A DNA stretch of 64,000 bases from Diacronema lutheri (lineage: Eukaryota; Haptophyta; Pavlovophyceae; Pavlovales; Pavlovaceae), in the NCBI GenBank assembly GCA_019448385.1, contig JAGTXO010000083.1, positions 18,652 through 82,651 of the forward strand, in the 5' to 3' direction. A program made the position numbers and the translations under genes. Below the pieces are notes generated by a model. The model was not told the origin of the DNA. It searched no databases and saw only the letters and a program-made list of their open reading frames with translations. This document shows positions 1 through 64,000 of this stretch, one piece after another (position 1 is the stretch's first letter; the number at the start of each line of letters is the position of its first letter).

Positions 1-3000
1 GCGTCGCGGCGGGCGCTGTGGCGGCCGCACCGGCTGCTGCGGGCGGTGCGACGGCGGGTGCATCGCCCATCGCGCGGCCGGCGAAGCGCGCGCGGCGCAC
101 GCTCACCGCCGCTCCAGCCGCCTCGGCCGTTGCGGCCGCTGGAGGCGCACGCGCTGGCGCACGCGGCGCGGCCGGCGCGCCTCGCGCGCGCGCCGCGCGC
201 GCGCCGGCCGAGTACGTCTGGCTTGCCATCGCGCGCCGGATGCTGGCGGCGCGACACGCGGCGGCCGCGGGCGGCGACTTTGTCGCGTCGTGCGTCGCCG
301 CGATGCAGGCCGAGTACGGCGACGGCTGTGCCGTCGTCGTCGGCGACGCGCCTGGTGACGCCTTGGTCGAGGCTGCGGCGGCGGCGCTGCTCGAGGGCAA
401 GCACGCGGCGGTGAGCCTCGGCTGCGTCGACCGGCCGGCGGTGCTCGTCGTGCAGCGCGCCGTGGATGCGCCCACGTCGCGCGTGCACGGGTGGTGCGCG
501 CACGCGGCGGGCGCCGCCGAGTTTGACGAGGGCGCCGCGCGCGACGTGTTCAACGCGATCGTCGAGCGCGCGTGGGCGCTGCGTCCGGACCCGGCCGACG
601 GCAGCCCGCCGCCCACGCGCACGTGGGAGGTCGGGCGCATCGCTGGCGACGCGCCCGACCAGGCGGGCGTGGCCGCGCTGCGCGTGCTCTACGCGCTCGT
701 CGCGGCGCACGGCCGCTACCGCTCGGCCGCCGCGCTCTTTGGCGCGCTCGCGCAGCTGCACGCGCCCGACGCCGCCGGCGCGCGCGCGGAGGTCGTCGCG
801 GCGGCGTGCGCGGTGCCGCCCGGCGCGCGGCCGGGCGCCGCGCCGGCGGCCGCGCGGGACGACGCGAGGGAGCGCGCATGGGAGGGCGCTCAGATCGCCG
901 CGCTCGCCGTCGGCGCGGACGCTGCGCGCAGGCGTGTCGCGCCCGTGCGCGCGCTCGTCGACGCGCTCGGCACGCCACCGACCTCGGCGATCACGGGCGG
1001 GCCGGCGGTCCGGCTCGCGGGCGCGGGCGACGGCGGCCACGGTGTACGGTGGGTGGGCGAGCAGGCGGCGACGCCCGCCGAGCAGCTGCCGAGGGAGCTG
1101 CTGCGCGCCTACCACGAGGCGGTGCTGTGCGTCACGCCCGGCAGCCTCCAGCTCGGCCCGGCGGCGCTCGACGCGGTCACGCGGCCGCGCGAAAACGACA
1201 CGCTGGAAGGCCTCCTCGCGCGCGTCAGCTGGCAGTGCGGCGCGAGGGCGAGCACGTGCGCCATGCTCGCCACGTTTTCCGAGCAGGCGGGCACCGGCTC
1301 GCGCGTCGCGCTCAAGGCCCTCCGCACGAGCTCCGACCTGGCCGGGCTGACGGCGGCTGCGGTCGGGCAGCAGGCGCCGCAGACGCCGCCGCCGCCGCTG
1401 CTCGTAATGCTCGGCCGCTGCCCCAGCCCGCTCGTCGGCGGCGGCCTCTTCCCGCCCGACCGCGCGACGGGCGAGCCGGCGGTGCACGCGGCGACGTCCG
1501 AGCTCGCCGTCGAGCTGCTGCGCGACGCGCGCGCGCTGGCCGGCACGGACGGGCGGCTCGTCGTGCTGTGCCTCGAGGCGTCCAACCCGCTCTGGTTCTG
1601 CCCCAAGGTGCGCGAGCTCGAGCTGCCGCGGACGCGGTCGGACGGCGTGCGCGCGTCCGGCTGCACCTGCCCTGCGACGTGCAGCGATGCGCGCGGCGCG
1701 GCGGGTGGCGCTGCCCGCGGCGCATCGACGCGGCCGGCGGCGCGCGCGATCAACAAGGCAGTGCTCGACCACTTCGTCGCGCTTTTCGGCCGCGAGGGCT
1801 TCGCGACCTTTGAGTTTGCGGGCGGCGGCGAGGCGAGCTGGCTGTGCGACAGCGCGGCCGGCACGACGACCGTCGCGGCGTGCGCGTCGCTGCCGCCGCG
1901 CATGGGCGATGGGCAGCTGGCCATCCGGCGGCACACGCTCGGCACGGGCGCCGACGCGCCGGCGCACGCCGTCGTCTCGCTCCGCGTCGCGCACGTGAGC
2001 CACGCCATCCGCCGCGCGGCGGACGACGGCGGCGCGCGCGCCGAGCGGATGGCGCGCGCCGCGCGCGCGTTCTGCGATGTGGCGGCCGCGCTGCGCGTCG
2101 ACGCGATCCTGGCGGAGGTGCCCGAGGACCGCCCGACGGGCACGCCCTTCCTTGGCGGGCTGCTCAAATTTTGGGACAAACGCAACGGGAGCTGGACGGC
2201 GCCAGCCACGCTCGCGCTCGGAGACGTGCGCGAGGTGGCCAAGCGGACGGCCGACGCAGCGGCCGGCCGAGCGGACGAGGTCCCTGCGGCTGGCCGTCCG
2301 CAGGTCGCGGCGCGCGCGTGCGCTGGCGCGATTGGCGGCGGCGCGGGCGCGGCGGGCGCCTCGGACGCTGCGCCCCGTGCACTGGCGGGCGCGTCGGGTG
2401 CGCGCACGGACGGCGGCCCTGCCGACGCACCGCGCCAGCTGGAGAGCCGCTACGGCGAGGCGAGCAAGCTCGACCTACCCCAACATTCCACTACGGGCTG
2501 CGTCCTCGACGCTCGCGAGGCCCAGGACCGCGCGCGCGTGCCTGCTGCGCCCGACGGCACAGCGCTGCGCCGCGTGCTCGACGCCGTCGGCGCGGGCGCG
2601 CCCGCGCAGCGCAGCCCGCGCTGGCACGACGAGCGATGGGAGGAGGTCACGGGCAGCAAGGTTGGCGACGTCGTGAACGACAACGCCGGCGTCGCGCACG
2701 AGACGCTCACCGACGAGTACGTGCACCGGCGGCGGCGCGAGGTGCGGACCAAGGCGACGACCGCGGGCATCCTCGGCGAGGCCGTCGCGCTGCGCAAGCT
2801 GGCGGCCGCGTACGGCATCACCGTCGTGTGCAACCTGCCGATGGTGCGTGCGGACCCGCACGACAAGAGCGCGCCGTTCGCCTTCTCGCCGGACGGGCTC
2901 GCCATCCTCCCCGAAAACAACGAGCAGGTCCTCGTCGAGGTGAAGACGCTCACCAAGGCGGGCGCCACGGCGCACGAGGACGGGCCGCCGCAGCCGCACC

Positions 3001-6000
3001 GCGATCAGCTGCAGCTCGGCATGCACGTCCTCGGCGTGAGCAAAGCGCTCTACGTGCAGTACCTCAGGCACGAGGACCGGATCGTCGTGCACGTCGTGAC
3101 GCGCGGCGCCGGCTGGCTTGCATTCGCGCAGCCGAGGGTGCAGGCCTTCTGGGCGCGCGTCGTCGAGCGGCGCGCGCGGCTCGAGCGCGCGCGCGCCGAC
3201 CACCCGGCTGCGAGCCGGCGGCACCGGCGGCAGCAGACGCCGGCCGGGCCGCCGCTCGTGCTCGCGCTGGACGGGCGCATCCCCGCCGCGCGCGCCGCCG
3301 CGCTGCACGCCGTCGCGCACGGCACCGCGAGCGCGGCGGCGGTGACGGCGGCGGCGGCGACGGGCGACGCGACGGCGTTGCAAGACGCGATCGCGGCGCT
3401 GCGCGCGCCCGTCGGCAATGCGGCGATCGCCAGCGCAGCGCGTGCGGAGGGCGCGGCCGTCGAGCGGGCGATCGCGTACCTCGGGCAGCCGGCGGGCGAC
3501 GCCGCCGCCCGCGGCACGGCCGAGGCGGCCGAGGAGGAGAGGACGGTCGACGCCGACATCTGCGCGTTGCTGCACCAGCTCGGCGCGAGCGTGGCGCACG
3601 TGCACGTCGAGGACGCGGATTGCGTCACGCGTGAGCACTGGGGCGAGGCGGTGCTCGCTGCAGCGGACGACCCGTCGAGCGCCCCCGCCATTTCGAGCGT
3701 CATCGTCGCGCACATCGTGCGCCTCGCCGGCTTTGGCGTCGAGCTCCCGCAGTCGATTCGCGTCGCCCCCAGCACGGCCGACTGGCACGAGGGCTGGCTC
3801 GACGTGCAGTGCGTGCTGCTGCGCACGCGCCGGCGCGGGCGGCGCGACGACGACTTTGTGGCCGTCGTCAGGCGCGGTGGGCGCTGGTTTGCGTGCGAGC
3901 CCGGCCGCGCGCGGCGGCTGCAGTGGCGGTCGGTCCTACGCCGCGCGCGCGGCGGCGTCGACGGGACCGGCGAGGAGGCGTTCGCGATCGTCTACGTGCG
4001 GCGCGGCGACGCGGCCGGCGACGCGGCTGGCGACGCGCAGGCCGCACGGGCGCGCGGCGGGCGCGCGCGCAGGCGCACGCGCGGCGGCACGCGCAAGCGC
4101 AAGCGCGGCGCCTCCGCCGGGCTCGAGGCGGCCGCGCCCGCCGGCGCGCCGGCTGCCGCGCCCGCCGGCGCGCCGGCGGGCGCTGCTCACCGCCCGCCCG
4201 CCATGCGCGCCACGGTCGCCGCGCGCACCACGCGCTCTGTGACCGACGCGCTGCACTCGGCGCCTGCCGCCACGGTTGCACCTGTCTTCGACTGGCGCGC
4301 CGGCCGCCCGCCCCCCGCCGCTCGAGCCCGCCACCCGCGGCCGCGTGGGCGCGCGCCACCGGGCAAGGCCTGGGACAGCGTCTCGGGTGCGTGGGCGGAC
4401 ATGCCGACTGGTGCTGCCGTCGCCGCCGCGCCGCCGCCGCTGCCGCCCGCCGCCGCGCCGCCGCCCACCGCCGCGCCGCCGCCCGCCGCCGCGCCGCCGC
4501 CCGCCGTCGCGCCGCCGCCCGCCGCCGCGCCGCCGCCGCCGCCGCCACCGGCGGCGCTCAACCGCTGGCAGCACGTCGGCGCGGGCGGCAGCGCGGCGGG
4601 CCGGCGGCTCGCGGCCATCGCACGGCGGCAGCGCGGCGTGCGCGCGCCGCCGCCCGCCGCGCGCTTCCTCGCCACGCTGCCGCCACCGCCACGCGACGGC
4701 CTCGCGCGCACGAGCAAGCAGGCGCGCGCGAGGCGCAACGCGGACGGACGGCCGGCGCACGCGCGCGCGGCCAACGCGCGCGCCTTCTACCGCGGCGTGG
4801 AGCTCGGCGTGCACGCGACGCGCGCCATCGTCGACGCGCGCCACGCCGACCTGCCGCAGGCCGTCTTCGTGGCGGAGGCGCGGGCGATCGTCGCGCGCTC
4901 CGCCGGCGGCGGCGCGCTGCTCGCGCCGGACGACGTGCGCGACCTGTGCGACGCGCAGACGGACGCCGATCGCGCTGCGATCTGGGCGTCGGTGGGCGCG
5001 CACGAGGCGACGCGCATCTTCGCGCTCGTCACGCGCAACGCGAGCTTGGCGGGCGCGGCGCTGCTCGTGCTGCACACGCCGGCGGGCGCGCCGGCGCGCG
5101 CGCTCGGGCTCCTGGCGACGCGCTCGCGCGCGCCGTCGACGGGCGCGCCGCGCGACGCGCACAGGGCGCTGGTGCAGCGGTTGGACGTGCTGATGGACGC
5201 GATCGCCGCGGCGCGAGGCGCGTCGCCGCTCGAGCTCGAGCTCGCGCTCGCGCCCGAGCCGCAGAGCGCGTGCAACGCGCGTGCGGCCGCGCTGCTCTGC
5301 CTGCAGGCCGTCGCGGACGCGAGCGGCCGTCCCGCCGCTGAGGACGCGCTGGCCGCGCTCGACGACGCGCGCGGCATCGACCGGCACTGCCACGCCGTCC
5401 GGCAGCAGATCGAGGCGAAGCTCGCGTGGCGGCGCGCCGACGGCGCCGTCGGCGTTGACGGCGCCGACGGCGCGCCCGCGCTCGCGCCTGCCGCCGCACC
5501 GCCGGCGTGCGCGCCGGCGCACGCTGCCGGCGAGGCGGCGGTCGACCAGGCGATCGTCACGCGGGTGCGCGACGCGCTGCGCGCGTGGGCGACGACTGGC
5601 ACCGCGCCCAGCGCGGCGGTGCTCGACGACGCCTGCGCCGCGTACACGGCCCGCGCACGCGCGCGCAAGGACGCGCGCACGGCGCTGGGCCCGACGCGCG
5701 CGGCCGAGCTGCTCGCCGCGGCCGCGCGCGGCGGAGCCGACGGGGCGGATGCCGCGCGCGCGCTGCTCGGCGGCACGCCGCGCCTGCTCGTCGTGCTCCT
5801 CTGCGTGCCCGTCGCCGCGCCGTCCGGCGAGCCGCCGCGCCCGGTCGGGCTGCTCGTCGCCGACCGGCCGACGGACGACTCGCGCCCGGCCGCGCTCGTG
5901 CGCTACGACTTTGCGCCGCTCGACGCGGACGTGGCCGCCGCGGTCGGCGCGCATGCCGTCGCGCTGGCCAGTGCGATCTGGCCGCTGCTCGCGGCCGAGG

Positions 6001-9000
6001 GGGAGCCGCAGCCATCGCCCGTCGTGCGCTCGCAGCCGCGCGGCGGCGACGATGGCGCGCGTGCGCTCGCAACGTTCGCGTGCCTCGACGCGCTGATGAC
6101 CGCCAGCGTCGGCGCGCACGGCCTCGCGGGCGGCGCGGGCATGCTGCCCGCGCTGGTCGCGCGAGGCGCCGCGGCCGCCCAGCGCGAGCGGCAGCTGCGC
6201 GCGGCCGCCGAGAGGCTGGGCGGCACGGTCGCTGGGTGGCCGGACACGGGCGCGAGCGCGGCGGGCGCGAGCGTCGACGAGGAGGCGCGCACGTACGAGG
6301 TCGAGGCGGTCGTCGACGAGCGCCGCAAGGCGGGCAAGAAGTTGACGTTCGAGTTCCGGATCAGGTGGCGGGGCTACGACGAGAGCGCCGACACGTGGGA
6401 GCCTGAGGCCAACGTGAGCAGCGACCTCGTCGCCCAGTTCCGCAAGACGCGCGACGAGCAGAAGCGGCGCGCGGGCGTATCGGGCAGCGGCAGCGGCGGC
6501 GCGGGCGCGGCGTCGGCATTGGCGTCGGCGCCGCTTCGCGCGCACGGCGTGTCGGGCGCCGCGGGCAAGCGCGCCGCGGCGGGTGCCGCCGCGAGCGCGC
6601 GCGACGCCGCGGGCGCGCGCGCGCCGAGCGTTCCCCGCGCGCGCGGCGTCGAGCGCGCGCGCGTGGACGAGCCCGCTGCGCCGAGCGCGCGCGCCGCCGG
6701 CGGCGCGACGGCGCGCACGCGCGTCAGCGTGCTCCCGGGCTTCGTGGTCAAGCGCTCGACGCTCAACGCGGGGCCGCAGGCGGTGACGGCGCAGCCCGGT
6801 GCGCGGAAGGAGCTGCGGCGCATCGCGGCGGCCGTGCACAGGCTCACGACACAGGCGTACCGCGTCATCAACAAGGTGGTGCGCGACGAGGCTGCGGTGG
6901 CGAGCGCGCAGGCCGTCGGCGCGGCGTCGGGCGGCCCGTCGACCAGCGTGCACACGTCGACCACGATGGACAAGGGAACCGTCCGTGCGATCTTCTCGGC
7001 CATCGGCTGGCACAAGGACGAGAGCACGTACGGTGCAGCGCCCCGAGGCAAGCCCGCCGAGCAAGCCGCCGCGCAGACCAAGGCGGCGACGGCGCGCGCC
7101 GTCGGCGAGATGGCCGAGGGCGTCCAGCCCGTCTGCGCGGTGGGCCTCACGGAGATCCTCGAGGCGGAGGCGACGCAGGTGTCCACCGCGTGCCTGATGC
7201 ATCCATCGCGCGTCGTGAACGGGCTGCTCCGCGACGTCGTCCGCGCGGCAGTCGAGCGCGACGAGGCGCTCGTCGCGCTGCCCGAGATGCAGCGAAACGC
7301 GCGCGTGCGCGAGCTGTGCGAGCGGCTGCTGCGCGGCGACGTGGAGGGCGCGCGCGTCGGCTGCCCCGCCGCGCTCGACCGCCACCTGCCCGACATGGTC
7401 CTCCACAAGATCGACTACAAGTGCACGCCCACGAAAAGGTGGAACTACGACCGGCACACGACGCGCTACTTCCTCGTGCAGATCCGCACCCTGCAGCACG
7501 TGGCCGAGGGGCAGGCGCTGCTCTGCCGGCTCGCGCACATCCACACGCAGCTGACCGGACGGCCGCCGCGGTACAATGTGGCGCCGCTGCGCACGCACAA
7601 TGTGCGCGCGAGGCGTGGCTGCCGCTGCCGCCGCCGAGCGCCCAAGCGCGCGCGCCGCCGCCGTGCGCGCCGCCCCGCGGCCAGGTTGGTCACGCGCCCG
7701 CGCGCTCGCGCGCCGCGCGCTGCGCGCAGGTGCCGCGCAACGTGCGCCTCGCCGCGAGCGCCATCTGGGTGACGCTTTCGGATGACGAGCGCAAGGAGCT
7801 GCGCGCGCGGCTCAAGGCGCTGGACCTGCGCGACCACGATGGCGAGCCGATCAAGTGGACAGGCACAAACGGCAACACCCCGCCGATGTCGGACGTGCGC
7901 GTCAGGTACGCGGTCTTTGCGACGCGCTTCGACATCTCCAACCGCGTCTTCGACTACGCCGGGCGCGAGCGGCCGCCGGCCGATCTGCCGTGGCACGCGC
8001 GGCGCTCGTGGGTTGGCCTCGCGCCGCTGCCGCGCGTGCCGCTCCCGGGCCGGCAGCCCGTCAAGTCGGTGGTGACAGATGGCGTCGCCGTGCACGCCGT
8101 CGGGACCGTCCTCGTGCCGAAGGCGCAGGCGCCGGCCGGCGGCTCGGGCGTCCTGCACCGCTGGCGCCGGCCGGACGGGCGCATCGCCGTCGCGCTCGGC
8201 TCCGAGCTGCGGCGGGCGATCGACGTCGAGGCGGCGGTCGTCGTCGCGGCCGACCCGAACATGGGCAACATCACCACCTACTCTGCGCACGTCGGGCGGG
8301 CGGCCGTCTGGCGGCAGTTCACGCAGCGCGCGCGCGCGCGCGCCGCGGGCTTTGCGCGCGAGACGGCCAAGACCAACGCGGCGCGGCGGCGCGTGCGCAA
8401 GGACGGGCGCGGCGAGGAGTTCAGCGTGGAGGCGGACGAGGCGCGGCTTGGCGAGGCGCACAGCGCCAAGGTGCTCGGCGAGGGCGAGTTCCACGCCTTC
8501 CACCGCGAGAGCGCGCGGGTGCGCGAGCGCGCCGCCGAGCACGTGTACGACGCGCCGGCGCGCCGGAAGGAGCGCTGGCGGCGCGACAGCGGCGGGCGGT
8601 CCAACGCGGCGCGCGTCGCCGAGGCGCTCATCGCGGCGCACTGTGTCGACGGCGTGACGCGCGACCGGCTGCTCGTGTGCGTGGGCAAGTGGCTGCGCGA
8701 CCACAAGGGCGCGCAGCCCAAGGGCGCGCCGCCCGCCTTCCAGGTGGGGCTGCTGCGCGAGCTGCGGCGGCGCGGCGTCGCGGCCGTCTTCGTGCCCGAG
8801 CCGTACACGTCGATGCACTGCTCGATGCCGCGGCTCGCCAAGGGCGGCAGGCTGCAGCGCTGCGGCGCGGAGCTCGCGCAGAACCCGCGCCTGCCCGTGG
8901 CAAAGGGCGGCACGCGCACGGTGCACGCGCTCGTCATCTGCCCGGCGTGCAACGGCGGCAAGAAGCCCGTGCACCGCGACTACAACGCCGCGCGCAACAT

Positions 9001-9454
9001 CTTCTACGACGTGCACGACATGGCGGCGCACGCGGCCGGGCGCGACACCACGTCGACGCCTGAGCGCTTTGCCCTCGTGCTCGCCTGGTGGGCGCGCGGC
9101 GAGGTGTGGGAGCGTGAGGAGCGCATGGTGCACGGCGAGGGCGACGACTGCGACGACGAGTGCGACGGCGACGACGAGGGCGACGACGAGGGCGACGACG
9201 ACGACGACGACGATGGCAGCGGCGACGGCGGCGGCGGCGAGGGCGACGGCGACGGCGACGGCGACGGAGGCGGCGGCGGCGACGACGACGATGACGGCGG
9301 GGGAGGCGGCGGCGGCGACGGCGGTGGCGACGACGGCGGCGGGCGCGGCGGCGGTGGCGGCGGCGGCTCTCGCGCCCGCACCCCCGCCCGCGGAGCTGCC
9401 AGCGCCAGTGCCGGCGGCGGCAGCGCGCGCGGGCCGAAGCGCGGCCGGCGTTGA
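1..9454 (+). CDS. Composite YqaJ nuclease - chromodomain - Fanzor (TnpB-like) RNA-guided nuclease, 5' partial
   Basis: The frame is open from the left edge; its first start-like codon here (18) is GTG, so the true start probably lies outside. Exons are 1-7601 and 7730-9454. The intron 7602-7729 (GTGCGCGCG...GCGCAG) joins the frames in phase 0 after RTHN, giving at least 3102 residues. Domains in order: Ala-rich N-terminus; PD-(D/E)XK YqaJ-type nuclease at about 915-1015 (E in GILGEAVA, D959, E974-V-K976, then the Q of RDQLQLG); Pro-rich linker at nt 4420-4560; chromodomain at about 2092-2144 with cage Y, W and Y (RWRGY, TWEPE); Fanzor region from about 2330, with RuvC D2703 (ADPNMGN), E2885 (VPEPYTSMHCS), D2945 (VHRDYNAARN) and a CPAC zinc ribbon; Asp/Gly-rich tail ending RGPKRGRR, NLS-like. 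Fanzors are eukaryotic TnpB relatives that cut DNA guided by an omega RNA. The fusion and its mobile origin are inference. Confidence 0.8.
7602..7729 (+). other. Spliceosomal intron inside the Fanzor gene
   Basis: The 128-base intron is bounded by GTGCGCG and GCGCAG. It is not a multiple of three, and the upstream frame degenerates into Arg/Ala shadow sequence after it. Splicing joins codon AAT (N) to GTG in phase 0 and restores a continuous Fanzor N-terminal region (RTHN then VPRNVRLAAS). Its donor matches most other introns in the window, so the element uses the host splicing style. Confidence 0.8.
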
Positions 9455-9853
9455 CGCACGGCCGAGCCGCGCAGCGGTCGACGCTTTGCGGGCTCTGCCC
9501 AGGTCGCGCGCGGCTGGCGACGCGTGCCGCGCGCGGCACGACCGTGCACGCCGCCACCCGTGGCCGAGCGCGCCGCACCAGCCGGCCCGCTCCAACCGCC
9601 GTGCGGATCACGGACGCTCGCTACGGCTCGTCGGCGCGCGTCACCTGCGCCGGCGGCCACGGCGCCGTCTGCTCCGGCCTCGTCGCGAGCAGCCCGACCG
9701 CTGCTCGCCGCCCGCACGCCGCCGCAGCAACGCTGCGCGTCGTGCTCCCCCGCTCGCCAAACGCGAAGAGCTCCCTCACAAGGACGTCCTTCCGAACGGC
9801 CCGCGCTGCACTCGGGGCGCGATCGTGCCCCTGATCGGATTTGGCTTGACCAT
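9455..9853. other. Gene-free 3' flank of the Fanzor gene, with an 18-base palindrome
   Basis: This 399-base spacer lies between the Fanzor stop and the stop of the convergent ABCG gene. No coding frame in it resembles a protein family. A perfect palindrome, CGTGCCGCG/CGCGGCACG, spans 9523-9540, about 70 bases after the Fanzor stop. Fanzor and TnpB guide RNAs usually derive from the 3' part or flank of the nuclease gene, so this is where a guide RNA or element end would be sought. Neither is proven; GC-rich DNA makes such palindromes by chance. Confidence 0.35.
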
Positions 9854-11647
9854 CTATACGTACGACGTGAAGGGCACCCAGCGCAGGCCGGCCGGGATGC
9901 CGGTCGTGTCGATCAGGTAGCCGCCCGCGTTCATCACGAGGGTCATCACCGTGCTTGCGATCATGTTCGCCTCGCCCGGCGGGGCGGCGACGGAGATGAG
10001 CATGCCGATGGCCGAGCTCGTCTGGTAGGCGAGCAGCCCGACGAGCCAGAGCACGATCGATGCGTACACGCCGAGCCCGACCATCGGCAGCGCAATTGCG
10101 AAGAAGAGCGTCGGGCAGATGAGCTCGGCCGCGCTCTCAGAGAGCAGCTTGGCGCAGAAGTACGCCTCGATCGAGTAGGCGCCCGTGCGCTTCTCCTTGG
10201 CGAGCACGGCGATCTCGCCCGAGAAGGAGAAGAGGTAAAGGTACATGGGCCACCAGCTCATGTGCGCCAGGCAGTAAAAGACGAGCCCGAGCAGCGCGCG
10301 CTCGGACGGCGGCGAGCCGTCCGCGCCGGGCAGCGCCGCGCCAAACCAGATGAGTCCGGTGATCAATGCGACCATCACACTGAGCAGCACCTCCGTCCGC
10401 GCGAGCAGCGTGCCGCGCGACTGGCGCAGTTGGCGCTGCATCAGCACCACCGTCTGCTCCACAAAACCCGCCGATGGCGGCCGCGCGCCCGCCGCGCGCG
10501 AGGCGCACGGCTCGCCGGCTGCGCGCGCCGCGCCGACGCGCGCGCGCTCGCGCTCCCACAGCTCGAGAAGCGAAGCGGCGCTGTCGGGCGTGGCGAGCAG
10601 CTCCATCGCGTAGTCAGTGAGCGTGTACTCGGCGGGCGGCTCGAAGCCTCCGTGCTGCAGGTGCGGCCTGAGCTGCGCGTAGGCGCCGAGGTACGCCTCC
10701 CTGCCGCCGGGCACGAGGAGGAGCGCCGTGTCGAAGAGCGCGCCAATCTGCGAGCTGGGCTGGTGGATCGAGCAGATGACGGCGACCGAGTGCTTCCGCC
10801 CGTACTCGCGCAGCTTGCTCATCACCGTGAGCGCGCAGCTCGAGTCAAGGCCGCTGGTCGGCTCGTCGCACACGAGGACGAGGGGACCGGAGAGCAGCTC
10901 GTTGGCGATGTTAATGCGCTGCTCGTGGCGGGTGGGCGCGGGGCGGCGCGGGCGGCGCGAGCGGTGGCGCAGTGAGGAGGGCCACTCGGGCAGGGTGGAG
11001 GAGCGCGCGGCGTGGCGGCCGCACGCCGCGCCCGCCCGCGCGCACACCTTGAGCTCGCCACCCGAGACGCCGCGCCGCATCGTCGACCCGATCGTCGTGT
11101 GCGCGCAGCCCTCGAGGCCGAGCTCGCGCAACACCTCGCGCACGCGGTCGAGCTTTTGCGCGCGCGACACGTGGCGCGGCATGCGCAGTCGCGCGGTGTA
11201 CGCGAGCGTCTCCTCGACGGTGAGCGCCTCCATGAAGATGTCGCGCTGGCGCACGTAGGCGACCTCCTGCAAGATCTGACGCCGCACGGACTCACGCACG
11301 CCGCCAGAGGCCGACGCGAGCGCGCGGCCTTGGAAGAGCACCGAACCTGTCGTTGGCGGCCGGTCGCCGCACAGCACCGCGAGCAGGCTCGTCTTGCCCG
11401 CGCCCGACGGGCCGAGCACAACCAAGAGCTCGCCCGGCAGCGCGTAGCCGCTCTGCCGAACCACGATCGGCTTGCTCCCAATGTTGAGCGACAGGTCGCG
11501 CCACTCAAAGAAGCGATCCGAAGGCTCGGTGGACGCCGCGACCGCCGCCGTTTTGCCCTCGCCCGCGCCGACGCGATCCTCGCCGGGCGCCACCTGCGTG
11601 GCGAACGGCATCGTTGGTTCTTGAGTGCTGATACGCCCGAGTATCAT
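9854..11647 (-). CDS. ABCG (White-type) half-transporter, C-terminus short
   Basis: Membrane ATP-binding cassette exporter with the nucleotide-binding domain first and membrane domain second, the ABCG order. Exons are 11647-11048 and 10918-9854. Intron 10919-11047 (129 bases, GTGTGCGCG...GAGCAG) is in frame, so retention would not break translation. Visible motifs are Walker A GPSGAGKTS, signature VSGGE, Walker B LVLVCDEPTSGLD and H-loop SIHQPS. About five hydrophobic segments follow. The start ATG at 11647 (MILGRISTQEP) is chosen over an upstream non-ATG extension. The reading stops just after PFTSY, before the last extracellular loop and sixth helix usual in ABCG proteins, giving about 554 residues. 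At the stop the DNA reads TAC|GTATAG, so it may be an unrecognised intron donor, or the gene is truncated. The substrate is unknown. Confidence 0.85.
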   Translation of the reverse strand: MILGRISTQEPTMPFATQVAPGEDRVGAGEGKTAAVAASTEPSDRFFEWRDLSLNIGSKPIVVRQSGYALPGELLVVLGPSGAGKTSLLAVLCGDRPPTTGSVLFQGRALASASGGVRESVRRQILQEVAYVRQRDIFMEALTVEETLAYTARLRMPRHVSRAQKLDRVREVLRELGLEGCAHTTIGSTMRRGVSGGELKVCARAGAACGRHAARSSTLPEWPSSLRHRSRRPRRPAPTRHEQRINIANELLSGPLVLVCDEPTSGLDSSCALTVMSKLREYGRKHSVAVICSIHQPSSQIGALFDTALLLVPGGREAYLGAYAQLRPHLQHGGFEPPAEYTLTDYAMELLATPDSAASLLELWERERARVGAARAAGEPCASRAAGARPPSAGFVEQTVVLMQRQLRQSRGTLLARTEVLLSVMVALITGLIWFGAALPGADGSPPSERALLGLVFYCLAHMSWWPMYLYLFSFSGEIAVLAKEKRTGAYSIEAYFCAKLLSESAAELICPTLFFAIALPMVGLGVYASIVLWLVGLLAYQTSSAIGMLISVAAPPGEANMIASTVMTLVMNAGGYLIDTTGIPAGLRWVPFTSYV

Positions 11648-11725
11648 GAATCTGCGTCCCGGATCCACGGGGCAATCGGCTCGCGTTCTCCGCCACAATG
11701 GCGGTTAGACTCAGCTGGGGGCATC

Positions 11726-14700
11726 TTAGAGGTCGTCGAAGGCGTCGTCGCCAAAGCACGGCTCGTCATCTTCGTCGTCGTTCGTCTCGGGGAACAGGCT
11801 GCGCTGCTTGAGATACGCGATCGCGGCGGCGATGCCCTCCTCCTTGAGCTTGAGCGGGAAGCGCCCCTTCGCCTCGTCCTTGGCGATCGTGCCGCTCGCT
11901 TCCGCCGCGCCCGAGCCGCTGTCGATCGCGCCGCCGCCGAGCGCGTTCACTACGGCACCGAGCCAGTGCATGCAGTCGAGTGCGGCGAGCTTTTCCGCCG
12001 GGCAGTAGGCGACGATGCCGAGCTGCTCGTCGCCCGCCGAGAAAAACATCTTGCCGATGTGGCCCGAGCCGCCCTTCCGCTCCTCGGCGCTCTCGTCGAC
12101 CTCTGCGTTGGCAGCGGCCATCGCAAGGCGCAGGAGGGCCACGTCTCCGTCTGCGCTGTCGATCGATGTGCTGAGATGCACAGGGGAAGGAAGGAAGGAA
12201 GGGGGGGGGGGGGGGGGGGGGGTTGTGAGGCGAAGCGCGCTGGCGATGCTGACGCCCACGCCGTGGCACCTGCGCACGTGTCGGCGCAGGTGCGCTCACC
12301 AGTAGAACTGCAAGCCGAGCATCATGTCTGCAGCACCGGCAATATCGATGGCCTTCTTGCCGCCCTCCTTGGCAGCAGCGCGCTCCGCCTTTGCACGCGC
12401 GCTGTCCGCGGACGTGGGTGCGTGCGCGTTGGGCTGCGGGCCACGCAGCGGCGCGGGAGGGCGGCACGACGCGAGTGGCCGACGGGGCGGCGGGAGGGCG
12501 CGTCACTGAGCTGCACGCACGCACGATGGGCGCAGCGGTGCGCGCTGCCCGCGAGCGGATGAGAGCGCGGCTGTACGGACGCGCGCGCCCTCCCGAACTC
12601 GACCCGGCTGTACGGACTCGGGCTGTACGGACTTGACCTGGCGCGCGCGCGGCTGTACGGACGCGCGCGGCGCGCGGCGCGTGCTTCGTGCCGGAGCGCG
12701 GCGCCGCACACCTGCCGAGCGGAGGCGCTGTCGGCCGCAGCCTTGCCGCCCTTGCCCTTACCGCCACCGACGGCAACCTGCACTCCAGCCTCGCCCGCAG
12801 CGCCGTGCGGGGCCGGTGCGTGTACGGCCACGTGCGCGAGGAGATGCTGCGCGATGAAAGCGAGCGGCTCGGCGGGCTGCGCGAGCACGACGGCGTTGAC
12901 CGCCTCGTGCAGTACCTGCGCGAGCGCGTGCTTCTCGACATAGTCCTTGGCGGCCAGCTTGGCCGCAGGCGCGGCCTGCTTACCGCCGCCACTTGCCACC
13001 TTTGGCGCGCCGCCAACCGCCGCCGCCGCCGCCGCCGCCGGCGGCGGCGGCTCGGGATCGCCGCCCTTGCCGCCACCGGCGGCGTTGGCCTTGCCGCCAC
13101 CGCCACCGCCGCCGGCTGCAGCCTTGCGCGCACCGCCTGCATCACCACCGCTGCCCTTGCCACCGCCGCCCTTACCGGTGGCAGCAGCCGCCGCCGCGGC
13201 CGGCTGCGCGAAGGCGACGTCGCCGCGCTCGTCGAGGAAGACGGGCACGGGCTTGAGCGGCGCGGCGGCCTCGAGCGCCTTCGGGTCGGGCACGGCGGTG
13301 CTCTCGTCGGTGAGGACATGGATGGCGCTCACGTCGAGCGCCGTGCAGATGTACGCTTCGTTCTCGCGCAGCACGGCGACCTCGTCGAAGGGCGGCGCGA
13401 GCTCGAACGCGGCGGCACCCTTCTCCTTGAGCTCGGCGCGCAGCGTCGCCGCGAAGACCGCCGGGTGCTTGCCGCGGGCCCGCAGCTCGGCCACCTGCCC
13501 AAGGGCCTGCATCGCTGACGTGCGCAGCTCGCGCGTCTCGTCGTCGTAGTGCTGCTTGAGCACGCTGACGGTGAGCAGCTTCCAAGCCGGCGCCTCGCGC
13601 GCGACATAGATGCGCACGGCCGCCGCCGCCTTGCGCGCGCCGGCTGCGTCCTGCGCCTTTGCGCCCGGCTTGCCGCCGGCGCCCGCCTTGCGGTCGAGGT
13701 CGGCGCGCATCTCGCGCGTGGCGCGCGCAACGTACGCGCCCTGCTGCTCGAGCAGCGCGCTCGCGCCCGCGCTCAGGTCCGGCCAGCGCGCGTGCACGAT
13801 GCAGCCGGACTCGTGCAGCAGCTCCCACACCGCCTCGCCGTAGTGCGGGCAGATCGGCGCGAGCAGCAGCGCCTGCCACCGGACGAAGCGCACCAGCAGC
13901 GGCTTGGACGGCGCGGCGGAGAGCAGACGATACCTGCCCGCCGTGCAGCACGTACGCACGCGGCGGCGCGTGAGGCGCGGCCGGGCCGCGCACGCGGCGC
14001 GCGCGGCGCTTGGCCCGTACTTGTCACGCGCCTCCTGGAACTCGTGGAATCCGTACTTGAGCGCGTCGCGGAAGGCCATGCGCTCGTAGCAGCGCGTCGC
14101 TTGGATGCCGAGCCGCACCATCTCGTTTGCAAACCAACGCTCGGCGAACGCGCCGTCGGCGGTGGCGGCGGCCGCGTCAGCCTCGCTCGCGCCGCCGTCG
14201 GCGAGGAGCGCGCGCATCCAATCAAGCTCCTTGACGAGCTTCTTGATGGCCATGTCCACCGTCTCGAGCGAAAAGTTCGCGTCCTCGTTCCCGTCGCCCG
14301 CGTCGGCGCACGCGAAGCGCGCCGCGTCTGCAGAGTATCGCGTGATCGCGTCGTGCAGCGTGAGGAAGTTCCCTTCCGACTTTGACATCTTGCGCCCGTC
14401 GACGAGCACGTGCCCGTTGGTGAACATGGAGCGCGGCCACAGCTCGGGCTGGCCCTCCCACACGGCCGCGTGGTTGTACAGCGCCATCGTCAGGTGGTTG
14501 TTGATCAGGTCCTTGCCAGAGACGCGCAGGTCGAGCGGGTACCAGAAGCGGAACTCGCGCACCATGCGCGCGAGCACGTCGGCGGGCAGGCCGGGCGGTG
14601 CGGGCTTGGCGAGGAAGACATGGTCGAAGAGCTCATCGGTGCACTGCGCGGGGCTAAGCCCGGCGGGCCCAACCGTCTGCCCGGTGATGTCGCCGCCCTG

Positions 14701-17529
14701 CAGCAGGTGCGCGATCGTGTAGTACGCCATGTAGATCGTCGAGTCCGACAGGCTTTCGATGAGGAACTTGTCGTCCCACGGCACGCGCGTGCCCAGGCCG
14801 AAGGAGCGCGAGCACGCCCACTCGGCGAGCCAGCTGATCGTCTCGTTGAACGCGCAGAGAACCGCCGGGTTGTACATGTCCATCCTCTCGTTGACGTGCT
14901 TGCGCACGGCCGCCTGCCACTCCGGCTCGCCGTAGACGAGGTACCTGCTCGACGATGCAACACGCACAGCCGGCAGCGGCCGAGTGCGCGCAAAAGGGAG
15001 CGGGCGGACGGGCGGGTGGGCGGAGGCGAGGGCGCGAGCGCGCTCAGCGCGCGGGGCGCGGTGCAGAGCAGGGCGTGCGACGCGCGCCAGCCGGCGCGGC
15101 AGGGCAGTCAGGTGCGGGCAGGGCATGGTGCGGGCAGGGCATGGTGCGGGCAGGGCATGGTGCGGACAGGGCATGGTGCGGGCAGGGCATGGTGCGGGCA
15201 GGGCAACCATGGTGCGGGCGCGTCCGACGCGCGCACCATTGGTCGACGAGGGCAACGACGCACTCGTCATCCGAGCGCGAGATCACCTCCTTGTCGGGCT
15301 CGAGGTACGTGAGCGCGCTGCCCTGCGCGACCATCAGCGCCTTGCACAGCGGCTTGGCCTCCTGCACCGTCCTGCCCGCAAACTCGCCCCGCACCATCAC
15401 GCCCTTGTAGAAGCCCTGCGTGTACACGACGTCGTGCGCCTCGGCGAGCCGCTCGACGTCGCCCGGCCCCTGCACGCCCAGCTTGGTGCACATCGCCTCA
15501 GCGGCGCACGTGCCGATGCCGGCGATCTCGATGATGGCCACGGGCTCGTACGGCTCGATCCACTCGGGCTTGATGCCGTAGAACTCCTGCTTCTTCGGCT
15601 TCTTCAGCTCGGTGAAGGCGGCGTAGTCGTCGGGCGAGTCGGACGGGACGGACGTGACGATCCCCGTCCCCTTGCCCATCTTGATCGAGAGGAGCGGTAG
15701 CATGTAGATCACCTCGTACGAGCAGAGCGGCGCACGCAGCGGCAGCCCAATCAACTCAGAACCGGGTACGCGCTCGACGAGCACCTCGCACTTGCCAAAG
15801 GCCGCAAACGCGTCCTGGAAGGCCATGTTGCGCGCTGCGCGGTGCGAGCAGACGAACACGTCGCCGCCCGGCTTCTGCTCAAAGGCGCCGTACGTGCCGC
15901 TCGGCAGCGCCCAGCAGTTGGTCTGCCCGCACATCGTCTCGGGACGGAGCGTGGCCGCGATCGCGTACACGGTGCGGCCGCGCAGCGCCGCGAGCGACGG
16001 CGGCAGCTCGAGCAGCTGCAGCTTGATGCCCGTGTACCTGTGCGTGCGCGCGCGCATGCGCGCCGCAGGGCGCGGCGCGTGGCGCGTGGCGTGATCGGCC
16101 GTGCCGCCCCTCCGACGCGGCGCGGGCGGCAACCGCGCGCGCGGCGCGCGCGCGGCGCTCACTCCTGCGGTGCGGCGCCCTCGCCCGTCCGCCTGTCGTG
16201 GTCCATGCACGGCTGCCCGTCCGCCTCCGAGTAGATGGCAGGCCGCTTGCCAAATTTAATCTTGTGCGCCGCGCGCAGTTTGTTGAACTGCCAGCGCACA
16301 AAGGCGTCATAGTACGGGTTCACGTCCGTCGTGATGAAGGAGCGGCGAAAGTCGATCTGCGCGCCAAACGCGACGAGGTCGTCCTTGCCCTTTGGCGGGA
16401 AGAATGCGAGCCAGTGCAGCGGGTCGACGAAGCGCATAATCTCATCAGCGGGCAGACCCATCGAACGCATCACGTCCCATTGGTGCACGACCCCGCCCGA
16501 CTTGGCCGCAACCTTCGACTTGACCTTCTTGCCCTTCGCGGAGGCGGCGGCCGCGGCAGCATCGAAGGGCTTGCCCACCTTGAGCTCGGCGCTCGGCGCG
16601 GAGCGCGAGCCGACCTGCCCCGCGGCAAGGAGCGGCTGCACGGCGAAGCGCACGCGGCTGTCGGTGCGCAGCTCGGCCAGGACGCACACGCACCCGCCGC
16701 CCTCTTCGTCGGGCACGGCGAACAGGCCGGATGCCTTCACGATGAACGGCCCCTCCGCTTCGCCCTCCAGACGCTCGCTCACCAGCACCTCATACCCGGC
16801 CACCTCGTGCCCGCCCGTGCACGTCGGCGGCCGCCACGCCTGCGCGCGCGGTCGCGCCGCCCACGTGCGCGCGCGCGCGAGCGCGCGGTGGGCGCCAGCG
16901 CAGCGCTGTCGCGGGCGCAACCGTGCGCGTGCGTTCTCGGTGCGCGCGGCCGCAGCGCGGCTCCGGCCGCTGTGCGCGGGCCGGTCGACGGCGCGCGCCG
17001 GGGCGCGCACGAGCGTGACGGAGGTGCCCTCGACGCTCTGGATCGCCGGCGCGCCGGTGGGGAAGTTGGGCAGCGGCGAGCCGTAGCGCGCGTACTCGTT
17101 CTTGAGCTTGTCCGCGCACGCCTTGATAGGCATGCCCGTGCAGTGGAAGCCGAATGGGAAGAGCGCCCTCTTGCCCTGCATCCGGTTGAACGCGACCGCA
17201 AACTCCGCCTTGGTCATCGAGAACGCGTGGCCGAGGTGGAGGCGGCCGTTCATGTACGGGTACGGGAACGTGACGAGGAACTTGCCCTCGGTCGTGTCCG
17301 CGCCCTCGTCCGGCGCGTCCACTTCGAAAGCCCTGCACGCCTGCGAGCGCGCCGCGCGCGCGCGCGCGCGCGCGCGCGCGTCCGCGGCGGTCGGCGCGCA
17401 TACGGCGCAGCGCCACCGGTGCTGGCGCCGGCGCGGCGCGGCCCGAGCGCGGCGAGGCGTGCGCACCGCCCATTTAGCCTGCGCGTGCTGCTGTATCTTG
17501 ATCAGCTCGTCGCGGCGCGCGGTCGACAT
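11726..17529 (-). CDS. Cytosolic leucyl-tRNA synthetase with C-terminal Dpy-30 motif and alanyl-editing-like domain
   Basis: Charges tRNA-Leu in the cytosol. Eight exons (17529-17467, 17340-17011, 16803-16163, 16037-15237, 14944-14021, 13933-12712, 12433-12300, 12170-11726) give 1519 residues with frame kept. N-terminus [14 protein letters not shown] is typical of eukaryotic LeuRS; class I signatures are HLGH ([13 protein letters not shown]) and KMSKS ([11 protein letters not shown]). Junctions rebuild family sequence exactly: [29 protein letters not shown]. After the LeuRS C-terminus and a Gly/Ala/Lys linker comes a Dpy-30-type helix pair ([19 protein letters not shown], nt 12840-12952), in the same exon. 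The last two exons encode a domain resembling the DHHA1/C-Ala part of alanyl-tRNA synthetase ([17 protein letters not shown]); that match is weaker. The exon 2-3 boundary is the least certain. The fusion is inferred from one open frame. Confidence 0.88.
12201..12222. repeat. Poly-G tract (poly-C in the LeuRS transcript) in the last LeuRS intron
   Basis: An uninterrupted run of about 22 G follows GGAAGGAAGGAAG. On the coding strand it is a C-rich pyrimidine stretch upstream of the CTCAG acceptor of intron 12171-12299. The run length may be unreliable in sequencing. Confidence 0.8.
15116..15218. repeat. 16-base minisatellite in a LeuRS intron
   Basis: About six near-identical copies of GGTGCGGGCAGGGCAT lie inside the fourth LeuRS intron (14945-15236), which at 292 bases is the longest of that gene. 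It has no coding role. Confidence 0.85.
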
Positions 17530-17628
17530 GGCGGTGGCGCGCGGGCTCGTCGCGCGGGTTGAGCGCTCCCTGGATCCACGCGGACGCGACTTTTTGGGCC
17601 GAGCCGCGCATGGCGGGCACCAAACGCG
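17530..17628. promoter_or_regulatory. Presumed bidirectional promoter between LeuRS and the PAN/Apple gene
   Basis: Only 99 bases separate the two divergent start codons, so both promoters and 5' leaders must sit here or overlap the genes. The LeuRS ATG is preceded by GCCACCGCC. No TATA-like element is apparent. Confidence 0.55.
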
Positions 17629-18868
17629 ATGCCGTCCATGCGCGGTATCGCGGTCGTGGCCGGGCTGAGCTTCGTCGCGCTGCTGTTCGTCTGCGTGAAC
17701 GTGTCGTTCGACCCGTTGCACACGCGCACGACGCACCGGCACCTCGCGCAGAAGCGCTTCGCCCTTGGCCCCGAGCCGCTGCCGCGCGCAGCGTCGGCAC
17801 CGCCGACCGCACGCGCGACGCGCTCGGCCGCCTCGGAGAGTGCCGCTGCCACAGGCGCGCCGCGCGTGTCGACGGCCGCTGATGCCGACGTGTGCGCCAA
17901 TGCCTCCACGTACTTGGAGCACACGGAGTTTTGGGGCGGCCTCCTTGTGTCGGGCGAGCAGAACGCGCAGCGGTCTGCGGCCGAATGCTGCCGCACGTGC
18001 CGCGACTACGAGCCGACGATCGAGCTGCAGGAGGGGCGGCCGTGCACGACGTTCGTCTTCCATCCGACCAACGGCGCCTGCTGGCTCAAGCACACGTCGC
18101 GGCAGCACCTCGCACAGCCCGGCCGAGGGCCGGCCGTGCCATGGACGAGTGGCGTCCTGCTCGACGGCCACCGGCGGTGCGATGACTGTGTGCTGCCCGC
18201 AACGTACACGGGCTGCGTATCGAAGGCGCTGTGCAACACGAGCCGCGAGTGCGGCTCGCCCGCGATCGACGGCTACGCGCGCATCGACCCAAAGTGCCTC
18301 GAGCGCTCGGCGGACGCGCGCCGGTACCTCGAGCTCGTGCGCGCGGGCGTACGCCTCGACGCGCACGCCGAGGAGGGTGCCGACTTTGACGGGCTCGGCG
18401 TGCGGTGGGGCATCGGGCACAAGAAGTCCAACTGGAGCGCGTGCGAGGCCGCGTGCATCGCCCACCGCCCGAGCGGCGCCGGCCCATTTGGCAGCCTGCC
18501 GTGCAACGTGTGGACATGGTGCGGCAATGGCAGCTGCTGGGAGCCGGACGCTCACTCGCACTCATTTGGCGACTGCTGGTGCGCGCGCGCGCGCGCGCGC
18601 TCGCTGTGCGAGGCGCGCACGCGCCCGTTCGAGTGTCCGCCGACTGCTGCTCGTGCCGCGCCGCGCGCGCCCCTCCGCGCGCGGCAGGCTCAAATTCTCC
18701 GAGCGGCCCGAGGCGGTCGAGGTGAACATGCGCATGCCCATGTCGAAGGCGTACATGCGCAGGCACAGGCGCGAGATGGCCGGCGGCGTCACGTGGGTGT
18801 CGGGCGTGCTCCTTGCGCCCGGCACGCTGATGACCAACGGCACGTGGGGTCCACGCGCCTTCTGGTGA
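17629..18868 (+). CDS. Type II membrane or secreted protein with two PAN/Apple-like domains
   Basis: Exons are 17629-18578 and 18688-18868 (intron 109 bases, GTGCGCGCG...CGGCAG), giving 376 residues. The N-terminus [19 protein letters not shown] is a signal anchor. A first Cys-rich module has the PAN pattern (AECCRTC ... PCTTFVFHP ... GACWLKH). A second (ACEAACIAH ... [10 protein letters not shown] ... FGDCWLKF) is completed only across the splice junction, which supports the intron. PAN/Apple modules bind proteins or carbohydrates at cell surfaces and are abundant in protists. The ligand cannot be told. It shares a promoter region with LeuRS. Confidence 0.75.
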
Positions 18869-18932
18869 CGTCAGCTTGAGCGAGTGTCGAGTGCAGACAA
18901 AGTCGGACTGACGCCATCCACGCGTGGGCAGC

Positions 18933-19547
18933 ATGGCGAAGGCCGGTGCGACAGCGACGATCCGGCTCGTCATCCCCGCCGGCAAGGCAACGCCCCAACC
19001 GCCGGTGGGCAGCGCGCTTGGGCAACGCGGCCTCAACATCATGCAATTTTGCAAGGAGTTCAACGACCGCACGTCGACGTACGAGGCTCAGGTGCCCGTG
19101 CCCGTCGTGATCACCGCGTTCAAGGATCGGACGTTCACATTCGTGACGAAGACGCCGCCCGTCTCCTACTTCCTCAAGAAGGCGGCAGGAATCACATCCG
19201 GGTGCGCGCGCGCGTTCGCACTCGCTTTCGACCGTGTGCGCGCGCGCACCATCGCCCGCCCGCTGGCGAGCACCGCTTCACACGCGTGCGGCGTGCGCGC
19301 GCACAGGAGCAAGACTCCGGGCACGGCGGTGGCGGGCGAGATCTCGCTGCAGGCGGTCTACGAGATTGCTCGCGTGAAGCAGACGGAGGCCGCCCTTGCG
19401 CGCGTGCCCCTCGAAAGCTTGGCCAAGTCTGTGCTCGGCACCGCGCGCTCGATGGGCCTAGCCGTGAGGGGAGCCGCGCCGCAGGCGCTTGCCGGATCAA
19501 CCGCGTCGCCACAAGGCGCCGCACTGGGCGCTCCGCCCGAGCAGTAG
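18933..19547 (+). CDS. Mitochondrial-type ribosomal protein uL11
   Basis: Bacterial-type L11, the stalk-base protein of the large ribosomal subunit, likely in the mitochondrion. Exons are 18933-19201 and 19307-19547, giving 169 residues. The start ATG at 18933 gives [17 protein letters not shown]; an upstream in-frame GTG is not used. Family landmarks are the [19 protein letters not shown] block and the [15 protein letters not shown] strand. Intron 19202-19306 (105 bases) is a multiple of three without stops, but it inserts Ala/Arg-rich sequence in a conserved loop, and its borders match the window consensus. Splicing yields AAGITSGSKTPG. There is no obvious long presequence. A plastid location is the main alternative. 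Confidence 0.88.
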
Positions 19548-19601
19548 CCTCCGCCCCCCGCGGACGCTATCCGTACACGCGTACGCGCGGTCCGAACCTG
19601 C

Positions 19602-20582
19602 TCAGAACTGCGGCATGCCAAAGTTGGCGTCGGCCAACCGCAGCATGCCGACGAGCGCGGGCCACGACGGCACGGACGTTGAGCGCTTGCCCACCTTTCC
19701 CGACTTTTTCACTGCGATGGTGATGCCGCTGCCGTGCACATCAAAGCCCTGCGACACGGCGGTCTGCACCTCGGCCGCGAGCCACCGGCCCCACGACTCG
19801 GGGCCGCGCGGCGTGTAGAAGACGCCCGCCGCGTCGCCCCACGGCGCGGCGGCCGCGTCGACGCCGCCCGTGCATCCGGAGGGCTCGACGAGCTTGTCGG
19901 CGGGGGCGCCCTCGCGTAGCAGCACGGGCACGACGACGATCTCGCCGTCGCGCAGCTCCGCCGCGTGCGAGCTCGCGCTCGCGATCACGCGCTCGTACAC
20001 GCTCGCGCCGCCCGCGACGATCACGACGCGCCGCGCCTTGCGAAAGTCCTTCACCGCAACGTTTGCGCGCGTCGGCACGCCCTCGGCCGCGCCCTCAGCG
20101 CCGGTGCCGCCGCTGCTGCTCACGGCGGAGAGCTGCAGATTGGCCAGCTCGGCACCGCGCGCAATCCTGCGCAGCTTGGACGCCTGCGCGCGCGAGTCCG
20201 TCCAGAGCGAGACGGCGGCAAAGGCAATTACGCCCGCGTCGATGGCAACGTTTGGCAGCAGCTCGGCAAGCGGCTGCACGCACACGCCACCCAGCACGCA
20301 CGAGGCACTGCGCGAGCCCGAGACGAGCAGGGCGACGGAGGCGGAGAAGGCGGAGAAGGCGGCGATCGTCTGACGCGGCTTGCGGAACGGCGACTCGATC
20401 TCCTCGCGCATCAGCTGCTTGGCCGTCCATTGCGTGTCCTCACGGTCGTCGTTGCCGCCCTCCTTCGCCACGGCGAGGCTGCGCGGCGTGCGCTGCGTCA
20501 CGCGCGCGCGCGACGGCGCCACGTGTCGCGGCGTTCCGACCATCCCGACTGATGCCAAGAGCGCGAGGACGACGGCCGCCAT
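19602..20582 (-). CDS. Plastid DUF3493 (low PSII accumulation 2/3-like) protein
   Basis: 326 residues from the ATG at 20582. The leader MAAVVLALLASVGMVG, then Arg/Thr-rich sequence, looks like a signal plus transit peptide. The mature part has the block ESPFRKPRQTIAAFSAFSAS, followed by a second hydrophobic stretch and an NVAIDAGVIAF segment, as in DUF3493 proteins related to LPA2/Rep27 photosystem II assembly factors. The C-terminal half (RRVVIVAGGASVYERVI and EIVVVPVLLREG) is soluble. The family assignment comes from remembered motif similarity, and the exact role is not shown. The ORF extends upstream to 20897, but that part is antisense to the heme lyase gene. Confidence 0.6.
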   Translation of the reverse strand: MAAVVLALLASVGMVGTPRHVAPSRARVTQRTPRSLAVAKEGGNDDREDTQWTAKQLMREEIESPFRKPRQTIAAFSAFSASVALLVSGSRSASCVLGGVCVQPLAELLPNVAIDAGVIAFAAVSLWTDSRAQASKLRRIARGAELANLQLSAVSSSGGTGAEGAAEGVPTRANVAVKDFRKARRVVIVAGGASVYERVIASASSHAAELRDGEIVVVPVLLREGAPADKLVEPSGCTGGVDAAAAPWGDAAGVFYTPRGPESWGRWLAAEVQTAVSQGFDVHGSGITIAVKKSGKVGKRSTSVPSWPALVGMLRLADANFGMPQF

Positions 20583-20613
20583 GTGCGCGCGTGTTCTCGA
20601 GTCATCAACAACA
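20583..20613. promoter_or_regulatory. 31-base spacer between divergent DUF3493 and heme lyase genes
   Basis: The two chosen ATGs are 31 bases apart. An alternative upstream heme lyase ATG at 20581 would even overlap the minus-strand start codon. Promoter elements must therefore lie within transcribed sequence. Confidence 0.4.
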
Positions 20614-22071
20614 ATGGGCACCAGCCAGAGCAGCAGCGGGAGCAAGAATGGATCGTCAACGGGGGCGAGCCAGAGCAGCAGCCTGTCCGGCGGGTGCCCC
20701 GTGCGAGCGCCCGGCATTTCGCGCGCGGCGGACGCGCCGACGGCCGCGCTGCAGGGCGGCTGCCCCGTCCGGGCGCCCGGCGGGCAGGGCGCGCCCGCCG
20801 GCGGCCTCGACCCCACCAATATGATGCCGCCGCCAAACCAGCAGCCGGCGCCGGGGCAATCGCGCACTCTGTCGGTCGAGCGCGTCGAGTCGACCATCCC
20901 GCAGGCGGACGGCGCCTCGCGCTGGGTCTACCCTTCGCCGCAAATGTTCTACAACGCGCTGATGCGCAAGGGCAAGGCGGAGGGTGGTGAGGAGGACCAT
21001 ATGGACGCCGTCGTCGCGATCCACAACAACATGAACGAGCGCACGTGGAAGGCGGTGCTCGAGTGGGAGAAGCGGCACTACGACGAGTGCAAGCACCCCA
21101 CGCTCGCGCGCTTCATGGGCCGCCCGACCGAGCTCTCCGTCGAGGCGCGCACGCGTTATTGGCTCACCGGCCAGCTCCCGTTCGACCGCCACGATTGGTT
21201 TGTCAACCGGTGCGCGATGCGTGATGCGCGCGCGACGCACCGCGCGAGGTCGCGGCGCATGGGCTGGGCGCACGCGCACGGCGCGCGCGCGTGCGCGACG
21301 AGGCGCCCCCCGCCCCCTTGCCCCTACCTTTTACCCCGCCCTCCGCGTGAGCGCAGCTGCGGGCGCAAGGTGCGCTACGTCATCGACTACTACGACGTGC
21401 CCTCGCAGCAGGAGCACGACGAGCTGCCACACTTGGCCGACACGTCCGCCGTCAAGTCGATCGAGCTGGTCGTCAGGTGCGCGCGCAGCTGCACGCGCGC
21501 CCACGCCCCCCTCTCACCTTCTGCCGGCCGTGCCCCTCACGCCCAACGCCTCGCTGCGCATCGCGCGCGAGCGCCGCGCCCCCCGCGCCTCGCCTCGCGT
21601 CGCAGGCCCGCGCTCGACTCGGCCGAGGCGGCGGCGGACCGCGCGGCGGTTGCGCTCGGCGATGCGACGGCTGCGCTGCGCGCGCGAACCGGCCTGCCCG
21701 CGGCCACGTCACCGCAGCGAGCGCAGGCGGATCACGATGGCGGCGAGTCGCACACGTCTGCCGCTTCGCCTGCCGCTTCGCCTGCCGCCTCCAGCGCGGG
21801 TGGGCCGCTGGGCGCGCTGCGCGAGGCGTGCCGCGCGCAGTTCGACGCCGTCGGTGCGTGCGAGGGCGACGAGGCGTGCGCGCACGCGCACCTCGGGTTG
21901 GTGCTGTGCATGGCCAAGCAGGTGTGCGAGGCGGATGCCGCACGCTTCGAGAAGGCCCTAAACGCCGAGGGTGCGGCCGCGGACGAGGAGCGCGGCGCTG
22001 CGTTCGGGCGGATGCAGGAATGCCTCTCCAAATACGCCGCAGACTCGCGAAAGCGCGGAGGAGCGGCTTGA
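20614..22071 (+). CDS. HCCS: Holocytochrome c synthase (heme lyase) with C-terminal twin CX9C motif
   Basis: Attaches heme to mitochondrial cytochrome c in the intermembrane space (System III). Exons are 20614-21209, 21357-21476 and 21606-22071, giving 393 residues. Two CPV heme-regulatory-like motifs (GGCPVRAPG) sit near the N-terminus. The core reads SRWVYPSPQMFYNALMRKGK, NNMNERTWKAVLEWE, FMGRPTELSVEAR and FDRHDWFVNR. Splicing gives NRCGRKVRYVIDYYD and VVRPALDS, as in the family. Unusual is the C-terminal extension, with C-X9-C, five residues, C-X9-C (CRAQFDAVGAC, CAHAHLGLVLC), a twin CX9C helix-loop-helix layout as in Mia40 import substrates. An Ala-rich linker (nt 21690-21800) joins it to the core. 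Confidence 0.9.
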   Translation: MGTSQSSSGSKNGSSTGASQSSSLSGGCPVRAPGISRAADAPTAALQGGCPVRAPGGQGAPAGGLDPTNMMPPPNQQPAPGQSRTLSVERVESTIPQADGASRWVYPSPQMFYNALMRKGKAEGGEEDHMDAVVAIHNNMNERTWKAVLEWEKRHYDECKHPTLARFMGRPTELSVEARTRYWLTGQLPFDRHDWFVNRCAMRDARATHRARSRRMGWAHAHGARACATRRPPPPCPYLLPRPPRERSCGRKVRYVIDYYDVPSQQEHDELPHLADTSAVKSIELVVRCARSCTRAHAPLSPSAGRAPHAQRLAAHRARAPRPPRLASRRRPALDSAEAAADRAAVALGDATAALRARTGLPAATSPQRAQADHDGGESHTSAASPAASPAASSAGGPLGALREACRAQFDAVGACEGDEACAHAHLGLVLCMAKQVCEADAARFEKALNAEGAAADEERGAAFGRMQECLSKYAADSRKRGGAA

Positions 22072-22119
22072 CGTCAGCTGGCGCGCACATGATGCCATTT
22101 GCACTGCATTCATACTGTG

Positions 22120-23703
22120 CTACACGTGAGGCACCGCCGGCAGATCGCTCGCCAAGCGGCGCGTGCCCATGCCCGCGTGCACGTCCCCCTCGTCCGGCGG
22201 CTCATGCTCGTCGGAGCTCAACCGGACCGGACCGCGCCATCTCCGCTCCGCGCGGCGGCGGCGGTGCGCGAGGCAGCGCATGCAGGCGAGCGCGAGCACG
22301 CAGCCGACGACCGCCGCGCCGCAGATCGCCGCGGCGGCTGCGCCGGCTTGCAGCGCGAGCGCGCCGGCGGGAGGCGCGGACGGCGCGGCGTGCGGGGGCA
22401 GCGCGCACAACTCCGCCTTCCCGATGGCGTAGTGCACGACATGCGCGCTCTCGCCGGGCCACGCGCAGCTGACGGGCAGCGCGACGAGCGGCTCGGCGCC
22501 AAGCTCGTCGCACGCGTACTCGACCGCGCCCGTCGCGCTTTCCTCGCGTAGCGCGCAGAGGCGCGCTGCGGGCGCGAGTGCCGCCATTGCCCGTGCGCGC
22601 GAGGGCTCTGCAAGGAAACCGCCGATGAGCGCGCGCACGAGGTTGGGCGAGGCGGTGCCGAGGCCGTGCACGGGGAGCAGGTGCTGCGGCAGCACGACGG
22701 ACACCGCATTGCGCAGGCCCTGGGCACGCATGGCCGCGAAGCAGCTGCCGCGCAGCGGAGGCGCGCTCGCGTCCGCGGCGGCCACCTCCGCCGCGACCGA
22801 CGCGTTGCGCGCGGCGGAGAAGAAAGGGTCGCGCTCGCTCACGAGCGCGAGGAGCGGGCTGGACGGCGCACACTCGCCCGCGCAGATCGCCAGACCCTCC
22901 GCGCAGCTCATGAAGTAGTTCGCCTCGCACGACCACTGCAGCACGAGGCGGCCGCTCAGCGTCGCGCCGTGCGCGTCCGCGTCGGCGAACCGCGCGGCCA
23001 CCATGCCGCCCTCGCTCGCGCCGGCGAGGAAGAGCTTGCGCCCGTTGCGCAGCGAAGCCGGGAGCAGGCGGAACGCCTCGGACAGCTCGCGCCGCCGCAG
23101 TTCAAAGATGCGCTCGTAGTACGAGGCCCATCCGGACCGATCAATGAGGATGGCGCGCGCGGACGACGCGTAGCAGCCCGCGCGGCCGCCGGTGTTGATC
23201 GGCTGGCACGCGCTCGCGTAGACGTTGTTGGCGCACCAGAAGCTGTCCGTGCCGCTCGCCTCTGCCGCGCGGATCGCCGCTGCTAGGTCGGCGACCGGCG
23301 CGCGCACGCGCACACCGAGCGCGCCGCCCGCCATCGAGTCGGGCGCGATCACAACGTACCCGCGCGCGGCGATCATCGTAACGTACTTCCAGTTGTCGCC
23401 GATGAGGCCGGACGAGCCGTGTGCAAAGACCACCGCGCCGCAGCCGCACGCGAGGTCGGCGCGCGCCGGCAGCTCGGCCAGCCGGCCGAGCCACAGCCGC
23501 TCGGCGCCCGACCGGCTGCGCACGTTGGGCTCGACGCGCAGCAGCTCGACGCACGCGCTCGGCAGCGCGACGAACGCGGCGTCGTACGCGTAGCGGTAGG
23601 CCGATGTCTCGGGCGGCAGCGGCGGGAAGGTGAGCGTGCCGCCCGTGCCCGTCGCGATGCTGAGCGGCGCGCTCGCGTTTCTGCTGCACGCGAACGGCGC
23701 CAT
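22120..23703 (-). CDS. Secreted or membrane-anchored alpha/beta hydrolase
   Basis: 527 residues from the ATG at 23703, one exon. The hydrolase core shows an oxyanion-type FAHGSSGL strand and the nucleophile elbow GASEGG (serine of GxSxG); an Asp/His pair is plausible at LVSERDPFF and LPQHLLPVHGLG. It has many Cys, suggesting a luminal or extracellular fold. The C-terminus has a hydrophobic helix (AICGAAVVGCVLALACM) followed by RRRRAERRWR, so it is probably a membrane protein with the enzyme on the non-cytosolic side. It resembles the dienelactone hydrolase/platelet-activating-factor hydrolase group in layout. The substrate is unknown. Confidence 0.7.
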   Translation of the reverse strand: MAPFACSRNASAPLSIATGTGGTLTFPPLPPETSAYRYAYDAAFVALPSACVELLRVEPNVRSRSGAERLWLGRLAELPARADLACGCGAVVFAHGSSGLIGDNWKYVTMIAARGYVVIAPDSMAGGALGVRVRAPVADLAAAIRAAEASGTDSFWCANNVYASACQPINTGGRAGCYASSARAILIDRSGWASYYERIFELRRRELSEAFRLLPASLRNGRKLFLAGASEGGMVAARFADADAHGATLSGRLVLQWSCEANYFMSCAEGLAICAGECAPSSPLLALVSERDPFFSAARNASVAAEVAAADASAPPLRGSCFAAMRAQGLRNAVSVVLPQHLLPVHGLGTASPNLVRALIGGFLAEPSRARAMAALAPAARLCALREESATGAVEYACDELGAEPLVALPVSCAWPGESAHVVHYAIGKAELCALPPHAAPSAPPAGALALQAGAAAAAICGAAVVGCVLALACMRCLAHRRRRAERRWRGPVRLSSDEHEPPDEGDVHAGMGTRRLASDLPAVPHV

Positions 23704-23727
23704 CCTTGCGGGTCTCAACGCCGCGCG
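23704..23727. promoter_or_regulatory. 24-base spacer between divergent hydrolase and MFS genes
   Basis: The ATGs at 23703 (-) and 23728 (+) are the closest head-to-head pair in the window. If both starts are right, the promoter is internal to at least one gene, or an upstream non-coding exon exists. Confidence 0.4.
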
Positions 23728-25083
23728 ATGCCGTCGCGGGCGACGCGGCCATCGGCCGAGGCCGATCGGCGGCAGAGCATCCGGGCGTGGACGTGCTACG
23801 CGGCGATTGGGTACGTGGCGGTGACTGTCACGGTCGTCGGGCTCACGCTGGACCAGCTCGCCCAGCTCGTCGGCGTACGCGGCGGCGTCGAGCTGCGCCA
23901 AATCTTCCTTGGGCGCGGCGTGGGCGCGGTCGTGGGCACGCTCGTCAGCGGGTGGATGCTCGACCGCTTCCCGGTGAAACGGGTGGTCACGCTGTTCAGC
24001 GTGAGCTCTGCTTTGTTCCTCGCCGCCGTGCCCGCCGCGCGCACCGTCCCCGCGCTCGTGTGCCTCTTCTTTGCGGTCGGCCTCTCGGGCTCGGCGCTCG
24101 TCGTCTGCGCGACCACGAGCGCGTGCTGGGCGTTCCCGGGCGCGTCGGTCGGACCGGTGATGTCGGCGGCGGCCGCGTCATTTGGCGTCTCCTCCGCGCT
24201 GCTCCCGCTCCTCCTCCGCCCCTTCGCCGCCTCGCTGCGCGCGCAGTACACGCTGAGCAGCGGTTGCGCCATTCCGGCGCTGCTCCTCCTGGCGCTCTCG
24301 ACCGCGCCCACGCGCCCGCCGCGCCTCAGCGCGTTGCCGCGCGGTGTGGTGGAGGCGGGAGGGCTCGAGGGCGGGCCGGGTCGTCCGCCGCCCGCCGGCG
24401 CGGCCGCCGAGCTGGGCTGCGCGCCGCACGGCGGCAGCGGCGGCTGCTGCCGCTGCCGTCGGAGCACGGCCCTCACCCTGAGCGCAGGCGTCGTGCAGGT
24501 GCTGCTGCAAGGCGGCCTTTCATCGCTCATGGGCTGGATCGTCTCGTTCGGCCGGATGCACTGGGACGAGGCCGACTCCGCCTCCGCGCTCATCTCGGCG
24601 CTGCAGGGCGCGTCCACAGTCGGCTGCGTTGCTGCCGCCCACTTTCAAAAGCGCTGCGACCTCCTCGTCCTCCTCCCCGCGCAGCTCGCGGTTGCGACGG
24701 CGGGGATGCTCGCGGCGATCGCGCTTACGTCGTCGGGGAGCGCCGGCTTCGTCGCCATCGGCTGGTACGGCTTTTTCGCCGGCCCAACCGTCGCGTACTG
24801 CTCGTCACTGCTCAATACGCACGTGCGGCTCACTGGCTTTCGGATGGGCGTCGTGAGCGTCGGGATCAACGTGGGCGCCAACCTCGTGCCGTGGGGCGTG
24901 GGCTGCCTGATGAGCGCCTTTGGCCCGCTCGCGCTCGTGCTCTCCATCTGCGCCGCAAACACGCTGCTCGTCGTCGCGCTCGGCGGCGCGGCCGCGTGGA
25001 CGTGCCTCGCGCGGCGGCGTGAACCGGCGGGCGGCGTCGAGCCGCTGCTCGGCGCAAAGGAGGCGCACCGCGGATGCGACTGA
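23728..25083 (+). CDS. Major facilitator superfamily transporter
   Basis: 451 residues, one exon. There are two sets of about six hydrophobic helices. The loop after helix 2 has the MFS motif A variant GWMLDRFPVKRVV (family D-R/K-x-G-R/K), with the preceding GAVVGTLVSG. A long cytosolic Pro/Gly-rich loop (nt 24330-24460) separates the halves. The layout resembles the MFSD4/FucP-like sugar porter branch, but the substrate cannot be read. It pairs head to head with the hydrolase gene. Confidence 0.75.
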   Translation: MPSRATRPSAEADRRQSIRAWTCYAAIGYVAVTVTVVGLTLDQLAQLVGVRGGVELRQIFLGRGVGAVVGTLVSGWMLDRFPVKRVVTLFSVSSALFLAAVPAARTVPALVCLFFAVGLSGSALVVCATTSACWAFPGASVGPVMSAAAASFGVSSALLPLLLRPFAASLRAQYTLSSGCAIPALLLLALSTAPTRPPRLSALPRGVVEAGGLEGGPGRPPPAGAAAELGCAPHGGSGGCCRCRRSTALTLSAGVVQVLLQGGLSSLMGWIVSFGRMHWDEADSASALISALQGASTVGCVAAAHFQKRCDLLVLLPAQLAVATAGMLAAIALTSSGSAGFVAIGWYGFFAGPTVAYCSSLLNTHVRLTGFRMGVVSVGINVGANLVPWGVGCLMSAFGPLALVLSICAANTLLVVALGGAAAWTCLARRREPAGGVEPLLGAKEAHRGCD

Positions 25084-25109
25084 CGAAACCCCCGGCCGCC
25101 TGTAGCCTT

Positions 25110-25112
<3 letters not shown>

Positions 25113-25152
<40 letters not shown>

Positions 25153-25172
25153 AGGGGGGGGGCCGGGGGGGT
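25113..25172. repeat. Poly-G tract between convergent genes
   Basis: About 39 consecutive G (25113-25151) and further G-rich sequence to 25172 fill the 90-base gap between the MFS stop (25083) and the Lines-like stop (25174). It could form a G-quadruplex or act as a transcription barrier between converging genes; this is inference. Confidence 0.8.
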
Positions 25173-25173
25173 C

Positions 25174-26667
25174 TCAGTGAGACACGGACACGCAGAGGAG
25201 CGAGTGCCAGTCCAAACTGACGGCGTGCCCGAGGCGACGCACAAGCGGCGCCGCGCTGTAGCCGAAGGCGTGCGCAACGTCCCTGCGCCGAACCTCGTCG
25301 AGCAGCCGCCGCAAGAAGTCAAGCAACCGCTCGCCCTCGGCGCGCGTTTCCTCGGCAGGCGCGCGCGCCGGCTGCGCGCCGCATGGGGACGGGCACGCCG
25401 CTCCGGCGGCGCGGCAGAGGGCGATGAGGTATGCGGCGCACTGCGCGCCCGTCTCGGGCGCCACAAGCCAGTCGACAAGCACGCCCGCGTCCGAGCCGAT
25501 CATGGCGGACGCGCGCGCAAAGAGCCGGAACGGGCAGAGCGCGTGGGCGAGTCCGGTCGCCTCGGCGGCGGGCGAGGCGGCGGAGAGCGCGAGCTGCGGC
25601 ATCGCCGCGCTGAGCGGGAGCGCGCAGCGTAGAAGATCGAGCAGCGCGGCGTCGTCGCCAATGCACAGCTCAAGCGCCCCACCCACAAGGCTGTCGGCAA
25701 CCGCCGGCGCGAGCGCCTCGTGGTCGTGCGCGCCCGACACGCGCGCGAGTTCGAGCGCGAGGCGGCGGCAGAGGCGCAGCGCGTCGAGCGCGCGCGCGGC
25801 CGCGGCATCTGGCGCGTCAGCGGAGGCCGCCGACACGCCCGGCGTCGAAGCGTGCCGCAGCACCACGCTCGCGCGCACGAGCGCGCGCGCGGCCGCGAGA
25901 AGGACGGCGCGATCGCCGACGAGCCCGGCGCCCGACGGTGGCCATGCGTGGGCCTCGTCGCCCACGTCGGCGTGGGCGTCGGCGTGGGCGGAGCGGCGTG
26001 CGCGCGACCACGCCGCAGCGGACAGCACGACTGTCGCGCTCGCTTCGAGCTCCAGCTCGGGGAGCGTGCCATAGAGCTTGAGGAAGTTGCCAAATGCCGC
26101 GCGCGCTCCGCACTGGAGGGGGCTGCACGCGCCGCCGAGCGGCGCGAGCGCGCGCGCGCACGCGTTGTGAAGCTCGGCGCAAGAAGCGGCGCTACCTTGC
26201 GCGTTTCTCGGTGCAAACTCGTCCCGCCCGGCATCCACGCCGCCGTCGCCGACGGCCTGCAGCGCGCTGGCGCACAGCTCGAGCAGCGCGTGGGCAACGT
26301 TGGACGAGCGACGCGCCGTCGCGCGCGTCACAAGCCCCCCGGCCGCGTCGACGAGGCGAGGAAGAGCGGCGCGCACGAGCTGCGCGGCGGATTTTGCGCT
26401 CGCGAGGGTAGAGAGCAGCAGTAGCGCGCGCTCTTCGTCGTACGTGCGCTCGGCGCGCGTAACATCGTTGAGCAGCTCGACGGTGAGCGCGCGCACGCTC
26501 CGTCCATCCCGCAGTTGCGCGCGCGCGGGCGAGGCGCGTGGCGCGCACAGCGCGCGGCGGAGGCGTTGCCGCGCACGGAAGGCGCGCAAATTGGCTGGCA
26601 CGCGACTCGCGCCCTCGCGCTCCGCGGCGCGCGCGCTCGCGCGCAGGTCTGCGAAAATTCCGTCCAT
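25174..26667 (-). CDS. Lines-like armadillo-type protein, tentative
   Basis: 497 residues from the ATG at 26667, one exon, almost wholly alpha-helical and Ala/Leu-rich. The C-terminal part, with LVDWLVAPETGAQ, then RLLDFLRRLLDEV and a YSAAPLVRRL ending, resembles the C-terminal region of the Lines family of metazoans and plants. The N-terminal half has repeated helices as expected for an armadillo-like fold. Lines proteins have no defined biochemical activity. If the match fails, this is simply a conserved helical protein of unknown function. Confidence 0.45.
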   Translation of the reverse strand: MDGIFADLRASARAAEREGASRVPANLRAFRARQRLRRALCAPRASPARAQLRDGRSVRALTVELLNDVTRAERTYDEERALLLLSTLASAKSAAQLVRAALPRLVDAAGGLVTRATARRSSNVAHALLELCASALQAVGDGGVDAGRDEFAPRNAQGSAASCAELHNACARALAPLGGACSPLQCGARAAFGNFLKLYGTLPELELEASATVVLSAAAWSRARRSAHADAHADVGDEAHAWPPSGAGLVGDRAVLLAAARALVRASVVLRHASTPGVSAASADAPDAAAARALDALRLCRRLALELARVSGAHDHEALAPAVADSLVGGALELCIGDDAALLDLLRCALPLSAAMPQLALSAASPAAEATGLAHALCPFRLFARASAMIGSDAGVLVDWLVAPETGAQCAAYLIALCRAAGAACPSPCGAQPARAPAEETRAEGERLLDFLRRLLDEVRRRDVAHAFGYSAAPLVRRLGHAVSLDWHSLLCVSVSH

Positions 26668-26706
26668 CGGCCGCGCAGCGAGTCCTCATCAGTCTCGGGG
26701 GCGCGA

Positions 26707-26740
26707 CAGTCAAGACTGACAGTCAAGACTGACAGTCACG
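26707..26740. repeat. 14-base triplicate upstream of the Lines-like gene
   Basis: Three near copies of ACAGTCAAGACTG-type sequence occur in the less GC-rich spacer 26668-26932, between the Lines-like start and the OSCP stop. They may mark a promoter region or a small slippage repeat. Confidence 0.5.
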
Positions 26741-26932
26741 ACTCGGTTTTCTTCTCCAGGATACCAAGCCGCGCGCACGGCCGTACAGCCAGATGCGCGT
26801 GGCCCCGCATCGACTGTCTTTCACCCTCTTCGTGGTATGGGCGTTTTCTGCTGCGAGCGTCCGCGCTCCGGGCCGGAGCGGCAGTCCGCACGTCCACCCG
26901 CAGTCCTCGCGGGCCGCGGCGCGCGCCTGCGC

Positions 26933-28383
26933 TCAGGCGCCCACGCCCGACAGCGCCGCCTTGATCTTCTTGAGCTTGTTGCCGTAGCTGCCGCGTGCGC
27001 GCGCGCGCAAGACGCGGTGGAGGTGGCCGGAGGCACGCGCGGTATGAACGGTGTGAGCGCGTGCGTGTACAGCGCGCGCGCCTCCCCGCCCGACCATGCG
27101 CGGCGCTGCGCTGGGCATGGCGCAAGACCACCCTGCCATCCCCCCCCCCCCCCCCCCCCCCCCTCTATCCCCCCCCCTCCCCCCCCCCCGGCTCGCGCGC
27201 GGCACATCAAGCATCGAAAGAGGTTGCGCATCGAGCCGTGACCTGCCGCCGCGCCGGAGTGTCGCGGCGAGGCGCGCAGAGCCGCGCGGCGGTGCGAGGG
27301 CGGGGCAGCTGCGTACGACTTGTCGAGGATCTTGTCGCCATAATCGACAATGTAGCCCTTGATGAGCTCGGGGTCGTACATGCGTACGATGCGCACCTTC
27401 TGCCACGGGAAGAACTCCTGCTTGATCGAATCGACGATCGCCTTCTCCTCCAGGTCGGGCAGCACCTGCGTCGCGCGTGGCCGGGGGCGCCCAAGCTCAG
27501 CTGCGGTGGGCGCCGTGCGCTGAGTGGTGACGATGGCGGCGAGCAGGCGATGCGCAGCCCTTGGGGTTGGGGGCGGGGGGGGGGGGGGGGGGGGGGGGGG
27601 GAGGTTCCGAGCGGGGGCGCGTGCGGCGCGGCTTCCACGCCCTGCCCGCGGGCGGCCTGCGTGCGCGCCATTACGCGGCATCAGGGGCCAAAGCCACCCC
27701 CTTAGGGTGTGTGTGCACCACGGCCACCCTTCTGGTGGCGCCACGGCGTGACCGCGCTGCGCGCGCACCCTCGCGGCCGTGAGCGTGACGGTCAGCTCGC
27801 CCGACGCGGACGCGGTGAGCGCTCCAAAGCTGTGCGCGATCGGCATGAGGAACTTTGTGCGCGACGAGCTGGCGAGCACGCCGAGGAAGTGCTTGGTGGT
27901 CGTGCACAGGCCGAGCGCGGTGGCGACGCCCTCGATGCCCTTCGTCCGGTCCGCGCGCGAGACCGTCGGCGACGACAAAAAGCTGGCGACCGTCGCGGAC
28001 GTGTTTGCGGCCGCGACGAGCTTCTTGAGATCCGCGTCAACCTTGCCCAACTCCTTGGCCTTGACGGCCGAGTTGTACAGACCGGTGGCGTAACGGCCGG
28101 CGACGCCGTAGAGCTTGAGCGGCGCGGCGCCGGACACGTCGTCGAGCGACTTGGACTCGCCCTTGCTCCCCAGGTAGTCCGCCTCCTCCTGCAGGATCCA
28201 CGCGTTGAGCTCGGCGAGCTTGCCGTCGTACCGCATCGCAAGCTGCGCGGGCGTGAGACCCGGCACCTCAGCACCCAAGTCCTTGGCGGCCGGGCCAAAC
28301 ACCGCCTCGAGCGACGACGCTTGCCGGCGCGCGGCCGCGCTCACCAGCGCCCGCGCGGGGAGCAGCGCACGCCGAGCGAGCAT
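26933..28383 (-). CDS. Mitochondrial ATP synthase subunit OSCP (delta)
   Basis: Peripheral-stalk subunit linking F1 to the stator. Exons are 28383-27769, 27465-27317 and 26987-26933, giving 272 residues. The leader MLARRALLPARALVSAAARR is an amphipathic mitochondrial presequence. Core motifs are GVAGRYATGLYNSAVKAKEL, LKKLVAAANTS and LCTTTKHFLGVLASSSR; the C-terminal module is VLPDLEEKAIVDSI ... GYIVDYGDKILDKS. The tiny last exon adds YGNKLKKIKAAL. Both introns (303 and 329 bases) contain long G or C homopolymers. It is head to head with the TRAPPC9 gene, 134 bases apart. Confidence 0.9.
27140..27190. repeat. Poly-C tract in OSCP intron 2 (poly-G in the transcript)
   Basis: Runs of 24 and then shorter C blocks on the + strand lie inside intron 26988-27316. 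In the OSCP transcript this is poly-G, so it cannot serve as a polypyrimidine tract, unlike the tracts in most other introns here. Confidence 0.8.
27575..27601. repeat. Poly-G tract in OSCP intron 1 (poly-C in the transcript)
   Basis: About 27 consecutive G lie inside intron 27466-27768; in the sense direction this is a C run near the acceptor side. It is the second homopolymer in the same gene. Confidence 0.8.
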
Positions 28384-28517
28384 CGTTCTGCCGATGAGGG
28401 CCCCCTTCGGCTTGCGAGGGGAGAGAGAGAGAGCACACCGGGCGAACCAAAAGTTCAAGCCCCCGGACTGTGGCGGGAGGGCAGCATGGCGCCTGGCCGG
28501 TGGGGCACCCTCTGCCG
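28384..28517. promoter_or_regulatory. Presumed bidirectional promoter, OSCP and TRAPPC9
   Basis: This 134-base spacer between divergent ATGs contains a GA-repeat (GAGAGAGAGAGAG, about 28420-28434). GA-rich elements are common in promoters; a function here is inference. Confidence 0.5.
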
Positions 28518-29357
28518 ATGAGTGGTCTGCTCGACAACGGCTGGGACCTGGACGCGGACATCCTCGACGCGGCGTGCGTACGCGTTGTGCTCGTCCGCTG
28601 CGGCGCCACCACCGACGCTGAGTACGGCCGCCTCTGCGCACTCGTGCGCGCGTGCGCCGTCGTGGCGCCCGCGGCCGCCGAGCCGCGCGCGCCGCCGCTC
28701 GGCGAGGATGTGGCGGAGCCGGCGACGGCAGAGGCGATGCGGCTGCGCTTCCTTGGCGAGTGGGCGCTCGACGCCGAGTGCGCCGCCGCGCGCGACGAGT
28801 GGCAGCTCCTCCAGCCGCACGTGGTCGTTCGCGCCGTCATCGGCGTGTGCGCGCCCGCGTCCGTCGCCGAGCGCGCGGCCGCGTGCGCAGAGGCGCGCAA
28901 CAAGGCGGCGCGCGGCGCGCCGGGCGCGATCGTGCGCTGCTTTGCGTTCGACGCGCCCGACGATCTCTTTGCCGACGCCGCCGCCGACGCATGCGCGAGC
29001 GAGGCCGGATCGCCGCTGCTCGGCCGCCGCCGCTCGTCCTCGTCGGCGCTGTCGCACGATGGCGCCCCCGCGCTCCACGCGCAACCGCACGCACACTCGC
29101 TGCGGCTCGACACGGCGGGCGACGCGCTCGGCGGAGGGAGCGCGCCGCCATCCGCGCACACCTCGGCCACCGCCGAGCTCGCACTCGTGCCCGCCGCTCC
29201 CGAGCTCGCGTGCGTGTACGTCGAGGCGCACCTCGCAGAGCTCGCGCTCGCCGTGCGCCACGCGCTGCGCGCGGACGGCGCGCGCGTCGCCGCGCGGCTC
29301 GCCGCGGCGGCGCGTGAGCTGGCGGAGGCGGACGCGGCAGGGGCCGGGGAGGGCGGA

Positions 29358-29390
<33 letters not shown>

Positions 29391-32300
29391 AGCGGCAGCG
29401 GCGACGACGAGGAGGAGGAGGAGGAGGACACGCGGCGCGGCGCCCCCGCCGGCCGGCGCGACGAGGGCGGGAACACGGACGACACGGCCGCGCCGTCCGC
29501 CGCACCGCAGCAGCTGGTGGCTGAGTTTGGCCAGCTGCTCGGCCCGCTCGGATCGGCGGTGCTGGCCGCGCTCGGGCGCTCGCGCGCGCGCGCGCGGCTG
29601 CTCGCGCGCGCCGAGCTCGCGCGCGCGAGCCACGCGCTGCTGCGCGGCGCGCTCGGCGAAGCACTCGGCCTCTTCGCGGCCGCGCTCGACGGCACCGAGC
29701 TCGCAGCGGACGACGGCGCGCACGCGGCGGCGCTCGAGGGCGTGGCGGCGGCGCAGCTGCTCAACGGCGGCCCGTCCGCCGCGCACGCCGACGAGAAGCT
29801 GCGCGAGGCCATTCGCCGGTACGGCCGGCTGATGGTGGCGGGCGCGCAGGCGCGATGCGAGGCGACGATCCGCCTGGGCGCGCACGTCGCCGCGCTCGGC
29901 GCTGGCGCGCGTGCCGTGGGCATGCTCGTGCGCAGCGCGACGAGCGAGGGGAGCGACGGCCCGCGCGGCCCGCCGCTCGCGCGCGTGCGCATGGCCGTCG
30001 GCGCGGCGGCGTGCTGCGCGCGCATCGGCTACCCGCGGCAGGGCGCGCTGCTCGTCGGGCTCGCGGCCGCGGCGGCGGATGCGGACGGCGAGCTGCGCGC
30101 GTGTGCCTTTGCGCTGCTCGCGCTGCTCGTGCCCGCCGAGCCGGGTGGCGTAGAGCGCGCGCGCGCGCACGCGCGCGCGAGCAGCGTCGCCGCCGCGCTC
30201 GGCGCGGAGCGCGCGACGGCAGGCGGAGCGCCGGCGCGCGCGCGCGCGGCGTCGGTGGCCGTGACGGCCGCGCACGCCGCGCGCGCACCCGCGTGGCGCG
30301 CGCAACTCGCGCTTGCCGTCGCGCTGCCGCGCGGCTGGGCTCGGCTGCAGGAGGGCACGCTCGCCGCCGCCGTGCGCGCGGCGCACGCGATCCTCTCGCG
30401 CCCGCGCTCGGCCGCGCACGGCGCGCAGGCCCTCCGCCGCGATGCGTGCTCCTTCGCCCTCGCCGCGCTCGACGCGCGCGTGCGCGGCGCGCGCCGGCCG
30501 CTCGGCGTGCGCGCGCAGGCGCTGCTGCTCCGCGCGGGCAGCGAGTGGGGTTGTGCGCTGTGTCCTCCGCTCCTCTTTGCGCACGCGCCGCGCGGCGACG
30601 CATGGTGCGCGGCGGCCGCGCCGCTCTGCACGCGCGCCGGTGGAGAACCAAAGCTCGGGCTGCCCGCCGTCGAGGCCGTCGTGCCGCTGCCGCTGCCGCG
30701 CGCGCGCGCGCCGCGCTGGCTGGACGAGGCGGCCACGCCCGACGGCACGGCGGCAGAGCGCGACGGCACGGCGGCAGAGCGCGACGGCACGGCGGCAGAG
30801 CGCGACGGCACGGCGGCAGAGCGCGACGGCACGGCGGCAGAGCGCGACGGCACGGCGGTAGAGCGCGACGGCACGGCGGCAGAGCGCGACGCGCCGGACG
30901 ACGCGCGCCGCGCGCCGCGGCCGACGGCGAGCGGCGGCACGTTCATCTATTCGGCGATCGAGGCGCGCGCGCGCAAGCGCGAGGCCGACGAGCGCGCGCG
31001 CGCGGCAGCGAGCGCGCGCGCGCGCGCCGGCGGTGGCATGTGCGCGCCGCCGCTGCCGCTCGAGCGCGCGCGCGTGTGGGTGTGCGGCGAGAGCGCCGAG
31101 GTGGCGGTGATCCTCTCCAACCCGTTGGCCGTGCCGCTCGAGATCTGCGCGCTCGCGCTCGAGACGGACGGCGTGCCCCTCGCCGGCGACACGGACGGCG
31201 GCGCGGCGGTGCCGTGCACCGTGCCGCCGCGCGGCTCGCTCTCGCTCCGGCTCGGCATCACGCCGCTCGCCGCGGGGCGCCTCACCGTGCGCGCGCTGCA
31301 CGTTGGCATCTGCGCGGGCGCCGCGCGCGTGCGCGTGCCGCTCGCCGCCGACGGCTCGGCCGCCGCGGCCGCCGCCGACGCGCCCGACGCGCCAGCGGGC
31401 GCGCCGGTGCGCGACGCCGCCGCCGCGGAGCCCGGCGTGTGCGTGTGCGTGTGCCCGCCGCTGCCGCTGCTCTGCGCGCGCGCGACCGGCTCCGCCGCGC
31501 AGCTGCGCACGCTGCGCGCGCTGCGCGGCGAGGTGCGCGCCATCGCGTGCTCGCTGCGCAACGTCGGCGCCGCCTCCGCGTGCGCGCTGCGCGTTGCCGC
31601 GCCGGCGGCCGGGTCGGCGGCGGCCGCCGCGCGAGCGCTCGAGGCGCAGCTGAGCGGCGCAACGTGCGAGGCGCGCGCGCTGCTGCTCGCCGACCCGGCC
31701 GACTTTCGCGACGCGTCCGCGCCGCCACTCGGCGCGCTCTGCCGCTGGCACGCGCCTGCGCCGGCCGGCGCGCCGCCGGCTGCCATTGAGGCGCGTGGCG
31801 CGCTGCTGCTGCGCGGCGAGCTGCACGCGCCGTGCGAGGACGGCGTGGGCGAGGACGGGCTGCGCGTCTCGTACGCGTCGCGCCTTCTCACGTACGCGCG
31901 CGCGCCGGCCGAGGGCGATGGCGGCAGCGGCGCTGCGCCGCGCGCGCCGCGTGCGTGCGAGCCGGGCGCGCCGGGCGCGGGGCGGTGGTGGCGCGAGGCG
32001 GGCGTGCACGTGCGCGTGCGCGTGGCGGGCGGCGTCGCGGTCCGGAGCGCGGCGGTGCTCGCGCGGCCGCGCGGCCGCACCGCCGCGGCGCGCACTGGCC
32101 CCGACGCCGCGGCGTCCGGTGGGTGCGCGGACGCAGAGCGTTGGCTCGCTATTCTGCTCGCACACGATGCGCCAGCGGGCGAGGGCGACGGCGACGGTGG
32201 CGACGGCGGCGGCGGTGGCGACGATGGCGGCGTGGGCGCGCGATCGCGCAGAACGCTCGTCGTGCGCGCCGCGCTGCTCGCGCGCGGCGCACGTGCCGGC

Positions 32301-33809
32301 GATGGCGCACGTGCCGGCGATGGCGAGCTCTCGCGCGCCGCTGTGCAGCTGCGTGCGGGCTGTGAGGCGTTTGTGTTGCTGCCAATCCCGCTCGGCTGGC
32401 AGCTGCCGCACCGTGGCGCGGGCGCACCGTACGCACGGACGGCCGAGCTCGCCGACACGTGGGTGCGCCGGCAGCGCGAGGGCGAGCGGCCGCTCGGCCG
32501 CGACGCGGAGGAGGCGGTGCGGCGCGCGCATACGCAGCTGGCGTGGCTGCGCTCCGCCCTGGCGCTGCGCTGGGACGAACGGCCCGACGGCGCGGCGGAT
32601 GGACCGGAGGACGACGCGCTGCCGCCGCACGCGGCGCGCGCGCCGGCTCGGCGCGTGGCTGCGCGCGCCGCGGCGGCAGCCCCGCCGCCGGACGGTGGCG
32701 GGGCCGACCGATCCGCGCGCCGCGTGGTGGCGGGCCCGGCCTCCGAGCCGCGGCGCGCGCCAAGGCGTGACGGTGACGGTGACGGCCAAGGCGCGAGCTT
32801 CAGCGTGGTGCGCGCCTCGGCTGGGGCCGCGCGTCCGCCGCTGCGTGCGCGCAGCTCGTCGCCCGTGCTCGCGCTCGCCGCGCTGCACGACACGTGCGCG
32901 CCGCTGCCCGACGTTACGGACGTTACGGCCGAGGACGCCGCCGGTGGCGCGGCCGGCGCGTCGCGCACGACGCGCGGCCGCGCGAGCCCCGCGGCGCGGG
33001 GCATTGTGCCGTCCACCGCCGTCTGCCTGAGCGCCGCGCACCTGCGCGCGCTCGCGCCCGCGCGGCTGCGCGTCCGGCTGCGCCTCGAGGCCTCGCGCGC
33101 CGACGCGGCTCGCGCGGAGCGGACCACGCAGCCGCCGCCCGGCGCCGCGACGGCGGGCACGCGCAAGGCGGGCGGTGGCGGTGGCGGTGGCGGCGGCGTT
33201 GGCGGCAACCGCGGCTTCAGCCTCGCAAACGGCCTGAGCGCGCTGCACGGCGAGGTGGAGAAGATCTTCGCGCCGCGCAAACCCGCGCTCAGCGGCGGTG
33301 CGCGTTCTGAGCCGCGCGCGGACGCACAGCCGCTCGCGCGCGTGCGCGCGCACGAGCCGTGCGTCGCCAGCGCGCTGATCACGGCGCACGCGCTCGACGC
33401 GCTGGCGCCGGGCACATCGATGAGCGCCGGCGTGGCGCGTGTGGTCGGCCGTTGGTCCGTGCGCAGAATGGGCGGAAATGGCAGACTGGGCGGCAATGGC
33501 GACGGCGATGGCGATGGCGATGCGCGCCGCTCGCCGTTGGCAACGAGCGGCGGCGCCGGCGCGTGCGACGCCTTTTGGAGCGGCGAGCGCGAGCGCGAGC
33601 TCGAGCTCGGACCGTCGGGCGAGGTGTGCCCGTCGCACATCTCGGCGGTCGTCTGCTTCGCGCAGCCTGGCGCCTACGAGCTGATCCTCGAGCTGTGCGC
33701 GTGCGAGGGCGCGCAGACCGCGTTCGCGGGCCTCGACGCGCTCGCCGGCCTGCCCGCGTGCGCGGTTCTCAGGGTTGCCGTCGCTGACGCAGAGTCTCTT
33801 TGTGGCTGA
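28518..33809 (+). CDS. TRAPPC9: TRAPP II subunit TRAPPC9/Trs120
   Basis: Subunit of the TRAPPII guanine-nucleotide-exchange complex for Rab GTPases at the Golgi. Single exon of 1763 residues. The N-terminus (CVRVVLVRCGATTDAEYGRL) matches the Trs120 opening strand. A helical solenoid follows (SHALLRGALGEALGLFAAAL ... AALEGVAAAQLL ... IGYPRQGALLVGLAA), then the diagnostic block GGTFIYSAIEARARKREAD and the Ig-like region VWVCGESAEVAVILSNPLAV. Insertions of Asp/Glu- and Gly-rich sequence and a DGTAAER heptad repeat lengthen it beyond the usual 1100-1300 residues. The start ATG at 28518 gives MSGLLDNGWDLDADI. The opposite strand is open for 1804 codons across the whole gene, which is a composition effect. 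Confidence 0.82.
30741..30887 (+). repeat. Seven tandem 21-base units (DGTAAER) in TRAPPC9
   Basis: Seven in-frame copies of GACGGCACGGCGGCAGAGCGC; only one copy has a change (A to V). The near-identity indicates recent expansion or ongoing slippage. The units encode a charged, probably helical spacer before the conserved FIYSAIEAR block. Confidence 0.9.
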
Positions 33810-33938
33810 CGGCCGCCGCTCGCACTGTGCGCGGCGGGTCGCTCCCGACCCACGACGGCACGGGCGCACGCCGGTAGTGGCTACAGTCGGATATGGGCGG
33901 TTGTGCTGTGTTCAGGCAACTGCGCGGTGTCTCTTCCC

Positions 33939-34812
33939 TCAGTCGCGCCCCTCGACAATCGCCTCGACGACCCTCCGCTTGAAGCGCTCGGCGTATTCGA
34001 GCGGCGGCACGCACGAGATGCCGTGCCGGTTCTTGCCGAGGAGCAGCTTTGCGACGTACTCCTTCTTCTTGCCCAGGTCCCACCGCTGCAGCACATCGAT
34101 GATACCCAAATAATAGACCGCGGGGCCGTCCACAAACTCCGCCTCGTACCGGCTGCCGTCGTCGGGCGAGAGCAACGGCTGCGCGAGCGGATCGGCACTG
34201 CCGCTCGCGTGGCCGACCGCCGCCGCCGCCACCCCTAGCGGCATGAGCGGCGGCTGCTGCGCGGCCGGCGTGCGCGGCTGCGCGTGTTGCAGGTCAAAGC
34301 GGCGACGTGTGACCCCGACGAGGAGCGAGTAGTCCATCAGGCCCTGCGACGCGAGAAAGTCGGCGTCGGCGCGCAGCTGGCCCGCGAGCTCAGCGGCGAG
34401 CGCGGGCCTCAGGTTGAGCTTGTACATCAGGTCGTTGTCCTTGAGCTGCTGCTCGGGCACGCACGACTTGTTGAAGCGCAGGCTGCAGAAACGGCCGTCG
34501 ACGCCAACGACAAAGCGGCGGTCGCAGTACCGGCAGCGGCAGCGCTGGCCGCGCAGCTCGGCGACGGAGCTGCCGTGCCTCTGCACCCACGACCCCTTGA
34601 GGTCGTACCGCTCGTGGATGGGCTGCCGCTCGCACCGCTCGTGGATGGGCTGCCGCTCGCACCGCTCGTGGATGGGCTGCCGCTCGCACCGCTCGTGGAT
34701 GGGCTGCCGCTCGCACCCACCGCCCGCTGCGGAGGCGAAGGCGGCGAAGGCGCTGCCGTGCGCGCTGGATGACAGCGCGGCAGGCAGCGCGGCCTCGGGC
34801 GCATGGGCGGCA

Positions 34813-34843
<31 letters not shown>

Positions 34844-36448
34844 CGGCGGTGTCGGCCGTGCTCGTGTGCGCAGCCGCCGCCACTCCTCGCGCCGCAGCCG
34901 TCGCGGGCGCGCCCTCACAGCCGCAGGCGCGCCCAGCGGCGGGCGGCGGGTGGCGCGGCGCGTGCGGCGGCGGCGGTGGGACGGGCGGCGCGCAGTGCGA
35001 CGGTGCGTCCGGCGCGAGAATGTTCTTCATCACGAGGAAGAAGAGGCGCCTGCCGTAGATCTCGATGCAGTAGAGGCCGAGCATCTTCGAGAGCAGTGTG
35101 CGCGGGCAGCGGCGCACGTGCTGCGCGTACGCCGGCAGCATGCGACGGAGCGCGCGCGCCTCGGCCCTCGTGCACGTCTTGACGATGAAATGGCCGTCGC
35201 TCGAGAAGTAAAGGAACGCGCCCGACTTGCCCTCGGAGAAGCGCTCTTTCGCCTTGTGCCGCAGCGAGTGCAGCAGGTAGCGCGCGGAGATGCCAAAAGC
35301 GGCGCGGATATCGCCAAACGTGTCGGGCTCGTAATCAATCAGCGTGATGCTGCTCGTGCTCCGGTCCGCGCCGAGACTCGTCAGCTCGCCGCGGTGCGTC
35401 ACGCGCGTGCGCCGCCGCTCGCGCTCGCCGCCCGGCGCGGAGGACGCGCGCCGCGTGAGCTGGGTCAGGTCGGCCATCGTGGGAGCGAGCGGGTCGACGC
35501 ACGCTAATGGCGGCGGCTCGCCCTGCGGCTCGTGCCCGTCGCCACTGGCGCTGCGCGAGCGCAGGCCGCGCAGCGACGCGCGCAACGCGGCGCGCGCGCC
35601 ACGTGCGCCGCCGTTCGCCGCCGCGCCCGCGCCCGCTGGCGCCCCCCCCTCCTCGCGCGTGCTCCACACGACGCGGCTCGCGACACCCCACGAGGAGCCG
35701 GGCTGCGAAGGCGGCGCGGGCCACGCGAGCCCAACCTCCGCCGCGCCGCCCCGCTCGCTGCCGCCCTCAGAGCCCGGATCGCGCTCGACGCTGCCGACGT
35801 CACCGACGGCGGCGCCGTGCACGTCGAGCGGCGCGGCGCCGAGCTGCGCGGGCAGCGCGAAGAGCGAGCTGCCGCCGCTGCCGCACGCGCCGCGGCCAGC
35901 GGAGGCGCCGATCGCACGAAGCGCCGCTGAGCGGGGGGGCGCGGCCGAGGCGCTGAGCGGCGTGCCGCTGCTGCGCGCGGCGGCCGCGTCGGGCGCGTGC
36001 CCCTCCTGTGCGCCCTCGCTGCCCTCGTGCAGCTGGTGCAGGTGCGAGCAGGTGCTGCTCAAACTGGCCCTCCCACTCGTGCTTGCACTCCACGTCTCAC
36101 GGATGCCGCATAGCACGCCTTGCGCGCCGCACACGCCTCCACCGCCCTCGCTGCCCTCGTGCAGCAGCTGCTGCTGCTGCTGCTGCTGCTGCAGCGCCTC
36201 CGCGACGAAGAACGAGTCGACGGAATAGGAGGCTGCGCACACCGGGCCAAAGCCGCCCACGCCCGGGCGCGTGTCGCGCACTCCGGGCGGGTGGCGCGGT
36301 GCGACGGTCGAGCAGGCGGCGTTGGCGTGGAGGATCGCGCGCTCGATGCCCTGCGCGGTGAAGAAGAGGACCTCGTCGCGCAGCGCACCGTTGAGCTCGG
36401 GCCGCATGCCCTCCTCCTCCTCCTCCTCGTCGTCCTCGTCGTCGTCGT

Positions 36449-36493
<45 letters not shown>

Positions 36494-37601
36494 AGCGTCG
36501 CGGCGGGCGGGCGCGCGCCGTCGCGCCGAGGAGCTCGCGCAGCTGCCGCCAGCGCGCGACGCGCGCGAGCCCGCCAACCACGCCGCCATCGTGCACGGGC
36601 GCGTACGGCTGGAGGAGCGGCAGCAAGTAGCCCGTGACGGTGGCAATGCCCCTCGCGGCGAGGAGGACGAGGAAAAGCTCCGCACATCCGTAGTGCACGC
36701 GCGCCCACACGCGCGACGTGTGCACGCGCAGCGAGAGCACGAACATGGCGGCGTAGAGCGTCATCTGCGCGAGCACGTACCACGAGTAGAACTGCAGCAG
36801 CTTGCGCGAGCGCAGCAGCACTGCGCGGCGCGTCTCGAGCGCCGACTGGAGGCCGCCGCTCTGCAGCCGGCGCGCCGCGCGCCCGTAGTAGACGGCGAGC
36901 GCATGCGCGTAGATGCAGAGCACCGGCAGGAAGAAGAAGAGCTGCGCGCCGCCCCAGTTGATCGAGCCATCTTGCGGCGAGCGCACCCAGCAGACGAGCA
37001 GCGCGCGCGCGCTCGCCGCGCCCGCGGCCGCGGGCTGCGCGCGCGCCCAAAAGCCGAGCCGCTCGAACGTGAGCCACGCTGGCAGGCACTCGCGGCCGCG
37101 CGCCGCGCCGCGGCACAACGAGACGCCGTCGCGCTGCAGCCAGCCGAGCGCCGCGGCGACCGCCGCGTTGCCGAGCAGGATGGCCGCATGCAGGAAGCGG
37201 CGCGTCGCCTGCCAGTCGTGGAACGGCTCGGTGAGCGCAAAGCCAAGGTCGGCGGAGATGCCGACGAAGCAGCTCTCGGACGCGAGCATGCTGAACTGCA
37301 TGACGACGGCGGACGCCTTGCACTCGAGCGCGCTCTTCGAGCGCGTGAGCTGGAACGCGAGCTGCGCGCAAAAGAGCAGGTCGTACAGGCAGCGCGCGAG
37401 CACGAGGCTCGCCGGGTGGCGGCGCAGCCGGCGAAACGAGCAGAAGGCGGCGATGTAGCCGACGCACATGAGCACCGACGCACTCGCCGAGACGAGCGGG
37501 AAGAGCGCCGTCACCGACGGCAGCGGGAAGAAGAGCGCGTCCTCCTCGCTGCCCGCGGCCGATGAGGGCGCGTCCTCCACGAAGTCGTCGTCGGCCGCCA
37601 T
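33939..37601 (-). CDS. GPCR-PIPK: seven-helix receptor fused to a phosphatidylinositol phosphate kinase
   Basis: 1220 residues, one exon, ATG at 37601. About residues 30-345 hold seven hydrophobic helices in the style of Dictyostelium RpkA and oomycete GPCR-PIPKs (FPLVSASASVLMCVGYIAAF, INWGGAQLFFFLPVLCIYAH). A low-complexity linker with Asp/Glu, Gln and Ser runs follows. About residues 750-1219 form the PIPK domain: FGISARYLLHSLRHKAKER, GKSGAFLYFSSDGHFIVKT, catalytic YDLKGSWVQRHG, FNKSCVPEQQLKDNDLMY, MDYSLLVGV and YYLGIIDVLQRWD. It would make PIP2 from a phosphoinositide at the membrane, controlled by a receptor. The kinase domain carries an insertion with four CERQPIHER repeats just before DLKGS. 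Confidence 0.92.
34608..34715 (-). repeat. Four tandem 27-base units in the PIPK domain
   Basis: Four identical copies of a 27-base unit encode CERQPIHER, immediately before the catalytic YDLKGS strand. Perfect identity at the DNA level points to recent expansion inside a kinase domain. Confidence 0.9.
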
Positions 37602-37644
37602 CGATCGCGGCCGATGAGGGCCCCCCGACGTCCGTTTCGCCGTC

Positions 37645-38247
37645 ATGGTGAAGCCCATGTGGAGCACGGCGCACGCGAGCATGGACGGCGGCCAGTCGCG
37701 CCAGCTGCGTAGGCTCATCGACAGCGAGCTGGCTACGAGCGTGCGCTCGCGTGCGCTCGCGGATGAGCGCGCGCACGCGCTGGCGTCGACGGGTGGCCAG
37801 CTGCCGCCGTTCCCAACCGTGCACTCCTCGCTCGGCGTGCAGAGATGGGTGCGCGACCACCACGTGCACTACCCGCCGTCGGGCGCCGCCGCGCGCGACG
37901 CGCGCTCGCTACCCATGCGTGGCCCCAACCCTCCCGCCTATTGGCTGCACGAGCGCAGGCCGCCGCCGCCGGGCGCGACCTCGTCGAGCGAGGTCGGTGC
38001 GCACATGCGCGAGTGGGGCGGGCTGTACAACCAGACGACGTTCGACATCAACCTCGCCTCGGCGCGCGGGCAGGCATCGCTCGAGCTGCTGCGGCAGCAC
38101 CACACGGCGTTGCCATTCGTGCCGTCGCAGCACACGGCCGCCATGCCCGTGCCCGGCTACTCGCTGCCGTACCGCGCGGCGCACCAGCACCGGCCGATGC
38201 TCGAGTCCGCCCAGATCGGCGCGTTCCACCACGCGCCGCTCGTGTGA
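37645..38247 (+). CDS. Conserved-looking protein of unknown function, 200 residues
   Basis: Single exon from the ATG at 37645 (MVKPMWSTAHASMDGG). There is no signal peptide or membrane segment. It is rich in His, Pro and aromatic residues with few low-complexity runs (RWVRDHHVHYPPSG, NPPAYWLHERRPP, EWGGLYNQTTFDINLASARG, PVPGYSLPYRAAHQHRPM), unlike shadow frames. The motif style recalls small ciliary or flagellar proteins, but I do not recognise a family. It is head to head with GPCR-PIPK, 43 bases apart, and convergent with the C45 acyltransferase. Confidence 0.65.
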   Translation: MVKPMWSTAHASMDGGQSRQLRRLIDSELATSVRSRALADERAHALASTGGQLPPFPTVHSSLGVQRWVRDHHVHYPPSGAAARDARSLPMRGPNPPAYWLHERRPPPPGATSSSEVGAHMREWGGLYNQTTFDINLASARGQASLELLRQHHTALPFVPSQHTAAMPVPGYSLPYRAAHQHRPMLESAQIGAFHHAPLV

Positions 38248-38296
38248 TCGGCCGGGCGGCGCGGCCTCCTCGTGGTAGCTGACGGGCGAGCCAGAA

Positions 38297-39629
38297 CTAA
38301 GACGGGAGGCGTGCACTCACGCCTCGCCGACCCGCCCCGGGCCGTGCGATGGCCAGCACGGCGCGCTGGCTGCGCGGGTCGGCCGGATTGCCGGCGAAGA
38401 GCGAAAGCGAGCCGGCGTTCACATCGATGAGCGCGCTGCCGAGCGTCTCCTCGCCGGACACGTCGCCCGCCGCGCGCGACGCCGCATCGTGGAAGACGGG
38501 GAAGCTGGTGTCAACGCCGTCGCCGAGCACGCGCAGCAGATCGGCCGCGCTCGTCGGGACAGGCAGCACCTGCGCTCGCGCGAGGCGGTGGGCGGAGCTG
38601 TTGGAGATGGACTGCGCGACCGGCGGCTGGATGAAGCGCAGGTGGTTGGAGTGGAAAACGGGCGGGCCGCCCGGCGCGACGACGGTGAGCGCGTGCACGC
38701 CGCGCTCGACCGCCTCGACCTGTACAATCTCGCCGCCACCTCCGGGCAGCAGCGCGGCGAGCTGGTAGCTGTGACCAACGGACTGCCCGTCCGCCGTGGC
38801 GATGGCGATCGCCGCGCGCATCGTGCGCGCGGCGCGCAGCAGCTCGCGCGAGACGAAGCCGCGGCCGCGCGCCGCGTATGCAGCGCTGTGTGGCTCGACG
38901 CTGTTGAGCGAGAAGCACAGCCCGTGGCCGTTGCACCCAAAGGCGCCGGACGGCAGATCGCCCGCGTACACGGCCGCGGTAAAGCCGCCGTTGTCAATCC
39001 GCACCTGCGCGAGGAAGAGCGTGCCCGCCTCGTCCACGGCCGAGTCCTCGTTGTGCGCGACCCACGGGTGGAGAGCATAGTCGGAGCAGTGCGCGGCGGC
39101 AGGCGCGAGCGCGCTTCGGTTGGGCGCAAAGTGGGCGAGCTCCTGGCCGGCACCGCGCCGAGAGCGTGCGTGCCGCGAGCGCGGCCGCGCCGGCGTGAGC
39201 GCGCGGCCACGGCGCCCGCCGCGCGCGCGCGCGGAGCGCGGCGCGCACCTGGTGGAGGTTGAGCGCTAGGATGTGCGCCAACGGCACGCCCACGCCGTGT
39301 GCGAGGCCTCGCAGCTCGGCCATGTAGAGCGGGTACGCACGCTCGTGCGTCTCGGCGAACGCGGCGAGCGTGCGCGCGCCCGCCGGGTCGGACGTGACCC
39401 ACGCAACAAGCGCCGCGTTGCGCGCGCGTGCGAGGCGCTTGCGCGCGGCCGTCGCGTACGCGGCGCCCATCTCGCGGCCAAATCGCTCGTGCTCGGCGGC
39501 CGACCAACCGTACGTGCCACGGAAGACGGGCAGCCCGGGCGCCGGCGGCAGCGCGGGCTGCCGAGGGTCCAGAGGACCACCACGAACCGAGATGACCACC
39601 GCTAGCGCCAACGTCGAACCGACCGCCAT
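38297..39629 (-). CDS. C45-family N-terminal nucleophile acyltransferase/amidohydrolase
   Basis: Relative of acyl-CoA:6-aminopenicillanate acyltransferase and of insect Tan hydrolase; these self-cleave before a catalytic Cys. Exons are 39629-39249 and 39142-38297, giving 408 residues. The N-terminal Ala/Val stretch is signal-like. The block GVGVPLAHILALNLHQ is joined by splicing to ELAHFAPNRS, matching the family LNxRxE pattern. The likely nucleophile is Cys146 in AAAHCSDYALHP, followed by AHNEDS, DNGGFTAAVYAGDL and GLCFSLNSVEPHS. Intron 39143-39248 uses GTGCGCG...GGCCAG. The substrate is unknown. Confidence 0.8.
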
Positions 39630-39749
39630 GCTGGCCCCCGGCCACACGCGGGTCCGTTCCCCTCGGGCCTCGCCCCACCACAAGCGAGGCGTCGGGCCCG
39701 CCGGGGGGAGGGGCCGGTGAGCACCATCCTCGCGGCGCTGCGCCCAACG
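39630..39749. promoter_or_regulatory. Presumed bidirectional promoter, C45 acyltransferase and metallophosphatase
   Basis: 120 bases between the ATGs at 39629 (-) and 39750 (+). The plus-strand frame is open from a GTG at 39717, but the ATG at 39750 is the first standard start. No TATA-like sequence is seen. Confidence 0.45.
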
Positions 39750-42228
39750 ATGCGGCCGGTCTGGCGCGCGCTCGCAACCCTTCCGTACCTGCACTGCCAG
39801 GCCTCGTCGCCCAGCTTTTCGCGCGCCGCCCACCCGGGCGTGTCGGGCCGCGACGGCGGCGAGGGTGGGGGCGGCGGCGCGGGCGGCGGCGGCGTTGGCG
39901 TTGGCGGCGGCGGCGGCGGCGGCGGCACGGCCGTGGCGGCGACGGCGGCGGGCGCGGTCGCGCCTGGCGCGGCCACGTGCACGATCGGCTACGTGACCGA
40001 CGTCGAGGGCAATCGCGCCTACTTTGACGAGTACGTGCGCATCTCGCACGTGCTCGAGCGCGATCGGCCGTCCGGCGCGCTCCGGCTGCGCGACGGCTGC
40101 GAGCTCGTCTTTGGCGGCGACGTGTGCGACAAGGGCGACGGCGATCTCTACGTCGCGCGCGAGCTCGTCGAGCTGAAGCGCCGCTACCCCAGCCGCGTGC
40201 ACATCATCCTGGGCAACCGCGACGTGAATAAGATCCGCTGGGCGCACGAGCTCGGCCGCGCCGACGACGAGGCTGACCGGGCGAACGCAGACGGCGACGG
40301 CTCGCGGTGCGTCGCGTGGTGGTCGAACGTGCGCCCGATCGCGCAGGACGACGCGGCGCGCTGCCGCTGGATGCTGCATCACACGATGGGCTCGCAGCAG
40401 CCCGACACCTTTGAGCTGCGCAGAGCGGAGCTGCAGCGGGCCCGCCTCGACGCGACGCGCGAGGCGGCCGCGCGCGAGCAGCTGCCGGGCGCGCAGCAGG
40501 CGGGCGACGCGCCGCCTCCCGCCGACGAGGGGGCCGCGCGCGTGCTCTCGCTCGGCGCGATGCTCGGCGGGCTGTTTGGCCTCGGCAGCTCAGCGCCCGC
40601 GGGCCGCGCGTCGCCGGCCGCGTCGCCGGCCGCGTCGCCGGCCGCGTCGCCGGCCGCTGCCGTCACGTCGGCGCCGCCAACCGACGCGGACGTCGTGCGC
40701 TCGTTCCGCGATTCGGTTGCGCCGGGCGGCGTGATGTTCGAGCTGCTGTGCGCCGGCCAGATCGGCGCGGTGCTCGGCGACTGCCTCTTCGTGCACGGTG
40801 CGCTCTCCGCCGCGTGCGCCGGGCTCGTCCCGCCGTGTCACGGCGACGTGCCGGCGCGGGACAAGAGCGCACGCGGCTTTACGCATGCGGGCGGGTTGCG
40901 CAGCTGGATCGACGGGCTCAACGCCTTCGCCGCCTCGGAGGTGGCATCCTTCGCACAGTGGCCGCGCGGCGAGCCCGGCCGCCGGCCGTGGGCGGAGGAT
41001 GGCGGTTACGGCGGGCGCGGCGGCGAGGGCCTCGTGCAATACGGCATGGGCGCCATCCCGGCCAGCCCGGCCGGAGCGGCCGCGCACGGCGAGCCCGCCG
41101 CGCCGCCGCAGCGTGCGCGCACGATCGCCAACCCGACCGTTATCTACGCGAGCTGGTTCGACCGAGGCGCGCCGGCGCCCGTGCCGGCCGAGCTCGTGCG
41201 CTACGTGGCAGAGGGCGGCGTGCGCGCCATCTTCACCGGCCATCAGCCCATCGGCGACGCGCCCGCCGTCATGCGCGCGCGCGCGTCGCCGGTGGGCGCG
41301 TCGTCGAGCGGCATCGACGGCGGCGCGGGCGCGGGCGCGTGGGGCGAGCTGCTCATCGTGTGCGCCGATACGTCCTATTCGAACTGCGTCAAGTGGGTGC
41401 AGCCGCAGCCGGGCGCGCCGCTCCCCGCGCACGGCCCGCCCGACCCGTCGCAGCTCGTGCCCGTCCACTGCCAGCCGGACGGCGCGGATGGGGCGGCGGC
41501 GCAGGTGCAGCCGGGCGGTGGCAACCGGGGCTGCGCCGTCAGCGAGGTGCTCATCGAGATGGACGCGCGCACGCGCGCGGCGGACGACGCATCGGCAGCG
41601 CGCGCCGCGCTCGCGCTCGCTGGCCCCGGAGGGATACGGCCGACTGTCGTGCGCGTGCACGGCCGCCTCTCGGACGGCAGGTGGGCCGCCACGCGCCGCG
41701 CCGCCCCTGTCGACCCCCGCGCCGCGCCGCCGCCGCCTCATCGCGCCGCCCGCCGCTGCCACTGCGTCCACCCGCCGCTGCCACTGCGTCCACCCGCCGC
41801 TGCCACTGCGTCCACCCGCCGCTGCCACTGCGTCCACCCGCCGCTGCCACTGCGTCCACCCGCCGCTGCCACTGCGTCCACCCGCCGCTGCCACTGCGTC
41901 CACCCGCCGCTGCCACTGCGTCCACCCGCCGCGTTGGTTGCGTTGCGCTGCGCTTGGCAGGCCCTTCGCGTGCACGCTGCCGCCGTTTGCGCCCGACGGC
42001 GCGAGGCGCGTCGGACGCGGAGGCGGGCCGTGCGACGAGCTCGTGGGGAGCGAGCTCGCGGGCGGCTGGCTCGTACGCGCACCGGTGCAGGCCGCCGCCG
42101 CCATTGGCGATGGCGGCGGCGGGCGCGAGTACGTGCTGACATTGGGGAAAGGGTACGACTTCCTCAACCTGCAGGTCGCTGAGGCGGCGGTGCGTGCGTG
42201 GGTCGAGCGCGCGCGCGGCGCGGAGTGA
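39750..42228 (+). CDS. Calcineurin-like metallophosphoesterase
   Basis: Exons are 39750-41680 and 41961-42228, giving 732 residues. The start MRPVWRALATLPYLHC suggests an organelle leader. Metal-binding motifs are TDVEGNRAYFDEY, FGGDVCDKGDGD, ILGNRDVNKIRW, a late His (LFVHGAL) and FTGHQPIGDAP. These are the usual D-x-H/GD/GNxD/GH set, but with E in place of H in the first motif. Long Gly- and Ala-rich insertions separate the motifs. The last exon gives DGRPFACTLPPFAPD ... YVLTLGKGYDFLNL. The intron 41681-41960 is filled by a 22-base minisatellite. The substrate is unknown. Confidence 0.8.
40612..40659 (+). repeat. Four 12-base units (ASPA) in the metallophosphatase
   Basis: Four copies of GTCGCCGGCCGC-type sequence encode an Ala-Ser-Pro-Ala linker between phosphatase motifs. 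Confidence 0.8.
41751..41934. repeat. 22-base minisatellite filling the metallophosphatase intron
   Basis: About eight copies of CCGCCGCTGCCACTGCGTCC-type 22-base units. As 22 is not a multiple of three, the array reads through all three frames without stop, giving misleading long ORFs. It is bounded by the GTGGGC donor (41681) and TTGGCAG acceptor (41960). Confidence 0.9.
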
Positions 42229-42357
42229 CGCAAGCCGGCCCCCTGGCGCGGAGTGACGCAAGCCGGCCCCCTGGCGCGGAGTGACGCAAGCCGGCCCCCT
42301 GGCGCGGAGTGACGCAAGCCGGCCCCCTGGCGCGGAGTGACGCAAGCCGGCCCCCTG
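42229..42357. repeat. 28-base tandem repeat, about 4.6 copies
   Basis: Units of CGCAAGCCGGCCCCCTGGCG plus CGGAGTGA follow one another with no visible change, starting at the phosphatase stop codon: the stop TGA is part of the unit. Confidence 0.9.
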
Positions 42358-42416
42358 CGAACGGCGGGTGCGTCGGTGCAGCCGAGTCAGCGAACGGCGC
42401 GTACCCGGGGGGTGGC

Positions 42417-42480
42417 GGGGGGGGGGGGGGGGGGGGGGGGGAGGGGTGGGAGGGAGGGGTGGGAGGGAGGGGGGGGAGGG
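42417..42480. repeat. Poly-G tract and G-rich tail
   Basis: About 25 consecutive G and then GAGGGGTGGGAGGG-type blocks, a strong G-quadruplex candidate downstream of the phosphatase gene. Confidence 0.8.
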
Positions 42481-44245
42481 AGGCGATAGTGGGGACCCGC
42501 GGCTGTCCCTTCTCGCGCCCGACCGCCTCGCGCACGCGGTGCGACTCGGGGGCGGCTGCACGGTGCCCGCGGCGCGGCTGCCGATGGGAGAATTGAGAAA
42601 GCGGGTTTCCCTCGTCGACGGCGTTTCAAACACGGCCAATGCCGGGCAGACGTGTCGCGACTGACGGCGGCGCGCTGCCGGCCGTCGGGATGCTCACGTC
42701 GGACGACGCGCGGGTGCTCGACTCGGCGCGCAGGATGGAGCAGGGCCTCGGGCGATTCGGATGAAGACTCGGAACATGGCGGCCACTTGCGCCGGCTCCG
42801 GTTTGAGCGAGCGACGGACGGCTACGACGCAAGCGAGGATGACTTGTCCCGGTCTCTCCGAGCTGTCCCCGTCTCTCCCCCTGCGACGACGGCTGCTCAG
42901 CGCGACGCCGTTTTGTCTGGGCTCCTTGAGGTCAAGGGATTTGGCACGGTGACACTCGCCGTCCTCCATGCACACTCGCCGTCCTCCATGCCCGCCGATG
43001 CTATGTATGGCTTTTGAACAGCTGCGAGGCACCGTGGTCCCCGTCGGCGCGGCGCGCGCCGGCGCGGCCGTGCCGGCCGGCAGCTTCGAAACGCCGGCTG
43101 CCTTGACGACGCCTGCCTTTGCCATCCAGGCTGCGCCCTCGCGCTCTGCTGGCCGCGCTCCGCGCGCCCCGCCGCCCCTGCCCATCGACTGCGCCGGCAC
43201 CGCGAACAACGTACTTTTCGCCCCGGTCGGTGGGTTTGGGGGTGGCGGGGCGCGCGTGCGCGGCCACGCGGCCAGCATCGCGGCGCTTGCCACGCTGGCG
43301 GCGGGTGGCGGTGCGCTTCGCGGCGGCGGCAGGGGGCTGCGACGCGGCGGGGAGGGCGGCGGCTCGCTGGCGGCGGGCGTCGCGCTCTGCAGCGGCGGCG
43401 GGCGGCTTGGCGACGTGGCAGGCGGCGGCTCGGGGGTGGCGGTCGTCGCCGACGATCTTCGGGCCTCGGCGTGCGCGTGCGCGTCGGCCGGTGGTGTGAT
43501 TGACGGCAGCCACCTGTGCGGCGGCGCGCGGGCGGCGGCGCGCGGTGGCTAGGCGCGTGTGGGCCTTTGGGCCTGCTCCGCCTGGCGCCTCGCTGCGCAC
43601 TTCCTGACCCCATCTGTTGACCCGTCGGAAAGCGTCGTTAGTATGTCGACGCCCTGATTTCGGCCTGATGTTGCGTGCGCCCTTTCGCTCGCTCCGTTTG
43701 TCCAGCCTCGGCCCCGTGCGCGCCCCTCCTGCTGACCCGCCTGTAGCGTCGTTAGTATGTATTCGTTTCGCAAACTTGAGACCGCGGTAGTCGGTAGACA
43801 AGGTTGCTCCTGTCGACTGTCGGAAAGTCCGCGCTCAGCCTTCTCGGTCCTCGCGCAAGCGTGTTCGACGCTTCTGCGTCACGGAGGCTGTCGTAAGGCG
43901 CCTTCGTACGGTGAAATGGTTCGGGTTCGCTCGCCGCGGTCATCGCACGCCGGCTCGAGTTGCACACTCGCGAAGCGATCGAGTTGTTGCTTTCAGCGAT
44001 CGAGTCGTTGCGGTCAGTGTACGGAAGCTGAAAGGCGAAAGCATGGATATTCGTACTCGTGTAGCCGCCGCTCGGCGATCGTGGCGCTCAACGTTCGGCG
44101 TTTGAGCACAGGCGCGCTGTTCGCCGAAATGCTGCCGATGGCACTTCCGCTCGCCGCACGCGTTGCAGCGCAGGAGCCTTGCGAGACTGCGCTGCCTGGC
44201 AGCCACTCCGTTGCGCGCGATTGCGTTGGCCTCCCCTCGTAAGCG

Positions 44246-44978
44246 ATGCCGCCGGCAGGCGCGGCGGCGGAATGCCACGATTTCGCCCGCGCGGGTGCGG
44301 CCACGGCGCGCGGCGCGTGGTTCACGTGCACGCGCGCGCGCGCCGCGCGCGCTCGCACTCGCCGCGCAGGAGCGACTCGTGGCTCCCGGCGCCCTTGGCG
44401 CCGCACGGCGTTTCGCCCGCGCGTGCGGGCCGCCGCTATGTGGCCCAGCCGTCCACATTCGTCAGGCACAAGTACGACGGGAGCGGCAGGGGCAACCTGA
44501 CGCTGTCGCAGGTGCTGTTCATCGTGATGGCGTCCAACGCGCTGCTCGAGCGCGCGCTCTGGGTCTCCAAGACGTGGTGCTCATACGAGCTGTCGCGCTG
44601 CATTTTCGTCTCCGACTCGCCCATCTGCGAGCGCGACGGCCGCGCGCTGCCGGCGGGCGAGCAGGGCGGCACGTGCCTGCCCACGCTTGCGGTGCCACCG
44701 CACACTGCCCCACACCACTGCTGCCGGAAAGATGCCTTCTTTTGCGACCCGCACCGCCAAGCCACGTTGCGCGCTCAGTACCGATTCCTGCCCGCGCTGC
44801 TCGCCGCAAAGCGCTCGCCCGCGCTGCGCGCCGGCGCGATCCGGTGGGTTGTGGTCGTTGACGACGATTCGTGGGTGTTCCCGTCAAACCTGCTTGGCCT
44901 GCTCAACCGCTTCTCGCACAAGCTGCCCCTCTACCTGGGCGACTTTGTGATCACCCCCGTGCGCGCGCGTGAACCAAG

Positions 44979-45042
<64 letters not shown>

Positions 45043-46292
45043 CTCACCGGCTGGCGCCGCGTCCGCAGCGGTTGGCGCGCGCAGGAGATGTCGTTTGCGT
45101 GCGGCGGCGGTGGCTCCGTGCTCTCCGCGACGCTGCTGCAGCGGATGGACGTGTCGCAGTGCATCACGCTCCTCGAGAGCAAGTGCATGCAGTCCGATTG
45201 GATGATCAGCGCCTGCGTCGCGCGTGCCAAGGGCGTCTTCGTGCCGAACTACGGTTGCGGCACGTGCTACAGGCACAATAGCTTTCGGAACGGCATCATG
45301 AGGAAGCGGCTGCGGCAGGGGTGCTTCTTCATGCAGTCCGCCGGCCCGTTCATGCGCGTGATTCGGCCGGTGCATCGCGAATTCCCCGCCATCATCCACG
45401 CGTACCGGGCCACGGCCAAGCGCACGCTCTGGAACTGGCACGCAAACACGGGTGCGCGCGCGCGCACGCTGCCGCCGCGCACCCGCGCGCCCGGGGCGCT
45501 CGTTCGCACGCTGGCGGCTCACGCGGCGGCCGCGCACCGGCACGCGTCGGGCGCCATGCAGACAGCGAGGGCCGCTGGGTGGACGCGACCCGCTCCGCCG
45601 AGGGCACCCATGGCAAACGCGCCAACAGCACCACCTCACGCCATGCAGACAGCGAGGGCCGCTGGGTGGACGCGACCCGCTCCGCCGAGGGCACCCATGG
45701 CAAACGCGCCAACAGCACCACCTCACGCCATGCAGGCGCGCGCGGCGGCTCGACGACGGCGTCAGCGGGCGGCGGGGGCGGCGAGGGCGACGAAGCGATG
45801 CCGGTGCCTGAGATGACGGACGCGCTGCTCGAACGAATCGGCAGTGACGCGGCGGACGAGGGCAGGACACGAGCGGATCTCAACGAGCGCGCCACCCGCC
45901 TTGTAACCGTCGGCGCGCAGCGCACGCGCGCCGCGGACAACGGCGCGAACGGCGCGACCAACACGCCGAGCGCGCAGCTGCGGCGTTTCGATGGCGGCGG
46001 CGGTGGTGCTGGGCGCGGCGGCGAGCGACCTCAGGCGATTTTGTCGCTCGACGGCGCCACGCGGCCGCGCAATGGGGGCACGCAGCCGTCACGGGACGGT
46101 GGCGCGCGCTCGGGTGCGGGCGGCCGCGGCGAGGAGACGGGGCGCGCGCGCAAGTGGCGCGACTGGCTCGACGGCGGGGCCGGTGGCCTCGCCAACGAGG
46201 CTCGCACTCGCGAAAAGGTGGCCCTCGGCCTGGAGCAGTTGCGCAGAGGCCACGTGTGGGCGGGCGGGGGGGTTGGGCATGCTGCGCCCTAA
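44246..46292 (+). CDS. Fringe-like (GT31) glycosyltransferase with repeat-bearing tail
   Basis: Exons are proposed at 44246-44325, 44370-44958, 45085-45451 and 45562-46292 (588 residues). The first exon is uncertain, since it needs a 44-base intron. Core: VLFIVMASNALLERALWVSK, then the DxD-type metal site WVVVVDDDSWVFPSNLLGLL, LYLGDFVITP, and after splicing MSFACGGGGSVLSATLLQRM, QSDWMISACV and HREFPAII. This is the Fringe/beta-1,3-galactosyltransferase order. It would add a sugar in the Golgi, but no clear membrane anchor is visible, so the true N-terminus may be missed. Intron 44959-45084 contains 63 consecutive C. The tail has two copies of a 29-residue repeat (DSEGRWVDATRSAEG...) and disordered Gly/Arg-rich sequence. 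Confidence 0.72.
44979..45041. repeat. 63-base poly-C tract in the glycosyltransferase intron
   Basis: An uninterrupted C run makes up half of the 126-base intron 44959-45084 and directly precedes the CGCGCAG acceptor region. It would translate as Pro if retained. Confidence 0.85.
45554..45735 (+). repeat. 87-base tandem duplication containing a splice acceptor
   Basis: Two identical 87-base units plus the start of a third (CCATGCAG at 45554, 45641 and 45728). Each begins with the CATGCAG acceptor and encodes 29 residues in frame, so splicing to the first or second copy would include or skip one repeat without changing frame. Confidence 0.88.
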
Positions 46293-46317
46293 AGTTGACA
46301 CCGAGGCGCGGGGGATC

Positions 46318-46671
46318 CTAGCGTTTGCCACGCGCCTTCAGGTCCTCGGGCTTGATGAGCCAGCGGCTGCGCTTAAGCGGCAGTGGCTTGCGCGTGCCCC
46401 AGTCGTATTGCGGCTTGGCCCAGCTGATGAAATCGCTCGCCGGCCGGCCGAAGATCTTGAGGCCGGTGAACTCGCTGGCACCCGCGCCGCCCTTGGCTGC
46501 GCCGCGCGGCGCGGCCGCGTCCTTTTTGGGCGCTGGGCCCATACGGGCCAGTGGCGCGCGCATCGGTACGCGCACAAGCCGCGCCACGCGCAGCGCCGTG
46601 CACGTCGCAGGCGCGCACGCCAGGCCGCTCGCGCCGGTGGCGGCGAGGGCGAGCAACGCGAAGGCTTGCAT
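46318..46671 (-). CDS. Small plastid-type protein of unknown function
   Basis: 117 residues from the ATG at 46671. The leader MQAFALLALAATGASGLA is a signal peptide followed by an Arg/Ala-rich transit-like stretch, as in secondary-plastid precursors. The short mature part (FTGLKIFGRPASDFISW, KPQYDWGTRKPLPLKR, KPEDLKARGKR) is basic and ordered. I do not recognise the family; a small photosystem or ribosome-associated protein is possible. It converges with the glycosyltransferase gene (25 bases) and diverges from the aldo/keto reductase (25 bases). Confidence 0.6.
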   Translation of the reverse strand: MQAFALLALAATGASGLACAPATCTALRVARLVRVPMRAPLARMGPAPKKDAAAPRGAAKGGAGASEFTGLKIFGRPASDFISWAKPQYDWGTRKPLPLKRSRWLIKPEDLKARGKR

Positions 46672-46696
46672 TCAAGTGTTCCGACTTCCTGTTTTG

Positions 46697-47923
46697 ATGG
46701 CGTCCAGCGGGCCCGTCCAACTCGCCCCGCCGTCGTCAATCAGGATCCTGATGCGCGCCGGCCTCCTGCTGCTCGCCGGCCTGCCCTTCGCGGACTCGTA
46801 CGCGGGTAGCAGCGCGCCGCCGGGCGCGCGCATGACCGACCGCACGCGCCTCGGAACGCTCGATGTGCCGCGCGCCGCGATCGGGACGATAAACTGGGTG
46901 CCGGACGACGGCGGACCGTCCGACGCGCGGCTGTTGGCGACGTTTGCCGAGGCGTCGCGCGTTGGCCTCAACTTTTTCGACACGGCGGAGCGCTACGGCG
47001 CATCGCCGCTGTCGATGGTCGGCCAGGCGGCACGCGCGCTCGGGCTACCGGCGGGCGACCGTCCGCTCGGCGGCTCGGGCGAGGCGCTGCTCGGCTCGTT
47101 TGCGCGCGACGCGCCACCGTCCGTTTTCGCGACCAAGTTTACGCCAGTGCCGTGGCGTGCGTCGGCCGACGCGGTGGTTGACGCGGCGCGCGCGTCCGCC
47201 GCCCGGCTTGGCTCGCCATCGCTCGACCTGTACCAAGCCCACATGCCCGACGTGATCCAGCCGATGCGCTGGGCGGGCAGGGCGCGCGCAAAAGACGAGG
47301 TGTACTGGGAGGGGCTCGCGCAATGCTACCACGCCGGGCTGGTGCGCAACGTGGGCGTCTCGAACTACGGCCCCACGTTGCTCGCGCGCTGCCACGCCTA
47401 CCTGGCCGAGCGGCGCGTGCCGCTCTGCTCGAACCAAATTTGCTTCTCGCTCCTTTCGCGCTCCCACGGCGCGCAGCGGACCGTCGATTGGTGCGCGGCG
47501 CACGGCGTCGCGGTGCTCGCCTACTACCCGCTCGCCATGGGCTTGCTCACCGGCCGCTGGTCCGCGCAGCGCCTGCCCGCAGATCGCGGGCTGCACCGTT
47601 ACCTGCTGCGCGACGGCCGCGTGGACGCGCTCGCGCCGCTCGTGGCTGCGCTCGAGGCGATCGGTGCGGCACGCGGGTGCACGCCCGCGCAGGTGGCGCT
47701 CAACTGGGTCATCTCGCGCGGCGCGCTGCCTGTCGTCGGCGTCACCTCGCCGGAGCACGTGCGCAGCCTCGCGGGCGCGCTCGGCTGGCGGCTGGGGGAC
47801 GAGGAGCGGACGATCCTCGAGGCGGCGGCGGGCTCGTGCGGCGTCGAGTTTGAGGGGAGCACCTTCAGGCCGACCAACGCAAAGTTTGTGGGGTACGGCT
47901 TCGAGAAGTGGGAGCTTGACTGA
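46697..47923 (+). CDS. Aldo/keto reductase
   Basis: NADPH-dependent oxidoreductase with a TIM-barrel fold. 408 residues, one exon. The start ATG at 46697 gives MASSGPVQL, then a hydrophobic leader RAGLLLLAGLPFADSYAG, so it is probably imported into the plastid or ER. The catalytic tetrad is visible: Asp and Tyr in FFDTAERYG, Lys in FATKFTPVPW, and His in YQAHMPD. Also LVRNVGVSNYGP, LLSRSHG and VALNWVISRGALPVVG, typical of the plant/algal plastid AKR branch. The substrate is unknown. Confidence 0.9.
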   Translation: MASSGPVQLAPPSSIRILMRAGLLLLAGLPFADSYAGSSAPPGARMTDRTRLGTLDVPRAAIGTINWVPDDGGPSDARLLATFAEASRVGLNFFDTAERYGASPLSMVGQAARALGLPAGDRPLGGSGEALLGSFARDAPPSVFATKFTPVPWRASADAVVDAARASAARLGSPSLDLYQAHMPDVIQPMRWAGRARAKDEVYWEGLAQCYHAGLVRNVGVSNYGPTLLARCHAYLAERRVPLCSNQICFSLLSRSHGAQRTVDWCAAHGVAVLAYYPLAMGLLTGRWSAQRLPADRGLHRYLLRDGRVDALAPLVAALEAIGAARGCTPAQVALNWVISRGALPVVGVTSPEHVRSLAGALGWRLGDEERTILEAAAGSCGVEFEGSTFRPTNAKFVGYGFEKWELD

Positions 47924-48058
47924 GTCGCCGTGCGCCGTGAAATGCTCTTCCTCAAGCTCCTCCAATCTCCCACTCACGCTCGCTCGCATCAGTCAGTCGC
48001 CGTCGGGGACGGTTCCCGTCTGCACTCGGCACCTCTGTCAGGCGCCCCGCACACGTGA

Positions 48059-49426
48059 TCAGCATGCCATGATCGCCATCTTGGCATCAGCCAGCGGCGC
48101 GAGAGCCGCGGCGTCGAGGCGCTGCGTGTTGGCTGGGCCGAGCGTGTGGCGCTGCCGAGAGCGACGACTGGCACGGGCGGCGATGCGCGCCCTAGCGCAG
48201 TCGCACGCGCGCGGGCCGCTTGACCGGGTTGGTGCGCGGACCGCTTGGCCTTTGACCGGGTTGGTGCGCGGACCGCTTGGCCCCTGACCGGTTGGTGCGC
48301 GGCGCGCAGGGGTGGGCGCACGGGCGCGCGGGCGCGTGGCGCGCACCGTGGCTGGAAGGGGCGGCGTCTGGAAAATGCGCGGCAGCATCGAATGGCGTAG
48401 GAGGAAGGCCGCGTCGCAGGTCTCCTCCTCCTCGCACTCGCTGTCTCCGCGCGTGCTCTGCACAGCGACGCCCATCGCATCGGCCGCATCGCCGACCGTG
48501 TCCAGCTCGGCTCCTGCTGTCGTGCCGTGCGCTGCGCCCGCGACGAGCCACCAGCGCGGCACGAGCACAGGCGCGGCAAGGGATGCGCGCTCGACCCGCT
48601 CGTCGGCTCTCGCGTTCTCCTCTCGGGGCGAGCCGCGGCCGCGGCCGCCCGAGCGCCGGTCGCCGTCGCCCGCCAACCGCGGTGCCAGCGCTGACGCAGG
48701 TGCAACGATGTGCGGCGAGGCCGAGCCGCGAGCCTGGCTGCGGGTGGCATGCGCGCAGCCTTGGCGCTCGGCGCGCTTAGCGTGGCTTGCGCCGGGCTCG
48801 GTGTCAGCCGAAACGCTGGCCATGCCGCTGCCGCGAGCGGGCGCGCCGTGGTCGTCGCCTGAGTGGCCGGCACGGGCGCGCACGGGGGGCGTGCGCCCGT
48901 CGCACGCCGTGGCGCCACTCCGCTTTGCGCGCCACCCGCACTCCACTAGCTCGCCATGCGGCGGCGCGGCCACCAAGCCGAGCGCGCTCGATCGCTGCTC
49001 GCTCGCGCCAGCCGCGCGCGTGGCGGTCGGAACCGAGCGCATCACGGCGGCGGTGTCGCGCCCATCGCTGCGGCCGCGCGTCGCGCTTGCGGCGAGCGAG
49101 CCGCGCACGGCCCACTCACGCCCACACCCCAAACCGGGTGCACGCGGCGTAGACGGCCGTGCGCGGCGCGATGGGCGGCGTGGAGCCGAGCCGGGCGAAT
49201 CGGTGCGCGCGCCGCGTGAGCTTGCCGGTCCGCCGCCGCCGGCGGGACGCTTGGTGCCGCGCCCCGGCCGGGCGAGTAGCCGCGCCGAGATGGGTAGCTG
49301 CGAAGGCGAAGCGACGCGACGCCGCGCGGAGGACGCGTGTGCCGGCCTGAGGCGCGAACGCGCGGCTCCGCGGCGTCCGGCCGAGCCCGGCCGTATCATG
49401 CGGGCGACCACCGCTGCATAGTGCAT
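48059..49426 (-). CDS. Hypothetical Arg/Ala-rich protein, two exons
   Basis: Exons 49426-48347 and 48151-48059 would give 390 residues. It is supported by a long frame, an acidic segment that shadow frames rarely show (SECEEEETCDAAFLLRHS), an intron with the window's consensus (GTGCGCGCC...CGGCAG) and a clean end (TQRLDAAALAPLADAKMAIM). No domain is recognised and most of it is disordered. It diverges from the membrane protein at 49713 across an AT-rich spacer, which supports a promoter there. The overlapping plus-strand ORF (48312-49421) is considered a shadow. Confidence 0.4.
   Translation of the reverse strand: MHYAAVVARMIRPGSAGRRGAARSRLRPAHASSARRRVASPSQLPISARLLARPGRGTKRPAGGGGPASSRGARTDSPGSAPRRPSRRARPSTPRAPGLGCGREWAVRGSLAASATRGRSDGRDTAAVMRSVPTATRAAGASEQRSSALGLVAAPPHGELVECGWRAKRSGATACDGRTPPVRARAGHSGDDHGAPARGSGMASVSADTEPGASHAKRAERQGCAHATRSQARGSASPHIVAPASALAPRLAGDGDRRSGGRGRGSPREENARADERVERASLAAPVLVPRWWLVAGAAHGTTAGAELDTVGDAADAMGVAVQSTRGDSECEEEETCDAAFLLRHSMLPRIFQTPPLPATVRATRPRARAPTPARRAPTGQGPSGPRTNPVKGQAVRAPTRSSGPRACDCARARIAARASRRSRQRHTLGPANTQRLDAAALAPLADAKMAIMAC
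48215..48300. repeat. About 30-base repeat, three copies, in an intron
   Basis: Three imperfect copies of GACCGGGTTGGTGCGCGGAC plus CGCTTGGCC-type sequence, inside the intron 48152-48346 of the hypothetical gene. Confidence 0.8.
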
Positions 49427-49712
49427 ACGGGAATAAATTTCATATTATTTTATGTCTTTTCACTCTGTTGTTTTTTCCACGGTCTCGATGGCCGTGCCGG
49501 CGGCGACCTACACGCCTGGCGCCGGCAAAGAGCGCCGTCGACGGCGGGAGAGCAGCCTGGTCCGCCTGTGGCATGGCGAGCTTACATTCCAGGGTGCGCG
49601 GCGCGTGCTGAGCCGCGCGCGTCTCCGCCGCGCGGCCGCGGTGTGAGACCGGCTGCGACGCCCACGCCGACGCCGCCGCTCCGTGCCGCGCTGCGCCGCG
49701 CCAGAGCGTCGG
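49427..49712. promoter_or_regulatory. AT-rich divergent promoter region
   Basis: The segment 49430-49480 (GGGAATAAATTTCATATTATT and on to TTTTTTCC) is among the most AT-rich stretches of the window and lies between two divergent genes. It is a likely core promoter, with TATA-like sequence on both strands. The rest to 49712 is GC-rich and carries nothing recognisable. Confidence 0.5.
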
Positions 49713-50598
49713 ATGGTCGAATGGTGCCTCGCGACGCTCGCGCTGACGCTCGCGAGCTTCACGATTGAGCTTCAGCTGCGCGGATTGGCCGCATTCCTCG
49801 ACAACCTGATCGTGCGTTCGCCGCCGCGCCCGCGCGAGCCCTCGCGCGTATGCGCACACGATTTGACCGCCCGGCGCCGGCGTGCGCCTCCGCCTCGGCC
49901 AGGTGTGCACGAGCTGCGCGTTCCCGCTCTGGCTGGCCGTGCTGGCGCCGCCGCGCTCGCGACGCGCGTGGCTGCCTCGCTGCCCGTACCTGTGCGCACT
50001 GGCGTGCGTGTGCGTCTTTGCCGACTATGTGATCGATGCCGAGGCGATTGACTGGGATGAGTATGGCGACGAGGATTCGCTTGAGCGGCAGGTGGAGACG
50101 AGCCGGTCGCGGCACACGATGCTCGTGTGCCTGATGCTCGTGCAGCTCGGCATCGTCATCGGCCTGCTCTTTGTCGCGCGTTCGGCCGTCTCCCTCATCT
50201 CGCGCATCGAGATCGACGCGCGACTCGCCGCAAAGCACGCCGCGCACGCGCGCAAGGGCAGCGGCGAGCGCGCGCGGGGCAAAGCAGCGCTTGACGAGGC
50301 GCTTGTCGCGGGGGGCACCTGCACTGCCGTGGCGCGAGCTGATGCCCCTCCCGCGCCGGCGGCCACGCTCGCAGAGCGCGCGACACGCGGCGACGGCGCG
50401 CGCGACGCGGCGCACGCGTCGCGCTCGAGCAGCGGCGAGCAGAGCGTCGAGGCCGAGCTGCCACTTAGCGCGCGCGGCGAACGCGAGTGGCGCTTCACCC
50501 TCGGCCTGCCGCGGTCGCTCGGCGGTCGGGGCGCCGGTGACATGCCCGGCCACGCTCGGGTCAGCATGCCCGGCCGCGGGGCCATGAGCATGAGGTGA
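49713..50598 (+). CDS. Small multi-pass membrane protein, unknown function
   Basis: Exons are 49713-49811 and 49903-50598 (intron 91 bases, GTGCGTTCG...GGCCAG), giving 264 residues. The ATG at 49713 is used, since the frame upstream opens only at a GTG. Hydrophobic stretches: LATLALTLASFTI, AFPLWLAVLAP, YLCALACVCVFADYV and TMLVCLMLVQLGIVIGLLFVA, so three or four helices, with an acidic loop (DAEAIDWDEYGDEDSLER) and a long cytosol-like C-terminal tail. Splicing joins DNLI to VCTSCAFP in phase 0. I do not recognise the family. Confidence 0.6.
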
Positions 50599-50657
50599 CT
50601 GCTGGCATGTTGGAGGAGACTCTATATGTGGACGGGGGGCTGGCTCGGCTCAGCCAA

Positions 50658-51581
50658 TCAGTTGACCTTGGGCGCCGAGAGCGCGAGCGTGCGGATCTCG
50701 TTGCGCAACGCCTTTTGCGCGGCCACGATCCCGTCGAGGCTGGCGGCCGCCTTTGACGCGGCGGCAGCCGCGGTGCTCTCCTCCTTGCGCGCCTGCCAGC
50801 GCGAGAGGAGCGCGCCCGCCCACACCGCGCGTGAGAGCACGGCCAGGCGCGCGCTCAGCTCGCCGCACCCAGCGCGCGGCGCGAGCGCGTGCGTGGGGCC
50901 AGGCGGGCGCGCGCGCGCGCACCACGGCGAGGGCCGCGTCAGCCGCCTTGAGCCGCTTGTCTGCAGCCGCCTGCGCGTCGGCGACGAGCTTGGCGGCGCT
51001 GCTCCTCGCCGCTGCGCCCTCGGCTGACGCCTGCTTGGCGGCGGCCACGGCGGCCGCACGCTTCGCCGCCGCGGCCTTGTCGAGCTCGGCGACGCGCTTG
51101 ACCGCGGCGGCGCGCGCGCCTGCCGCGCGCTTCGCCTGGTCGCGCGTGCGCTCGGCGGCCTTCTTGGCCTTGTCGTCAAGCTTCGCGCCCTTGGGCGCTG
51201 GCGCGGGCTTTTCGGGCTCGGGCAGCTTGGCGAGCGCCGACTTGGCGTCGGCAAGCGCTTTCTCCGCCCGCACAGCCTGCTGCTCGGCAGCCTGCACGGC
51301 CGGCTGCGCGCGCTTGGCCGCGGCGGGCTCGAGCTGCTGCGCCGCCGCCTGCGCCGCTTCGATGCGCTTGGCCTCCTGCGCCTTTGCGAGGGTCGCGCCC
51401 TCCTGCGCGGACGCGGCGCGCGCGCGAGAGAGGCTGAGCGCGTCGATCGCAGCGCCGTTCTCGCGCGCCGCCTTTGCGCGCGCGTCCGCCGATTTTGCGA
51501 GCTTCGTCTCGAGCGACGCCTTGGCCTTGCCGCTCGCAACGCGCGCAGTGGCGCGCGCTTTCTCGAGCGCCCTGCCCGTCA

Positions 51582-51616
<35 letters not shown>

Positions 51617-52092
51617 TTAGGCGCGGGCTTGGGCCGCGGCGCGGGCTTTGCCTTTGGCGGCGGCTTGGCCTTGGCCGGCTTTGGCGGCTTTGGCGGCTTG
51701 GCGGGCTTTGGCGGCCTGGCCGCCCTCACGCGCTTGGGCTTGGCCGCCGCGGGCGCGCCGGGCGCGGCAGTCGCGGGCGCGGTGGGCGCGGCGTCGGGCG
51801 TGGCAGGCGCAGTGGCTACCGCTGCGGGCGCGTCCACCTCGGCGAGCACGAGCTCGGGTGACGCCACGCCGCCGGCGAACACGATAGCACCCGCTGCGAG
51901 CGCGCACGTCGCAAGCGACGAGCGGACGGCGCGCGCGACGGCGGCCAGCTCGTCGCGCGGCTCGGCCATGCGCGGCGCGGCGCGCGGCTGCATCGCCGAC
52001 GCGCGTACACGCGCGTGCGCGTGCACGGGCGCGACGGGCGCGCGCAGCGCGCCCGCGAGCGTCGCGACGCCGAGCAGGAGCAGGGCTCGCAT
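50658..52092 (-). CDS. Ala/Lys/Pro-rich coiled-coil protein with plastid-type leader
   Basis: Exons are 52092-50923 and 50792-50658, giving 434 residues (intron 130 bases). The leader MRALLLLGVATLAGALRAP is a signal peptide, followed by a basic transit-like region and a hydrophobic segment (CALAAGAIVFAGGVASPE). Next come Lys/Pro repeats (PPKPAKPPKPPKPAKAK), a run of 11 Pro, then a long Ala/Lys/Glu helix region. Splicing restores an ordered end (ARKEESTAAAAASKAAASL ... LRNEIRTLALSAPK). It may be a plastid structural or DNA-associated protein, but composition alone cannot show this. Confidence 0.55.
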
Positions 52093-52212
52093 TTTCGGGG
52101 CGTCGAGCGAGATTACGAAGTCTTTATTAAAAAGTCAAAACGACGAAAACGCTGAAACGGCAAAGGCGCGCGTGCGCGAGCGCGTGCGCGTGCGCGCGCA
52201 CGGGCGCGACCT

Positions 52213-53119
52213 TCAGCGCCAGTCACGTCGCCATTCGACGCCCCTCGCCTCAAACTCCTTGTCGCGCTCGGCGGTGCCCTCCGCCTTGACGGCGGGCGGC
52301 CGCTTCAGGCCGCGGCCACTGCCGCTCGTCCACGCGCGCCAGCCCGCGACGCGCTTCTGTCGCGACTTTTCCCACGCGGCCGCCTCCTTCGACGCGAGCT
52401 TGCTCTCCTCGGCCTCAAGCGCCGCCTCCTCCGTCTTGCGCTTGCGCTCGTTCGCGTCGCGCGCCTCGAGCTGCGCCCTGCGCTGCTCGAATTCGACGAA
52501 CATCTTGCACACGAACTGGCGGACGGTGCGCCGATACACGCGCGGCTCGTCCTCAGGTACCACCTCGTCCTTGCCGTCCTTACGCAGCGCCTTCTTGGCC
52601 GCCTTGATCTGCTCGTCCACGCGCTTGCGCGCGCCCTGGCAGATGCGGTTGCACAGGTCAAGCTTGTCCTCGCTGTCCATCTGCAGCGGCGAGGCGCGCG
52701 CGTTGGGGCGCACGCCGAAGCTGCGTGAGTGAGCGTGGCCCGGCGCGCGCGTGCGCCGCGCGCCGCGCGCCGCGCCGCGCACGCGCGCGCGCCTTGTCGT
52801 AGGCCTTCTTGACCATCTCGAAGGCGGCACCCGCACGCGGGTCGCCGCCGTGCTTGTCGGGGTGAACCTGCAGCGACATGCGGCGATACGCGGTCCTCGC
52901 CTCGTCGGCCGAGCAGCCCGGCTCGAGGAGGAGCACGTAGTACGGGTTGAGGTTGAGGTACTGCCAGCCCAGCCGGTGGAGGCGCGCGACCGCCGCCTCG
53001 CCGGCCGGCTGCGGCAGCGTCTCGGCCTCAAACTCGGCGAGCGCAAGCAGCTCGGACATGAAGGCCTGGTAGTGCACGTCCTGCGCGTTTGCCTTCACCA
53101 TCGCCGTCTCGAGGGACAT
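52213..53119 (-). CDS. DNAJC8: DNAJC8/Spf31-like J-domain protein
   Basis: Splicing-associated Hsp40 co-chaperone. Exons 53119-52793 and 52680-52213 give 264 residues, close to human DNAJC8. The J domain is LNLNPYYVLLLEPGCSADEA, then YRRMSLQVHPDKHGGD (HPD present) and FEMVKKAYDK. Exon 2 has the family's helical tail (LCNRICQGARKRVDEQIKAA, RVYRRTVRQFVCKMFVEFEQ) and the closing WEKSRQKRVAGWRAW motif. Reading phase fits only if the intron 52681-52792 starts with GC (AAG|GCGCGCG) and ends CTGCAG, a GC-AG intron. No GT in the right phase is available. Confidence 0.85.
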
Positions 53120-53322
53120 GGCGGCCCGGCGCGCGTCTGGGCGCGGGCGGACGCAGCCGGGGCGATGGCGGCAGGGCCGATGTTTAATCGGAGCTCAGCA
53201 TGGGGGCGGAGTTTGACGCATCAATCAGTCAAGAGAGGTCGGTCCGAGAGGTCGGGGGAGCTCGGGGCCAACTTCCTAACCCACACGCCCCTGAGCGGCA
53301 GCTCCAGCTGCGCCGACCGTCA

Positions 53323-54234
53323 TCAAAACTTGGGCGGGAGCGCCGGAAACCTGCGCACGCTCAGGCCCATGCGCAGGCGCACAGCCGAGCCCGCATGCGT
53401 GCGCGCAAGTTGCGCGACGGCGCTCGGCCGCGCCGCGCCGCTCGGCGGCACCCCTGCGCCGAGCAACTGCAGCTCGCGGATCGGCCCAACGAGCGCGCCG
53501 TCCAGGTCGACGTGCAGGCACGCAAACCAGCTGGTGAGCAGTCTCGCGAGCTCGTCAGACTCGTCGCCGACCGCCTCGTCCGCGCCGGCCGCGCCGCGGG
53601 AAGGCTGCGGCACGCGTACGGGCCGTACACTGACGGGCGCGCGCGAGCCTCCCGCCGCCGAGCTCGGCGCGAGCAGCATTTTGCGCCGCGCGCCGCGCCA
53701 GTCGCCGCGCAAGGCGACGCCGCGCTCGTCGATTGCGCACGCGCCGCTCGCAAATGTGAAAGGCGGCGGCTCCGGCCGAGGCGCCTGTGCGCCCAGCACG
53801 GTGCCCGCCGGCGGCCAGCGCGCCGTCGGCCCAACGAGCGGGTGCGCGAGGAAGGCGGCAAAGTCAGCCGCGTCGAATATGACCTCAGCCTCGCCCAAAG
53901 CGGGCTCGACAAAGGCGATCTGCCGGCTGGCAAATAGGCGGCCCGCGTCGACGCGCGCTTTCCCCACGTCCATCGCCAGCTCGCGGCAGCGCAGCCCGCC
54001 AGGCGAGCGCCAACGTCGCCCCTCGATGCGCACGCCGTCAACCGCGCCCGCCGGCAGCTTGTGCGCGCCGCGCACGCTCACCGCAACGCCGCCGCACTCG
54101 GCGAGAAGGCCGCGCAAGACGAGCGTCGCCACGGCAGATAACGGATCGGACGATGAGCCCAACGCCGGCGCGCGCGCCGCCGCCGTCAGCACCTGGTTCC
54201 CAAGCAGCAGTACCAACCGGAGCGCTCGCGCCAT
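53323..54234 (-). CDS. DUF2993 (LmeA-like) lipid-binding protein, plastid-type
   Basis: 303 residues, one exon, ATG at 54234. The leader MARALRLVLLLGNQVLTAAA is signal-like. The core has the DUF2993 order: VSVRGAHKLPAGAVDGVRIE, RRWRSPGGLRCRELAMDVGK, ARVDAGRLFASRQIAFV, then DAADFAAFL (family D-F/L-N-x-F/A-L) and a long beta region. In cyanobacteria and plants the family is plastid-associated, and LmeA of actinobacteria binds phospholipid. The exact role is unknown. Confidence 0.65.
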   Translation of the reverse strand: MARALRLVLLLGNQVLTAAARAPALGSSSDPLSAVATLVLRGLLAECGGVAVSVRGAHKLPAGAVDGVRIEGRRWRSPGGLRCRELAMDVGKARVDAGRLFASRQIAFVEPALGEAEVIFDAADFAAFLAHPLVGPTARWPPAGTVLGAQAPRPEPPPFTFASGACAIDERGVALRGDWRGARRKMLLAPSSAAGGSRAPVSVRPVRVPQPSRGAAGADEAVGDESDELARLLTSWFACLHVDLDGALVGPIRELQLLGAGVPPSGAARPSAVAQLARTHAGSAVRLRMGLSVRRFPALPPKF

Positions 54235-54346
54235 CCGCGGGTCCCGACTGGATTTTGAACCCTATGGAGGTACCAAAAACGCGCAAAACGCGCAAAACGC
54301 GCAGCTGCCGGACGACGACTGGCAACTTCACGGCCAAAGAAGGCCC

Positions 54347-57300
54347 TCACGCGCCGGCCAGCCGGGCGGAGGCCGAGCGCTGCAGGCCGAGCGTCGGCTC
54401 GCGGCCCTCGCGGCCGTCGAGGAGCCGCTTCTGCGCGGCGAGCGCGATGCGCATCTCGTTGAGCCGCGCCGTGTCCGCGCGATGCGCCGCCCTGTACCGG
54501 TCGCGCTCGTCTTCCACCTGCGCGGTGCAGGGTGCGCGCCAGGCGCGTGAGAGGCGGGCAGCGGCGCGCGTTCCCGCACCGGCCCGTGCGCTGCTCGCCT
54601 TTTGAATGTGCGCGATGACCGGGTGCGACGCGAGCTCCGCGAGGACCTCCGCCTCGAGCCGCGCGCGCTGCTCCGCCTGCCACACGCCCACGGTGTCGGC
54701 CGCCATGCTCGCCTGCGTCGCACGAGCGGCCGGCGTTCGGCGCGCGTGCGGTCGGCGCGCGGCGGCGCGCGGGCACCGCTCAGCGCAACGCGCGCGCACG
54801 CACCTCCGGCGCCGTTCCCCTCCGCCATGCAAGCAGCTCGTCGCGCAGCTGCGCGACCGACAGGGCGCGCACGGCCTCGTCACTCGCCCACGCGTACGTC
54901 GCCGGCTCGCGCGCGCCGCTTGCGCGATCGGGCGACGCTGGCATGCTGCTGCCCGCGCCGTCGGCGCCTCGCACGGCCTGAGCGGGCAGCAGGTCCGCGG
55001 CGGAGCGCAGCTCGCTCTGCTGCGCACGCGCCTGCGCCGTGCCCGGCAGCTGCGCGCGCGCGCGCGGCGCGGGCGGCGCGCGGGCGCGCGGCGCGCCCCA
55101 CGCATGGCCGGGCAGCGCGCCAGCACCGACGAGCAAGCCGGCGGGTGTAGGCGTTGACGGCGCGAGCGTGCCGCCCGGCCACGCGCCCGGGTGCGCGGCG
55201 GGCGCGCCGCCACGCGGCGTTTGCGCGCGCGAGAGCGTGCGCGCCGCCGTCGAGCCGGCGCTGAGCTCGGACGATGAGCCGAGCGGTGCGCTCGCACAGC
55301 CGGGCTCGAGCCAAACCGACGCAGGCAGTGGCCGCATCTCCGCGAGCTGCGCCTGCGTGAGCAGGCCACTGCCGCCGCCGCCACTGCCGCCGCCGCCACT
55401 GCCGCCGCCGCCACTGCCTGCGCCGCCACCCGCGCCGCCGCCTACGGCGCCACCGCCCGCGCCGCCGTGCGCCTGCCCGTCGGGCGCACAGCCGCCGTGC
55501 GCGCTGAGCAGCGCGCGCAGCAGCGGCCACTGTGCGAGCTCGATGGGCGGCGCGCGCGCGTGCGCGGGCACGTCGACGCGGTAGCGCTGATTGGCCGAGA
55601 GCCTCACCGCGTACCTGAGCGCGGCCGCACCGGCGGTGGGCGCGCGCGTCGCGCGTGAGCGGCGCGCGGCGCGCACGGCTGGCGCGGCGCGCGCGCGGCG
55701 CGCACTCGCCGCGCTCGACGTGCTCAATCGTTTGGCAGAGGCCGAGCAGCCGATTCCACAGAAAGGCGACGAGCCTCACGGCCTCGCGCCCCTCGGCCGC
55801 GCGCGCGGCCGCCTCGGCCGCGAGCCGCCCCTCAGCGTGCGCCGCGCGCGCGAGCAGCGCGGCGGTCTCGACGCTGAGCTGCGCGTCGGCCGCCTTGCGC
55901 ACCGCCTTCAGCTCAGCGCGCACCGCCTCGAGCTCGCGCTGCTGCGCCTCGGCCGCGTCGGCGCGCTGCTCGGCGCCTGCGCGCTGCTCGTCGGTCGGCC
56001 CACCGTGCAACGCACCCGACAGCGTGCGGCTGCGCAGCGCCGACTGCTCCGCGAGCAGCGCCTGCGACGTGGCGGCCACCGCGCGCACCTGCGCGTCACG
56101 CGCGCGCAGCTCGGCGCGAAGGCCGTCGAGCTGCGTGGTGCGCGCTCCCAACTCGTCAAGCGCCGCCTGCTTCGCCGCGCGCTCCCGACCGAGCTCGGCG
56201 CGCAGCCGCGCCGCGTCGCGCTCGGCCGCGTCGACGGCGGCGGCCGCGCCGTCGGTCGGCGCGCCTGCGGCCGCGGGGACGAGCCCCGCGGCGCGGAGGG
56301 ACGCCACGAGGCCGACCGCGCCCACCTCGCCGGCCGCGCCCGCGGTTTGCGGGCGGCCGCCGGCTGCGGCAGCCGCACCAGCGAGCGCCGCACGCACGGC
56401 GGCTGAGCCGCCGGCCGAGCCGTTGGCCGCGAGCTGCGCGCGCAGCTGCGCGCCGTGCGCATCGTGCGCGAGGGCGAGCTCCGCCCTGAGCGCGGCGAGG
56501 TCGGCCTGGAGCTGCGCGACCTTTGCGAGCTGCGGGTTGGAGTCGGGCGCCCTGTTGATGCTTGGCCGGTTGGACACCTGCTGGCAGCGCGCGGCGAAGA
56601 GCAGCGTGTTCGCGCTCTCGTCGTAGTGGTCGGCAGCCGGGTTGACGGCCGCGAGCAGCGTCGTGTATGCGTTCCCCCCGAGCGAGTCCTGCAGCATGCG
56701 TGTGAGCTTGGAGTCGCGGTACGGCACGTGCGCCGCGCGGTTGCCCGCGTTGAGCGCGACGACCACGGAGCCGAGCGCGGAGAGGGAGCGGTTGATCATC
56801 AGCGCCTCGCGCAGCCGCTGCCCCTCGGAGCTGCCAACCGCACGCGCGGCGGCGGTGGCGGCGGCGGTGGCGGCGGCGGTGGCGGTGGCGGCGGTGGCGG
56901 CGGTGGCGGCGGCGGTGGCGGTGGCGCGAGTGAGGCGCGGCAGCGACAAGGCGGCGGCGGCGGCGGCGACGGCGGCGGCGGTGGCGCGCGCGCGCGCGCG
57001 CGCGGCGGTGCGCGCACCCGGACTTCTTCACGCGCTCGGAACCGGCAAGGTCGACGAGGTGTAGCCTGCCCGCGAGGGTCTGTCCTGACGCGACATTTGT
57101 CTGCATCAGCGTGAGCGTGAAGACGGTGTGCGAGCGGCTCGAGACCTCGTTGAGCAGCGTCTCGTGCGTCGCGCGCAGCGCGGAGGTCTCGTCAATGATC
57201 GCCATCACACCGTCAATGCTCTCCACCGCGAGCTGTGTGAGGCCCTCCGCGTACACGCGCCCGTCGGGCGCCTCGCGAATCTCGGTGCGGACGGCGCGGC

Positions 57301-58118
57301 GCACCGCATCGAGCGCGGCCGCCTGCGCCGCGCGCTCGCGCTCGCTCATGACCGGGCGCGCGCGCGCGGGCAGCTGGACGGGCGGCTCGGCGCCGCAGCT
57401 GCTGCCGCCGCCGCCGGCCACGCCGCGCGCGCCCGCCTCCCCCCGCGCGCGCTTGACGGCCTTGCCCAGGTCGTGGAGCGCATCGAGGTAGTGCTCGACC
57501 ATCGAGACGAAGATGGACGAGCGCATCGTCGCGCCCATCAGCCGCTGCCGGCGCTGCAGCTCGGCGAACAGGAACTCGAGCGCGCGCGGCACGATGCCAC
57601 GCTCGTCGCCGCGTCCGCCAAAGATGGTGTACGTCTTGCCCGAGCCGGTCTGGCCGTAGGCAAAGCAGCACGCGTTGTACCCGGCGAGCACGTGCGCGCA
57701 CAGCGGCCGGCAGACCGAGTCGAAGATGCGCTCCTGCTCGAGCGCGGCGGGTGAGGTGGTGGGGGAAGCAGCATGTCGGCGCGCGCCGGCGCACGCGCGC
57801 CGGCGCGCGCGGCCACACCTGCGGCGTGTCCTCCATGAAGACGTCATCAAAGTTGAACTCGCGCTCGGGCCTGTCCGCCGACCCCGGCGGCGGCCGCACG
57901 ACGAGCGTGCCCGGGTCGGCCGCGTCCCGCTCGAAAAGCGGCCGCGCCGCCGACGCACCGTGTGCCGACGCCACCGCCGGCGCGGCGTCGCTCGCGCCGC
58001 GGCGGGGCGGGCGGAGGCGCACGCAGACACGCACACGCGTGCCCACGTCGGCATCGCCTCCGCTGTTCGGTGCGCCGCCGCCACGCCGGGCCGACGACTC
58101 AACCTCGCCGGACGGCAT
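54347..58118 (-). CDS. Kinesin with N-terminal motor and long coiled coil
   Basis: Microtubule motor. Exons 58118-57819, 57733-57018, 56830-55706, 55614-54804, 54712-54599 and 54517-54347 give 1078 residues with frame kept. Motor motifs: VRVCVRLRPP, P-loop FAYGQTGSGKTYTIFGG, switch I NEVSSRSHTVFTL, switch II LHLVDLAGSERVKKSG, then (spliced) SEGQRLREALMINRSLSALG and YRDSKLTRMLQDSLGGNAYT. A neck and Ala-rich coiled coil follow, then a Gly/Ala-rich segment and a C-terminal helix (DERDRYRAAHRADTARLNEM). There is a Gly/Arg/Ala insertion in motor loop 8 (nt about 57350-57470). The last intron (54518-54598, 81 bases) would be GC-AG; it is in frame, so it could also be exonic. Subfamily not assigned. 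Confidence 0.87.
56840..57017. repeat. GGCGGCGGT-type simple repeat in the kinesin intron
   Basis: Dense (GGCGGT)n and (GGC)n triplets and a (CG)n run fill intron 56831-57017 within the motor-domain coding region. Exact lengths of these runs are hard to trust. Confidence 0.75.
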
Positions 58119-59336
58119 GCCCAGCTTGCCCGTTGGAGCCCAACGGATTTCTCTGCGATGGCGAACGCAGTCGGTCGGCACTCTGAAGTACGGCGTTGGA
58201 GTTGGGGGGCGAGCACTGCCGCGTTCGGCCGCGCGAGCACGCGCGGCCGTGGCTGGCGGCCGCGCGTCGCCTCTTTGCACCTGCTCGCCATCGAGCTGCG
58301 CGCGTGTCGGCGCGCGTCGGAGCGCGCGCTGCGGGTGGCGCCCTCCGTCGCAGACCAGGCGCGTGCTCTCGCGCTGCGTGGCCTGCGAGGCAGCGAGCGC
58401 GAGCGCAGCATAGCGCACGTGGCATGTGAACGGCACAGCCCTGTCGAATCGAACCTCGCGAGCCTGCGCTCGCAAGGTTCGGCTCCGACGTTCGCGGGCG
58501 CCAACGCGCTTGCCGTCATCGCCCGCTGAGCGTTTGCTCGTCGGCCATTGAGGACGGGCAGCCGCGGCCGGGAAGGAGGACGAGCGGCGGAGGAGGACGA
58601 GGCGTCGCGCGCATCGGTCCAGCGCGCTCTTGCCGCCATCGGCGCCGTCGGGGCAGAGCTCGAGCGCCGGGCGCGACGCGCATGGCGTCGCGCGGCCAAG
58701 CGTGCGCGCGACGCGTGCCTCGGCGAGCCGCACGAACTGCAGCGACGTGGTCGGCTGCGCGCTGAGCGCCGTCACGCGCGCGACGGTGCGCGCCGTGTCG
58801 AGATGCGCGGCTGCACAGGCCGCGAGGCCGCTGTGCGCCTCCATTTCGGCGAGGCGCGAGAGGCACGTGCCCGGGCGCTACTTGCGCTCGAGCACGGCGG
58901 CTGTGGGTCGACGCCGTGGACGCCGTTTTGGCCTGCGCGAGCAGCACGTTGGCCTGCGCGCCCGTCTGCCCCCACGCGGCGATGCGGCCAACGTGGCCCC
59001 ACGCGGCGATGCGGCACGGCCATCCGCCGCACCGCTCCCACGCGCCCGTCTGTCCCCACGCGGCGGTGCGCCAGTGGCGCGCGTGGGGGCCGTTGGCAGC
59101 GGATGCTGGCGATGGCACGGGCGTAGTGGGTGCGGCGACGGCAGCCTGCCGCCCTGCCGCCGGTCGGGCGGCGGTTAAGCGGGGTCTGCCAGGGTGCCCG
59201 GCCCAAATGATGGAGAACCCGCCCGGACTACCGTTCGCGTTCGGCCCCCACCACCCTCCGAGGCTCTGCGAAGACGTGTCAACGCTTGTGAGGATCCACT
59301 TCCCCCTCCATCGAGGTCCACTTGCTGCGCGCGCGG
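58119..59336. other. 1.2 kb without a supported gene
   Basis: It lies between the kinesin start and the nucleoside-hydrolase stop. The minus strand stays open upstream of the kinesin ATG to 58844, with one segment (MEAHSGLAACAAAHLD ... LQFVRLAEARVARTLG) that reads like a real helical exon. I cannot connect it to a gene. The plus strand holds imperfect repeats of CCCACGCGGCGATGCGGC at about 58960-59060. Promoter elements of the kinesin gene should be here. Confidence 0.4.
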
Positions 59337-62300
59337 TCAGGGCGGCCGCACGACAGCGGCCGCGTACGAGTGGATCACCTCGTTGACCGTCGCGACGTTC
59401 GCGAGCTCGATCATGCGCACAATCCGCCGCCGCACCATGCGCTCGTCCGAGGCGGCGTACATGACGTGGAAGGCGTCGAAGGCGGCGACGGTCTCGTCGT
59501 ACGCGCGCGCCGCGCCGCCGAGCGGAACGACGGCGACGCGCTCGAGCGTCCCGCCCATTGCGCGCCAGGCGAAGAGCTGCGCGACGCACCACAGCTGATC
59601 CGTCAGGCTCGGCCCGGCGAGCACGAGCAGCGACGCGCTCAGCGCGAGGTAGCACGGCGTGTGCGCGAGCAGCTCATGCGGCTCGAGGCCCGGATCGGCG
59701 CACGCGACATCCAGGTAGACGAGCGGCGGCCGCCCCTCGCGCGTGGCGAACGCGCGCGCCCACACGTCGAGCGCGCGCGCGCGCTGCTCGGGCGGGTCGG
59801 CGGTCGACTGGACGACGTACGCGTCAATCTGCTGGCCGTGCGAACCGGCCCGCGCATGCTCGGCGAGCGTGAGCGCGCTGCTCTCGCGCGACAGCGGCAG
59901 CGGCCGCACATGGCCGCACGACAGCGGCGCGCGCCGCGCGCCAGCGTCGCGCGGCTTCTTGCGCTCAAAGCTCGGCCACGCGCCGCTGATGCGGTCGAGA
60001 CCTTTGCCGCCGACCCCCAATATGCCGCCGGCGGCGGCGTCGCCGGCGCCAAAGCGCGCGTGATGGCGTGGCGTCGGTGCGCCATCCGCACCGGCGAGGA
60101 GGTACGCGAGCCGCTCGAGCTCTGCGCCGCTCAGCTCGACGGGCGCAAGCAGCTGCACCGCCTCGTCGACGAGCTGGTCGGGCTCGCGCTCGTGCGCGGA
60201 GCCGAAGCCAATGAGCGCGGCGAGCGCCGCCTCCTCGCCCACCGACGAGACGAGCCGGCCGAGCAGCGCCTGCACGCGCCGGTGCGCGCCGGCGGTCGCG
60301 AGGAGGAGCGCGAGCAACAGCGCGCCGCCGACGATCGCGGCGGGCGCGACGAGCGGCGGCGCCCAAGGCGTGAGCTCGAGGCCGAAGACGCGCGGCCGCA
60401 CGGCGAACGCCCACGTGGCAACGCAGAACGGCAGCACGTTGCCGACGAGTGTGATCGTGCACGCGCGCCGCACGCCGCGCACGAGCGCGTGCGCGCCGAG
60501 CCGCCGCCGGCAGAGCGCGCGCACGAGCGTCACACCTGCCAGCGCGACGCCCGCGTTGGCCGAGGCGGTGCCGGCGAGGAGCATCGCGTGCATCGGTGCG
60601 TTGATCAGCGCCGGGCGCACTGCGGCCGTCCTCAGGATGGCGCCGAGGATGAAGGCGTGCAGCGTCTGGTTGAACGCGATGATGCCGAGCAAGACGAGGC
60701 CGACCCACCGAGCGACGCGCCGGTCGTGCGCCGTGTCGATCGGGTGCAGCGCGGCCGAGACCATCTCGAGGGCGAGCGTGTAGAGCAGCAGGAGCAGCGC
60801 GTTCGCCCGGAGAAAGTCGCCGCGCTGCAGCTCGGCGCGCAAGTCGACGACGCCGCCAGGCGTGCCGCGCTCGCGCGAGTCAAGCGACGCGCGGAACGCC
60901 TCGCCGACGAGCAGCGCGACGGCAACGCAGAGCAGCGCGCAGCCGATGACGAGCGCGCTCAGCGTGATGCGCCCGCTGTGCGAGTGCGCCGCGCGCAGCG
61001 CGGAGCGCAGCCGGTCGGCCGCGACGCGCGCAAGCGGCGCGAGGAGCTGCGATCGGCGCAGCGTCGATTGGCGCGAGGTCGCGCGCGCCCTGCGCCCGCT
61101 GAGCCAGCGCGACGCCTCTGCGCGCGGCGATAGCGCCACGTCGGAGGCGGGCGGGGCGTCCGCGCTGCACCGCTCGCCGCTCGCGCGCAGCGCCACGGCC
61201 GGCGCGGGCGCCTCCACCGCACCCGCCATCCCAGCGGGCGCAGCGAGCGGCGGCGGGCTGGGCGGCCTCGGCGCGCCTGCGCTGCCGCGCGCGCTTGGCA
61301 GGCGCGCTCCGTCGCATGACGGCCGGTCGGCAGGCAGCCGCGTCGCGCCGAGCACGCGCCCGCGCAGGCCGCGGTCGTACGAACACTGCGAGCTGGGCGC
61401 AACCGGCGCCGACGCACCGGGCAGCGCGAGCCACGAGCGCCAGCCGCCGGCGGCTGCGGGCGGCGGCCACGATTTCAGGCGTCTGCGCGCGCGCGGGGAC
61501 GAGTCCACCCCGGCGAGAGCGCTCGCGCCCGTGCCGCTGCCACGATCCGCGGCGCGCGCGCCGACTGTCGCGAGCACGACCTCGTGGTACGTGGCGCGCA
61601 GCAGCCGCGTGACGAAACGCGCGTCGATCGCGTGCTCAACGCCGAGCTGCAGCCGGTGCGCCCCGCCGCCGCGGCCAGCCACGGGCACGCGCAGCGCGCT
61701 CGCGAGGTCGCGCGTCGCCGGGAGCGCCGCCATCAACGCGACCACGTCGTACGGCTTGACGAAGCCGTTGAGGTGCTCGCCGATCGGGTCGTCGGCGCCG
61801 AGGCGCGCGAAGCCGCGCGCCTCGAACTGCGCGCCATCGACGCCACAAAAGGTCTCAAAGAACCACGGCTTGGAGCAGCGCGCCGGCAGCCCGCCCGCGC
61901 ACAGCCGCCCCCAGAGCGCCTCGAGCCCCTCAAACTGCGAGCGCGCGAGGTAGGCCATCAGCGGGCACGCGGTGCGGATCGCAAACGAGCGCGCGAGCTG
62001 CATCGGGATGAGCGGCACGGCAATCCGGCTGATGACGGCCATCGGCAGCCCGCGCGCCAGGCAGAAGGCGTACGCCTCGCGCGCGGCCGGCAGGTCGAAG
62101 AGGTTGTTGCTGCTCGAGTCGGGCGCCCAATCGGCAGAGCCGGTCGGCACTGGCTCGGCGGCCGGCGGCAGGCCATCGACTCGCTCGACGCCGCCTTGGA
62201 TCGCCACCTCGCGCACCTTGGCGAGCAGCAGCTCGGGCTCGTCACGCGCAAGTTCGGCGAAGTCGGTCAGCGCCGAGATGCACACGAGCGTGAGTGACGA

Positions 62301-62675
62301 GGGCCGAGCGTTGGCAAGCAGTCGGCGCAGAAGCACGCGCCCGTCCTCGAGCCGCGCGCGGTCGACGCGCGCAAAGCCGTTGAGCGCAAACTCGTGCGCG
62401 CCGACCGACGTTGCTCGCCCAGCCGAGCCGACGCCAACGGGCACGTGTGCCGCGCCCGCATGGTCGAGCACGCCGCGCGCCAGCGCCGCGCGATCGGCCA
62501 CATGCGCGCCGCCGCCGTTGGCGATGACACCGGCGAGCTCGAGCTCGCCCTGCAGATCAAGCATCGCAAGCACGAGCAGCGCCTTCACGTCGTCCGGGTC
62601 GGGCCCCACGTCACAGATGACAACGTAGCGCTCGCGAGCGCGCGCGCGCGCGCGCGCGCGCGCGCGCTGGAGCAT
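59337..62675 (-). CDS. Nucleoside-hydrolase-like domain fused to membrane helices and a TIR-like tail
   Basis: 1112 residues, one exon, ATG at 62675; an (Arg-Ala)n run from a GC repeat precedes the first strand. About residues 15-375 resemble inosine/uridine nucleoside hydrolases: the metal/ribose motif is DVGPDPDD (canonical DTDPGxDD, third position changed), with VIANGGG, LTLVCISALTDFAELAR and VREVAIQGG. A disordered linker follows, then five or six hydrophobic helices at about 560-800 (ITLSALVIGCALLCVAVAL, LLLLLYTLALEMVSAALH). About residues 985-1112 (PLVYLDVACADPGLEPHELL, LSASLLVLAGPSLTDQLWCV) look like the TIR-like domain seen in many protist membrane proteins, but with Gln where the usual WCxxE Glu stands. 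The nearest gene to the chromosome end. Confidence 0.65.
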   Translation of the reverse strand: MLQRARARARARARERYVVICDVGPDPDDVKALLVLAMLDLQGELELAGVIANGGGAHVADRAALARGVLDHAGAAHVPVGVGSAGRATSVGAHEFALNGFARVDRARLEDGRVLLRRLLANARPSSLTLVCISALTDFAELARDEPELLLAKVREVAIQGGVERVDGLPPAAEPVPTGSADWAPDSSSNNLFDLPAAREAYAFCLARGLPMAVISRIAVPLIPMQLARSFAIRTACPLMAYLARSQFEGLEALWGRLCAGGLPARCSKPWFFETFCGVDGAQFEARGFARLGADDPIGEHLNGFVKPYDVVALMAALPATRDLASALRVPVAGRGGGAHRLQLGVEHAIDARFVTRLLRATYHEVVLATVGARAADRGSGTGASALAGVDSSPRARRRLKSWPPPAAAGGWRSWLALPGASAPVAPSSQCSYDRGLRGRVLGATRLPADRPSCDGARLPSARGSAGAPRPPSPPPLAAPAGMAGAVEAPAPAVALRASGERCSADAPPASDVALSPRAEASRWLSGRRARATSRQSTLRRSQLLAPLARVAADRLRSALRAAHSHSGRITLSALVIGCALLCVAVALLVGEAFRASLDSRERGTPGGVVDLRAELQRGDFLRANALLLLLYTLALEMVSAALHPIDTAHDRRVARWVGLVLLGIIAFNQTLHAFILGAILRTAAVRPALINAPMHAMLLAGTASANAGVALAGVTLVRALCRRRLGAHALVRGVRRACTITLVGNVLPFCVATWAFAVRPRVFGLELTPWAPPLVAPAAIVGGALLLALLLATAGAHRRVQALLGRLVSSVGEEAALAALIGFGSAHEREPDQLVDEAVQLLAPVELSGAELERLAYLLAGADGAPTPRHHARFGAGDAAAGGILGVGGKGLDRISGAWPSFERKKPRDAGARRAPLSCGHVRPLPLSRESSALTLAEHARAGSHGQQIDAYVVQSTADPPEQRARALDVWARAFATREGRPPLVYLDVACADPGLEPHELLAHTPCYLALSASLLVLAGPSLTDQLWCVAQLFAWRAMGGTLERVAVVPLGGAARAYDETVAAFDAFHVMYAASDERMVRRRIVRMIELANVATVNEVIHSYAAAVVRPP

Positions 62676-62872
62676 CCGTGGGGTCGACGGGATGAATGCG
62701 ATGACGAAGGCGATAATTTGGAGACACTATTTGATGGCAAAGTAATGGCGGCTTTCGCCGGCAGAGCAGCCATTAATTTTATATGAGGGGCGGGTCAATT
62801 TCCGGCAGCTCGAAATCATACCAGCTAATTACTCATTTCACCAACGAAAAGATTGGTGAGGTGTCGGGTAAG
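62676..62872. promoter_or_regulatory. AT-rich subtelomeric spacer
   Basis: After the minus-strand ATG at 62675 the base composition drops sharply (for example TTAATTTTATATGAG at about 62772 and CCAGCTAATTACTCATTTC at about 62821). It should hold the promoter of the nucleoside-hydrolase gene and forms the border to the TTCGGG array. No gene or known subtelomeric motif is seen. Confidence 0.5.
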
Positions 62873-64000
62873 GGTTCGGGTTCGGGTTCGGGTTCGGGTT
62901 CGGGTTCGGGTTCGGGTTCGGGTTCGGGTTCGGGTTCGGGTTCGGGTTCGGGTTCGGGTTCGGGTTCGGGTTCGGGTTCGGGTTCGGGTTCGGGTTCGGG
63001 TTCGGGTTCGGGTTCGGGTTCGGGTTCGGGTTCGGGTTCGGGTTCGGGTTCGGGTTCGGGTTGGGTTCGGTTCGGGTTCGGGTTCGGGTTCGGGTTCGGG
63101 TTCGGGTTCGGGTTCGGGTTCGGGTTCGGGTTCGGGTTCGGGTTCGGGTTCGGGTTCGGGTTCGGGTTCGGGTTCGGGTTCGGGTTCGGGTTCGGGTTCG
63201 GGTTCGGGTTCGGGTTCGGGTTCGGGTTCGGGTTCGGGTTCGGGTTCGGGTTCGGGTTCGGGTCGGGTTCGGGTTCGGGTTCGGGTTCGGGTTCGGGTTC
63301 GGGTTCGGGTTCGGGTTCGGGTTCGGGTTCGGGTTCGGGTTCGGGTTCGGGTTCGGGTTCGGGTTCGGGTTCGGGTTCGGGTTCGGGTTCGGGTTCGGGT
63401 TCGGGTTCGGGTTCGGGTTCGGGTTCGGGTTCGGGTTCGGGTTCGGGTTCGGGTTCGGGTTCGGGTTCGGGTTCGGGTTCGGGTTCGGGTTCGGGTTCGG
63501 GTTCGGGTTCGGGTTCGGGTTCGGGTTCGGGTTCGGGTTCGGGTTCGGGTTCGGGTTCGGGTTCGGGTTCGGGTTCGGGTTCGGGTTCGGGTTCGGGTTC
63601 GGGTTCGGGTTCGGGTTCGGGTTCGGGTTCGGGTTCGGGTTCGGGTTCGGGTTCGGGTTCGGGTTCGGGTTCGGGTTCGGGTTCGGGTTCGGGTTCGGGT
63701 TCGGGTTCGGGTTCGGGTTCGGGTTCGGGTTCGGGTTCGGGTTCGGGTTCGGGTTCGGGTTCGGGTTCGGGTTCGGGTTCGGGTTCGGGTTCGGGTTCGG
63801 GTTCGGGTTCGGGTTCGGGTTCGGGTTCGGGTTCGGGTTCGGGTTCGGGTTCGGGTTCGGGTTCGGGTTCGGGTTCGGGTTCGGGTTCGGGTTCGGGTTC
63901 GGGTTCGGGTTCGGGTTCGGGTTCGGGTTCGGGTTCGGGTTCGGGTTCGGGTTCGGGTTCGGGTTCGGGTTCGGGTTCGGGTTCGGGTTCGGGTTCGGGT
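62873..64000 (+). repeat. TTCGGG hexamer array, probable telomere
   Basis: About 1.13 kb (roughly 188 units) of TTCGGG runs to the right edge. It begins after TGTCGGGTAAGGG and is interrupted only near 63060-63075 (TTGGGTTCGG) and at about 63262 (GGGTCGGG). The G-rich strand points 5' to 3' toward the end of the sequence, the orientation of a right-hand telomere, and the array follows an AT-rich, gene-free border. The unit differs from the common TTAGGG by one base. An internal satellite cannot be excluded, because the window simply ends. Confidence 0.8.

Follow-up and report, generated by a model that had tools for sequence, protein, structure and literature searches.

A 64,000-nucleotide stretch of the genome of the small marine haptophyte alga Diacronema lutheri (the window; contig JAGTXO010000083.1, positions 18,652–82,651) opens on an exceptionally long reading frame, and the locus raises the question of whether a YqaJ nuclease, a chromodomain and an RNA-guided Fanzor nuclease are encoded there as one protein, and what kind of genetic unit carries them. 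Window positions 3 to 7772 are free of stops in frame +3, and a stop at 9454 ends the open stretch of frame +2. Splicing of a proposed 128-bp GT–AG intron in phase 0 (7602–7729, forward strand, as are all features below) joins the two frames into 3,107 codons, in line with the at least 3102 residues given by a first-pass annotation made from the sequence. The first exon part (3–7601) is truncated by the window edge, as the first frame starts upstream in the contig containing the window (C51) and comprises 4,506 open codons (C51:12903–26423). The homologous frame of a second copy, on contig C71, has 4,518 codons. In 300 random sequences that match the gene region in dinucleotide composition, no frame exceeded 1,551 codons. 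A codon-usage signal runs along the gene in the C71 copy. Across the gene region, the single C51/C71 indel that is not a multiple of three sits inside the proposed intron; this 2-bp indel is present in three of 16 aligned copies. The indels inside the giant frame sum to multiples of three (+6, +24 and −29 with −1, −3 and −18), and several lie within repeats whose unit is itself a multiple of three. The YqaJ domain, the chromodomain and the start of the Fanzor occupy a single uninterrupted frame, and the nuclease part of the Fanzor follows after the one proposed intron; the fusion claimed by the first-pass annotation is real at the reading-frame level of this predicted protein. The linkers between the domains are long, low-complexity Ala/Pro/Arg stretches, and segments of the giant frame resembling Ulp1 or papain were noticed by eye only, with no Pfam match.

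The YqaJ/lambda-exonuclease-type domain lies at 2622–3032 (residues 874–1010, counted from base 3), as placed by Pfam, TIGR03033, alignment and fold. The D and E-x-K previously reported are present; their numbering (D959, E974, K976) was five too low, and the catalytic set is D964 with E979-x-K981, among the motif residues E926, D964, E979, K981 and Q1002 of the window copy. PF09588 scores 21.4 bits for the window copy as a piece and 15.9 within the whole frame against a Pfam cut-off of 22, and 28.2 and 26.0 bits, above the cut-off, for the C71 copy; the lambda-exonuclease family TIGR03033 matches at 2.8e-7 with 30.8 bits, below its curated cut-off of 68.05 bits. The window copy keeps all invariant columns of the alignment, 17 among 7 sequences and 15 among 15. 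A PDB sequence search with a single YqaJ protein as query gave nothing meaningful. The proposed fold was borne out by structure prediction, with an AlphaFold model of pLDDT 83.2 and pTM 0.81 and lambda-type exonucleases as best matches (LHK-Exo 3sz4, 1.1e-9; lambda exonuclease 3sm4, 5.1e-9), so that alignment and model agree on a predicted lambda-exonuclease fold. The YqaJ piece as a single query found no relative in the viral collection, in which a phage YqaJ alignment found 14 viral YqaJ loci. The chromodomain follows at 6294–6446 (residues 2098–2148; PF00385, 3.5e-12) and matches CDYL (2dnt, 1e-11) and HP1 (1kna, 1e-9). Its Y-W-Y aromatic cage is complete (Y2098, W2122, Y2125), as had been described, and judged from these residues guidance to methylated-histone chromatin is plausible.

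The Fanzor probably begins with an N-terminal (WED/REC) part at 6731–7601, placed, with limits set by eye, from its position in the same open frame as the chromodomain; this segment has no match to any domain model. The C-terminal RuvC/zinc-finger part (7730–9139) contains a TNB domain (PF07282) at 28.3 bits, above the curated cut-off of 26.3, and is followed by an acidic, glycine-rich tail and the stop (9140–9454). The Fanzor1 signature, given in the available part of Bao and Jurka 2013 (PMC3627910) as D-x(125,275)-[TS][TS]xx-C4 zinc finger-x(5,50)-RD, is satisfied by D175, T360-S361, C364, C378, C404, C407 and R416-D417 in second-exon numbering. Of the further Fanzor features named in PMC10711439, an alternative glutamate, a TDG motif and DPG at RuvC-I, the glutamate (E357 in PEPYTS) and the TDG (T116-D117-G118) are present, while RuvC-I reads ADPNMG, with DPN rather than DPG, in the window and C50 copies and retains the catalytic D; a second Fanzor family in the same genome carries DPG. 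In spliced numbering from base 3, these residues are TDG 2649–2651, RuvC-I D2708, alternative E2890, RD 2949–2950 and zinc-finger Cys 2897, 2911 (taken from the alignment), 2937 and 2940. The first Cys pair of the finger is C-x13-C rather than CxxC. Because the model predicted from the single sequence is unusable (pLDDT 36), the RuvC fold is read from sequence alone; of the C-terminal Fanzor/TnpB RuvC domain claimed earlier, the TNB domain and signature residues stand and the structure model lends no fold support. A PDB search with a single Fanzor protein gave weak matches (Cas12f1, 0.2), and a two-row Fanzor profile gave Cas12f1 at 8.7e-5 and Guillardia theta Fanzor1 at 0.35. Neither the Fanzor piece nor the window/Fz-B Fanzor alignment had a relative in the viral collection.

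The giant gene is the last one in a mobile element that is about 31 kb long and present in high copy number; the window holds its 3′ third (1–9859), as defined by identity to the C71 copy and a sharp 3′ end. The 5′ end lies outside the window, and C51:1, the contig start, is still inside the element. The C51 copy is 99.1% identical to C71:154337–182854 over 28.5 kb, and other copies end at the same base as the window copy (9859) despite different flanks; an origin of the repeats in the assembly was rejected because flanks differ between copies. Among 260 candidate chromodomain matches in the genome, 146 of the 150 scored are of this element type, and all 16 aligned copies are 98.0–99.8% identical over 3.15 kb; many copies have shortened frames. 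Of the 146 copies, 100 are preceded on their own strand by a PIF1 helicase, against 3 of 146 when the order is reversed as a control. In the C71 copy the helicase matches PF05970 at 1.8e-24, and two PIF1-gene frames had no relative in the viral collection. The C71 copy also carries a ubiquitin hydrolase gene. The first-pass interpretation holds for the fusion, and it missed the high-copy ~31-kb element, the PIF1 helicase and the ubiquitin hydrolase of the C71 copy.

Between the Fanzor stop codon and the element end lie 405 non-coding bases (9455–9859), with a 362-base stretch that is invariant among scored copies (361–362 of the 362 bases at 100% in 40 of 40). This segment is a possible site for a guide-RNA scaffold; shuffled sequences fold as well as the RNA of 9640–9861 (z −0.64) and an Rfam scan of window positions 1–12000 gave no match. 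A near-perfect 18-bp palindrome, read from the sequence (9814–9831, strand not assigned), lies 28 bases from the 3′ end, and such palindromes occur near both element ends; the DNA fold of 9780–9861 equals shuffles (z 0.00). By eye, an inverted repeat matching at 8 of 9 bases was noted, asymmetric as in Helitron2. All 13 of the 5′ junctions read start with TATA, 12 of them with TATATA, and 13 of 14 3′ junctions end with CTATAC. In 10 pairs of flanks, no shared word of 6 bp or longer was present, as a target duplication would give. A 2–4 bp duplication consisting of TATA is compatible with the junction data, and the TATA may instead belong to the element end rather than the target. The tested target, a putative empty site, proved to be the terminus of a different repeat, six read copies of which have different flanks, and thus no empty site was recovered.

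Substitutions between C51 and C71 are clustered: 91 of 125 fall within one 8-kb stretch at 8–16 per kb, with about 1.7 per kb elsewhere, and the variance/mean is 5.3, with a maximum of 2.26 across 10,000 draws under uniformity. Such a block-wise difference is the pattern that recombination would leave, and may reflect ordinary recombination. No purifying selection was seen between C51 and C71 (74 non-synonymous and 24 synonymous codon changes, ratio 1.23) or between the window and C50 copies (40 + 13, then 27 + 11 changes; ratios 1.19 and 0.86). Among the element frames scanned, which are a part of all frames, Pfam recognised no HUH, DDE, tyrosine-recombinase, reverse-transcriptase or integrase domain. 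Helitron_like_N is absent from the element, its sole match in the genome being one candidate at C63:35738, and one HUH-like triplet occurs in a gene-B frame without convincing Rep context.

Tentatively, and with somewhat less than even confidence, we suggest that the element copies itself by RNA-guided cutting, 5′-end resection and homologous repair. The Fanzor would load a guide RNA from the element 3′ end, with the adjoining host DNA as guide, and would cleave empty sites starting with the constant, TATA-rich 5′ flank. Resection of the 5′ strands could then fall to the YqaJ domain, the PIF1 helicase might aid copying-in of the element through homologous repair, and the chromodomain may tether the machinery to modified chromatin. 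While the domains, frame, copies, boundaries, PIF1 linkage and block-wise divergence are observed, the guide RNA, the target motif, joint action of the domains, the tethering and the way in which new sites are first reached are parts that we infer. The proposal draws on the one-frame fusion, the YqaJ motifs and fold, the chromodomain cage and the Fanzor signature residues, together with the copy number, the sharp ends with varied flanks, the PIF1 linkage and the place of the Fanzor as last gene; the constant junctions, the lack of a shared flank word in the 10 pairs and the block-wise divergence also favour it. Against it stand the null results for a guide RNA (fold and Rfam), the unusable RuvC model, DPN in place of DPG, and the lack of purifying selection, of an empty site and of any recognised integrase or transposase, as well as the chances that TATA is the element's own end and that the block-wise divergence is ordinary recombination.

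A possible but doubtful alternative is that the same element uses its modules separately, with internal starts, alternative splicing or cleavage freeing three products, namely the YqaJ enzyme, a protein with the chromodomain and a Fanzor1 of the usual kind, so that the fusion amounts to polyprotein-like expression. The long low-complexity linkers and the ubiquitin-hydrolase gene of the C71 copy fit this, as does the occurrence of Fanzors as free proteins in transposons in the available part of PMC3627910, although the frame runs uninterrupted from the YqaJ domain through the chromodomain into the first part of the Fanzor, and its indels between the two copies sum to multiples of three, several of them in multiple-of-three repeats. 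We consider it rather unlikely that spread is instead by a rolling-circle or peel-and-paste route, driven by an unrecognised HUH or other recombinase, perhaps within the roughly 3,000 unassigned residues of the giant protein, with the Fanzor and YqaJ domain as copy-retaining helpers like TnpB in IS200/IS605. The absence of Helitron_like_N and of any Pfam recombinase in the frames scanned, the lone HUH-like triplet and the 3′-end DNA folding equal to shuffles speak against such a route, whereas the constant 5′ junction, the lack of a target duplication of at least 6 bp in 10 pairs, the PIF1-family helicase, the palindromes near both ends and the Fanzors reported in Helitrons (PMC3627910) count in its favour.

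The lack of purifying selection between copies and the many shortened frames would also suit a decaying repeat, that is, a formerly functional element whose copies multiplied through recombination or assembly effects, with frames that are open only from the youth of the copies and from the rarity of stops at 79% G+C. Frames of 4,506–4,518 codons far beyond the random maximum, the codon signal, the intact catalytic and cage residues and the many different flanks make this unlikely. An integrated virus of giant-virus type is highly improbable: the large size is as expected and Fanzor and YqaJ-type nucleases are found in viruses, but the frames scanned contain no viral hallmark family, single Fanzor, PIF1 and YqaJ queries have no relatives in the viral collection, and at least 146 copies are dispersed in the genome.

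In the PMC literature searched, no paper has YqaJ and Fanzor together; the parts are known and the combination appears new. The D. lutheri assembly is 43.5 Mb with a published repeat share of 22.9% (PMC8379373), and with about 31 kb as the upper limit per copy, and many copies shorter, the 146 copies would account for no more than about 4.5 Mb of it. If copying by cutting, resection and repair is true, the small genome of this alga is being shaped by a giant element of recent origin, and the element offers natural designs in which RNA-guided cutting is coupled to the resection of ends on chromatin. For the role of Fanzors in eukaryotic transposons, the sharing of a frame with a chromatin reader and an exonuclease of the recombination type points to break, resect and copy. 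That the element founds a new superfamily, with RNA-guided homing, one cutting and resecting polypeptide, a chromodomain anchor, PIF1-driven recombination-dependent copying and no classical transposase, is a speculation that we regard as quite unlikely.

Chromoviruses are LTR retrotransposons with a chromodomain, and the D. lutheri element shares with them a chromodomain in a mobile-element protein; unlike them, no reverse transcriptase or integrase was found and no LTR was seen. Fanzor1-bearing transposons include Helitron, Mariner, IS4-like, Sola and MuDr elements (PMC3627910), and here too a Fanzor1 with the D...[TS][TS]xx-C4-RD signature resides within a eukaryotic mobile element. There, the Fanzor lies beside other genes, with no YqaJ or PIF1 described in the part of that paper available, whereas here no named transposase was recognised. 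ISL2EU, of the PHIS superfamily, is likewise a DNA transposon of eukaryotes that encodes a protein with a YqaJ exonuclease domain, and the accessible portion of PMC4482050 describes it as about 4.8 kb, restricted to animals, with AT target duplications and a separate YqaJ-exonuclease ORF beside a DDE/THAP transposase. In contrast, the D. lutheri element is algal and 31 kb long, its YqaJ domain is fused to a chromodomain and a Fanzor, no DDE was found, and target duplications of at least 6 bp were not detected. The PIF1-family helicase, the lack of a long target duplication and the palindromes near both ends recall Helitron and Helitron2 (PMC3627910), the latter of which has hairpins near both ends, but no Rep (HUH) was found and the ends are TATATA...CTATAC, not the TC...CTRR of Helitron1. 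Finally, although no TnpA was found, the element is 31 kb, and the exonuclease and chromodomain are fused to the nuclease, the predicted RNA-guided nuclease at the element 3′ end and the constant 5′ flank sequence are shared with the IS200/IS605 TnpB systems, which PMC10432273 touches upon.

The giant gene enters the window in a +3 frame open over bases 3–7772 and ends in a +2 frame at a stop at 9454. A proposed phase 0 GT–AG intron (7602–7729, plus strand) joins them into 3,107 codons, in line with the single spliced frame of at least 3102 residues predicted from sequence in the first-pass annotation. In the full contig, C51, of which the window covers 18652–82651, the first frame is 4,506 codons long (C51:12903–26423), and the longest frame in 300 random sequences with the dinucleotide make-up of the gene region was 1,551 codons. 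As an upstream frame of 1,345 codons (C51:9206–13243) overlaps it, and the counterpart of this frame in the element copy on contig C71 has a codon signal like that of the giant frame, the gene may extend to some 6,000 codons with a putative upstream join. Within the giant frame, C51 and C71 are separated by indels of +6, +24, −29 with −1, −3 and −18; the last indel, −2, falls inside the proposed intron, where 3 of 16 aligned copies, C71 among them, have a 2-bp indel at window 7646.

The YqaJ piece (window 2520–3180) matched 84 phage records by tblastn (threshold E 10, best E 3e-6), 42 of which cover at least 80% of it, and PF09588 is present in 5/5 phage pieces scanned. The Pfam score of the window domain is just below the cut-off, and its TIGR03033 match is also below the cut-off of that model. 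All 17 invariant columns of a seven-sequence alignment are retained, including E926, D964, E979 and K981. An AlphaFold model from an alignment with 14 viral relatives (pTM 0.81, pLDDT 83.2) gave 25 Foldseek chains at E ≤0.001, led by LHK-Exo (1.1e-9) and lambda exonuclease (5.1e-9). The exonuclease-type core first read from sequence holds in fold and motif. In four Chaseviridae phage loci (L083, L084, L088 and L090), a YqaJ domain lies within a very large protein that bears the annotation of a tail fiber, tape measure, virion structural protein or endonuclease.

The chromodomain and aromatic cage noted in the first-pass annotation were likewise recovered (PF00385, 3.5e-12; Y2098, W2122 and Y2125 by alignment), with 49 distinct PDB sequences at E ≤0.001, CDYL (1e-11) and HP1 (1e-9) at the top. 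The C-terminal Fanzor assignment stands by sequence. The TNB domain of the second exon exceeds its cut-off, and the exon carries the Fanzor1 signature given in PMC3627910 as well as TDG and Ealt as described in PMC10711439, but its RuvC-I motif is DPN, compared to DPG in the latter. A single-sequence AlphaFold model of this part was not usable (pLDDT 36). When the exon is aligned at 30% identity with L082, which belongs to the genome's second Fanzor1 family, TDG, the aspartate of RuvC-I, the alternative glutamate ahead of YTS, four cysteines and RD are all conserved in it. That family (L029–L048, L082) has DPG and CxxC; its frames reach at most 1,779 codons, and in L082 the N terminus is extended by a repetitive hydrophobic stretch.

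We searched the D. lutheri assembly (103 contigs, 43,492,796 bases; for NIVA-4/92, the available part of PMC8379373 gives 73.25% GC, 43.503 Mb and 103 contigs). Among the best 150 of 260 PF00385 candidates, at least 146 are of the element type, the remaining four being assigned by score and frame, without alignment, to different chromodomain genes; among 150 scored of 306 PF07282 candidates, at least 148 match, the second Fanzor family included. Each of the 16 copies fetched could be aligned with the window (98.0–99.8% identity), and the element copy that the window carries matches C71 at 99.1% over 28.5 kb. The element is about 31.0 kb long in C71, its 5′ end being set by comparison of C71, C9 and C36. 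Its 5′ junctions (13 readable of 14 fetched) start with TATATA in 12/13 and TATAGA in 1/13, always after C or G, and its 3′ junctions (14 readable of 15) end with CATCTATAC in 13/14 and CATCTAACG in 1/14 (C9). The last and first 22 bases of the flanks shared a word of at least 6 bases in 0/10 pairs; a duplicated TATA, at most 4 bases long, would look the same as the terminal bases of the element itself. The window's copy has its 3′ boundary inside an ABC transporter gene (9854–11704, minus strand; ABC_tran, ABC2_membrane 1–197 of 211), whose end was cut by the insertion and whose stop codon is supplied by the element's last bases. The window also contains a class I aminoacyl-tRNA synthetase (12322–15282, minus) with Met/Cys/Leu-type and anticodon-binding domains, and a telomere-like (TCGGGT)190 array closes the contig (62864–64000).

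Judged from chromodomain position, C1, C5, C6, C10, C12, C26, C29, C80 and C83 appear to start at the element's 3′ end, and C33 terminates there as read in sequence; these are most simply assembly breaks at the repeat edge. Near the 5′ end, a 370-bp MITE-like sequence occurs as two inverted copies (C71:153838–154707), and the start of C51 falls between the arms of this pair. A separate repeat ending in AAAGCGTCGTTAGTAT (L105–L110, L079; 42 matches, 99–100% over 105 bases) is probably an independent mobile element, since the sequence past its end differs among the six copies read; one copy of the 31-kb element is located at its end.

In C71, the element carries a PIF1 helicase (155.2–157.6 kb; PF05970 1.8e-24 plus a 2B domain, in overlapping frames), a ubiquitin hydrolase (158.7–160.2 kb; PF00443 4.3e-8) and the giant gene (163.5–182.4 kb). 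Counting the best 150 of 414 PIF1 candidates, at least 100 of 146 copies have PIF1 in the same orientation, no more than 40 kb upstream of the chromodomain, against 3/146 downstream among the matches listed. Spacings among these matches (79 at 22–24 kb, 11 at 17–19, 9 at 14.5–15 and one at 4 kb) point to size variants of the element. Helitron_like_N is absent from the element; its sole genome match (C63:35738–36019) is possibly a separate Helitron.

Over 28.5 kb, 125 substitutions separate the C51 and C71 copies, 91 of them within a single 8-kb block (variance/mean 5.3 vs ≤2.26 in 10,000 uniform placements), and the two are identical across the Fanzor part and 3′ end, the intron excepted. In contrast, the window differs most from C50 there (Fanzor C-terminal part 2.84%, YqaJ 0.61%), and such contrasting patterns fit sequence exchange between copies. 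Purifying selection was not seen between them, with ratios of 1.23 (C51/C71) and 1.19 and 0.86 (window/C50); thus, the open frames reflect coding origin and youth rather than current constraint.

As the element combines a cutting nuclease, a resecting nuclease and a helicase with one constant flank and a Fanzor beside its 3′ end, spread by RNA-guided homing via homologous repair fits these data, each step being conditional: Fanzor would cut DNA, YqaJ would resect after the cut and PIF1 would assist copying. Against homing stand the absence of a guide-RNA signal in the RNA fold of 9640–9861 and in Rfam over 1–12000, the lack of selection, and entry into new sites, for which homing does not account.

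Finally, the first-pass annotation knew of no description of this fusion, and no paper in the PMC library searched describes YqaJ together with Fanzor or a transposon combining chromodomain, helicase and YqaJ. The available text of PMC10711439 and PMC11423790 contains neither YqaJ nor chromo- words, and that of PMC3627910 and PMC10432273 contains no YqaJ and one and two chromo- words, respectively. Fanzors in transposons are already known from the available parts of PMC3627910 and PMC10711439. Eukaryotic transposons with YqaJ are known as well, as the accessible part of PMC4482050 describes for ISL2EU, which the D. lutheri element resembles in carrying YqaJ within a eukaryotic transposon.
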